A stretch of DNA of 37,155 bases from Lachnospiraceae bacterium (GTDB taxonomy: Bacteria > Bacillota > Clostridia > Lachnospirales > Lachnospiraceae). The stretch covers positions 1 through 37,155 of the forward strand of contig JAFLTA010000027.1 of assembly GCA_022510685.1 (NCBI GenBank). The letters run 5' to 3'. Under the pieces are notes generated by a model, which had not been told where the DNA came from, searched no databases, and worked only from the letters and a program-made list of their open reading frames with translations. Both the position numbers and the translations under genes were made by a program. Positions 1 to 37,155 of the stretch are shown one piece after another (the stretch's first letter is position 1; the number at the start of each line of letters is the position of its first letter).

Positions 1-8
1 CCACATAA

Positions 9-43
9 CGGCGCAAAACGAAAACGTGTTTCGTTTTTCGCCG
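9..43. other. Long imperfect hairpin upstream of the transglutaminase-like gene
   Basis: Positions 9-23 and 29-43 are inverted repeats of 15 bases with a single mismatch and a 5-base loop. There is no T-run after the right arm on the plus strand; the right arm itself contains TTTTT. It may be the terminator of a gene lying left of the window, or a dispersed repeat. Nothing coding is visible in 1-112. Confidence 0.5.
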
Positions 44-112
44 CTTGACGTAATATCTCTTCTCTGCTACTCTATCATCGAAAAATAGTTTTATCCAGGA
101 AAACACACCATT

Positions 113-170
113 CCGTGTCTTCGCACTGCTTGACACAGAATGCAGGAATCAGAGCAGTGCAGAAATGAGG
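113..170 (+). promoter_or_regulatory. Structured 5' leader element, copy A
   Basis: The leader contains a GTGTC...GACAC arm pair (115-119 with 131-135) that overlaps a second pair, GCACTGC (123-129) with GCAGTGC (154-160), and it ends in the Shine-Dalgarno sequence GAAATGAGG just before the start codon at 177. The block GTGTCTTCGCACTGCTTGAC aligns with leaders at 3973-4047 (plus) and 18601-18662 (minus). The function is unknown; the position fits a 5'-UTR regulatory RNA. Confidence 0.5.
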
Positions 171-176
171 ATTCGT

Positions 177-3100
177 ATGCGAAACAAAAGAAAAATAAGT
201 TTTTTTATGGCTGTGGTATTATTTTCCTCTTCGTGTTCAATAAGCGGGACATATCCTTTACACAGCAAGGCAAGCACAACCGCTGAATATACTCAGACAG
301 CAGCCACCACCGGAGAAACTGCCGACAAAACAAAATCTGATATAACAGTAAAATATACCGAAAACAACCAATCCCGTCATTATTTTTACAACCAGTTGGA
401 AGATGGTGCAAAGGTACTTTATGAGGCTATGTATACCATGTACACAGAGGGAATATTAAAGACAGGAACTGAGGACTATGACCTGGCTTCCAACGGCTAT
501 GTAACTCAAGAACAACTACAGTCGTATGCAAACGGCAATACAAAATTGCTCTCAGATTTCGGAGCTGCCAGAGATGCCTTTTATGCTGATTACCCGGATA
601 TTTTTTATGTGGATTTTTCCTATTTTTCAATCAGAATAACAAAGGATGCTTCCGACAATTTCCATGCTTATCTCGGAACAGGAAGAAGCGATAATTATTA
701 CGTACAGGGATTTGCCAGTAAAAAACAAGTGGAAGATGCCATTGCAGAATATGAAAATAAACTTAACGAAATCGTTACAGAAGCACAAAACTTATCTGTT
801 GAGGATGGCGATAATCTCATCGCTCAACAGGTAAAATATATTCATGATACAATTATACGAAACACATCCTATCGTCTGGAAAACACATGTAAAAAAGAAA
901 ATATCGGGCATGTTAGAACAGTATACGGCACCCTTGTAAAAGGAGAAAGCGTATGCGAAGGATATTCCAGAGCAATGAAATCCGTATTAGACCGTTTGGA
1001 CATTCCCTGTGTGTTAGTTCAAGGCGTTTACCGCTCCTCAGAAAACAAATCAGAACTACATATGTGGAACTATGTAAAAGTAGACGACAGCGACAAGTGG
1101 TATGCCGTGGATTCCACAATGGACGACCCCATCTCCCGGACTGCCGGTGATAATGGATTGGATGGTTATGAATCCTCCGAGTATCTTTTAGTCGGCAAAG
1201 ATATCATGAGCCAAAGACACGTTCCCAGCGGAATTATGTCTGCAGTAAATTATGAATTTACCTATCCTGAATTAGCTATGACGAGTTGTATGTTTGAACG
1301 TATTTACAATGATAATGGGCTAACAGTGATATATAACAAGGATGGTACCTTTGAAGACATAGATGCAGGAATATTTAAAATCAGCTATGACGGAATGGGG
1401 TATGCAAAAGCCGCTGAGACGGGCAAGTATCTTCTGGGAAGGTTTCATCAGTATTATGAAGCCACAGATGAGTGGAAATACGGAGACTGGGGATACCTTT
1501 TACCGGATGTCTTTTCCGCTTTTGAAGATACCGATACTGAGATTACCATACCGGTACCCCACTGCTTATATGTAGAATTTGCAGTGACAGATATTGCACC
1601 TGGTGACTATTTGAAAGACCCTGAAAAAACCGGATTTCAGGGAGATCAGTTGTTACTACAGGCAGAAACGGGTATGATTTACAATCCCAACGGAAATTAT
1701 GTGGCGCCACCTTATATCAAAAGCGTGACTCCCGCTGTTACCTGCAGGATTAATGCAAACACTACTTACCATGTCAAAGCCGTATATGATGATATATTAC
1801 AGTTGAAGGACGAAGCAGCAGAAGCAGGATATGAAATCATAGTAACGGATCCTGGCACCACAGCAAAAGAATATTGTGAAATCAGCAATTTTAATTGGGA
1901 CGGAGAAAGCACTATAGAATTTGACTTTACACCAAGTAAAATGTGGGCCGATGATTCCATTTTCTATCAATTCCACATTACCGGACTGGTAGGCAGAAAA
2001 AGCTTAAAAACTCCAAATCCGATTACATATTTTGCATCCACACCAGGCTCCTACTGTGCATTGCGCGCTAATGGCTATAACTGGAATGTATTCGGGAAAC
2101 CTGCCCTGTTAGAAAATTCCGACCTTTCCACGATAGACTGGACTACACGGGACGGAGAAACCATCACTGGCGATATGCTAAACCGGTTGATTTTGGTGGC
2201 TGAATCCACCACAAATGCACAGACAGATGAAATGAACGAATTAATTACGGACTCTCTTTCCGAAAAAAATAAATTAATAAAAAGTGAAACCTATAATATT
2301 AATCTGACCATTTGTAAATGTATGGTAATCAAAACCGGAGAAGCCGTAAGGGTTTGTCTGGGATTCCCTGCCGGATACGGACCAAATGATGCAGGAGTCA
2401 CATTTAAGGCATATCATTTTGATAAAAATGACGCCGGAGAAATTACCGGTATGCAGGAAATCCCGTGCATTATCACCCAGTATGGGCTCCTTGTCCTATG
2501 TGATTCTTTCAGTCCTTTTGCAATTGCCGTTGTGAAGGATGAAGGCAGACAAGCAGCAGTCAAGGAAAAAACTATTATTTTATCAAACACCTTAGGTGGT
2601 AATATAACAGGGGCAGACAGTGTATTTACTCTCTCTGAAAAACAAAGCAAATCTCTCACCATTTCTGCCAATAAGGATTACGAAATTGATGAGTTGGTTG
2701 TAGGTGGTCAGATGAGCACCATTACAGATAAAAATACAATGACTGTCAAAATTAATTATGAGGATATGGCAGACGGCATAAATATAGTGGATGTTAAATT
2801 TGCAGCGAAGTCAGTCCACAAAAAGGAGCAGGAGCGCGGCGAAGAACTTGTCCATCCTGCAGCGATTCCAGCCGTAATCAAAATGTCATCAACAAGCATG
2901 ACAGTCCAAGAAAAACAGACTCTCTCCATCAAACCGGATATTGTGGAGCATGAGGGAACTCATACCTACCAATGGTATAAAGACGGAGTCCTGCTTTCGG
3001 GACAGAGAGGAAAAACTCTTACTATTGCTTCCGCCACCAAAGAAAATGCCGGGAGCTATACTTTGGCAGTAACAAATTCCGTGGACTCCGTGAGCACAAG

Positions 3101-3797
3101 AGCAATAAGTGCTGTTTGTAAAGTATCTGTTGTATCCCCTACTAACACAAACAGCTTTAGTTCCTCAACAGTTTCTAAATTAAAAGCGGTGTCCGATACA
3201 GTAAACAAGGTAAAGCTTACATGGAAAAAAACACCGGGTGCAAAGGGATATTATGTATATCGTTATAACAGCAAAAAAGCAAAGTATGTGAAACTTGCAG
3301 AAAGCACAAAGCTTACCTACACAGATAAAACATGCACGTCAGGAAAGGCCTACCGATATCGAGTGGCTGCATATAAATCAGAAAACGGCAAACGCACTCT
3401 GTCAAAAAAATCTGATGTGGTAAAAATTATTGTAAAGCCCCGGGCTTCGAAGAAAGTGTCCGGGAAACGGACTGGCAGTACGAAGATAGAACTTTCTGTC
3501 AAGAAAGTCAGCGGAGCAACAGCTTATCAGATATACCAATATGATAAAGCAACGAAAAAATATTTGCCGGCCTATAAAGCGAAAGGCAAAAAGCTTTACT
3601 GGTATCAAAAGAAAACAAAAAAATGGAAATATCTACGTAAGCTCAAATCAACAAAATCAGGCAAGATAGTGTTTGTGCTTAAGGACATGAACGCAAAAAC
3701 AGCTTATAAATTTCGCATTACCACACTGGTTTCCAAGTCGGGATATAAAACAGCAGAAAGCAAGATGAGCAAGGTGGTAAAAGTTACCTACAAATAA
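177..3797 (+). CDS. Secreted transglutaminase-like protein with Ig-like and fibronectin type III repeats
   Basis: A 1206-residue exported protein. The first ~33 residues are a basic signal peptide (RNKRK then a hydrophobic stretch). A transglutaminase-like (papain-fold) domain lies at about 215-330 with an apparent catalytic triad: Cys260 in GESVCEGYSRA, His295 in ELHMWNYV and Asp312 in WYAVDSTMDD. A long middle region has no domain I can name. Near residues 890-980 is an Ig-like module (YQWYKDG, NAGSYTLAVTN), followed by two Fn3-like modules rich in Lys and Tyr to the C-terminus. No LPxTG motif or membrane anchor is visible. Other in-frame ATGs exist at 165; I chose 177 because GAAATGAGG then sits 6 bases upstream, as at the next gene. 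It probably processes or cross-links surface peptides, but its substrate cannot be told. A terminator follows, so it is its own unit. Confidence 0.85.
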   Translation: MRNKRKISFFMAVVLFSSSCSISGTYPLHSKASTTAEYTQTAATTGETADKTKSDITVKYTENNQSRHYFYNQLEDGAKVLYEAMYTMYTEGILKTGTEDYDLASNGYVTQEQLQSYANGNTKLLSDFGAARDAFYADYPDIFYVDFSYFSIRITKDASDNFHAYLGTGRSDNYYVQGFASKKQVEDAIAEYENKLNEIVTEAQNLSVEDGDNLIAQQVKYIHDTIIRNTSYRLENTCKKENIGHVRTVYGTLVKGESVCEGYSRAMKSVLDRLDIPCVLVQGVYRSSENKSELHMWNYVKVDDSDKWYAVDSTMDDPISRTAGDNGLDGYESSEYLLVGKDIMSQRHVPSGIMSAVNYEFTYPELAMTSCMFERIYNDNGLTVIYNKDGTFEDIDAGIFKISYDGMGYAKAAETGKYLLGRFHQYYEATDEWKYGDWGYLLPDVFSAFEDTDTEITIPVPHCLYVEFAVTDIAPGDYLKDPEKTGFQGDQLLLQAETGMIYNPNGNYVAPPYIKSVTPAVTCRINANTTYHVKAVYDDILQLKDEAAEAGYEIIVTDPGTTAKEYCEISNFNWDGESTIEFDFTPSKMWADDSIFYQFHITGLVGRKSLKTPNPITYFASTPGSYCALRANGYNWNVFGKPALLENSDLSTIDWTTRDGETITGDMLNRLILVAESTTNAQTDEMNELITDSLSEKNKLIKSETYNINLTICKCMVIKTGEAVRVCLGFPAGYGPNDAGVTFKAYHFDKNDAGEITGMQEIPCIITQYGLLVLCDSFSPFAIAVVKDEGRQAAVKEKTIILSNTLGGNITGADSVFTLSEKQSKSLTISANKDYEIDELVVGGQMSTITDKNTMTVKINYEDMADGINIVDVKFAAKSVHKKEQERGEELVHPAAIPAVIKMSSTSMTVQEKQTLSIKPDIVEHEGTHTYQWYKDGVLLSGQRGKTLTIASATKENAGSYTLAVTNSVDSVSTRAISAVCKVSVVSPTNTNSFSSSTVSKLKAVSDTVNKVKLTWKKTPGAKGYYVYRYNSKKAKYVKLAESTKLTYTDKTCTSGKAYRYRVAAYKSENGKRTLSKKSDVVKIIVKPRASKKVSGKRTGSTKIELSVKKVSGATAYQIYQYDKATKKYLPAYKAKGKKLYWYQKKTKKWKYLRKLKSTKSGKIVFVLKDMNAKTAYKFRITTLVSKSGYKTAESKMSKVVKVTYK

Positions 3798-3823
3798 TTT
3801 CGGACAAGCAACATCTTAAAAAG

Positions 3824-3854
3824 CTCCGCAGGATAATACTGCGGAGTTTCTTTT
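3824..3854 (+). terminator. Rho-independent terminator after the transglutaminase-like gene
   Basis: A perfect 8-bp stem CTCCGCAG/CTGCGGAG with a 7-base loop is followed by TTTCTTTT. It separates the secreted protein gene from the BlaI promoter immediately downstream. Confidence 0.85.
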
Positions 3855-3877
3855 GAATGGATTTTTTTATGTTATAA

Positions 3878-3960
3878 GTTGACAAAGTAAACTATTCTGT
3901 GTATACTCATAATTAGTTTACAAAGTAAACCAAATTTTGAACCCTGTTTACATAGGAGAC
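3878..3960 (+). promoter_or_regulatory. blaI promoter with BlaI/MecI-type operators
   Basis: A consensus sigma-A promoter is present: TTGACA at 3879-3884, a 17-base spacer, TATACT at 3902-3907. The -35 box is embedded in GTTGACAAAGTAAAC (3878-3892). A cleaner copy, GTTTACAAAGTAAAC (GTTTAC-3-GTAAAC palindrome), lies at 3916-3930, and a degenerate third, GTTTACATAGGAGAC, at 3946-3960. Their location over and just after the promoter fits autorepression by the BlaI-family protein encoded downstream, as in known bla/mec-type circuits. Confidence 0.8.
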
Positions 3961-3972
3961 TGTAGTTATGCT

Positions 3973-4047
3973 TTGTGCCTACGCATTGTCAGACACAAAT
4001 ACGGGTTCAGCATAGTGAAGCAATAAAGTGCAACGTAGAAATGAGGT
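3973..4047 (+). promoter_or_regulatory. Structured 5' leader element, copy B
   Basis: Starts TTGTGCCTACGCATTGTCAG, continues into ACACAA, and ends GTAGAAATGAGG 4 bases before the blaI start region. The TTGTG/CACAA outer arms and the internal CGCATTG match copies A (113-170) and C (18601-18662). The ATG inside GAAATGAGG opens a 4-codon minicistron whose TGA overlaps the blaI ATG; this may be accidental. Confidence 0.45.
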
Positions 4048-4051
4048 TAAT

Positions 4052-4414
4052 ATGAACGTGACAAATAGCGAATGGTATGTCTTAAAATGCCTTTGGAACA
4101 AGTCACCCCAGACTCTCACGGAACTGACGGCACAGTTACATGATGAAATCAACTGGAGCAAAAGCACCTGCGCCACAATGGTTCGCAGAATGACGGAAAA
4201 GAAACTGATTGATTTCACACTGTCCGGCAAAACAAAACATTTTTATCCGTTGGTGGATAAAGATGTCATTGTAAAGCAAGAGACAAAGGATTTCTTAAAA
4301 CGTATTTATGACGGCAGTGTGGGGATGCTGATCAGCGGGCTCGTTCAGGCAGATGACTTAAGCGAAGAGGAAATCCGTGAATTACAGGACATATTGAAAA
4401 AAGCACAGCAATAA
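4052..4414 (+). CDS. blaI: BlaI/MecI/CopY-family transcriptional repressor
   Basis: 120 residues, the usual length of the family. The N-terminal ~75 residues form a winged helix (starts MNVTNSEWYVLKCLW, recognition region STCATMVRRMTEKKLI, wing with GKTKHFYPLV). The C-terminal half is the dimerisation region, which in family members carries the protease cleavage site. The start at 4052 is preceded by GAAATGAGG at good spacing; an upstream in-frame start at 4028 lacks such a site. The gene is followed 19 bases later by an M56 sensor protease, the normal two-gene arrangement. By family knowledge it represses its own operon until the sensor triggers its proteolysis. Palindromes suited to it overlap the promoter at 3878-3960. 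Other targets are not visible here. Confidence 0.92.
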   Translation: MNVTNSEWYVLKCLWNKSPQTLTELTAQLHDEINWSKSTCATMVRRMTEKKLIDFTLSGKTKHFYPLVDKDVIVKQETKDFLKRIYDGSVGMLISGLVQADDLSEEEIRELQDILKKAQQ

Positions 4415-4433
4415 GCAACAATAGGAGGGGACC

Positions 4434-6863
4434 ATGACACAGATAACAGAATGGTTAATCGTATCGAGTACACTGATTGTACTTGTCTTTATTTTGAGAA
4501 CACTTTTTGCAGGAAAGGTAAGATGGAAAGGAATCTATGTTCTTTGGGCACTGGTAGCGGTCAGATTACTGCTCCCGATAAACCTCATAGCTTCGCCCAT
4601 GAGTATTTTGAATTTCTTTTCCAGACCACAAACTGTAATGGAAGAAGTGAAACAGGATACATATTCACCGGTTTCAGAATCCAAAGGGACTATCCGAACG
4701 GATAATTTATCTGAAGTTACCGAATCGAAAGTAGAAAAATCGGAACATGAGCAACTAGCCGATTCGTCTTCCAATGTCAATACAAATACTGTGCCGGAAA
4801 CTACTGTACAGACACATACACATTCGAAAACACACCGTTTCGGCACATGGACACTGTTTTTTATTTGGAGCGCGGGATTTATCTTAATATTATCGACTTT
4901 TACCGTGTGCAATATTATTTTGCACTGCCGCCTTTCGCGAAACAGAAAGTATATGGAGACATTTAACGGATTGCGAGTTTACTCCTCCGATGTATTCCGG
5001 ATACCTTGTCTGCATGGCTTATTTCGCCCGGCGATTTATTTGCCGGACTCCTTTAGCAAAAATATTCCCGACGTCAGGAAAAAACAGATTTTGACCCATG
5101 AATGGGTGCATTATCGTCACGGAGATTCTTTCTGGTCTGCACTGCGCATTTTGTTACTGGCAGCATACTGGTTCCACCCACTTGTATGGGTGGCGGCAGT
5201 ATGCTCAAAAAAAGACGCAGAGCTTGCCTGTGATGAAAAAGTGATAAATCTTTTAGGAGATGACGAGCGCGTATCATACGGAACTATGCTCATTGACACA
5301 GCTGCCAATATGCGAAGCCGGATGGACCTCTATTTGACAACACCCGTCAGCAGACAGGGAAAAAGTCTCAAACATCGGATTCACGCTTTAGAAAAAAGAA
5401 ACTATTCAAAAGTAATGACATACACATTGATTTTTTCCGTATTATTAATGACGGGCACTACTTTTACCGGATGCGTGCCCGGTACCGGTAAGCAGAGCAC
5501 AAAAAATGTCACGGCTGAAAAAAAGAAGAGCATCTCGCAGTCGGTTGCTGAAAGTCTTTACGGTGACTTTTTAAAAGAGCACCAAGGCGAAAAAGATTTT
5601 TCTTATTATTCCGTCATAAGCCTGGGCGACACTTCCTGTCCGGTGCTGTTGACCAGCGACAAAATCACGGAAAAGAAATATTTAGCCGGACAATCACCTG
5701 TCTCGGTCAGCAACAACGCACGCCTATATTCTATCATAAAGAAAAAAGTGACGTATCTCGGCGATATTGCCTGTGAAGATAAGGAAGAATGGCTGCATTA
5801 TTGTAAGGGCAAGCTGATGACTACTACTCATGACAGCGTTTCGAAACAGTGGGTGGAGCCTGAGGAGGAGAAAGTCCAAACAGTAACTTACATGAGCGAT
5901 GTGGATAGCATAGGTACAGGAGGTGCTGCCGCAACTCCGTCCGATGGATGTTTTGACGAGGAATCGGAAAATCCGACAGATTCCCCGGATATCCCTCATG
6001 AGAAAGTAAAAGGTAATATATATATGAATCCCATTCGTGAAATAAATTGCAAGGGAGAAGAAATAATACTGTCTGATTCCGCAGATGCTATCTGTGACGA
6101 CGGATATGATGATATCGAACCGATAACTACTTATGATGTTTCTTATGAAGAAGATAATTACGGAGCATGGCGTAGCGATTTTGATAATTCAGATAGTGTG
6201 ATATTTTTCCGGAATACCGATGATACTATGACAGATTTTTCTACACAAAACTATCTGATGCACATACTTACAGAAAACAGTTGTCAACTATATATCGATA
6301 TAACAGGGGACGGGGTTGCAGATACGGTATCTATTGATATAAATGCCGCAAAAGGGGAATATCAAGCCGATGGGGAGGAGCTTCCTCCCTCGATACAAAT
6401 CATATCCGGCAAAACAAATGAGGTTATCTGGGAAAGCAATGCTAATGCGAGCCTGCATGCCGGTTATAACCAATTCTATTTGTATCAAAATAAACATACA
6501 TACTTGATGGAGTGGAATCCTGCATGTTGGCAGGGGTACTGTTCCTATCAATGGAAGGTCTTCAAGCTGACAGAAGACGGAAAAGTGAAAAAGATTGCTG
6601 GAAATAAAATCGAATTTGACACCAATGAGGGGAGGGTAAAGGAAAAGGACTTCGGCAAAATTGAAGCTTTTGGCAAGGAATTGAACAAATATCTTGCTGA
6701 TGCTGAACTCCTTTTAGACACTGTGCCGGACGAAACACCGGGTATTCCCGAAAACGGCACAGCTAATGAACCAATAAGAATATTTGGTGCAGAAAAAGAA
6801 GGGGAATCTTATTTTGACTATGAAACGGTCATTCGTGAGTTGAAAGCAATCTTAAACAAATAA
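4434..6863 (+). CDS. BlaR1/MecR1-like M56 membrane metalloprotease with atypical C-terminal sensor domain
   Basis: 809 residues, well above the ~600 of BlaR1. N-terminal membrane segments lie near 7-26 and 33-52, then a low-complexity polar linker (60-135), another segment near 138-162, and the zinc protease site HEWVH (222-226) with a distal Glu in DAELACDE (~263), followed by a segment around 235-256. A further hydrophobic segment near 325-345 ends in TTFTGC, then a ~460-residue, probably extracellular, region begins. That region lacks the SxxK/KTG motifs of penicillin-binding sensors and contains DITGDGVADTVSID, an acidic repeat of FG-GAP/dockerin flavour. I infer that it cleaves the neighbouring BlaI-type repressor on sensing a signal that is not obviously a beta-lactam. 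SD AGGAGGGG is close to the ATG. Confidence 0.85.
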   Translation: MTQITEWLIVSSTLIVLVFILRTLFAGKVRWKGIYVLWALVAVRLLLPINLIASPMSILNFFSRPQTVMEEVKQDTYSPVSESKGTIRTDNLSEVTESKVEKSEHEQLADSSSNVNTNTVPETTVQTHTHSKTHRFGTWTLFFIWSAGFILILSTFTVCNIILHCRLSRNRKYMETFNGLRVYSSDVFRIPCLHGLFRPAIYLPDSFSKNIPDVRKKQILTHEWVHYRHGDSFWSALRILLLAAYWFHPLVWVAAVCSKKDAELACDEKVINLLGDDERVSYGTMLIDTAANMRSRMDLYLTTPVSRQGKSLKHRIHALEKRNYSKVMTYTLIFSVLLMTGTTFTGCVPGTGKQSTKNVTAEKKKSISQSVAESLYGDFLKEHQGEKDFSYYSVISLGDTSCPVLLTSDKITEKKYLAGQSPVSVSNNARLYSIIKKKVTYLGDIACEDKEEWLHYCKGKLMTTTHDSVSKQWVEPEEEKVQTVTYMSDVDSIGTGGAAATPSDGCFDEESENPTDSPDIPHEKVKGNIYMNPIREINCKGEEIILSDSADAICDDGYDDIEPITTYDVSYEEDNYGAWRSDFDNSDSVIFFRNTDDTMTDFSTQNYLMHILTENSCQLYIDITGDGVADTVSIDINAAKGEYQADGEELPPSIQIISGKTNEVIWESNANASLHAGYNQFYLYQNKHTYLMEWNPACWQGYCSYQWKVFKLTEDGKVKKIAGNKIEFDTNEGRVKEKDFGKIEAFGKELNKYLADAELLLDTVPDETPGIPENGTANEPIRIFGAEKEGESYFDYETVIRELKAILNK

Positions 6864-6868
6864 GAAAG

Positions 6869-6979
6869 AGTTTCACAAGCGAAACTCTCCGCCAATAGCG
6901 GGTTGCTATATGCAACATATTCAAATCCCCCTAAACACTATGTTTGAACATCTGTGTTTAGGGGGATGTTTTTTAATTT
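6869..6979 (+). terminator. Hairpin array ending in a strong terminator
   Basis: GAGTTTC/GAAACTC (6869-6888) and GTTGC/GCAAC (6902-6916) precede a perfect 12-bp stem CCCCCTAAACAC/GTGTTTAGGGGG (6927-6938 with 6954-6965) followed by GTTTTTTAATTTTT. It terminates the blaI/M56 operon and may also stop minus-strand transcription leaving the fructokinase remnant. Confidence 0.88.
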
Positions 6980-7005
6980 TTCTCTCCTGTATCAATTTTC
7001 GAACC

Positions 7006-7257
7006 TCACTCTCCTCCGGCATAATTTTCTAACAGGGATACATCTATATCCTGTTCACAAAGCATCATGTCTGCACCCGGATTGCGATAAAAGGAAAAAC
7101 TGCGGTCTCCGTCGGGAGCAGCATGTACAAATGCCAGCGTTGTAGGGACTTCCTCATCCGCTATCAGATTGCGTATATCAATCCTCTGCTCTGCCAACAC
7201 ATGACAAAGCATTTCTCCCAACGCAACCACATCGAATTTGTCCGAGCAAGTCACCAT
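7006..7257 (-). pseudogene. scrK: Fructokinase (PfkB family) pseudogene with internal deletion and lost C-terminus
   Basis: The 83-residue frame starts like a fructokinase (DKFDVVALGEML) and then jumps to IDIRNLIADEEVPTTLAFVH and RSFSFYRNPGADMML. In intact PfkB fructokinases that second block lies about 50-60 residues further on, so the sugar-binding GG region is missing. The frame stops soon after, so the ATP-binding C-terminal two thirds with the GAGD catalytic motif are absent. It follows scrB by only 9 bases, the usual scrB-scrK order. I infer that it is a dead gene left by two deletions. The organism would need another fructokinase to use the fructose released by ScrB. Confidence 0.85.
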
Positions 7258-7266
7258 CCTTTCTGA

Positions 7267-8724
7267 CTAATCCAACATAACCATATACTTTTCAATATTG
7301 ACGCATGCCGTTCCATCGCAGATAAACACTATCTCCTCAGCCTCCGGCGGTGTATAAAAGATAGACGTCAAAGCCTGAACTCCATCATTTATAAACAACT
7401 CCATAGAAAATTTATCCAGTATCATACGTAGTTTCAATATTTTATCCGGATTTTTAATTTTTATTTCTCTCCGGCAAAGGGCATCGCGTGATATACCGGA
7501 ATCAGTACGGTCAAATTCAATAATCCCGGCAGAGCGGTCATAGCAAACTTTCGAACAATATTTTTCATTCTTTGCAAACTGAATGGTAAATGTCTCATAA
7601 TCACCACCCTGCAACTCGATAGACAAATCCAGCACACGACCTGACACGCCGGGTATCGTACAAGCTCCCGACAATTCCTTACCCCTGTATATTACCGGCT
7701 CCATCCGGTATTTCTCTAATTCCCTGACCGGATTTTGGTACAGCTTTCCGTTGCGAATTTCCAGCTCCCTTGGAATTGTCATCATACCATTCCATTTTTG
7801 TTTGGCAGGTTTGATATTCATTTCCCAAGACTGCATCCATGCAATCATGATTCTGCGTCCATCTTGCGTCTCCATTGTCTGAGGTGCATAAAAATCTGTG
7901 CCGTAATCCAGAGAAAGTACCTGTTCTTCCAACAAACGACAATTCCGTCTGTCATAGTTTCCAATCATGGCAATGGACTGGTTGCCATCGTAAAACTCCT
8001 TTCCATCCGCCTGCATGTTCTGTGGAGATACGATCAGCACATATTTATCATTCAAAGAGAAAAAGTCAGGGCATTCCCACATCATTCCGTATTTCCCCTG
8101 ATTATCTGCCAACACGGACACATATGTCCATGTTCTTAAGTTTTCAGACTGAAACAGCACAACTTGACCATTCTGCTGTTCATTTTTGTTACCAGCCACC
8201 AGATAATAGGTCTCATCCTCTTTCCATATTTTCGGGTCTCTGAAATCTTCCACGGAAAAGCCTTCCGGCAACTGCTCTCCCGAAATAACAGGATTGTCAT
8301 CTACCTTTTCATAGCGGATGCCATCCCCGATTGCCAGACATTGATGCTGGATAACTCCTTTAGTGCCACCCTCTTCCACTGTTTCCTGTACACCGGTATA
8401 TACCAGCACATGCCCCTCCGGAGTTTCTATGGCACTGCCGGAAAAACAACCGGCAAAGTCAAAGTCTTTATCCGGTGCCAGCGCAACCGGCAGTTCCTGC
8501 CATTTCAGGAAATCATCTGAAACGCTATGTCCCCAGTGCATTGGCCCCCAAACATCACTGTAGGGGTGATACTGATAAAACAAATGTATTTTATCCTGAT
8601 AAATTGAAAAGCCGTTAGGATCATTCATCCAACCAATCGGTGGCGTAAAATGAAATACTGGTTTTTCACTCACATCAATTCTATTTTCTTCCTGATACTG
8701 ATTTGCCTTTTCTAATTTTGTCAT
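7267..8724 (-). CDS. scrB: Sucrose-6-phosphate hydrolase / beta-fructofuranosidase (GH32)
   Basis: 485 residues, typical of bacterial GH32 enzymes. All three signatures are present: WMNDPNG (nucleophile Asp35), FRDPK (Asp163) and WECPD (acid/base Glu217), followed by a C-terminal beta-sandwich. No signal peptide, so it is cytosolic and should cleave sucrose-6-phosphate or sucrose to a glucose moiety and fructose. The start at 8724 is chosen because GGAGG lies 5 bases upstream and the GH32 alignment begins there; the long upstream extension of this frame is antisense-like sequence inside ogg. The ATG is one base after the TGA of ogg, implying translational coupling. The partner fructokinase downstream is broken. 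No PTS transporter is visible in the window. Confidence 0.92.
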   Translation of the reverse strand: MTKLEKANQYQEENRIDVSEKPVFHFTPPIGWMNDPNGFSIYQDKIHLFYQYHPYSDVWGPMHWGHSVSDDFLKWQELPVALAPDKDFDFAGCFSGSAIETPEGHVLVYTGVQETVEEGGTKGVIQHQCLAIGDGIRYEKVDDNPVISGEQLPEGFSVEDFRDPKIWKEDETYYLVAGNKNEQQNGQVVLFQSENLRTWTYVSVLADNQGKYGMMWECPDFFSLNDKYVLIVSPQNMQADGKEFYDGNQSIAMIGNYDRRNCRLLEEQVLSLDYGTDFYAPQTMETQDGRRIMIAWMQSWEMNIKPAKQKWNGMMTIPRELEIRNGKLYQNPVRELEKYRMEPVIYRGKELSGACTIPGVSGRVLDLSIELQGGDYETFTIQFAKNEKYCSKVCYDRSAGIIEFDRTDSGISRDALCRREIKIKNPDKILKLRMILDKFSMELFINDGVQALTSIFYTPPEAEEIVFICDGTACVNIEKYMVMLD

Positions 8725-8725
8725 T

Positions 8726-9550
8726 TCAGCCTCCATACTGCCGGCGGTTTTTCTGATAATAAAAAACGTACTGTTGTATAATGCCTGCATTTCTGTCAAA
8801 AAGTGTGAAGGGGTCATTTCCGCCACACTCCTCTTCAATGGCACGGGAAATCCACACATCGACGGGAACACAAGCTGTCCTACTATATGCAAACAGACAC
8901 ACACAGTTCGCCACTTTTTTTCCAACACCATGAACCTTCTGAAGTTCTGCCATTAATTCCTCGTCACTATACTGTGAAATCTCATTCAAGTCCAGTTCCC
9001 CTGAAACCACTTTCCTGACTGCATCCATTATGTATGGCACTCTATATCCCAATCCACATTCCTGCAGTTCCTCCGGTGATGCATCTTTCATTTCGTCCGG
9101 TGTGGGAAATAAATATAAAGTCTCATATTCCGTTTCTACCTGCTGCCCGAATCTCTCTGCTAGAGCTTCCACGGACTTTGCAATTGCCGGGATGCTTTTT
9201 CTCTGAGAGATGATAAATGTAAGCAACATCTCCCAAGGAGCCTGCCGCAATACACGCAATCCCCTGCCACAGTTCATCGCTCTCTGCACAAATTTATGCT
9301 TTCCCGACTCTTCCTCATAAATACTATTGTAACTGCGCTCCAAGTCAAAATAATGATTCCATATGCCTTCCCACTCTTCCATGTTACAGGAGATAGAATA
9401 CTCCTGTTCTGCGGTTTGTTCTATGTAAATCACATGATTTTCTGTAACAAATCGATATCGTTTTTCATCAAATAACTTTGCCCGAAAACATTGTCCGCAG
9501 CCAGCAATCTTATCTAAGTCAAAGTCGTCATTAATTTTTATCTGTGTCAT
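8726..9550 (-). CDS. ogg: 8-oxoguanine DNA glycosylase (OGG1-like)
   Basis: 274 residues. The N-terminal domain starts IKINDDFDLDKIAGCGQCFR, the TATA-box-like fold opening of OGG1-type glycosylases. The helix-hairpin-helix LQKVHGVGKKVANCVCLF carries the Schiff-base Lys212, and VPVDVWISRAI carries the catalytic Asp231. It removes oxidised guanine opposite C in base-excision repair. The start at 9550 has AAGGTGA upstream; earlier in-frame codons lack one. It is the first gene of an apparent unit with scrB and the scrK remnant, an odd pairing of repair with sugar metabolism. About 130 bases upstream (9551-9683) are AT-rich and non-coding. Confidence 0.9.
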   Translation of the reverse strand: MTQIKINDDFDLDKIAGCGQCFRAKLFDEKRYRFVTENHVIYIEQTAEQEYSISCNMEEWEGIWNHYFDLERSYNSIYEEESGKHKFVQRAMNCGRGLRVLRQAPWEMLLTFIISQRKSIPAIAKSVEALAERFGQQVETEYETLYLFPTPDEMKDASPEELQECGLGYRVPYIMDAVRKVVSGELDLNEISQYSDEELMAELQKVHGVGKKVANCVCLFAYSRTACVPVDVWISRAIEEECGGNDPFTLFDRNAGIIQQYVFYYQKNRRQYGG

Positions 9551-9683
9551 GGTAATCACCTTGTTATACATCTTAATAATCAAATATACTTTGTATTGCG
9601 TCTGTAATATTTATAATTAGGCAAGAATACGGTTCAGTTAATTGCAAATCATTACACTTTAAGTTATTGATATATTCGTTATA

Positions 9684-10709
9684 CTAATTTAAAAATTTAT
9701 CAATTCCATCCGAAATCCCTTTCACGATTTTGTACTGATAATCCTCCGATGCCATCAATTTATCCTCTTTCGGATTTGACATATATCCCATTTCCACGAT
9801 GGTAACGGGCACCTGCGCCCAATTAATCCCACTCATGGTATCTGTTTCCCACACGTATTGCTTCTTACATCCGGTGGATGCTACCAGTTCGTCCAAGACA
9901 TAAGTAGCCAGTTTCTTACTCTTTTTATATAGCTTTGCATTATAAGGATTCCCCGAAGTTTGGCATATGGTCATGGCTCCGTTTGTGGAAGTATCATCCG
10001 CTCCGTTTGCATGGATACGGACAAAGGCATCCGCATCTGAGCTGTTGGCAATGTCCGCTCTATCAATATTACTCATATCCACATTGTTTTTCGTCCTGGT
10101 CATTATGACTTCATACCCTCTGTCTTCCAACTCTTGCTGCAGCTTCAAAGACACCTGCAGTGTAAGTTCATATTCTGCCAATCCACTGGTCTTTCCGCTT
10201 GTGCCGGAACTCACCTTTGCTTTCATTACACTTGAGCCCGGTCCTATCGGCTCCTGGGATGAATTTCCCTTCTTTTGATGCCCTGCATCAATCACTACCA
10301 GATACCCATTGGAATTTTCACTTTTTTCTTTGAGATACTTTGACGCAATATAGTATTCTCCGTCGTCCAACAAAACCCGACACCACTCGTCTCCTGCTTC
10401 CAAAATATCTACGACAGCATGTCTGTCCAACTTCTTATAAACTTTAGAATCCGTAGTTGCCTCTGTTCTGACATTCACCCTGTCCGTAGTGTACATCTGA
10501 CCGATTGGAACCAAATCCTCCTGAGGCTCCGCAGTACTTTCTGCCTCATCTTCCGTATCCTCTAAGGCTTCTGCAGACCGGTTCGGTTGTGATGTTGCTT
10601 CCTGTGTGGTAACATCCTTATTTTTCTCTGCGCTACCATTACACGCAGTCAGAGATAGAACAGCACATAGGCATAACAGTATCCGATTCACTTTATATCG
10701 TACTTTCAT
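9684..10709 (-). CDS. Lipoprotein N-acetylmuramoyl-L-alanine amidase with SH3b domain
   Basis: 341 residues. A lipoprotein signal ends in LSLTAC (lipobox), followed by an acidic, Thr/Glu-rich linker, an SH3b wall-binding domain around residues 75-130 (TDRVNVRTEATTDSKVYKKL) and an Amidase_3 domain to the end. Zinc and catalytic residues are visible as VVIDAGHQ, GLAEYELT, VRIHANG and VTIVEMGYMSNP. It cleaves the amide bond between MurNAc and the stem peptide, acting outside the membrane in wall remodelling or cell separation. An alternative TTG start three codons upstream (10718) is nearer to AAAGGA, so the exact N-terminus is uncertain; ATG at 10709 gives the better signal peptide. Confidence 0.9.
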   Translation of the reverse strand: MKVRYKVNRILLCLCAVLSLTACNGSAEKNKDVTTQEATSQPNRSAEALEDTEDEAESTAEPQEDLVPIGQMYTTDRVNVRTEATTDSKVYKKLDRHAVVDILEAGDEWCRVLLDDGEYYIASKYLKEKSENSNGYLVVIDAGHQKKGNSSQEPIGPGSSVMKAKVSSGTSGKTSGLAEYELTLQVSLKLQQELEDRGYEVIMTRTKNNVDMSNIDRADIANSSDADAFVRIHANGADDTSTNGAMTICQTSGNPYNAKLYKKSKKLATYVLDELVASTGCKKQYVWETDTMSGINWAQVPVTIVEMGYMSNPKEDKLMASEDYQYKIVKGISDGIDKFLN

Positions 10710-10776
10710 TTCAGGCAACCCTTTTTCCTTTCAAACGAAATCGAAATGTCTCAGTATTACCATTTCATTAGAAACC

Positions 10777-11124
10777 TCAAAACCTCTCTGACCACTCTGC
10801 CTCCTTAAAGCCGGTAAGCACACACTCTCCATCCACAACAAGCGGACGTTTCACAAGCATTCCATTCGTGGCGAGAATCTTCAGCCCTTCATCCTCACTC
10901 ATAGACGGAAGCTTATCTTTCAGTTTCATCTCCTTATACAATATACCGCTGGTATTAAAGAATCTCTTAAGGGGAAGTCCGCTTTTTTCATACCACTCTT
11001 TTAATTCATCATAAGAGGGATTATCCTCCACGATATGGCGGTCTGTGTATTCAATATTATGCTCATCCAACCACTTTTTTGCTTTCTTGCAGGTTGAACA
11101 CTTTGGATATTCTAAAAATAACAT
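10777..11124 (-). CDS. ArsC/Spx-family thioredoxin-fold protein
   Basis: 115 residues. The N-terminus FLEYPKCSTCKKAKKWLDEH holds a CxxC (Cys9, Cys12) as in the YusI/YffB/Spx branch, and the C-terminal part MLVKRPLVVDGE contains the conserved RP turn of ArsC-like proteins. Family members are arsenate-reductase-like thiol enzymes or, for Spx, RNA polymerase-binding stress regulators; the short length and conserved RPL favour the reductase-like group. A GGAGGT site sits 6 bases before the ATG. It stands alone, with about 130 non-coding bases on the nitroreductase side and no arsenic genes nearby, so arsenic resistance is not implied. Confidence 0.87.
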   Translation of the reverse strand: MLFLEYPKCSTCKKAKKWLDEHNIEYTDRHIVEDNPSYDELKEWYEKSGLPLKRFFNTSGILYKEMKLKDKLPSMSEDEGLKILATNGMLVKRPLVVDGECVLTGFKEAEWSERF

Positions 11125-11253
11125 TTCTGTACCTCCATTATTTCATATAAGTATTTTATCTTTCGTCCAGCCAATATAACAGTGCAAGACGAAACAGGGT
11201 TCAGATTAGCGTCATCATGCTAGCATAACGGCTCCCCACACCTAAATCAACTG

Positions 11254-11787
11254 CTATATAAACGTCACCTGTCTTTTATAATCATATTCATGTGGCGTTT
11301 TGTCATCTGCCTTGTAACCTACCGCAAGAGCAATCTCGAAAGAATAACCCTCCGGTATTTGGAGAGCCTTGGAAAAATATTCCTGCTTCTCACCATGCAG
11401 TGCATCATAAACACATCCGATAATCAGTGTTCCCAGACCAAGGCTCTCTGCCGCCAGCGTCATATTCTCCACCGCGATTCCGGCATCTACCTTACTCCAC
11501 TTGAAACCATCTTCCGCACTTAAGAAGATAAGCGTCGGTGCCTCATAGTAAAAATTGTGGGGCTGTTCTCCCTGCTCCCGAAGGCGTCTCTTTTCTTCAT
11601 CCAGTTCTGATAAGATAGGATGGTCTCCATTTATGACAGAAAAATGGATTTCCTGCTTGTTCATTCCAGTCGGCGCCTGCAGTCCTGCTTCCAAAATAAT
11701 GTCTAAATCCGACTTTGATATTTTTTCATCTGTGTATGCTCTGGCTGAGCTTCTGTTTTTGATTGTTTCTAACACACCGTTTGGCAT
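11254..11787 (-). CDS. Nitroreductase-family FMN oxidoreductase
   Basis: 177 residues from the chosen start MPNGVLETIKNRSSARAYTD, whose RSSARAY is the FMN-phosphate-binding N-terminal motif of the family. Further features are LQAPTGMNKQ, ENMTLAAESLGLGTLIIGCV and a C-terminal ALAVGYKADDKTP. Such enzymes use NAD(P)H and bound FMN to reduce nitroaromatics, quinones or flavins; the physiological substrate is unknown. ATGs at 11808 and further upstream are in frame; AAGGAG lies 11 bases before 11787, so the start is tentative. It is downstream of and on the same strand as the ABC operon, 87 bases away. Confidence 0.88.
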   Translation of the reverse strand: MPNGVLETIKNRSSARAYTDEKISKSDLDIILEAGLQAPTGMNKQEIHFSVINGDHPILSELDEEKRRLREQGEQPHNFYYEAPTLIFLSAEDGFKWSKVDAGIAVENMTLAAESLGLGTLIIGCVYDALHGEKQEYFSKALQIPEGYSFEIALAVGYKADDKTPHEYDYKRQVTFI

Positions 11788-11874
11788 TTGCTTGTCATCT
11801 CCTTCCATAATTGTTTGAATAATTCCAGTAATTAGTATATCACGCGGGCAAAGACATGGCAATGTATTATCTGC

Positions 11875-12480
11875 TCATGAGGTTTTGAGTGCACCGTCAT
11901 TCATCTCGATTACCTCATCAAAACATTCCTGCCGCTCTTTATCAACCGCATGTGCCGCCACAATTACAATCTTACCTCTATCCCTTAACTGAATCAGATG
12001 TTCAAACACGATATCGTAGCTCTCCTCATCCAGTGCATTAAACGGCTCATCCAAAAGAACAACATCCGGGTCTTCCATAACTGCCTGCGCAATTCCAAGT
12101 CTTTGTTTCATTCCCAGCGAAAAACTTTTCACCTTTTTATTTCTGGAATCAAATAAATGAAATAATTTTAAGTATTCTTCTATCTGCTCTTTTCCAATCT
12201 TTTTATTGATGTCAGCGAGATACTTGAGATTGTAAAATGCAGTCTCATTGTCAATGAAAGACGGATTTTCAATCACAACTCCAAAATCATACATTTCATC
12301 GCAGACCACCTCTCCATGACTGGGCGCAATCAAACCGCATATCGCCCTTAAAAGCATAGTTTTCCCGCATCCATTATGACCTTTCAAAAGGTATAATCCA
12401 CCTTCCTCAAAAGTCAAGTTAATATTTTTCAGCACCTGTTTCCCTTTTAATGTTTTTTCATATTCCTTTACACTAATCAT
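11875..12480 (-). CDS. ABC transporter ATP-binding protein
   Basis: 201 residues, a short single-domain ATPase. Walker A GHNGCGKT is at 34-41, the signature FSLGMKQRL near 122, and Walker B VVLLDEPFNALDE near 142, with an H-loop in VVAAHAV. It powers the membrane proteins encoded immediately upstream: its ATG overlaps the stop of the preceding gene by four bases (ATGA). The subfamily resembles ATPases of BcrABC/bacteriocin-immunity-type exporters, but no substrate is shown by the sequence. It is the last gene of a four-gene overlapping operon. Confidence 0.92.
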   Translation of the reverse strand: MISVKEYEKTLKGKQVLKNINLTFEEGGLYLLKGHNGCGKTMLLRAICGLIAPSHGEVVCDEMYDFGVVIENPSFIDNETAFYNLKYLADINKKIGKEQIEEYLKLFHLFDSRNKKVKSFSLGMKQRLGIAQAVMEDPDVVLLDEPFNALDEESYDIVFEHLIQLRDRGKIVIVAAHAVDKERQECFDEVIEMNDGALKTS

Positions 12481-13079
12481 AGTCTCTCCTCCCTCTTCAC
12501 CTTTTTAATAATGATTAAAATAGACAACATAATGACAGATAATAATATCAATATTGTCCATACTTTACTCAGATTCGTCCTGCCTATGAAAATAAGCCCG
12601 AGCATAATACCGATATCTATGAGCAATTCCCTTCTGGTGATACTGTTCCCAGCCGCCATGGCTGACATCAGACAAATCGCCGCGACTAAAAGCACCAAGA
12701 CATACCGAACGTGATAATATATGAGCAGAACGGTTATTTTTCCTGTCAAAATAAATTCGAGCAGTAACGCCCCCACAGTAAGCCCAATCAATATCCTTAA
12801 AATTTCTGTGCATAAAGCATTATATAATGTGTTTTTCTGTTTTTTCCTGACCAAAATATATGTATATAGCGTCTGATACCGAAGAACCCTGCCGGCAATC
12901 ACATGAACGCTCATAGCAAGCATAAAATAAGCTAATATAAATTCAAAAAGATTAATCTCATGCATTCCTCTGTCGTAACCTTCATAGAGAATCCGCAGGG
13001 AACCTCCCCAGTCATATCCGAAATATTCACTGTGAAGACCTGATAATACAACCAAAATATAAACAAAAACTCCTACCAT
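12477..13079 (-). CDS. Membrane protein of ABC operon (third membrane subunit)
   Basis: 200 residues with about six hydrophobic segments, including MVGVFVYILVVLSG at the start, FILAYFMLAMSVHVI, a stretch around GLTVGALLLEFIL, and IGIMLGLIFIG plus VWTILILLSVIMLSILIII at the end. No named domain is recognised. The start at 13079 is chosen because its ATG overlaps the TGA of the preceding gene (TGATG) with GAGGGAG upstream. The size and coupling to the ATPase suggest it is a permease-type subunit. Confidence 0.75.
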   Translation of the reverse strand: MVGVFVYILVVLSGLHSEYFGYDWGGSLRILYEGYDRGMHEINLFEFILAYFMLAMSVHVIAGRVLRYQTLYTYILVRKKQKNTLYNALCTEILRILIGLTVGALLLEFILTGKITVLLIYYHVRYVLVLLVAAICLMSAMAAGNSITRRELLIDIGIMLGLIFIGRTNLSKVWTILILLSVIMLSILIIIKKVKREERL

Positions 13080-13693
13080 CAATAATACTCCCTCTTTCTC
13101 AATAAACATTTCATGACCAACATCAACAGAAAGTAAAAAAATAACGCTGCCCATAGTATTCCGGTCATCGAAATGTAAAAGTCCATATCAAGTGCCAGGG
13201 AAAAGGTCAGACAAACTAAATCTGCCAGAATTACAACAATAACAGCCAGAACTCTGTTAAATATAATATTCAAAATATTATAAAAGAGATAAACTACATT
13301 GTTTAACACGCAAAAAATCCCACAGTAAGCTCCGACAGAAAATACATCTGACCAGTCACAAGGGACATTAAATCGGATAAAAAGCAAAAGCAGGCTTGCC
13401 ATGAAAATCCCATAGATAACGCTCAGTTTCATTCCATTCCCCACAATTACCTTAAACATCTGATTCCTGCACCGGACAATATACTGGGGATTTTTTATAT
13501 CCTCAGTATTATTCAGCAATAGTAAAACCATTATCAGCATATTATTCAGCATAAACTTCTGCGGTCTGAAAATTTCAGCCAGCACAGTCTCTAACCCTGT
13601 TTTGGCAGTTTCCGAATATTCTGCTGCCACATATGCCCATATGACACCGCCAAAAATAACTAACAACACATTTATTTGATTTTTTTTACTCAT
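13079..13693 (-). CDS. Membrane protein of ABC operon (second membrane subunit)
   Basis: 204 residues with about five or six membrane segments (VLLVIFGGVIWAYVAAEY, MLIMVLLLLN, VIYGIFMASLLLLFI, VGAYCGIFCVLNNVVYLF, AVIVVILADLVCLTFSLAL, ILWAALFFYFLLMLVM). It has no recognisable catalytic motif. Its ATG overlaps the stop of the 293-aa gene and its stop overlaps the next start, so three membrane proteins are made in strict order. It is probably part of one exporter or immunity complex with the ATPase at 11875-12480. Confidence 0.75.
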   Translation of the reverse strand: MSKKNQINVLLVIFGGVIWAYVAAEYSETAKTGLETVLAEIFRPQKFMLNNMLIMVLLLLNNTEDIKNPQYIVRCRNQMFKVIVGNGMKLSVIYGIFMASLLLLFIRFNVPCDWSDVFSVGAYCGIFCVLNNVVYLFYNILNIIFNRVLAVIVVILADLVCLTFSLALDMDFYISMTGILWAALFFYFLLMLVMKCLLRKREYY

Positions 13694-14571
13694 AAGTACG
13701 CCTTTTTCCCTCTTACCAGATAAATATTCATAATAAAGAAAACCACAACGATCAAGAATACTGGCAAGACAAATTCATCTGCCCAGTTTATTCTCTCTGT
13801 AGCATAGAATTCTACAGAGGATAACAAAAATCTGTCCGGCACAAAAGCAGATAAATGATTCACTATATTACTTGATACACCGCCCAGCAACTGTCCCAAA
13901 ATTGACACAATGACCAACGGTCCAAAATATAAGAATAATCCTGTCAGGGAACACCAATACTTATTATTCAACAATATAGAAAGCCCGTATGAGAGCATCA
14001 TACAGCAGATCATATAAATCATGAGTTTTGAAAAATGAATCACAATAAAACCAATGCATTTTTGTATCGTTGGATTCTGCATATTTAAGCAGACCGTAAT
14101 AGCCGCGTTTTTTTCCACCGGGAAGAAAAACAGTGAAAGCATTGTCATAAAAACAAACACCGCAAACAGAATAGAAATTACATATAAAATATTGGCAGTC
14201 AGTATACTCCATGTCATCTTTGAGTAGTCTGCCCTTGTAATAATAAAATTTCCCAGCCCATCCAGTCTGAGCTTATACTCTTTAGAAGCCACCAACAATC
14301 CGGCTAACATTGACACTGCAATGACAAACACCATATAAAAATCCGAAGACGCCAGAAACCCGATCCAGTATGTAAATCCATTATAGCCTTCGTATATTTG
14401 CTTTACACGGTCAATATCTACATCAACGGCTCCCGAATTCAGTGTATTCAGCAATTCCTTCTGTTCCACCCATGTAAAATAGTAACTGAACAATATGGGT
14501 ACAACACAGATTATTGGCATCACAATTGAATAGATGGATTTAAAACATCTTTTCAGTTCATTTTTTATCAT
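13690..14571 (-). CDS. ABC-2-like membrane protein, first gene of the operon
   Basis: 293 residues. It starts MIKNELKRCFKSIYSIVMP, a cytoplasmic amphipathic start typical of ABC-2 permeases, then has about six membrane segments with an extracellular loop after the first (EQKELLNTLNSGAVDVDIDRV). GAGGGG lies 7 bases before the ATG. A short palindrome, CCTGTCGGCAGG, sits in the leader at 14599-14610. It overlaps the next gene by four bases. Together with the next two membrane proteins and the ATPase it probably exports or excludes a peptide or lipid; that substrate class is inference. Confidence 0.8.
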   Translation of the reverse strand: MIKNELKRCFKSIYSIVMPIICVVPILFSYYFTWVEQKELLNTLNSGAVDVDIDRVKQIYEGYNGFTYWIGFLASSDFYMVFVIAVSMLAGLLVASKEYKLRLDGLGNFIITRADYSKMTWSILTANILYVISILFAVFVFMTMLSLFFFPVEKNAAITVCLNMQNPTIQKCIGFIVIHFSKLMIYMICCMMLSYGLSILLNNKYWCSLTGLFLYFGPLVIVSILGQLLGGVSSNIVNHLSAFVPDRFLLSSVEFYATERINWADEFVLPVFLIVVVFFIMNIYLVRGKKAYL

Positions 14572-14669
14572 ATTTTTAACCCCTCATTTGTTTTTTGCCT
14601 GTCGGCAGGAACCTATCAAAACAGTCCGGCATATATGCTGCACCGGTTAAATGTCGACATCCTCTTGAT

Positions 14670-14701
14670 AAGAGTATCCGGAGCATATTCCGGATACTCT
14701 T
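14670..14701 (-). terminator. 13-bp hairpin after carbonic anhydrase
   Basis: Arms AAGAGTATCCGGA and TCCGGATACTCTT pair perfectly with a 6-base loop. It lies just downstream of the carbonic anhydrase on the minus strand and upstream of the ABC operon. A U-tract is weak, so termination is likely but not certain. A smaller GCCG/CGGC hairpin adjoins at 14707-14718. Confidence 0.6.
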
Positions 14702-14732
14702 CCCTGCCGTATTCGGCTTAAACCTCATATTA

Positions 14733-15299
14733 TTATAAAAATTCTACACTGCCGTCCTCCAGGTGATAGAGAGCTCCGCACACCTGCAGACCATCGCCCC
14801 CATCCTGAATCTTCAGACTTTCTTTAATCATCTTCATGCTGTTCTTTACATTCAAGCAGCAAGCAGTGTGATCATCCTTCTCGTCACCGATAGCCTTTTT
14901 GATTTGATCTGTAATGTACTTAATATATCCCCCCGGATTGTCACCCATTGCCGCACCCACTGCGCCACAATGATTATGGCCCATGACTACGACCAAAGGA
15001 CTTCCTAAATGATCCGCAGCATATTCAATACTGCCGAGCTGATGGTTATCAATCACATTACCCGCTACGCGGATGACAAACAACTCTCCAATCCCTGCAC
15101 TGAAAATACTCTCAGGAATCACCCTGGAATCAGAACAAGTAACTATGATAGCATAGGGAAACTGTCCCTCCTCACAGGTCTGCCGACGCAACATCAAAGA
15201 AATGTCTCCCTCACCGTGCTTTGCATCCAGATAGCGTTTGTTACCATCTTTCAATTTTTTCAAAGCTTCCTCTGCGGTACATGTACTTTTTGCACTCAT
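14733..15299 (-). CDS. Beta-class carbonic anhydrase
   Basis: 188 residues, a compact beta-carbonic anhydrase. The zinc ligands are visible: Cys55 and Asp57 in VTCSDSRV, His108 and Cys111 in GHNHCGAV; the Asp-Arg dyad (Asp57, Arg59) is intact. It interconverts CO2 and bicarbonate in the cytosol, supplying bicarbonate for carboxylations in an anaerobe. GAGGAGGT sits just before the ATG, and a good promoter lies at 15409-15437. It is monocistronic, ending in a hairpin. Confidence 0.93.
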   Translation of the reverse strand: MSAKSTCTAEEALKKLKDGNKRYLDAKHGEGDISLMLRRQTCEEGQFPYAIIVTCSDSRVIPESIFSAGIGELFVIRVAGNVIDNHQLGSIEYAADHLGSPLVVVMGHNHCGAVGAAMGDNPGGYIKYITDQIKKAIGDEKDDHTACCLNVKNSMKMIKESLKIQDGGDGLQVCGALYHLEDGSVEFL

Positions 15300-15408
15300 C
15301 TTGATTTACCTCCTCTTTGTGTTAATTTTTAATTGTTTTGATTTTCCCGCTGATCCATTGAACCTTGCAGGTAAGATTCTTGTACTTTGAATTGTACACT
15401 CTTTTGTA

Positions 15409-15437
15409 ATTTTACCATTTGACATTATATTGGTCAA
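15409..15437 (-). promoter_or_regulatory. Promoter of the carbonic anhydrase gene
   Basis: On the minus strand TTGACC, a 17-base spacer and TAAAAT match a sigma-A promoter, about 110 bases upstream of the carbonic anhydrase start. The long leader between them shows no strong structure. Confidence 0.65.
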
Positions 15438-15548
15438 TTTATTTTTGTTCGCAAACAACAGCTAGAGTTATTTGGGAAAATATGTAAGACTACAAGAAAT
15501 ACTTAAAACTTTCTTAGGGCCCTTCTGCTCGTATTTTCTGAAAACAAT

Positions 15549-16814
15549 TTACTCTATCATATCGACCTCTAATAATTCAGAGAAATATTGTTCTTTTTTA
15601 TCCTGCATCTGTCTCTCAGCTAATTCTTTCTTATCATTAAAAAACTCCCTTTGTCTCGTCTGGATTTCATAAAGACCAGAAGCAATCTGTTCTAATGCAG
15701 TCGAAATATGATCTGTCATAAACAATCCCTGATCATAATCCTGATTTGAAAAAATCTGTCTTAACAACCCATTTGTTTTCGAGTAATAATAACGCTTATC
15801 CCCACAGACATCTTTTAGGATATTCATTGCTGGAATATTATTAGCCATTGCAAGAACAAACAAATGATATCTTTGACAAAGCACAAACTTAGCATCTTGG
15901 ACAAGATGCTGGATATCTTCTATTCTCCTATATTCCAGTCCATCAAAGCCCAAAAAAATCAATTCCGGTATTTCCTGTTTCAAAAAATCCGCCTGCTTCT
16001 CCCCTCCATACATTTTGTCTAACGGAACAAAGAGCACTGTCAAATGGTATCGTTGTTTCATAACCATAACAAAGTTTCGTATTTGGGGAAGCAATGTTTT
16101 TAATTCTTCAATCGAACTATACAATTCTAACAAAATATACTCGTTTTCTCCTTGCTCTTTCATCAGGGTAGAAGGGATTTTTTTTAATCTTGTATCCAGA
16201 AAATACAAATCATCTGGCAATAAGTAAATCGGACTTCGAATTCCCATCCGTTGTAAATTATCAATCGAAAATACATCATCTCTCGTCGCCAGACGAGCGT
16301 GATGCAAAGATAAAAAGAAACCTCTAAATAATTCTTCGCTTTCATCGAAAGGACCATATGTATTCCCACCAAAAAAAATCGGTTTTCCCGCCTCTTCTGC
16401 TGCCAAGATCACAGACATAATGGATATTAATTTTCCTTTTCTATGCTTAGCACTCCATACACGATTAAAATATCCCCCTCCACATACATATAAAATATCA
16501 ATTTGTGCTACTGTTTCCCGTACTGTCTCCATATTTGAGATAAACGCAAATATCTCTGCGGAGGACAAAACTGTATCATCATACTCAACGGAATAGTGCT
16601 CTCCATACTGAGGAGTATAACGGTATTGGTTTTCAGCCACAACCTGCTGTATATGAAAATCGCTCAGATATTGTTTTTGTAAGACATCTAAAAAACCAGG
16701 CTTGTATGTAAACACGATACTTTCTGCAGGATGCAGAAAATATATAGCATTTACCAACATAGCATAGTCTCCGAAATTAGTATCACCAAATGGTCCAACA
16801 AAACCAACTTTCAA
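15549..16814 (-). CDS. Polysaccharide pyruvyl transferase family protein
   Basis: 421 residues starting at TTG, supported by GGAGGTGG four bases upstream and only 22 bases after the ATP-grasp gene. The N-terminus VGFVGPFGDTNFGDYAMLVN is the GN(x)GD-type opening of the CsaB/WcaK pyruvyl-transferase fold. Later come DILYVCGGGYFNRVWSAKHR, PIFFGGNTYGPF and VLCQRYHLFVLAMANNIPA, the conserved nucleotide-sugar/PEP side. Members add pyruvate ketals to wall or capsular polysaccharides. Here the gene lacks a polysaccharide locus and is paired with an ATP-grasp/HAD fusion, so the acceptor is unknown and another glycosyltransferase-like role is possible. Confidence 0.8.
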   Translation of the reverse strand: MKVGFVGPFGDTNFGDYAMLVNAIYFLHPAESIVFTYKPGFLDVLQKQYLSDFHIQQVVAENQYRYTPQYGEHYSVEYDDTVLSSAEIFAFISNMETVRETVAQIDILYVCGGGYFNRVWSAKHRKGKLISIMSVILAAEEAGKPIFFGGNTYGPFDESEELFRGFFLSLHHARLATRDDVFSIDNLQRMGIRSPIYLLPDDLYFLDTRLKKIPSTLMKEQGENEYILLELYSSIEELKTLLPQIRNFVMVMKQRYHLTVLFVPLDKMYGGEKQADFLKQEIPELIFLGFDGLEYRRIEDIQHLVQDAKFVLCQRYHLFVLAMANNIPAMNILKDVCGDKRYYYSKTNGLLRQIFSNQDYDQGLFMTDHISTALEQIASGLYEIQTRQREFFNDKKELAERQMQDKKEQYFSELLEVDMIE

Positions 16815-16836
16815 TTCCCCACCTCCTGGTATTACA

Positions 16837-18105
16837 TTAGAACAGTATTTCTACCATATCTACGGAAAACACCGGAATGTGTTTTCCATGAAAAACTTTT
16901 TTCCTCTCCGAAAAAGCATCATCTATGAAAATCGCCTTATTATTATCGATAAAATCTACCTTATTCTCACTCTTTGAAATATGAATGATTCTATCAAAAA
17001 GCTGCCTGAGCTGAAAGCGATCGATCTCCTGATCCAAATCTCCAGCATGGGATGATAGCAGTGTAATCTTCTTCTTGCGATTTTGGGATAGATAAAGGAA
17101 TTTTATCACATCTGGATTATAGTAGCAAGCATCCAATATAATAGTATCATCCCAATCAATAAAAATTTCATCATATTCTATATCAATTTTATAGGAAGTC
17201 CCCAGTGCCCGATCCAGTTCCACCGGATATCCATTATCCAAGATTTCTACCGGAATACCCATGGCATCAAATAAACTTAATTGCGCAAAATTAATCCCAC
17301 GTGCTCTATACAAAGAAGAAGAGCCACCCATTCTACTGGCAATCTCCATCAGAACTAACTCCCCATTCTGTGCCCGTTTTAATTGTATGAACCATGCGCC
17401 CTGTAATTTGATTTTTTGGTTAATTCTATCTGCTATCTCCGAAAACTCTCCAGTTTCTTCGACCGGAACTGTATTGACACTGATTCCACTGTCAATGCGT
17501 TTCCTGATACGCGGACCGCAAAATAACAATTTCCCTGCAGCATCAGTAAAACAATCCAAGGTATATTCTTCCCCCGGCAAATACTCCAGGATCAAGCATT
17601 CCGGATGTTCCTGTAAATGTTGTTGCAGCATGGCTCTATCAATAATATACTTCGTATTTTTAGCGCTATAACCCACTTCTGGCTTGCAAAATACCGGATA
17701 TGGTATATCTTCCTCTTTATTAAACATCTTTGGCACTCTGACTACATCTTTTAATACTTCATATGTTTTCTTTTTGGAAAGACATATTTTCGTTGTCTCC
17801 GTACAGGAAGCAATGACCTTGCAGGCAAGCTTCTCCTCATTTTCTTTTAATCTTGTAATAACACTGTCCATCGCGGGGATAATATAATCAATGGCATTTT
17901 GTTTCACAATTTCCTGCATCACAGGAATAAAGTTTTCCTCCGTATAAAACGGAACATTTCCTATGTAATTTTCATAAACAAATTTCCCATGATCATCAAT
18001 ACTACTCGCGCCAAATAAACGAAAATGAATAGAAGGATGCAGAGAACGATATAATTCTAATGCTATTTCAGAACCGCAGGGAAAAACCAAAACATTTTTT
18101 TTCAT
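16837..18105 (-). CDS. ATP-grasp ligase fused to a HAD-like phosphatase domain
   Basis: 422 residues. Residues 1-300 form a CarB-like ATP-grasp ligase: NVLVFPCGSEIALELYRSL (pre-ATP-grasp), YPVFCKPEVGYSAKN (ATP-binding Lys), CLILEYLPGEEYTLD and LVLMEIASRMGGSSS (metal-binding Glu and Arg). Residues 312-422 are HAD-like, with DWDDT (Asp317, Asp319), a motif II in TLLSSHA, and IFIDDAFSER as the acidic motif IV. ATP-grasp enzymes join a carboxylate to an amine via acyl phosphate; the HAD part could dephosphorylate the product or an intermediate. It lies between an unrecognised gene and a pyruvyl transferase, all on the minus strand with short gaps, suggesting one small-molecule or wall-decoration pathway. 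Confidence 0.83.
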   Translation of the reverse strand: MKKNVLVFPCGSEIALELYRSLHPSIHFRLFGASSIDDHGKFVYENYIGNVPFYTEENFIPVMQEIVKQNAIDYIIPAMDSVITRLKENEEKLACKVIASCTETTKICLSKKKTYEVLKDVVRVPKMFNKEEDIPYPVFCKPEVGYSAKNTKYIIDRAMLQQHLQEHPECLILEYLPGEEYTLDCFTDAAGKLLFCGPRIRKRIDSGISVNTVPVEETGEFSEIADRINQKIKLQGAWFIQLKRAQNGELVLMEIASRMGGSSSLYRARGINFAQLSLFDAMGIPVEILDNGYPVELDRALGTSYKIDIEYDEIFIDWDDTIILDACYYNPDVIKFLYLSQNRKKKITLLSSHAGDLDQEIDRFQLRQLFDRIIHISKSENKVDFIDNNKAIFIDDAFSERKKVFHGKHIPVFSVDMVEILF

Positions 18106-18127
18106 AAATGCTCCTTTCTCACAAACA

Positions 18128-18595
18128 TTATCTCCTTTTTAACAGATCACATATCCTATCAATCTCTTTCAATGCCAAATCTGCATACAAGAACAGTACC
18201 AGAACTCTCTCTGACATCTCCTTTGCGATTGGAGTATCTTCTGCCCGGCATTTCTGTTCATAACATCGAAATGCACTGATAATCGGATAAAAATATTTTC
18301 TGGCAACGATATTTTCCCGACGCAACTGCAAACAGCTCTCATCTCTGCTTTTCCCATAACTATCCTCAAAGAAAACCACAGTAATCCCATTGCGGACGAT
18401 GGCATGTGTCGTGTAAGCAAAGATATATGGTGGGTAATGACCTCGCCCTCCAGATGTGGCGTCATGTGAAGTTGAACTCACATCTTCCGTGTCGTTTGGG
18501 GGATATGAACACATTTTTGTGTCCATATCTTCCACCCCGGTTAGTTCTGATTCATCATTCACTGCATTATCCAAAAAGTTGTATTGAGTGTTCAT
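18128..18595 (-). CDS. Hypothetical 155-aa protein, first gene of the ATP-grasp cluster
   Basis: No family recognised. The N-terminal ~50 residues are polar and acidic with many Ser/Thr (probably disordered); the middle (PYIFAYTTHAIVRNGITVVF) is folded-looking, and the C-terminal half is helical with charged residues (KEMSERVLVLFLYADLALKE). No signal peptide, membrane segment or Cys-based motif stands out. AAGAGGA precedes the ATG, which lies behind leader element C and two tandem palindromes. The 22-base gap to the ATP-grasp gene suggests co-transcription; its position beside the recombinase remnant means it could also be cargo of that element. Confidence 0.6.
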   Translation of the reverse strand: MNTQYNFLDNAVNDESELTGVEDMDTKMCSYPPNDTEDVSSTSHDATSGGRGHYPPYIFAYTTHAIVRNGITVVFFEDSYGKSRDESCLQLRRENIVARKYFYPIISAFRCYEQKCRAEDTPIAKEMSERVLVLFLYADLALKEIDRICDLLKRR

Positions 18596-18600
18596 TTTCT

Positions 18601-18662
18601 TCCTCTTTTCTGCACTGCCTTTTGTGCATCAGTGCAATGTTTGTGTCGCAGCGCAGACACAA
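18601..18662 (-). promoter_or_regulatory. Structured 5' leader element, copy C
   Basis: Read on the minus strand: TTGTGTCTGCGCTGCGACAC then AA, with TTGTGTC pairing to GACACAA, followed by GCACTG pairing to CAGTGC, then AGAAAAGAGGAAGAAA and the start codon. It shares order and sequence with leaders A (113-170) and B (3973-4047) in front of unrelated genes. Confidence 0.5.
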
Positions 18663-18671
18663 TACTTGCAT

Positions 18672-18711
18672 GGTGAACCAAGGTTCACCTTGTGAAAAAT
18701 TTATTTTTCAC
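18672..18711. promoter_or_regulatory. Two tandem perfect palindromes upstream of leader C
   Basis: GGTGAACC-AA-GGTTCACC (18672-18689) is followed after two bases by GTGAAAAAT-TT-ATTTTTCAC (18692-18711). Both have 2-base centres, which is more like protein-binding sites than hairpin loops. They lie between the recombinase remnant and the 155-aa gene, where its promoter would be. Confidence 0.5.
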
Positions 18712-18746
18712 TCTTAACTCCTTCTTTCCTTTTTGATAATGCGGTA

Positions 18747-18793
18747 GGATAACGGTGCTTATCTGCAACCTGTTTAGTCCTGCACCGTTGTCC
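18747..18793 (-). terminator. Inverted repeat just after the recombinase remnant
   Basis: GGATAACGGTGC and GCACCGTTGTCC form a 12-bp stem with one G-T wobble and a 23-base loop, starting 4 bases past the recombinase stop. There is no U-run, so it may be a weak terminator or an end structure of the former mobile element. Confidence 0.4.
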
Positions 18794-18796
18794 TGA

Positions 18797-20015
18797 TTAA
18801 ACAACTTGCTTCTTTTGATTCTTATACCAGTTTTTCACATCTGGTATGATTCTGTCATCCATGCCTTTCAACACGAATGTCAGCTTATACGGATCAACTG
18901 TCCCATCCTCATTCGTATCGCCTACAATCACCTTCTCCACAATGCTCTCAAATACCACCCTGTCGAATTTATCCAGCATATCCGCTTCGGCAATACAGGC
19001 ACGGATTTCCTTCATTCTCCGACTGACATATTTTGCAGATTCCACATTGGCGGAATATAGGGACATTTCCTCATTGAGTTGATTAATCTTACGGGTCAAA
19101 TCCTGATACTTTGCATCGTATGCCTCTTTTTTAATTTTATCATCCAGCAGCATATCGGTCAATTTCTTTCTCTTTGATTCCTGCTTGCTGAGTGCTTTCT
19201 CCAACCTATGCAGCTTAATGGCACTATCGTCATTTGACAAGGCTTCCTCCACAGAACGGATCACAGAATCCAAAACATCATCGAAATTATCTGCCAGTAG
19301 ATGGAACATTTCCATACCGGCTTTTTGCTGGTTGTTGTCTGATGATGGGAACGCCTTGTTAAATACTTCCCACAGAACCCACACTCGCACATACTGCCTC
19401 CTCCGGAGTTACCATAATGGACTTGCCCTCCGGGTGATAATCATAACCGAGACAACCGTTAAATCCCATCATCTCTCCCCGTTTCATCTTCATCTTGATT
19501 CCCATCTTGACGTTTGCAGACAGGGATTCCACCTCATTCTGTGCCAGTGTTGACAATAGAGCCAATGCCATCTCGCTTTCCATAGAAAGGGTGTTGATGT
19601 TCTCTTTCTCAAAGATGACCGCAATTCTCTTTTCCTTTAACATATGGACATACTGGAGTGTATCCACCAGATTACGGGAAAATCGTGAAATGGATTTTGT
19701 AAGGATCACATCAATCATTCCTGCCATGCAGTCATTGATCATCTTCAGGAAACCATCCCTTTTGACCGTTTTCGTCCCGGTAATCGCCTCATCGGAATAT
19801 ATGCCAACCATCACCCACTCCTTGTTTTTGGAAATCTTGTCCTGATAATATTCCTTCTGTGACTGGAAACTCTGCAGCTGTTCCTCGCCATCGGTGCTTA
19901 CCCAGACATACGCTGCCACCCGTTTCCTTTCCAGAGAAAGACCATTACCGATTAGATTCCTGCGTCTGCTGCCATTCTCCCCGGCAGCCTTAATGACTTC
20001 CACTTCTCCTGCCAT
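18797..20015 (-). pseudogene. Large serine recombinase pseudogene (internal deletion, frameshift)
   Basis: Two frames make one decayed gene. The 5' frame (19359-20015) has the resolvase catalytic domain: VAAYVWVSTDGEEQLQSFQS, GIYSDEAITGTKTVKRDGF and TKSISRFSRNLVDTLQYVH. Its Ser40 is present, but the conserved catalytic Arg two residues before it is Trp38. The 3' frame (18797-19390) has the C-terminal coiled-coil region (LEKALSKQESKRKKL, IVEKVIVGDTNEDGTVDPYK). Most of the Recombinase domain and the Cys-rich zinc ribbon between them, some 200 residues, is gone; the frames meet near 19385. A normal start is present with GGAGGAACAGGT. The element it served can no longer be excised by it. Confidence 0.88.
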
Positions 20016-20093
20016 ACCTGTTCCTCCTTCCCTTTTGGATATAATATTAGAAACTTTGTGTTTCCAGCTTTACTATATCGCCATAACAAAATG

Positions 20094-20186
20094 TTAACCA
20101 ATGTACGGAAGACAGATAAGAGAAAATTCATTCCCATCTGTTCGTGCAAGTACCGCTAACTTCTTTGCCAGTTTCAAAGTGTCCAT
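20094..20186 (-). CDS. Small 30-aa reading frame before the recombinase
   Basis: Starts MDTLKLAKKLAVLARTDGNE and ends at TAA, with AGGGGATG at proper spacing upstream. It is directly ahead of the recombinase on the same strand. Too short to assign; it may be a tiny element-borne protein or the 5' stump of a truncated gene. Confidence 0.35.
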   Translation of the reverse strand: MDTLKLAKKLAVLARTDGNEFSLICLPYIG

Positions 20187-20265
20187 GGTTCATCCCCTAC
20201 TTTCTTGATTTTTTGTCTATAGGGGTATTTTATAATTTTTTGGGGGATAAGGAGAGTAGAGGGTT

Positions 20266-20282
20266 CGGTCACTAAGTGACCG
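20266..20282. promoter_or_regulatory. Palindrome CGGTCAC-TAA-GTGACCG
   Basis: Perfect 7-bp arms with a 3-base centre, in the 200-base non-coding stretch between the recombinase remnant and relB. No T-run follows. It may be an operator or an element-end structure. Confidence 0.35.
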
Positions 20283-20365
20283 TGGGAAGGTTACTTTGGG
20301 GGAGATTAGATTTCATTGATTGACATCAAACTTTGTTTATTTACAGAAAATCAGGTATTCGCCTG

Positions 20366-20401
20366 CAAATGCTTGCATTTGTTAAAGAAAATAGATATAC
20401 T
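20366..20401 (+). promoter_or_regulatory. relB promoter with overlapping operator palindrome
   Basis: TTGCAT (20373-20378), a 17-base spacer and TATACT (20396-20401) form the promoter. The perfect palindrome CAAATGC-TT-GCATTTG (20366-20381) covers the -35 box. This is the expected layout for autorepression by a RelB-type antitoxin. Confidence 0.7.
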
Positions 20402-20424
20402 ATATACAAAGGAAGGTGATAACT

Positions 20425-20730
20425 ATGGCAAATACAACAGCAGTTTACGCACGTATAGATAATGGGTTAAAAGAAAATGCCGAAAATATCCTTAATCAGT
20501 TAGGCATTTCTCCATCCAGTGCAATCCAAATGTTTTATAGTCAGATTGTTTTAACAAGAGGACTTCCTCTCAATCTTCAATTACCCCCTGCTAAACCCAC
20601 AGCTATCGACAGCATGAGCCGTGCTGAATTGGATGCAGAGCTTACAAAAGGAATGGAGTCCCTGAGTTCCGGCAAAACATATACAGCCGATGAAGTTGAT
20701 GCAGAACTCCATAAGGAATTTGGCATATGA
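20425..20730 (+). CDS. relB: RelB/DinJ-family antitoxin
   Basis: 101 residues. The N-terminus MANTTAVYARIDNGLKENAE plus ILNQLGISPSSAIQMFYSQI is the ribbon-helix-helix DNA-binding domain of RelB/DinJ; the C-terminal half (MSRAELDAELTKGMESL, TADEVDAELHKEFGI) is the toxin-wrapping tail. ATG at 20425 has AAGGTGAT upstream; the GTG at 20416 lies inside that site. Its stop overlaps the start of a RelE-type toxin by four bases, the classic arrangement, but that toxin is destroyed, leaving an orphan antitoxin that could still bind its own operator (20366-20381). Confidence 0.9.
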   Translation: MANTTAVYARIDNGLKENAENILNQLGISPSSAIQMFYSQIVLTRGLPLNLQLPPAKPTAIDSMSRAELDAELTKGMESLSSGKTYTADEVDAELHKEFGI

Positions 20731-20904
20731 GTGACAGCTACAAAGTTATCTATTCTCCCGAAGCCTTAGACGATATCCGAAAATTTAGAAATATGCAAAA
20801 TATCCGTTGACACTTATGTTGTGTACTACTATACTATAGATATGGGAAACCCAACAACATTTCTTCCGGAATATTTACTGAAACAATGCATATACTATAA
20901 TTAA
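20727..20904 (+). pseudogene. relE: RelE/ParE-type toxin pseudogene (internal deletion plus frameshift)
   Basis: It starts ATGA-overlapped with relB and encodes MSDSYKVIYSPEALDDIRKF, the standard N-terminus of this toxin family, then hits a stop at 20808. In another frame the sequence resumes as VDTYVVYYYTID, the conserved core strand near the toxin C-terminus, and ends at 20902. About 40-50 residues between the two blocks are missing. The product cannot be an active mRNA interferase. Confidence 0.8.
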
Positions 20905-21031
20905 ACCATCAGTTTAGCTAACTGCCGAAAAAAGTTCTTGCTTTTTTCTATGGTTGAGTGTATTATAATATTAACTCGTCTAACATGTTTAGAAAGAGAA
21001 TCCGGTTTTCGCACAGCGATTACCGGCTTTT

Positions 21032-21218
21032 TTATTTTTTCTCCAAATTCTTTATGTAATTCTGATAATCGCTTTCATAGTCTTTCTTGGCACTAATAAA
21101 AAATACCGGATATCCCGTAATCAGAAGAACTCGCTTATCGCTTTTATCCTCGAGTATCACAATGAATAGCAGAGATATCTTCAAGTCCAGTAATATCAAT
21201 CGTCCTTAGTTTTCCCAT
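21032..21218 (-). pseudogene. Small frameshifted gene after the DUF3800 fragment
   Basis: The frame MGKLRTIDITGLEDISAIHC ends at a stop, while a neighbouring frame continues smoothly as VILEDKSDKRVLLITGYPVF and runs to KNLEKK. Joined, they would give about 62 residues of coherent protein of unknown family. A GGAG and AGGT site precedes the ATG at 21218, 4 bases after the DUF3800 frame ends, so it was the last gene of the island operon. A single-base indel near 21150 explains the break. Confidence 0.5.
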
Positions 21219-21222
21219 ACCT

Positions 21223-21792
21223 CTACTCCTTTGGCTCCCAAATAAAAAGATTAAACTTTCTTTCTCCATACTTAGTGTTGTGATCTAAATCTGCATTTTC
21301 CTGCAGCGCTCTCACAAAGCTAATCTTACCTTGATTTGAATTTGAATCATCTACCAATCCTCTGTGATAAAACGCAGGAGCTCCATTCATCAAATCCGCT
21401 AATTGCAAAATCTCTGATTCTTTTGAATTAATCTGACCAATCTGGTCTATTACTTCTTTCTTAAAATCGTAAATATTATTGCAAAGAACCTCTCTTAATT
21501 TTGCAACGCGCTTACCGCCTCTTGTATCCTTTATATCAACCATAATATGATATTTATTATTCGGAGATATCACCGGATCGAGCATGCGGTAATACATTTT
21601 GTAGTACCACAAATCATAATCACCATCATTATATTTATCATGATCCAACGACTGCTTACCGCTTGCCACTAATCCTCTATATAACAAATCCTTATTTTTC
21701 CCAGTCAAGTGACATAGGAGCACTCCGATGTAGTAGACATACACTCTCGACGGAAAAATCTTTGGGCAACGAGTTCTCATAGCCTTCGACAC
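21223..21792 (-). pseudogene. DUF3800 protein, 5'-truncated
   Basis: The recognisable part starts around DLLYRGLVASGKQSLDHDKY and includes the family core LWYYKMYYRMLDP, IMVDIKDTRGGKR, SKESEILQLADLMNGA and the terminal FNLFIWEP. Intact DUF3800 proteins begin some 80-100 residues earlier with a conserved DES strand; that is absent here, and the preceding codons belong to a different small frame (21692-21859). DUF3800 is an RNase H-like fold often found near transposons and defence genes; its activity is unproven. I infer a deletion that removed the N-terminus and fused it out of frame to its neighbour. Confidence 0.65.
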
Positions 21793-21859
21793 GTACAGCC
21801 ATCGGCATCATAAACCGTTCTGAATTAAATACATCGCTTACAAAAGAATCAGGAATCAT
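21692..21859 (-). pseudogene. Remnant of a gene starting inside the helicase stop
   Basis: A 55-residue frame begins 8 bases upstream of the helicase TGA (MIPDSFVSDVFNSERFMMPM, then AVRVEGYENSLPKDF) and soon runs into sequence that looks out of frame (SVESVCLLHRSAPM). The overlap suggests a translationally coupled fourth gene whose body was deleted up to the DUF3800 fragment. Family not recognised. Confidence 0.4.
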
Positions 21860-24800
21860 TCTGCCGGGGATAAAGATTGATAAAGTATTCTTCTATTTTT
21901 TCCTCGCCACAGACAAAAGTCTTGAATGCCTCCTCAAAACTCTCGGAACTGCTCTGACCCAGCAAGGCTCTGTAATAGCCTGCGGCTTTAAGAACATTTC
22001 CCAGATTATGGGCCTCAAAGCTGTAGGGATAGTAGTAGCATTCCCGTATCATACAATACTCTTCATTTTCCATGGGAACAACAAAATTAGGGAACAGTCC
22101 TTTGGTTTCCTCCTTATCCTGATTACACTCCTCAAAAGCCTTTCCAAAGCTACAAAACGGAATATTATTATTTTTATAGTATTTGTCATATAGATTAAGC
22201 CTGTTAGCATAACTCTGATAGCGGTTTATGCGACCTTCACGCTGTTCAAATTTTACAGGGTCAAATTCAAGAGACCAATGGACTATCTTGCGGCAATAGA
22301 CATGAAAATCAAACCCCTCCTGTCCTATTGAGGTGGAAATAAACTGAAAGGGTCTGAATGGAGAATTAAACATCTGTATCTTGTTGATAAGTGTCTTTAC
22401 AGAGGATTTGCTGGTATTCTCTGCGTAATGTCCAACGGCAAATGCTACGGGCATTGTATCATATGTACCAATTGCATCCTTAAACTGCGTACTTACATCG
22501 AATATAGTAACTCCCAGTATATCCGAAAACATCTGAACCTTTTCATTCTCCTCGGCAGGTATGTATTCAAAATATTCGTCAAACACTTCTTCTATACAGC
22601 CGTCCGCCCCATAGGAGATTATTTTTTCATAAAGACTGCTTCCTTCGGCATACGCCACAAGCACACGCAGAGAATCCAGCTTTGTCATATACTTAAAATA
22701 TGCCTTACAAAATCTGGATCTATTATCTTCATTTTTAAAAAGCTCAGGTCGATTAGCTGCATAAAAGTAGGGCGACCCCTGTTTATCGGCATGATGCTTT
22801 TCATCATACTCATACAACTTATTTATCACGCTGTTATTACTGCTATAAATGCTCTGACGGGTGCTATGTAAAGTTAACTTTTCAATGCTGATGACAGTTT
22901 TACTTCCGGGTACCACCTGTATATCCGTAGTTTTTTTCATATCTTTCAGTGTCCTCCGTGCTGCCTCATAGCTCAGCAAAACGCTAAGACTTCTTGGAGT
23001 CATATTATAATCTGCAAAAAACAGTCGCTTTGATATGCCACGTTTCCCCTTAAAAACTCCTTTCAACTCCACATCTCCTCTTGAGGGCGGAATGAACAGC
23101 AGCTTATGAAGCTGCTCCTGGTCAAACAACACATCAAAAAGTTTTGCCAGCCTTGCATTATAAAGCAAATCTCCTCCCATGTCATGGCTGTCAGCAAAAA
23201 GCGGTGCAAATGCTTGAACACGTTGCTTTGACAACATATAGCTGTCATTCATTACATTTTCCAGCTTTTTATACCCCTGTTTGAATGACAGAAACGCAGG
23301 GGTGCTTTTTATATAATCCTTTCTGACCGACAAACTGCCGTTCACCATTCTCTTATATTCTGCAATGTTTTCAGTACAATCGTCAAGCCAGATCTCCTCA
23401 TCCCCATCCTTGTGAAGTACATATTTTTTCTCCTCTGCATCACCAATCAGTTCACTGGCAATATTATCGGCTTTAAAAAGAGCAGGTTTAGTCTCAGAGT
23501 CAGAGCTGGAATAAATATACCATTCCGGCTCATCGTCAGCGTTTGGGGTGGTTATCTGAAAAAGAATGTCTCCGTCAGAGATACGGTTCCACTCTACCTC
23601 TGCAAATTCATTTTTAGGCATACGACTAAATTCAACAGCCAGTATATTTCTCCATACTTCGTTATCGCCCCAATCAAGCGTTTCATTCTCTGACCGTATA
23701 GCAGCCGGTCTGCCTGCCATATACCTTTCAACTCTGGAAATTCCAGCTTCCTTCAGCATCTGCGACTGTTCACAGATACACTTTTTATAGTCATCGTGCA
23801 AGTTTTGCATCTCCTGCTTATCATTATCATTACTCGTTTTATAGGTCTTAACTTTACTGAATTTTTCGCTGTTAAGTTCCTCCCATCTTTTAAACCATTT
23901 TTTTGATTCTCTCTCGTTCAGATCCTCGTTCAGATATTCTATTATCCTTTGAAATTCTTCATAAACATCTGTTTCAATCTCAAGGAAACGCTTACCCTCG
24001 TCAAAATCGTCATTATTGCCATCTTCGGAAACAGACAGCTGTTCAAAATCGGCGTCGATATCTCTATCAAAATTTCTGAGCTCACTTAGCTTTGTGTGAT
24101 ACCTAAATGGGGTAGCACTCATAAGCACTATCTTATTCTTATTCTTATTCTTATGCTCGCCCCTTATCAGCTTATCAATGACAAGACTCATTTCTGAATC
24201 TGTTCTGCCCTTATCTGTGAAAATCTCAGAGTAATTCTGTATTTCATCAGCAAGGAAAAGATCCATTTCCAGCATGTCAATGCTTTTAACCGCCATACAC
24301 TTTCTTGCCACGCGCATCATTTCTTTACAGCAGACATCCATAAAGATTTTCTTTATGGCATCAAACCCCTCTTCCCCTTTGCTATATTTTTTTTCAATTT
24401 TTTTGATAAAAGCAACTGATGGATTTATTTCTGTTGTGCTATCTTTCAGATCCTTTACAAATTTGACAAGTTCTGTTAAAACACCCTCTGTACATTTTGC
24501 ACAAGAGAAATCCTTTTTTATTTTTTCCAGGCATTCTATAGTAAACGCGATCAACATCTCTTTTTGTAATTCAATTTCTATCAGTCTCTTTATATAATTT
24601 GCATCACAATTTTCATTTTTTTTAACCAAGTTTTCAAATTTTTCTATTACATCATCTTCTGTTTTGCTTTGAAAATACTCTTTATACCATTGCGGGTTCT
24701 CGTCTCTTAATTTTTGCAATTCTTGCTTTTCCTCTTTCTCAAGCGGTTTTGTTCGTTTTCCAAATTGACTTCCCCTCTCCAAAAAAATAAGGCGAATGTC

Positions 24801-25454
24801 CTCTGCATGGGGTCTTATCTCCTTGTAATATAATGCAGCAAACAAAGTATTAACAAATTCTTTATAACACTTTTCTTTACACTCATCCCATGATTTCTGA
24901 AACAACTGCTTAAACTCATTTTTTAATTCATTTAAGCCACCTATATTGTTTTCAGCTGCCTTTATTTCAGTCTCAACGCTGTCAGAATTGCCTTTACATA
25001 CCTCTTCCAGCAGAGCATCCTCTTCCCCATCTGCCAAAAGTATATATGCATGAGCACGTTCATCTTTTCTCCCATCGGTTGTAAACTTGATTGTAGTTGA
25101 GGGTGTGAGTGTGTATATATCCAGTGTTTTACCGGCAGCATTTAAATTTGCCGGTTTAAGAAGAGACACAAATCCAAGAGACAACCTTTCTGATGCTCTG
25201 CTAGTCACTTTAATGTTTGTTGCCGTTTCCACCTCTTTTTTCAGCTTGCGTATATTTTCCTTTGCAAGAGCCTCGTTTCCACAAATATACCCCACCCGAA
25301 ACGACTGCTTATCTTTCATCATTTTTGCGATGATATTTGTTGCAGTTATAGTTTTTCCAAGACCCACCTCGTCTGCAAGCAGAAAACGGTTTTTCTTTTT
25401 CAATCTACGGCAGATATTTTCTGCGCCGTCCTGTTGAAATTGTATATTACTCAT
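21849..25454 (-). CDS. SNF2-type superfamily 2 helicase of the accessory island
   Basis: 1201 residues. Motif I ADEVGLGKT is at 27-35, unusually near the N-terminus after a Q-tip-like QFQQDGAENI; motif II LFLADEIQN near 401; motif III VLMSATPFRYH near 445. In the C-terminal lobe, STSIGQEGFDF (motif V, ~1041) and FEQREGRINR (motif VI, ~1071) are present. A Lys/Glu-rich insert of ~300 residues separates motifs Ia and II. No nuclease or methylase domain is visible in it. It is co-oriented 18 bases downstream of the PLD-like gene. SNF2-like helicases paired with PLD-family proteins occur in several anti-phage systems; the role here is inferred from that context. Motifs look intact, so it is probably still active. 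Confidence 0.85.
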   Translation of the reverse strand: MSNIQFQQDGAENICRRLKKKNRFLLADEVGLGKTITATNIIAKMMKDKQSFRVGYICGNEALAKENIRKLKKEVETATNIKVTSRASERLSLGFVSLLKPANLNAAGKTLDIYTLTPSTTIKFTTDGRKDERAHAYILLADGEEDALLEEVCKGNSDSVETEIKAAENNIGGLNELKNEFKQLFQKSWDECKEKCYKEFVNTLFAALYYKEIRPHAEDIRLIFLERGSQFGKRTKPLEKEEKQELQKLRDENPQWYKEYFQSKTEDDVIEKFENLVKKNENCDANYIKRLIEIELQKEMLIAFTIECLEKIKKDFSCAKCTEGVLTELVKFVKDLKDSTTEINPSVAFIKKIEKKYSKGEEGFDAIKKIFMDVCCKEMMRVARKCMAVKSIDMLEMDLFLADEIQNYSEIFTDKGRTDSEMSLVIDKLIRGEHKNKNKNKIVLMSATPFRYHTKLSELRNFDRDIDADFEQLSVSEDGNNDDFDEGKRFLEIETDVYEEFQRIIEYLNEDLNERESKKWFKRWEELNSEKFSKVKTYKTSNDNDKQEMQNLHDDYKKCICEQSQMLKEAGISRVERYMAGRPAAIRSENETLDWGDNEVWRNILAVEFSRMPKNEFAEVEWNRISDGDILFQITTPNADDEPEWYIYSSSDSETKPALFKADNIASELIGDAEEKKYVLHKDGDEEIWLDDCTENIAEYKRMVNGSLSVRKDYIKSTPAFLSFKQGYKKLENVMNDSYMLSKQRVQAFAPLFADSHDMGGDLLYNARLAKLFDVLFDQEQLHKLLFIPPSRGDVELKGVFKGKRGISKRLFFADYNMTPRSLSVLLSYEAARRTLKDMKKTTDIQVVPGSKTVISIEKLTLHSTRQSIYSSNNSVINKLYEYDEKHHADKQGSPYFYAANRPELFKNEDNRSRFCKAYFKYMTKLDSLRVLVAYAEGSSLYEKIISYGADGCIEEVFDEYFEYIPAEENEKVQMFSDILGVTIFDVSTQFKDAIGTYDTMPVAFAVGHYAENTSKSSVKTLINKIQMFNSPFRPFQFISTSIGQEGFDFHVYCRKIVHWSLEFDPVKFEQREGRINRYQSYANRLNLYDKYYKNNNIPFCSFGKAFEECNQDKEETKGLFPNFVVPMENEEYCMIRECYYYPYSFEAHNLGNVLKAAGYYRALLGQSSSESFEEAFKTFVCGEEKIEEYFINLYPRQNDS

Positions 25455-25472
25455 TTAGATACCTCCATTTTT

Positions 25473-25940
25473 TTAAATGAAATTATTGATGAAATCTAAA
25501 AGTTCTTCGTAATACTTATCATCGCCTTTATAAAGCTTTGCATATTTTTCTATATCCTCAAGAGCATGACGGAATTCAGAATCATCCCTATATTTTGTCG
25601 CAAGAGTCATCAACTGCTCAAAGATATAATCTTTATTGACCCTTTTTCGGTTTACACTTCCCTTTCCTCCCGAGGATATACCGTTGGCATGCAGTCTGTT
25701 TACGTTTTTTCTTCCTTTTATGATATTTTTCACAATGTTTTTTATAAGCTCCGCATATGCATTCTCTGCCTCTTTATCAAGCAGCCCGCAAATCCCCTCT
25801 GGTTTCCAATTCTCGTAAATGCTAATACAAAACCATCTGCTTTTATTATTTTCATTGTCCTCATCCACATATTCCTCGGGATTGATTATATGCATATCAA
25901 TCGTGGGAAAAGGTCTATCATCTTCAAATATTACAGGCAA
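25473..25940 (-). CDS. C-terminal part of the frameshifted PLD-family protein
   Basis: This frame has no convincing start (TTG at 25940, no SD). The same reading frame stays open upstream to about 26055, spelling coherent protein (RAKAAHEKISFAEYQVEVRI, REKSVPIIPDSLPVIFEDD) that runs underneath the last 21 codons of the PLD frame. One extra base at the T7/A7 tract 26055-26061 would join the two into a 560-residue protein. The region is acidic and helical (YVDEDNENNKSRWFC, NAYAELIKNIVKNIIKGRKN, YYEELLDFINNFI) and matches no domain I know. I annotate it as part of the gene starting at 27154. Confidence 0.65.
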   Translation of the reverse strand: MPVIFEDDRPFPTIDMHIINPEEYVDEDNENNKSRWFCISIYENWKPEGICGLLDKEAENAYAELIKNIVKNIIKGRKNVNRLHANGISSGGKGSVNRKRVNKDYIFEQLMTLATKYRDDSEFRHALEDIEKYAKLYKGDDKYYEELLDFINNFI

Positions 25941-25990
25941 AGAATCGGGAATTATCGGAACGGATTTTTCCCTGCCACTTATGCGTACCT

Positions 25991-27154
25991 CTACCTGATA
26001 CTCGGCAAATGATATTTTCTCATGAGCAGCCTTGGCTCGAATCTCACATTTATATTTTTTTCATCCTTATCAAAACGGCACTCAATAATTACCTTGTTCA
26101 AAAAACTTTTAAGATGTTTTGCAGCCTCAAAGGTCTCTGTATTATCTTCATACTTTTCGTGAGTTGCCTTCTCACTGTTCTGAAATAAATCCAGAAAACG
26201 TTTATATTCACTCTCATCTGTACAAAATTCAATATTAAACTCTGTGTTTCCCGACTGCTGGTTAATACCTAAACCGTTGTTGGTGGCATTTGACGAGCCG
26301 ACTATCCAATGAGCCTGTTTATCCTCATCATCCCACCAACTATATATTTTTGCATGAAGCGGTGTATCTAAGGGGAAAATACGGGTCTTTTCAACAAAAT
26401 CTTTTTTTAGTTTCGAGAGACCCGAAAACCCGTTATACGTTGACACCAGCATTTCCAGATTATTGCTTATGTTCCCTACAATTTCATCGGATAAAAAAGG
26501 GGATACTACTATAATCTTACTCTTTTCCTTTATTTCCTCTATTTTCCCAGAAACCTCCTTGGCATTCAGAAAATTTACCCCGCCACCGTTTTCCTGTCTG
26601 AAATCGGTTTCTCTCAATTCATTTAGAACGGTTTGGACATCGCTGCTTTGACATTCATTAAAAACCGACTTAAAAAATTCGGATACCTTTTCTCCATTTA
26701 CCTTTACCTCTTCAGAGAAGGCTCCTACCTTCCCGCATACACAGGCGAAAGCATCAATAAGCATTGAATCTGTAAGATTTTTGCTCATAACAAGGAGTGT
26801 GTACCGAATATCATTCTTGTCCGTTTGATTTTTATATCTCAGAAGTATCACCTTGGGGTGATACGCCCCCTTTTCTTGCCTAATACCATGCAGATATTTT
26901 TCGGATATTTCCTGCACTATCCCTTGACCCTTACTGCGTGAGAATGCATCGTAAAACACATGAACTTTGTTATCCTTGATAAGATGAATCGCATCAAGAG
27001 AATAAAGCACTCTTATAAGATATCTTGTATCCAGAGAAAATGTGGTCATATATACCGATGTAAGTTCAAAGGATTTATCTCTTAAATTTTCGGGCAAAAT
27101 AAATGCCAAATCATTTTGTACATCAAAGGTATTATCATTATCCGTAATCCACAT
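25991..27154 (-). CDS. Phospholipase D-like (PLD superfamily) protein, N-terminal part before frameshift
   Basis: 387 residues in this frame. Two HxK motifs mark a PLD-type bilobed fold: YHPKVILLRY (His99, Lys101) with LLVMSKNLTDS, and LHAKIYSWWDD (His267, Lys269) with WIVGSSNATNNGLG (286 on). PLD-superfamily proteins in such clusters usually act as nucleases. The last 21 residues (after Lys366) look out of frame: a -1 shift within A7 at 26055-26061 would continue into the 25473 frame and give 560 residues. So the gene is either disrupted, phase-variable by slippage, or miscounted in sequencing. Its start is 2 bases after the stop of the 175-aa gene; the helicase follows. Confidence 0.78.
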   Translation of the reverse strand: MWITDNDNTFDVQNDLAFILPENLRDKSFELTSVYMTTFSLDTRYLIRVLYSLDAIHLIKDNKVHVFYDAFSRSKGQGIVQEISEKYLHGIRQEKGAYHPKVILLRYKNQTDKNDIRYTLLVMSKNLTDSMLIDAFACVCGKVGAFSEEVKVNGEKVSEFFKSVFNECQSSDVQTVLNELRETDFRQENGGGVNFLNAKEVSGKIEEIKEKSKIIVVSPFLSDEIVGNISNNLEMLVSTYNGFSGLSKLKKDFVEKTRIFPLDTPLHAKIYSWWDDEDKQAHWIVGSSNATNNGLGINQQSGNTEFNIEFCTDESEYKRFLDLFQNSEKATHEKYEDNTETFEAAKHLKSFLNKVIIECRFDKDEKNINVRFEPRLLMRKYHLPSIR

Positions 27155-27156
27155 AA

Positions 27157-27684
27157 TTATTTTGTACCTCCAGCTTTAATATTAAGTAATATTTTCGGTA
27201 TTTCCGACAATTCGACCTGTTCAGGTTTTACAAGCCCATTCAGTATTTTCATATCGACACGATAGTAAGGCTTCGCTGAAGCTCTGAACTGCAGTTTGAT
27301 GAATCCTTTATCTATTTGATCACATATATCCTCGAATGAAACCACCCACAAATTCACCTGCCACTTACCTTTTGCATCCGATTTGACATCCTGCGTAAGC
27401 ACTGCATAACCGTTTTTCGGTTCTTTTTCTTTTATATCTTTTATAAATGGATACACAGGCCACACATCTCTGCCCTCTGCTATACTCAGGATATAATATA
27501 CCGTATTATCTTTAGCATCTTTAACAAGATTTTTAGATCTTATATTCTCTGCTGTATAGCCGTTTACACCTTTAGCAGCCAGAGATTTCTTTATAAGACT
27601 TGAAGTATTCGTACCACTTCCCCTTTGAAGATTTATGCTGTTTTTTTTATTCAACTGTCCCAGCCAACCATATTCAACACTCAT
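27157..27684 (-). CDS. Hypothetical 175-aa protein, first intact gene of the helicase/PLD operon
   Basis: No family recognised. It begins MSVEYGWLGQLNKKNSINLQ and has a mixed alpha/beta look with conserved-looking aromatic stretches (YYILSIAEGRDVWPVYPFIK, WQVNLWVVSFEDICDQIDKG, LQFRASAKPYYRVDMKILN). No membrane segment, signal or nuclease motif is visible. GAGGAG sits 9 bases before the ATG. Two bases separate its stop from the PLD-like start, so it is translated with that protein and probably belongs to the same complex or system, perhaps as an adaptor or recognition subunit; that role is inference. Confidence 0.72.
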   Translation of the reverse strand: MSVEYGWLGQLNKKNSINLQRGSGTNTSSLIKKSLAAKGVNGYTAENIRSKNLVKDAKDNTVYYILSIAEGRDVWPVYPFIKDIKEKEPKNGYAVLTQDVKSDAKGKWQVNLWVVSFEDICDQIDKGFIKLQFRASAKPYYRVDMKILNGLVKPEQVELSEIPKILLNIKAGGTK

Positions 27685-27701
27685 TTTATGCAGCTCCTCT
27701 T

Positions 27702-27794
27702 TTAACTGTATCGGGGGTATTTCCCCTTTTCCTCATCCAAAATCTCATGTATCTTATCTACATCAATTTCGATTTTCAGACAATCATCCGGCTA
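27702..27794 (-). pseudogene. 3' stump of a lost gene abutting rlmD
   Basis: Directly after the rlmD stop codon an open frame of 30 codons reads PDDCLKIEIDVDKIHEILDE then EKGKYPRYS and ends in TAA, 18 bases before the 175-aa gene. It has no start and looks like a genuine helical C-terminus. I infer that a further upstream gene of the island operon was cut away at position ~27794, which would be the island's right boundary. Confidence 0.45.
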
Positions 27795-29207
27795 CTATTC
27801 TTTCAGTGATAATTTAGATACGCTCTCCACATGATACGACATCCCAAACATATCGCACCCTCTCACCCGTTCCAACTCATACCCGTTCTCCCGCAAATAC
27901 TTCAAATCCCTTGCCAATGTCCCCGGGTCGCAACTCACATAGACGATTCTTTTAGGCTCCATCTCGATTACTGTCTGCAGCAGCTTTTCCTCACAGCCTT
28001 TACGTGGCGGGTCGAGAACTACCACATCTGCCCGAAGCGCATCCCCGCTCTCCCGGAATTTTGCAGGCACTACTTCCTCTGCCGCCCCCACGAAAAATTC
28101 CGCATTGGTGATATGATTCAACTCAGCATTATATTTGGCGTCTTCTATTGCTTGAGGTACGATTTCCACGCCATATACCTTGTCCGCTTTTTGGGATAGA
28201 AATAATGATATCGTACCGATGCCGCAGTACAAATCCCAAACAGTCTCCGCACCCTGTAAGTCTGCGTATTCTAATGCCGTTTCGTACAATCGTTTTGTCT
28301 GTTCCGGATTCACCTGATAGAAGGAAAGTGGCGAAATCCGGTAGCGCAGCTCTCCGATACAATCCTCAATGTATGGTTCTCCATACAAAGGAATAATTTC
28401 TTCTCCCAGTATCACGTTAGTGTCCGCTTCGTTGACATTCAGGCATATACTAGCTATTTGCGGATTTACCTGTCGCAATTGTTCTACAAGCAATTCTGAC
28501 TTAGGCAGTTTCTTCCCATTAATGATGAGGCAAACCATAATCTGTCCTGTTTCTTTCCCCACACGGATTAAAATGTGACGGACAAGTCCCCGATGCTCTT
28601 TTTCCACATACGCCGGAATACGATTATCTTTCATAAAGTCCAGAACCGTATCTAATATAAGCTGGTTAGACGGGTCTCCCACTTCACAGTTACGGCAGGG
28701 AATGATTTGATGGGTACGACCTACATAAAAACCGGCAACCGGTTCCCCGTCCCGGTTATAGCCAACAGGATATTGAGATTTATTGCGATAATGATATGGG
28801 GATGCCATCCCCATAATGGGTTCAACGATAACTTGATTCACATCAACCCCACCAATGCGCTTAAGACAGTTTAGGATTTTCTCCTCTTTCCACTGCAACT
28901 GCTTTTCATAACTGCAGTGCTGCAACTGACAACCTCCGCATTGTCTGGCAACAGGACATTTGGGCTCTACACGAAAAGGAGACGGCTTCACGATTTCCAG
29001 CAACCTAGCATAACCAAAGTGCTTGCGTGTTTTCATGACACGTACCCGAACCAGATCGCCAATCAATGCATCCTTCACAAAAAGGGCGTACCCATCAGCA
29101 CGCCCAATCCCTTCGCCTTCCGTTCCCATATCTTCTATTTTTAAAAGCAATTCATCGTTTTTTCGACAGACAACTTTTTTCTCTTTCTTTCTCTTATCCT
29201 TTGCCAT
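27795..29207 (-). CDS. rlmD: 23S rRNA (uracil-C5)-methyltransferase, RlmD/TrmA family
   Basis: 470 residues. A TRAM domain (LLLKIEDMGTEGEGIGRADG) is followed by the iron-sulfur cysteines CPVARQCGGCQLQHC, the SAM-binding VWDLYCGIGTISLFL, DVVVLDPPRKGCEEKLL and the catalytic VSCDPGTLARD, where the Cys attacks uracil C6. It makes m5U in 23S rRNA; some relatives modify two sites (RlmCD), which cannot be separated here. The start at 29207 is chosen by AAGAGGTGG upstream and the Lys-rich N-terminus. It lies 57 bases downstream of yhaM. The island begins right at its stop codon. Confidence 0.93.
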   Translation of the reverse strand: MAKDKRKKEKKVVCRKNDELLLKIEDMGTEGEGIGRADGYALFVKDALIGDLVRVRVMKTRKHFGYARLLEIVKPSPFRVEPKCPVARQCGGCQLQHCSYEKQLQWKEEKILNCLKRIGGVDVNQVIVEPIMGMASPYHYRNKSQYPVGYNRDGEPVAGFYVGRTHQIIPCRNCEVGDPSNQLILDTVLDFMKDNRIPAYVEKEHRGLVRHILIRVGKETGQIMVCLIINGKKLPKSELLVEQLRQVNPQIASICLNVNEADTNVILGEEIIPLYGEPYIEDCIGELRYRISPLSFYQVNPEQTKRLYETALEYADLQGAETVWDLYCGIGTISLFLSQKADKVYGVEIVPQAIEDAKYNAELNHITNAEFFVGAAEEVVPAKFRESGDALRADVVVLDPPRKGCEEKLLQTVIEMEPKRIVYVSCDPGTLARDLKYLRENGYELERVRGCDMFGMSYHVESVSKLSLKE

Positions 29208-29264
29208 AATCCACCTCTTAGAAAAATGCTCTCTATACAGGCAATTGATTTCCAATAGCAGCAG

Positions 29265-30224
29265 TTACTTCCGCTTCTGCAGATATCTCGAACTCTGACG
29301 TATATTTGAATCCACATACCGATTATAGCCCAACCAGTCCAGAGTCGCATCCGATTTATCATACATCTCAGTCATCGTTTCCAAACGTGCATCCGTGTGA
29401 TCTGCAAAGCTCAATGCCATCGCCTCCGCTATAGCCGGCTTTTTGGGAGAGCCATATTCCAACTCACCATGATGCGCCAAAATGCAGTGACGAAGTTCTG
29501 AAGCAAGTACCGGAGGGAAACCTTCTATTTCCTCCACCCATTTCCCGATTAGCTCTGCTCCCATAAATATATGTCCCAAAAGTTGACCATCATCCGTATA
29601 GTCATTCGATGGAAATTCCGACAACTCGTATATCTTTCCCACATCATGAAACATAGCTGCAGTAATCAACAAATCATGATCTAAAATCTCATAATTCTCT
29701 GCTAAAAATTCGCACATTTTCGTCACCGCCAATGTATGTTGCAGCAACCCTCCGACAAAACCATGATGCACGGACTTCGCTGCAGAATGAAATTGAAATG
29801 TTTTGACAAATGCGGCATCTTTCACAAACACCTTTTCTGCCAATTCCCGTAAATGCGGCTCTTTTATCCCGGCAATATGTTGTTTTAGCTGTTTATACAT
29901 ATCGTCAATATCATATTTCGTCGCCGGTATATATTCCTTGGGATCAAATTCCCCTTCCTGTGCCTGACGGATTCGGGTGATATTTACTTGACGGCTGCCC
30001 TGAAAAGTGGTAACCATGCCATCAACCATAATGAAATCCATGGTGTCAAACTCTGCAATGCCGTTAGTCAGCTCCCACACTTTCCCGTCTATGATTCCTG
30101 TTTTATCCTGTAAAAGCAAGGAATAATATGTTTTTCCGGCTTTTGTTTTTAACACTTGTTTGGATTTGCACAAATAAATTCCAAAAAATTTATTTCCTTC
30201 TTTATATTCCTCGATATAAGTCAT
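29265..30224 (-). CDS. yhaM: 3'-5' exoribonuclease YhaM (OB-fold plus HD domain)
   Basis: 319 residues, the usual YhaM length. The N-terminal OB-fold (residues ~10-90, with TKAGKTYYSLLLQDKTG) binds nucleic acid. The HD domain from ~150 has QHTLAV (His163), MFHDVGK (His193, Asp194) and ILAHHGELEYGSP. YhaM trims RNA and single-stranded DNA 3' ends using Mn or Co. An AT-rich stretch of about 150 bases upstream with ACACATATA repeats (near 30266-30292) probably carries the promoter. Confidence 0.9.
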   Translation of the reverse strand: MTYIEEYKEGNKFFGIYLCKSKQVLKTKAGKTYYSLLLQDKTGIIDGKVWELTNGIAEFDTMDFIMVDGMVTTFQGSRQVNITRIRQAQEGEFDPKEYIPATKYDIDDMYKQLKQHIAGIKEPHLRELAEKVFVKDAAFVKTFQFHSAAKSVHHGFVGGLLQHTLAVTKMCEFLAENYEILDHDLLITAAMFHDVGKIYELSEFPSNDYTDDGQLLGHIFMGAELIGKWVEEIEGFPPVLASELRHCILAHHGELEYGSPKKPAIAEAMALSFADHTDARLETMTEMYDKSDATLDWLGYNRYVDSNIRQSSRYLQKRK

Positions 30225-30384
30225 AATTTATGATAATCCTTTCCGTTTTGTGCTACAATTGTTACACATATATCTACACATATATCCACATACAAAAACA
30301 CAAACCAGTTCTGAATGTGCATATTGACTATTCTATCATAAATCCAATTATTTTGCATCTTATTTTTCTATATTCGATAACATA

Positions 30385-30435
30385 GAAAAAAGCGTATCGC
30401 CAAAAGCCGGATTTGTACTTTTTAGCCACACGCTT
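30385..30435 (-). terminator. Terminator after the diguanylate cyclase
   Basis: On the minus strand AAGCGTGTGGCTAAAAAG pairs imperfectly with CTTTTGGCGATACGCTT, then TTTTTC. It sits ~50 bases past the cyclase stop. Confidence 0.7.
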
Positions 30436-30481
30436 ATGTTTACAGTAACAAAAAGAATTTCACAGCTGATAATCCACTTAA

Positions 30482-31738
30482 TCACCGCGGCACTGCCCCA
30501 TTTCGCTCTTTTTTCTGCTGCTTTTCACGATACATAAATTCATCTGCCATACCTACAAGTTCATCAAAACCTTCCTTACCTTTATCAGAATGAGCCGCAC
30601 CGACGCTTGCAGATATTTTTTGCAGGTTTTCTTCTTTACTAAATGCCTCATCCAGCTCTTTCTCTATCTTTTTGCGCACAATCTCTATATCCTGTGGTTC
30701 ACGCTCTCCCAACATGATAACCATAAATTCGTCACCACCGATACGGGCAACCAAATCTTCCGACATACATTCCTGCAAAACCTTTGCTGCGAGAACAAGT
30801 GCCTTATCACCTTCCTGATGCCCATAAACATCATTGATGGTTTTAAAATTGTCTAAATCAATTCCAAATACCGTGATGTGATTATCATCCATTCCCTCAA
30901 TATATTCGTATACATATCTTCTGTTATACAATCCCGTGAGTGCATCTGTATTGGCATTTTTTATCAGCATCTGCTCGTATAATCTCAGCTGCGTTACATC
31001 CAGAGCGACTCCTACCGTTCCCATAACACTGCCATCCAAGTCAAAAAGCGGAGATTTATAGGTCGTCAGCTTCCTCATCTCATCACCGATTTTAACATCC
31101 TCGTCGAAAACACAGGTCTCTCTTTTTTCCATTACCTCGAATTCCGACTCCATGCAGATAAACTCGCCCTTGGCATACTCCTCCGGATCAAGATCCCATA
31201 TATAATAATGCCCACGTCCCTCAATCTGCTCCATAGTTTTATTAACCGTCTTGCAGAAAAAGTTATTGACTTTCATATGAGCACCCTCTTTATCCTTATA
31301 CCAGATCATATGAGGGACACTGTTAATCATAGAGTCAAGATAATTTCTGGTCTGCCAAAAATCACTGCCCATCTTATGGGTTTCCTGCAATTTCAAAAAG
31401 CGAAATCCCATCTCTTTCTCAGACATAGGCATCGTCCATATATCAGTCACCGCCGATAAATCCTCACCCATCAGCAGATCCGTCTGCTCTTTGTCCGCAA
31501 GAACAATCAAATTAGCCGTCTCTTTTTTATTTGCCAGCAAAGACCCAAGCGTCTCTTTGGCATCCAATCCTTGCATATCTACTACAATAATATCTCCTTT
31601 TTCCATCAGAGCTTTCTCTGGTTTACTGCTCTCCACATACTCATGAGTATAATGGGGAAGCGGTTCTGCATTTTTAATTACCTCAAATAAGTTTTTCTGT
31701 TCACCAATTAAATATAAGCATACATTACAATGATACAT
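30482..31738 (-). CDS. Diguanylate cyclase with receiver-like and PAS domains (GGDEF)
   Basis: 418 residues. Residues 1-118 resemble a degenerate receiver/regulatory fold (IIVVDMQGLDAKETLGSLL); a PAS domain covers ~130-255 (VPHMIWYKDKEGAHMKVNNF, MGTVGVALDVTQ); GGDEF domain ~262-410 with DALTGLYNRR, FGIDLDNFKTIND and the intact ARIGGDEF (334-338). The RxxD product-inhibition site five residues before GGDEF reads MSED, so feedback by c-di-GMP is probably absent. It makes c-di-GMP in response to an unknown cue. The start at 31738 is set by GGAGGAGAC upstream. No membrane segment is visible. Confidence 0.92.
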   Translation of the reverse strand: MYHCNVCLYLIGEQKNLFEVIKNAEPLPHYTHEYVESSKPEKALMEKGDIIVVDMQGLDAKETLGSLLANKKETANLIVLADKEQTDLLMGEDLSAVTDIWTMPMSEKEMGFRFLKLQETHKMGSDFWQTRNYLDSMINSVPHMIWYKDKEGAHMKVNNFFCKTVNKTMEQIEGRGHYYIWDLDPEEYAKGEFICMESEFEVMEKRETCVFDEDVKIGDEMRKLTTYKSPLFDLDGSVMGTVGVALDVTQLRLYEQMLIKNANTDALTGLYNRRYVYEYIEGMDDNHITVFGIDLDNFKTINDVYGHQEGDKALVLAAKVLQECMSEDLVARIGGDEFMVIMLGEREPQDIEIVRKKIEKELDEAFSKEENLQKISASVGAAHSDKGKEGFDELVGMADEFMYREKQQKKERNGAVPR

Positions 31739-31861
31739 GATGTCTCCTCCGTATAAAATAAAGCCTGTTAACATTTACATTATATCTAAGGTCGATAAAA
31801 AATACAATAAACAAGTTTTGGATTACTACTTCCATTCCCCATGATGTTCTTACACCATTCA

Positions 31862-32746
31862 TCAATCAGATTCAATACAAATTTCATATTCCGCATCAAA
31901 AACTTCTCCGACAGCCAGAGAATTTTCATAATCCCTGTCCTTTAATTCTCCATCGAAGCCAAGAGCATCACATCTGCCATACCATGGCTCAATACACACA
32001 AAAGGAGCATTTTTCTTCTCCGGTGACCAAAGTGCAAATAAAGGAGTATCGAAGCGCACAGTGACATATGCCTTTCCGTTTCGGTCAAGCAGTGACACGG
32101 CATCTGTCTGTTTCCCCTCCACCATATATGTACATTTGTCAAAGAACCCTTCCGTAAATTTCACTTCACCCTGTTCCAAAGGCAGCACTTCATCTTCCAT
32201 AATCGCCATTCCGGCAGGCGTATTTCCGTGATGGTGCAATTCCGATGTCAGATTATGAAACCGCAGTCCATAACCGTTTTTGTCCGTCTCACCATGCAGA
32301 GGACACAGAAAAGCAGGATGCGCTCCAATTGAAAAATACATTTCTTCCGTCCCCGTATTTTCCACTTTCCAAAACACTTTCACGGAACTTCCCTGCATTC
32401 GGTATCCGATCTGCAAACAAAAAGGAAAAGGATATTTCTTCAAAGTCTCCTCATTAGATTCCAGAGAAAAACAAATCTCCTCCTCCGTCTGAGAAGACAG
32501 CGCAAACTCCATGTCTCTGGCAAATCCATGCTGCCCCATAGCATATTCCTTACCGTTATACCTGTACTTTTGATCCCTCACTGCACCAACGAAAGGAAAG
32601 AGAACCGGCGAAGTCCTTCCCCAATATACCGGATCACCATGCCACATATATTCCCTTCCATCTGCATTCCGCTTCAGGGATTTGATTTCCGCACCAAAGG
32701 ATTCAATTTCCACTGTAAGCTCATTATTTTGTAAAACATATCGCAT
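31862..32746 (-). CDS. Aldose 1-epimerase family (galactose-mutarotase-like) protein
   Basis: 294 residues of the beta-sandwich mutarotase fold. Motifs seen: SFGAEIKSLKR, SPVLFPFVG, GQHGFARDMEF (first catalytic His), SIGAHPAFLCPL (second His) and FVCIEPWYGRCD. The LacX/YeaD-like branch converts alpha and beta anomers of hexoses or hexose phosphates; the exact sugar is not given by the sequence. AAGAGGGT precedes the ATG. The 349-aa orphan gene ends 43 bases upstream on the same strand. Confidence 0.9.
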   Translation of the reverse strand: MRYVLQNNELTVEIESFGAEIKSLKRNADGREYMWHGDPVYWGRTSPVLFPFVGAVRDQKYRYNGKEYAMGQHGFARDMEFALSSQTEEEICFSLESNEETLKKYPFPFCLQIGYRMQGSSVKVFWKVENTGTEEMYFSIGAHPAFLCPLHGETDKNGYGLRFHNLTSELHHHGNTPAGMAIMEDEVLPLEQGEVKFTEGFFDKCTYMVEGKQTDAVSLLDRNGKAYVTVRFDTPLFALWSPEKKNAPFVCIEPWYGRCDALGFDGELKDRDYENSLAVGEVFDAEYEICIESD

Positions 32747-32789
32747 ATCAATACCCTCTTTCCTTTGATTTCCTACAGAAGCGGAAACC

Positions 32790-33839
32790 CTAAAGAGGGA
32801 ACGCCCCCTTTAATCCCAATTTTTCAATCATTTTTTCATGCTCATTCTTTATGAAATCTGCTGTCACGATTTTCGCATCCACAGGCACCGGGCTTATAAG
32901 ACCTTTATCCACAGCTATATCATAGCATTTCTCCGGCAGCTTCTTATATCGGAAACACTCCTTAATAAAATTCTGTCCGAAAATATGCCAGCCACTGTCT
33001 TTAAAAACTCTTCCATCATACATGGCAACTAAGTCATCATCATTATATTTATTATAATATTTTTTGAACTCATCGACCGCTTTGGAACCAAACATAACAC
33101 GTATCTTGCCACCGGAAATCGAAATCGTCAGTTTCACACGATTAACCAAGCCCACATGCGAAAGTCTTGTATCGAAATTGTGGAAAAATAAATGCTCATA
33201 GGAATCCTTAGACTGTACGTCATCCACATCACGATACTTATCAATGAAATCCTTAAGTTTATCACATTTTTTATGGGCTTTCATATCACAAAAAGCCTGC
33301 GGGGCAGCGTTCTCTTCGTCTGTAATTATATCTGAGCAAAGTTGACACATACCTTCGTTCTGATCCGTATATCCTACTGCCATATCCAGAAAGTCATATT
33401 TCAAGCCAAATTCTATCCATTTAGGCAGTATCTCCTCGGGAGAAGGGTAAAGGCTCTCAAGAAAATTACCACCGAGCGTGCCATCACTGAACAGAAATGC
33501 AGAAGGTCCATCGGCGCCATTACGATAAAAACAATTCCCTAACAGCCCACTCGTCTGTCCTCTTTTCCCGCGAATTTCAGAATCTCCGTCGCTCCAACCA
33601 TCAAATAAAGGTTCTTCATTACTCAGGATTTCCATAAGCTGTGCCTTGGTAAGGCTTTTACCCCTGACCATGTAAACAGGCTTGCGGGTATTTGATACGT
33701 CATAATCAAAATTCTTATCGATAATGACATTTTTATTATCCTGATATCCGGAGATGATTCCCTCACGATTGACAATCCTCTGCTCGCGTATGTAGGTTCC
33801 GAAAGACTGGTCATCACTCAATTTTTTTTCATTTTCCAT
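32790..33839 (-). CDS. Hypothetical 349-aa protein with a four-cysteine cluster
   Basis: No family recognised. Soluble, mixed composition, no signal or membrane segment. A likely metal site is formed by Cys165, Cys168, Cys184 and Cys192 (MCQLCSD ... AFCDMKAHKKC). Other striking stretches are FDGWSDGDSEIRGKRGQTSG, LFFHNFDTRLSHVGLVNRVK and a C-terminal helical region ending GLKGAFPL. GGAGGT sits 7 bases before the ATG. It may share a transcript with the epimerase gene (43-base gap), but no functional link is evident. Confidence 0.7.
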   Translation of the reverse strand: MENEKKLSDDQSFGTYIREQRIVNREGIISGYQDNKNVIIDKNFDYDVSNTRKPVYMVRGKSLTKAQLMEILSNEEPLFDGWSDGDSEIRGKRGQTSGLLGNCFYRNGADGPSAFLFSDGTLGGNFLESLYPSPEEILPKWIEFGLKYDFLDMAVGYTDQNEGMCQLCSDIITDEENAAPQAFCDMKAHKKCDKLKDFIDKYRDVDDVQSKDSYEHLFFHNFDTRLSHVGLVNRVKLTISISGGKIRVMFGSKAVDEFKKYYNKYNDDDLVAMYDGRVFKDSGWHIFGQNFIKECFRYKKLPEKCYDIAVDKGLISPVPVDAKIVTADFIKNEHEKMIEKLGLKGAFPL

Positions 33840-34126
33840 GTTCTATACCTCCAACATTGTACTAGCATGATGGCATCATACACATCTGACACACCCATAT
33901 ATCATAATACCACATATAACAAAATTCCTCAATCCACAAATAAGCCTAAAAACGCTTTTTCTGCTTTTTCCTTCACTATTTTATATACAATCTCCAAAAT
34001 ATTTTTTTAACATAGCATGGAGGCGGTTTTTTCAAATTAAAGTTGTGAAACACCAGTCGCTCATAGAATGCCCGAAACGAGGCTGTCATCCCCCAAGGTA
34101 ATTGCGAGAACCAAGGACAGCGTCTT
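33840..34126. other. 287-base intergenic stretch
   Basis: AT-rich between the permease stop and the 349-aa gene start. A 6-bp inverted repeat GCTGTC/GACAGC (34091-34126 region) could be the end of the ABC operon; two T-runs near 34000-34035 have no convincing stem. No gene seen. Confidence 0.4.
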
Positions 34127-34777
34127 TTAAAACTCTTTTCCTTTCATCACAGCAACACTGACCCAATAAGAAATTCCCAGGATAATTACTGTTCCTGCCA
34201 CTAAAGCGCTCATCAAGAGCCACTGTGGCTGCCCACCCAGCCAGGAAAACATTTCTATAATCTTGATTCCAATCTGACTCTTACTTACCATCAGATATAC
34301 AAAAAAACCACAGCCGCAAAAGAGAGCTGCCATAATAATCTTGCCCTTCTCCATACCGAATTTTAGTACAAGCGGAATTATCACTGCTATAAAAATCAGC
34401 ATAAGCGGCAAAAGCATACTGGATTCTGTGATTCCTCCCTGTATCTGACCCGCCTGATTTTTCACCAGATAACAGACCAGAGAAATCAAGCATCCTATCA
34501 TCCATGATAACAGGCAGAAAGTAATCGCTAATACATATTTCGAGCGCACATAAGTATTCCTTTTGATGGGAAATGTAAACAGAAAGCAAAATCCATTATC
34601 ATACTCGTCATAAGAAATACTGTTAAGCACAAGAAACGAAGATAAAAATGTCAGATAGCTGACTGCAAATGTATCATCTCCTGTATAATTTAAGAAAACA
34701 GCCAATAATAATATCATTCCCAAAAATTTCTTTTGCTGTGACAGCAGACAAATATCCTTTACCAATAAAGCTTTCAT
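34127..34777 (-). CDS. ABC-2 transporter permease of the YtrA-type operon
   Basis: 216 residues. Starts MKALLVKDICLLSQQKKFLG, the amphipathic N-terminus of ABC-2 permeases, then six membrane segments (FLGMILLLAVFLN, VSYLTFLSSFLVLNSI, VLAITFCLLSWMIGCLISLV, LLPLMLIFIAVIIPLVL, IIMAALFCGCGFFVYLMV, LMSALVAGTVIILGISYWV). ATG overlaps the ATPase stop by four bases. Together with the ATPase and the GntR regulator it forms a three-gene unit like the antibiotic-inducible ytr-type loci; the transported compound is unknown. Confidence 0.88.
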   Translation of the reverse strand: MKALLVKDICLLSQQKKFLGMILLLAVFLNYTGDDTFAVSYLTFLSSFLVLNSISYDEYDNGFCFLFTFPIKRNTYVRSKYVLAITFCLLSWMIGCLISLVCYLVKNQAGQIQGGITESSMLLPLMLIFIAVIIPLVLKFGMEKGKIIMAALFCGCGFFVYLMVSKSQIGIKIIEMFSWLGGQPQWLLMSALVAGTVIILGISYWVSVAVMKGKEF

Positions 34778-35622
34778 TCTGCACCGCCTTTCATCATTAA
34801 GACCAAATCGTCAATATTTCCTTTTTCCATGACCAGATTCGGATAGTTTTCCATATAATACTGCCTCTGGTTCGTCAAACAGCTATAGCCGTAGGATTCC
34901 TTTCTGGCTTTCAAAATATATTGCGGGTCTAATGTTTCATACTCTGCTTCATTCACTTTCAGTAATGCATATTCACCCAGCAGTACATCCGTTTCCTCAT
35001 GCAAGACAATCTCTCCATCATGAATCATATAAAAATCATCACAGAGCGTTTCCAAATCCGATGAAATATGAGAACTGATGACAATGGCGCGATTCTCATC
35101 CTGCTCCATATAGGAGCGCAACAAATCCAGCAATTCATCTCGCACCACCACATCCAGTCCTACGGTCGGCTCATCCAATAACAATAACGATGCATTGTGA
35201 CACAGGGCAACCAGAACTTTTAACTTTGCCTTCATACCGGTAGAAAATTCTTTTATCTGCTTATCTAATGGTAACTCAAAATGTTCACACCACTGCATAA
35301 ACTGCTCGTGATCATAATCTGAATACATATATTTCAAAATACGGTTGATATCCCGCACGGACAAATACGTGCTAAATCCGGAATCCGACATAACCACTCC
35401 CAGCTTTTGTTTATCCTGCTCGTTTAAAGCATGGATATCTTTCCCGAACATTTCCACACTGCCTCCGTCTATATGGATCAATCCTAAAGCTGCTTTTAGG
35501 GCAGTACTCTTCCCTGCTCCGTTTCTGCCTACCAGACCGGTAATACAGCCCGGACGCACCTCCATAGAACAGCGCAGGGAAAAGTCCTGATACTGTTTTC
35601 TCACATCATTAATCTTTAACAT
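34774..35622 (-). CDS. ABC transporter ATP-binding protein of the YtrA-type operon
   Basis: 282 residues. Walker A GRNGAGKS at 32-39, signature FSTGMKAKL near 139, Walker B LLLLDEPTVGLD near 158, H-loop in VISSHIS. The ~80-residue C-terminal extension (LKVNEAEYETLDPQYILKAR) is typical of YtrB/BcrA-type ATPases. Start 35622 is supported by GGAGGG; it overlaps the 3' end of the regulator gene by 14 bases. It energises the permease encoded next. Confidence 0.92.
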   Translation of the reverse strand: MLKINDVRKQYQDFSLRCSMEVRPGCITGLVGRNGAGKSTALKAALGLIHIDGGSVEMFGKDIHALNEQDKQKLGVVMSDSGFSTYLSVRDINRILKYMYSDYDHEQFMQWCEHFELPLDKQIKEFSTGMKAKLKVLVALCHNASLLLLDEPTVGLDVVVRDELLDLLRSYMEQDENRAIVISSHISSDLETLCDDFYMIHDGEIVLHEETDVLLGEYALLKVNEAEYETLDPQYILKARKESYGYSCLTNQRQYYMENYPNLVMEKGNIDDLVLMMKGGAE

Positions 35623-35995
35623 GGTATCCCTCCATAATAATCTCAAACAGGCTGCGAATTTCCTCCATGGAAAGTCCACATTGTACCCCCTTTAGTATCG
35701 CCTGCTCCAAATCTTCTTCTACTGCCTTGCGATGTTCCTCCTGCCGCAGTTCCGGATTGATCTCTGCCACAAAAGTACCTTTGCCGTGAATCGTAACCGT
35801 AAAGCCTTCCTGCTCCAGATTGTCGTATGCCTTCTTTACGGTAAGGGCACTAATCTTGAGCTCCTTCGACAGTCCGCGCACCGATGGGAGGTTTTCTCCC
35901 TCCTTTAATTCTCCGGCAATAATCGCTGTTTTAATCTGATCCACAATCTGCTCATAGATAGGGACCATAGATGACGTGTTGACAATAATATGCAT
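35609..35995 (-). CDS. GntR-family (YtrA subfamily) transcriptional regulator
   Basis: 128 residues, the short YtrA type with no ligand-binding domain beyond a small dimerisation tail. The winged helix is clear: VPIYEQIVDQIKTAIIAGEL, LPSVRGLSKELKISALTVKK, AYDNLEQEGF, IHGKGTFVA. The start at 35995 follows AATGAGG with 6 bases; the ATG within that site (36007) is in frame but lacks its own. It heads a regulator-ATPase-permease operon and is expected to repress it. Its probable operator lies at 36035-36071, covering the promoter. Confidence 0.93.
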   Translation of the reverse strand: MHIIVNTSSMVPIYEQIVDQIKTAIIAGELKEGENLPSVRGLSKELKISALTVKKAYDNLEQEGFTVTIHGKGTFVAEINPELRQEEHRKAVEEDLEQAILKGVQCGLSMEEIRSLFEIIMEGYHVKD

Positions 35996-36034
35996 ATTAA
36001 TCCTCATTTCCTTGTTATAACATCTTTCACAATA

Positions 36035-36071
36035 AACAGTATATAACAGTATATAACTGTTGTCAACTGTT
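36035..36071 (-). promoter_or_regulatory. YtrA-type promoter with nested operator
   Basis: On the minus strand TTGACA (36061-36066), a 17-base spacer and TATACT (36038-36043) make a consensus promoter. The plus strand shows AACAGT at 36035 and 36045 and AACTGT at 36055 and 36065: four half-sites exactly 10 bases apart, forming two concentric palindromes centred on 36053 (inner AACAGT-ATATA-ACTGTT). The whole array covers both promoter boxes. Confidence 0.85.
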
Positions 36072-36290
36072 TTATGCAATAGAATACAGGACATCCTCCA
36101 GACAATTCATGGCATCATTCTGGCAGAGCATTTTCTCAAATAATAGGGAAAAGTTATCACCGGTTGTAAAATTCTTTTTATCTGAATTTGGTAATTTCAA
36201 TACCACCTTGTAACACTCAAAGTCATCTGATAAGATGAAACTGTCATAATCTTGATTTCTGCAATTGAAATCAAGATTATTTGTTCCCAA
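36072..36290 (-). CDS. Doubtful 72-aa reading frame or gene remnant
   Basis: The frame starts at TTG with no clear ribosome site and ends at the edge of the YtrA operator. Its protein (FECYKVVLKLPNSDKKNFTT, LLFEKMLCQNDAMNC) looks plausible but unrecognised, and its first codons coincide with the 13-bp hairpin at 36246-36280. It could be the tail of a deleted gene. Confidence 0.25.
   Translation of the reverse strand: MGTNNLDFNCRNQDYDSFILSDDFECYKVVLKLPNSDKKNFTTGDNFSLLFEKMLCQNDAMNCLEDVLYSIA
36246..36280. other. Perfect 13-bp hairpin upstream of the AraC-family gene
   Basis: ATAATCTTGATTT and AAATCAAGATTAT are perfect inverted repeats with a 9-base loop, 56 bases before the regulator start. 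It may be a weak terminator or an operator for the regulator itself. Confidence 0.5.
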
Positions 36291-36335
36291 TTCTGTAAAA
36301 TTACCATAGAGCAGTCAAAAGCGAGGTGATAAGAG

Positions 36336-37155
36336 ATGGGCGAATGGGAAAGATTGGTGCAAGTAATTGTGGAGGAAGTTGATGAGTGTATTAAAAATCG
36401 GAATAATGAAGCATTGACGCTTTCTACCCTTGCCAGGAAGCTGGGCTATTCTGAATTTTATATTTCCCGTAAATTCAGAGAAATCTCAGGAATATATTTT
36501 CGTGACTACTTACGACATCGGACGCTTGCTTTTGCATTAAAGGAAGTTCGGGATACTTCAAGAAGTATTTTGGAAATTGCATTGGATTTTGGCTTTTCCA
36601 GTCATGAAGCTTTTTCACGTTCTTTTAAAGAAGCCTATGGTTTAACACCCAGCGATTACCGCAGTAATCCTGTTCCAGTCGTTCTTCGCACTATCATTAA
36701 ACCATTTGATTGCTACTTAGTAAGTATTGGAGGAACAAGTATGCAAAACACTGAAAATGATGTAAAAGTTTATTTTGTAACGATACCTGCACATAAATAC
36801 CTGCACATCAGAAATTATGAGAGTATTGGTTACTGGGATTTCTGGCAAAAACAGAGTCAGGTTCCCGGGCAGGACTGTGAGACAATATGCGGACTGCTGG
36901 ACAGTATTAAGGGGAAGTTGGACGATATGGGCGGTACTGATGCCAACAGCGGAGGCGGTCAAATCATGGCCTATATCAATGAGCCCGAAGGTAGAATTTG
37001 CAGTTGGGGTATTCCGCTGGCAGAGAGCTATGGAGTTCGGCTTCCTGCTGATTATAGCGGTCCAATTCCGGAACAAATGCAGATTATGGACGTTCCCGAA
37101 GGAGAGTATATTGTATTTGAACATGGTCCGTTCGACTATCAAACTCAGAATTGCA
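36336..37155 (+). CDS. AraC-family regulator with GyrI-like effector domain (partial, runs off the right end)
   Basis: Open from ATG at 36336 (GAGGTGAT upstream) to the last base with no stop; 273 codons seen. The N-terminus carries two helix-turn-helix units: LTLSTLARKLGYSEFYISRK and SILEIALDFGFSSHEAFSRS, ending FKEAYGLTPSDYR, the AraC/XylS signature. From about residue 128 the sequence matches a GyrI/BmrR-type small-molecule-binding domain (YFVTIPAHKYLHIRNYES, EGRICSWGIPLAESYG, VPEGEYIVFEHGPFDYQ). Such SoxS/Rob-like fusions respond to drugs or peptides. The C-terminal end lies outside the window. Confidence 0.9.
   Translation, partial: MGEWERLVQVIVEEVDECIKNRNNEALTLSTLARKLGYSEFYISRKFREISGIYFRDYLRHRTLAFALKEVRDTSRSILEIALDFGFSSHEAFSRSFKEAYGLTPSDYRSNPVPVVLRTIIKPFDCYLVSIGGTSMQNTENDVKVYFVTIPAHKYLHIRNYESIGYWDFWQKQSQVPGQDCETICGLLDSIKGKLDDMGGTDANSGGGQIMAYINEPEGRICSWGIPLAESYGVRLPADYSGPIPEQMQIMDVPEGEYIVFEHGPFDYQTQNC

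What the first reader, a model, noticed from the sequence alone, without database searches (positions are those of the whole stretch)
21223..27794. Helicase + PLD-like + small unknown protein operon: candidate anti-phage system in a decaying island
Seen: one minus-strand operon with a lost gene stump, a 175-aa unknown, a two-HxK PLD-superfamily protein, a 1201-aa SNF2-type helicase with motifs I-III, V and VI intact, a deleted gene start and a DUF3800 fragment, inserted directly at the rlmD stop and flanked on the other side by a toxin-antitoxin and serine recombinase remnant. Known: SF2 helicases with PLD-family nucleases recur in defence systems (DISARM and Mokosh, for example). Inferred: this is a defence module. 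It has no methylase, DUF1998 protein or restriction subunit, so it does not fit DISARM or a restriction-modification type, and I cannot name it with confidence.
Basis: partly seen in the sequence, partly recalled or inferred. Interest (0 to 1): 0.85.

Follow-up and report, generated by a model that had tools for sequence, protein, structure and literature searches.

The report
Divergent Azaca-like phage-defence operon, broken copy
A bacterium carries a probably damaged copy of a rare cousin of the known phage-defence system Azaca, in which the usual first protein is missing and an unrelated small protein stands in its place.

Summary
The operon is real. It is not canonical Azaca: ZacA (DUF6361, ~400 aa), present in 69 of 84 related loci (13 of the other 15 have under 3 kb of contig upstream), was not found in this genome, and the 175-aa protein in its place shows no detectable relation to ZacA. 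Small protein + PLD + helicase recur on one contig in MAG L082 and, split over two contigs, in a second MAG (L170, L083). These helicases form a separate clade (support 1.0). I read this as an Azaca sister type with an exchanged first subunit, probably a translocase-nuclease complex comparable to SauUSI; the mechanism is inferred. The window copy is probably defective: its PLD gene is split into two reading frames within 25941-26061, while L082 has it whole. The DUF3800 and RelB remnants beside it look like debris at a mobile-DNA hotspot behind rlmD, not parts of the system. New variant of a known kind, moderate interest.

The parts
27157..27684 (-). 175-aa small protein, first gene of the trio, in the place of ZacA; homologues L082 181 aa and L170 184 aa
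25991..27154 (-). ZacB-like PLD-superfamily protein, N-terminal 387 aa with both HxK half-sites; reading frame lost near its end
25473..25940 (-). 155-aa ORF = C-terminal part of the same ZacB-like gene in another frame
   Evidence: (E 2e-16 to L082 PLD residues 470-610)
26055..26061 (-). seven-base homopolymer inside the stretch where the reading frame of the PLD gene changes; absent at the same place in L082
21849..25454 (-). ZacC-like SF2 helicase, 1201 aa, one open frame, all motifs
21223..21792 (-). DUF3800 (PDC-M04A) fragment, N-terminus lost; neighbouring debris, no counterpart found in L077-L160
21783..21845 (+). RelB-like remnant between helicase and DUF3800 fragment
20416..20730 (+). 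RelB antitoxin gene; the frame behind it, a toxin by position only, stops after about 26 codons
19359..20015 (-). serine recombinase fragment (Pfam Resolvase N-terminal domain)
18797..19390 (-). 197-aa ORF overlapping the resolvase fragment; looks like the recombinase C-terminal part by eye only, no Pfam match
27795..29255 (-). rlmD, host gene whose 3' side is the insertion hotspot

Best explanation
The locus is a degraded copy of a three-gene anti-phage or anti-plasmid operon that is a sister type of Azaca: a ~180-aa first protein (instead of ZacA/DUF6361), a ZacB-like PLD nuclease and a ZacC-like SF2 helicase. Proposed working of the intact system: the helicase is a double-strand DNA translocase, the PLD protein (two half-sites, HPK...SKN and HAK...GSSN, forming one catalytic centre) cuts DNA, and the small, fastest-changing subunit decides when or where the complex is licensed. 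Motor and nuclease would then shred the invading DNA, as SauUSI does within one polypeptide. Shown: gene content, motifs, recurrence, clade, no ZacA found, two reading frames in this copy. Inferred: defence function (from ZacB/ZacC homology), complex formation, DNA as target, role of the small subunit. In this genome the system is probably impaired or inactive, because the PLD gene is split into two frames.
For: PADLOC ZacC 1.1e-118 and ZacB 3.4e-40; L081 and L083 helicases also match ZacC (5.7e-88, 2.6e-47). PLD gene then helicase gene, as in 69 of 69 loci with a clear ZacA (order A-B-C). Trio on one contig in L082 (181, 613, 1120 aa); small protein + PLD in L170 and helicase C-terminus in L083, both in MAG G891. 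The small proteins are homologues: window with L170 E 8e-12 and with L082 E 1e-10 as single comparisons, and each of the three, held out, is the best unseen hit of a profile of the other two among 5,845 ORFs (E 3e-8, 1e-3, 3e-3). Monophyly of the four helicases, support 1.0. No ZacA match in G000, G890, G891, G892, while 4 of 4 positive-control genomes are found in the same search. PLD model of L082: best PDB match SauUSI (E 4.8e-4, prob 1.00), next Salmonella Nuc (E 0.088); Pfam RE_NgoFVII 7.5e-6. Small protein diverges most: 22-33% identity, PLD 35-43%, helicase 45-53%. Two frames. SauUSI mechanism: abstract of PMC7913695.
Against: No function is shown for this clade. Only three related MAGs were found, two of them with the operon cut by contig ends. 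L082 and L170 small proteins do not match each other significantly (E 0.11); they are linked through the window protein. ZacB/ZacC scores are far below those of the one canonical set scanned first (137 vs 487 and 396 vs 1002 bits), the window ZacB being a fragment. The small protein has no family in any of the four libraries (one weak NCBIfam hit of 14.7 bits, cut-off 100), and its model is only moderate (pLDDT 64), so its licensing role is a guess. In canonical Azaca the first subunit is not clearly the fastest (ZacA 35.6%, ZacB 36.2% over 259 pairs). The frame change could be an assembly or sequencing error, in which case the copy may be active.
Confidence: 0.7

Rival explanations
1. Simply Azaca: an ordinary member that lost its zacA by deletion, the 175-aa gene being an unrelated neighbour.
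For: ZacB and ZacC matches; the window copy is visibly decaying.
Against: Two other genomes have a homologue of the 175-aa protein directly before the PLD gene and no ZacA match. L082 has about 8 kb upstream of its helicase without ZacA. The four helicases form their own clade.
Confidence: 0.1
2. The same operon, but not defence against phages: a plasmid-maintenance, conjugation-control or DNA-repair module of a mobile element.
For: It lies at an insertion hotspot with recombinase and toxin-antitoxin remnants. A 2026 review lists the Azaca mechanism as unknown (PMC12926258, passage).
Against: Canonical relatives are a described anti-phage system (PADLOC models; Millman 2022 cited in PMC10952713, passage; the original paper is not held). 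I recognised no replication or transfer gene beside the trio among the ORFs looked at in L082 and L170, six of which were scanned.
Confidence: 0.12
3. The small protein is itself a PD-(D/E)XK-fold nuclease subunit, so that the system has two nucleases.
For: The first 14 of the 50 Foldseek PDB matches listed (473 at E<=10) are archaeal Holliday junction resolvases, best E 0.016; the restriction enzymes BsaXI and SwaI are also in the list. That these share the PD-(D/E)XK fold is recalled.
Against: No match at E<=0.001, TM-scores 0.25-0.48 for those 14, moderate model (pLDDT 64), and I see no D...ExK pattern conserved across the three homologues.
Confidence: 0.12
4. The PLD gene is not broken but is expressed by ribosomal frameshifting or transcriptional slippage at the homopolymer 26055-26061.
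For: The frame change lies in a stretch with a seven-base run.
Against: L082 reads through the same place in one frame and has no such run. L170's PLD stays in frame past it as far as the contig goes (459 aa). A single draft assembly of 102 contigs cannot separate this from error.
Confidence: 0.08

Closest known systems
Azaca (ZacA-ZacB-ZacC)
   Same: PLD protein followed by SF2 helicase in one tight operon; PADLOC models ZacB and ZacC; shared helicase and HxK motifs
   Different: No ZacA (DUF6361); ~180-aa unrelated first protein instead; helicase 24-28% identical to the 11 canonical ZacC aligned, with extra insertions; separate clade
SauUSI (ATP-dependent PLD-helicase endonuclease)
   Same: PLD nuclease plus helicase-like ATPase; best PDB fold match of the PLD part
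   Different: SauUSI is one polypeptide with its own target-recognition domain for a methylated site (abstract and section headings); here separate genes and no recognised target domain
Mokosh
   Same: PLD-like domain listed for both Mokosh types and Azaca (PMC10952713 table passage); helicases MkoA, MkoC (PMC12278908 passage)
   Different: No Mokosh model among the PADLOC matches of the seven window proteins
DISARM (DrmD) and Dpd (DpdE)
   Same: Weak local helicase matches
   Different: No partner genes recognised; matches cover short helicase stretches only
PDC-M27 (PADLOC candidate)
   Same: B and C models give weak local matches to the PLD and helicase
   Different: Scores 24 and 66 bits against 137 and 396 for ZacB and ZacC

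Membership tests
Azaca | ZacA (DUF6361, ~400 aa) as first gene | tested here: not met
   No PDLC03828 match in G000, G890, G891, G892 at E<=10; 4 of 4 positive controls found in the same search (alone had no positive). No profile relation of the small protein to ZacA. The genomes are drafts
Azaca | ZacB, PLD-superfamily protein ~600 aa | tested here: met
   E 3.4e-40, best stretch residues 80-358; gene split into two frames in the window, whole in L082
Azaca | ZacC, SF2 helicase ~1000-1100 aa | tested here: met
   E 1.1e-118, all motifs, but in a separate clade
Azaca | Gene order ZacB then ZacC | tested here: met
   canonical order A-B-C in 69 of 69 loci with a clear ZacA
Azaca | Anti-phage activity | not testable with these tools
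   needs plaque assays with an intact operon
DISARM | Partner genes (DUF1998 protein, DNA methylase; recalled) beside the helicase | tested here: not met
   No such family among the seven window proteins scanned or the six L082 and L170 proteins scanned; only local DrmD/DrmA helicase matches
Mokosh | Mko proteins | tested here: not met
   No Mko model among the PADLOC matches of the seven window proteins
PD-(D/E)XK nucleases (small protein) | Fold with conserved D...ExK site (recalled) | tested here: inconclusive
   Weak fold matches from a moderate model; no conserved catalytic pattern seen in three homologues

The most novel reading that the evidence does not exclude
A second type of Azaca, not described in the papers I could see, in which the first, presumably sensing or licensing, subunit has been exchanged for an unrelated ~180-aa protein while nuclease and motor were kept. 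The first subunit of Azaca-like systems would then be a replaceable recognition module.
Probability: 0.5. Interest if true: 0.55.

Novelty: new variant of a known kind. Interest (0 to 1): 0.42.

Why it matters
The mechanism of Azaca is given as unknown in a 2026 review (PMC12926258, passage). Two types that share nuclease and helicase but differ entirely in the first protein let one ask what that protein does: swap it and see whether the triggered phage range follows. It also shows that searches that require ZacA, ZacB and ZacC models would miss such operons, since two of the genes score low and the third has no model.

Tried and rejected
Canonical Azaca, DISARM, Mokosh and PD-(D/E)XK nuclease as filings: see Membership tests; Dpd and PDC-M27 gave only weak local matches. 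Small protein as a shortened ZacA: rejected on hhalign probability 0.0 and scores below 0 bits against a profile of 76 ZacA sequences, some of them the same gene fetched twice, although both have a GW-like motif near the N-terminus (noted by eye). Relatives of the small protein: none in plasmids (window protein, L170 protein) or viral contigs; phages were searched with the L082 helicase only (one canonical-type record); PHROGs gave nothing for the window protein and only weak hits for its two homologues (E 0.028, 0.14). In 195 relatives the single sequence found itself and 23 genomes with E between 0.0068 and 1; the best of these, L063, was looked at and is unrelated, the rest not. In 387 family genomes the three-sequence profile found itself and six weak matches at E 0.0017-0.0099, five in frames of 531-1093 aa and one in a frame of 154 aa near a contig end; not followed. 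The single helicase sequence confirmed no relative in genome or viral contigs and seven distant ones in 195 relatives; A2 found none in viral contigs; the L082 PLD found none in plasmids. Solved structures by sequence: none for the helicase at E<=0.001, weak 2c1l (restriction endonuclease, E 0.028) for the PLD, E 0.26 for the small protein. The viral fold library gave the small protein one match below 1e-3, an uncharacterised Megaviridae protein at 9% identity; not interpreted. The 217-aa ORF before the small gene of L082 as a fourth component: only a weak Pfam match under its cut-off, no such ORF seen before the small gene in L170; left open. L061 (G342) has a helicase with a ZacC match but was not classified further. 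Attachment-site repeat at the rlmD end: none found.
Full report
What is there. On the minus strand, in order of transcription, lie a 175-aa ORF (27157-27684), a 387-aa PLD-superfamily ORF (25991-27154), a 155-aa ORF (25473-25940), a 1201-aa helicase (21849-25454) and a DUF3800 fragment (21223-21792). rlmD (RlmD equivalog model) ends at 27795, 110 bases before the start of the 175-aa gene. The window is contig C23 of an unnamed assembly of 102 contigs and 2.77 Mb, 90.65% complete and 5.33% contaminated.

Identity. Seven window proteins were scanned. Against PADLOC the helicase matches ZacC of Azaca at E 1.1e-118 and the 387-aa ORF matches ZacB at 3.4e-40; the next models are far weaker (PDC-M27C 4.5e-19, PDC-M27B 2.5e-6). 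The 175-aa and 155-aa proteins match nothing, and the DUF3800 fragment matches PDC-M04A at 1.3e-47. Pfam gives RE_NgoFVII (PLD, 7.5e-6) for the 387-aa ORF and ResIII and DEAD for the helicase. Helicase motifs I, II, III, V and VI are present. The PLD ORF has HPK at residue 99 and HAK at 267, with GSSN at 286; both HxK histidines and lysines are invariant in the nine PLD proteins aligned. The best PDB fold match of the L082 PLD model is SauUSI, E 4.8e-4, then Salmonella Nuc at E 0.088. That model has mean pLDDT 58, and most of its last 40% is below 50.

The PLD gene is split. The intact PLD protein of L082 (613 aa) contains relatives of both window pieces: the 387-aa ORF (37%, E 1e-59) and the 155-aa ORF at residues 470-610 (32%, E 2e-16). 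The reading frame changes within about 120 bases that include a seven-base homopolymer at 26055-26061; L082 has no such run there and reads in one frame. So the window copy is defective, or the assembly has an error, or the place slips; I think the first two likelier. Intact copies exist.

Canonical Azaca. Of these 84, 69 have a ZacA at E<=1e-20, and in 69 of these 69 the order is ZacA, ZacB, ZacC. Thirteen have none but also less than 3 kb of contig upstream of the helicase, L081 and L083 among them; one (L108) has a weak ZacA (E 1.8e-4; PADLOC 1.4e-5); and one (L082) has none with about 8 kb upstream. One canonical set, L056, scores ZacA 4e-92, ZacB 2e-146 and ZacC 9e-302.

The window type. 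L082 (Oscillospiraceae MAG HAN075, JAFLUI010000083) has a 181-aa homologue of the 175-aa protein (26%, E 4e-7 among the ORFs searched; E 1e-10 as a single comparison), then the 613-aa PLD protein, then a 1120-aa helicase (52% identical in the alignment). L083 (Lachnospiraceae MAG RGIG8543) begins inside a helicase of this type. Another contig of the same MAG (L170) ends inside a PLD protein of this type, preceded by a 184-aa homologue of the small protein (E 8e-12); that the two contigs adjoin is inferred. The L082 and L170 small proteins do not match each other directly (E 0.11), but each of the three is the best unseen hit among 5,845 ORFs for a profile of the other two, at E 3e-8 (window), 1e-3 (L082) and 3e-3 (L170). 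L081 (Erysipelotrichaceae MAG RUG14120) also begins inside such a helicase; no PLD or small homologue was found in that MAG. A tree of 79 helicases groups window, L081, L082 and L083 with support 1.0, apart from all others (FastTree, midpoint root; L083 is only 340 aa). In 397 genomes of the window's family only its own carries this type at E<=1e-30; five others have matches of 145-166 bits against 1557. In 247 genomes of L082's family only its own does at E<=1e-40; one other has 158 bits.

ZacA is missing. The ZacA model finds nothing in the window's genome or in the three MAGs, and finds 4 of 4 control genomes in the same search (the earlier one search had no positive and showed nothing by itself). 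All are drafts, so absence is not proof. Profile comparison finds no relation of the small protein to ZacA. None of the four family libraries names the small protein (one weak NCBIfam hit far under its cut-off), nor its two homologues. Its AlphaFold model (pLDDT 64, pTM 0.63) weakly resembles Holliday junction resolvases (first 14 matches, E 0.016 and up), but I see no D...ExK pattern shared by the three homologues.

How it may work. A PLD nuclease paired with a helicase motor suggests DNA cleavage driven by translocation. SauUSI does this in one chain: target recognition activates ATP hydrolysis and translocation, and DNA between sites is shredded (abstract of PMC7913695). The small protein changes fastest (22-33% identity between the three genomes, PLD 35-43%, helicase 45-53%; the window PLD cut to its first 368 residues, the L170 PLD and the L083 helicase incomplete), as a recognition or licensing subunit might. 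In canonical Azaca, over 259 of 400 sampled pairs from 65 loci, those with ZacC identity of 38-60%, ZacA is not clearly faster than ZacB (35.6% against 36.2%), so the analogy is weak. None of these steps has been tested.

Setting. I fetched the rlmD region of 8 of the 22 other same-genus genomes with an rlmD match. rlmD and the gene before it (an HD-domain protein, best NCBIfam model YhaM but under its cut-off) are side by side in 7 of 8, the eighth being a 3.3-kb contig, while of the window's genes after rlmD only the recombinase (L207) and RelB (L208) found a match. In 4 of the 5 loci with at least 3 kb after rlmD there are mobile-element or defence-type genes: L207 has resolvase and recombinase-domain pieces and a ThsB TIR protein; L203 has ParB; L204 has a ParA-type ATPase and ParB; L208 has RelB and a resolvase domain. 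The fifth, L206, starts with a glycosyl hydrolase. Insertion of a serine-recombinase element into rlmD is described for Streptococcus (PMC13214566, passages), and of CTn5 into rumA/rlmD in C. difficile (PMC4320837, passage and section heading). No flanking repeat was found here. Around the operon lie remnants: a resolvase-domain fragment, RelB with a short open frame behind it, a second RelB-like piece at 21783-21845, and DUF3800 without its start.

Literature. Twelve papers in the library hold 'Azaca' with 'phage' and 'defense systems' (listing). I read passages of four of them (PMC10952713, PMC12278908, PMC13321033, PMC12926258). None of these passages mentions a type without ZacA. The founding paper (Millman 2022) is not held. 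A search for ZacB, ZacC and DUF6361 listed 15 of 37,858 papers, all unrelated by title. I therefore cannot exclude that the type has been described elsewhere.

Verdict. A probably defective copy of a rare Azaca sister type. The exchange of the first subunit is the point of interest.

Noticed in passing
   Followed up: partly
window 20727-20807 (+): The open frame behind RelB, a toxin by position only, stops after about 26 codons.
   Followed up: no
L108 1221-8287: Lachnospiraceae UBA3802 carries another divergent Azaca-like operon: 467 aa (ZacA 1.4e-5), 656 aa (ZacB 7.8e-23) and 1237 aa (ZacC 8.7e-147), the helicase branching off at the base of the canonical ones.
   Followed up: partly
L207 5490-7775: In a same-genus genome rlmD is followed by resolvase pieces and a ThsB-type TIR protein, a defence-type gene at the same hotspot.
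   Followed up: partly
L169 4864-11141 (MT835621.1): A record filed as an unverified bacteriophage scaffold from human faeces carries a canonical Azaca trio (ZacA 8e-87, ZacB 6e-152, ZacC E 0), beside restriction-type ORFs named by eye.
   Followed up: partly
L082 2211-5582: Before the small gene of L082 lie a WYL/WCX-domain protein on the other strand and a 217-aa ORF of unknown family directly upstream.
   Followed up: partly
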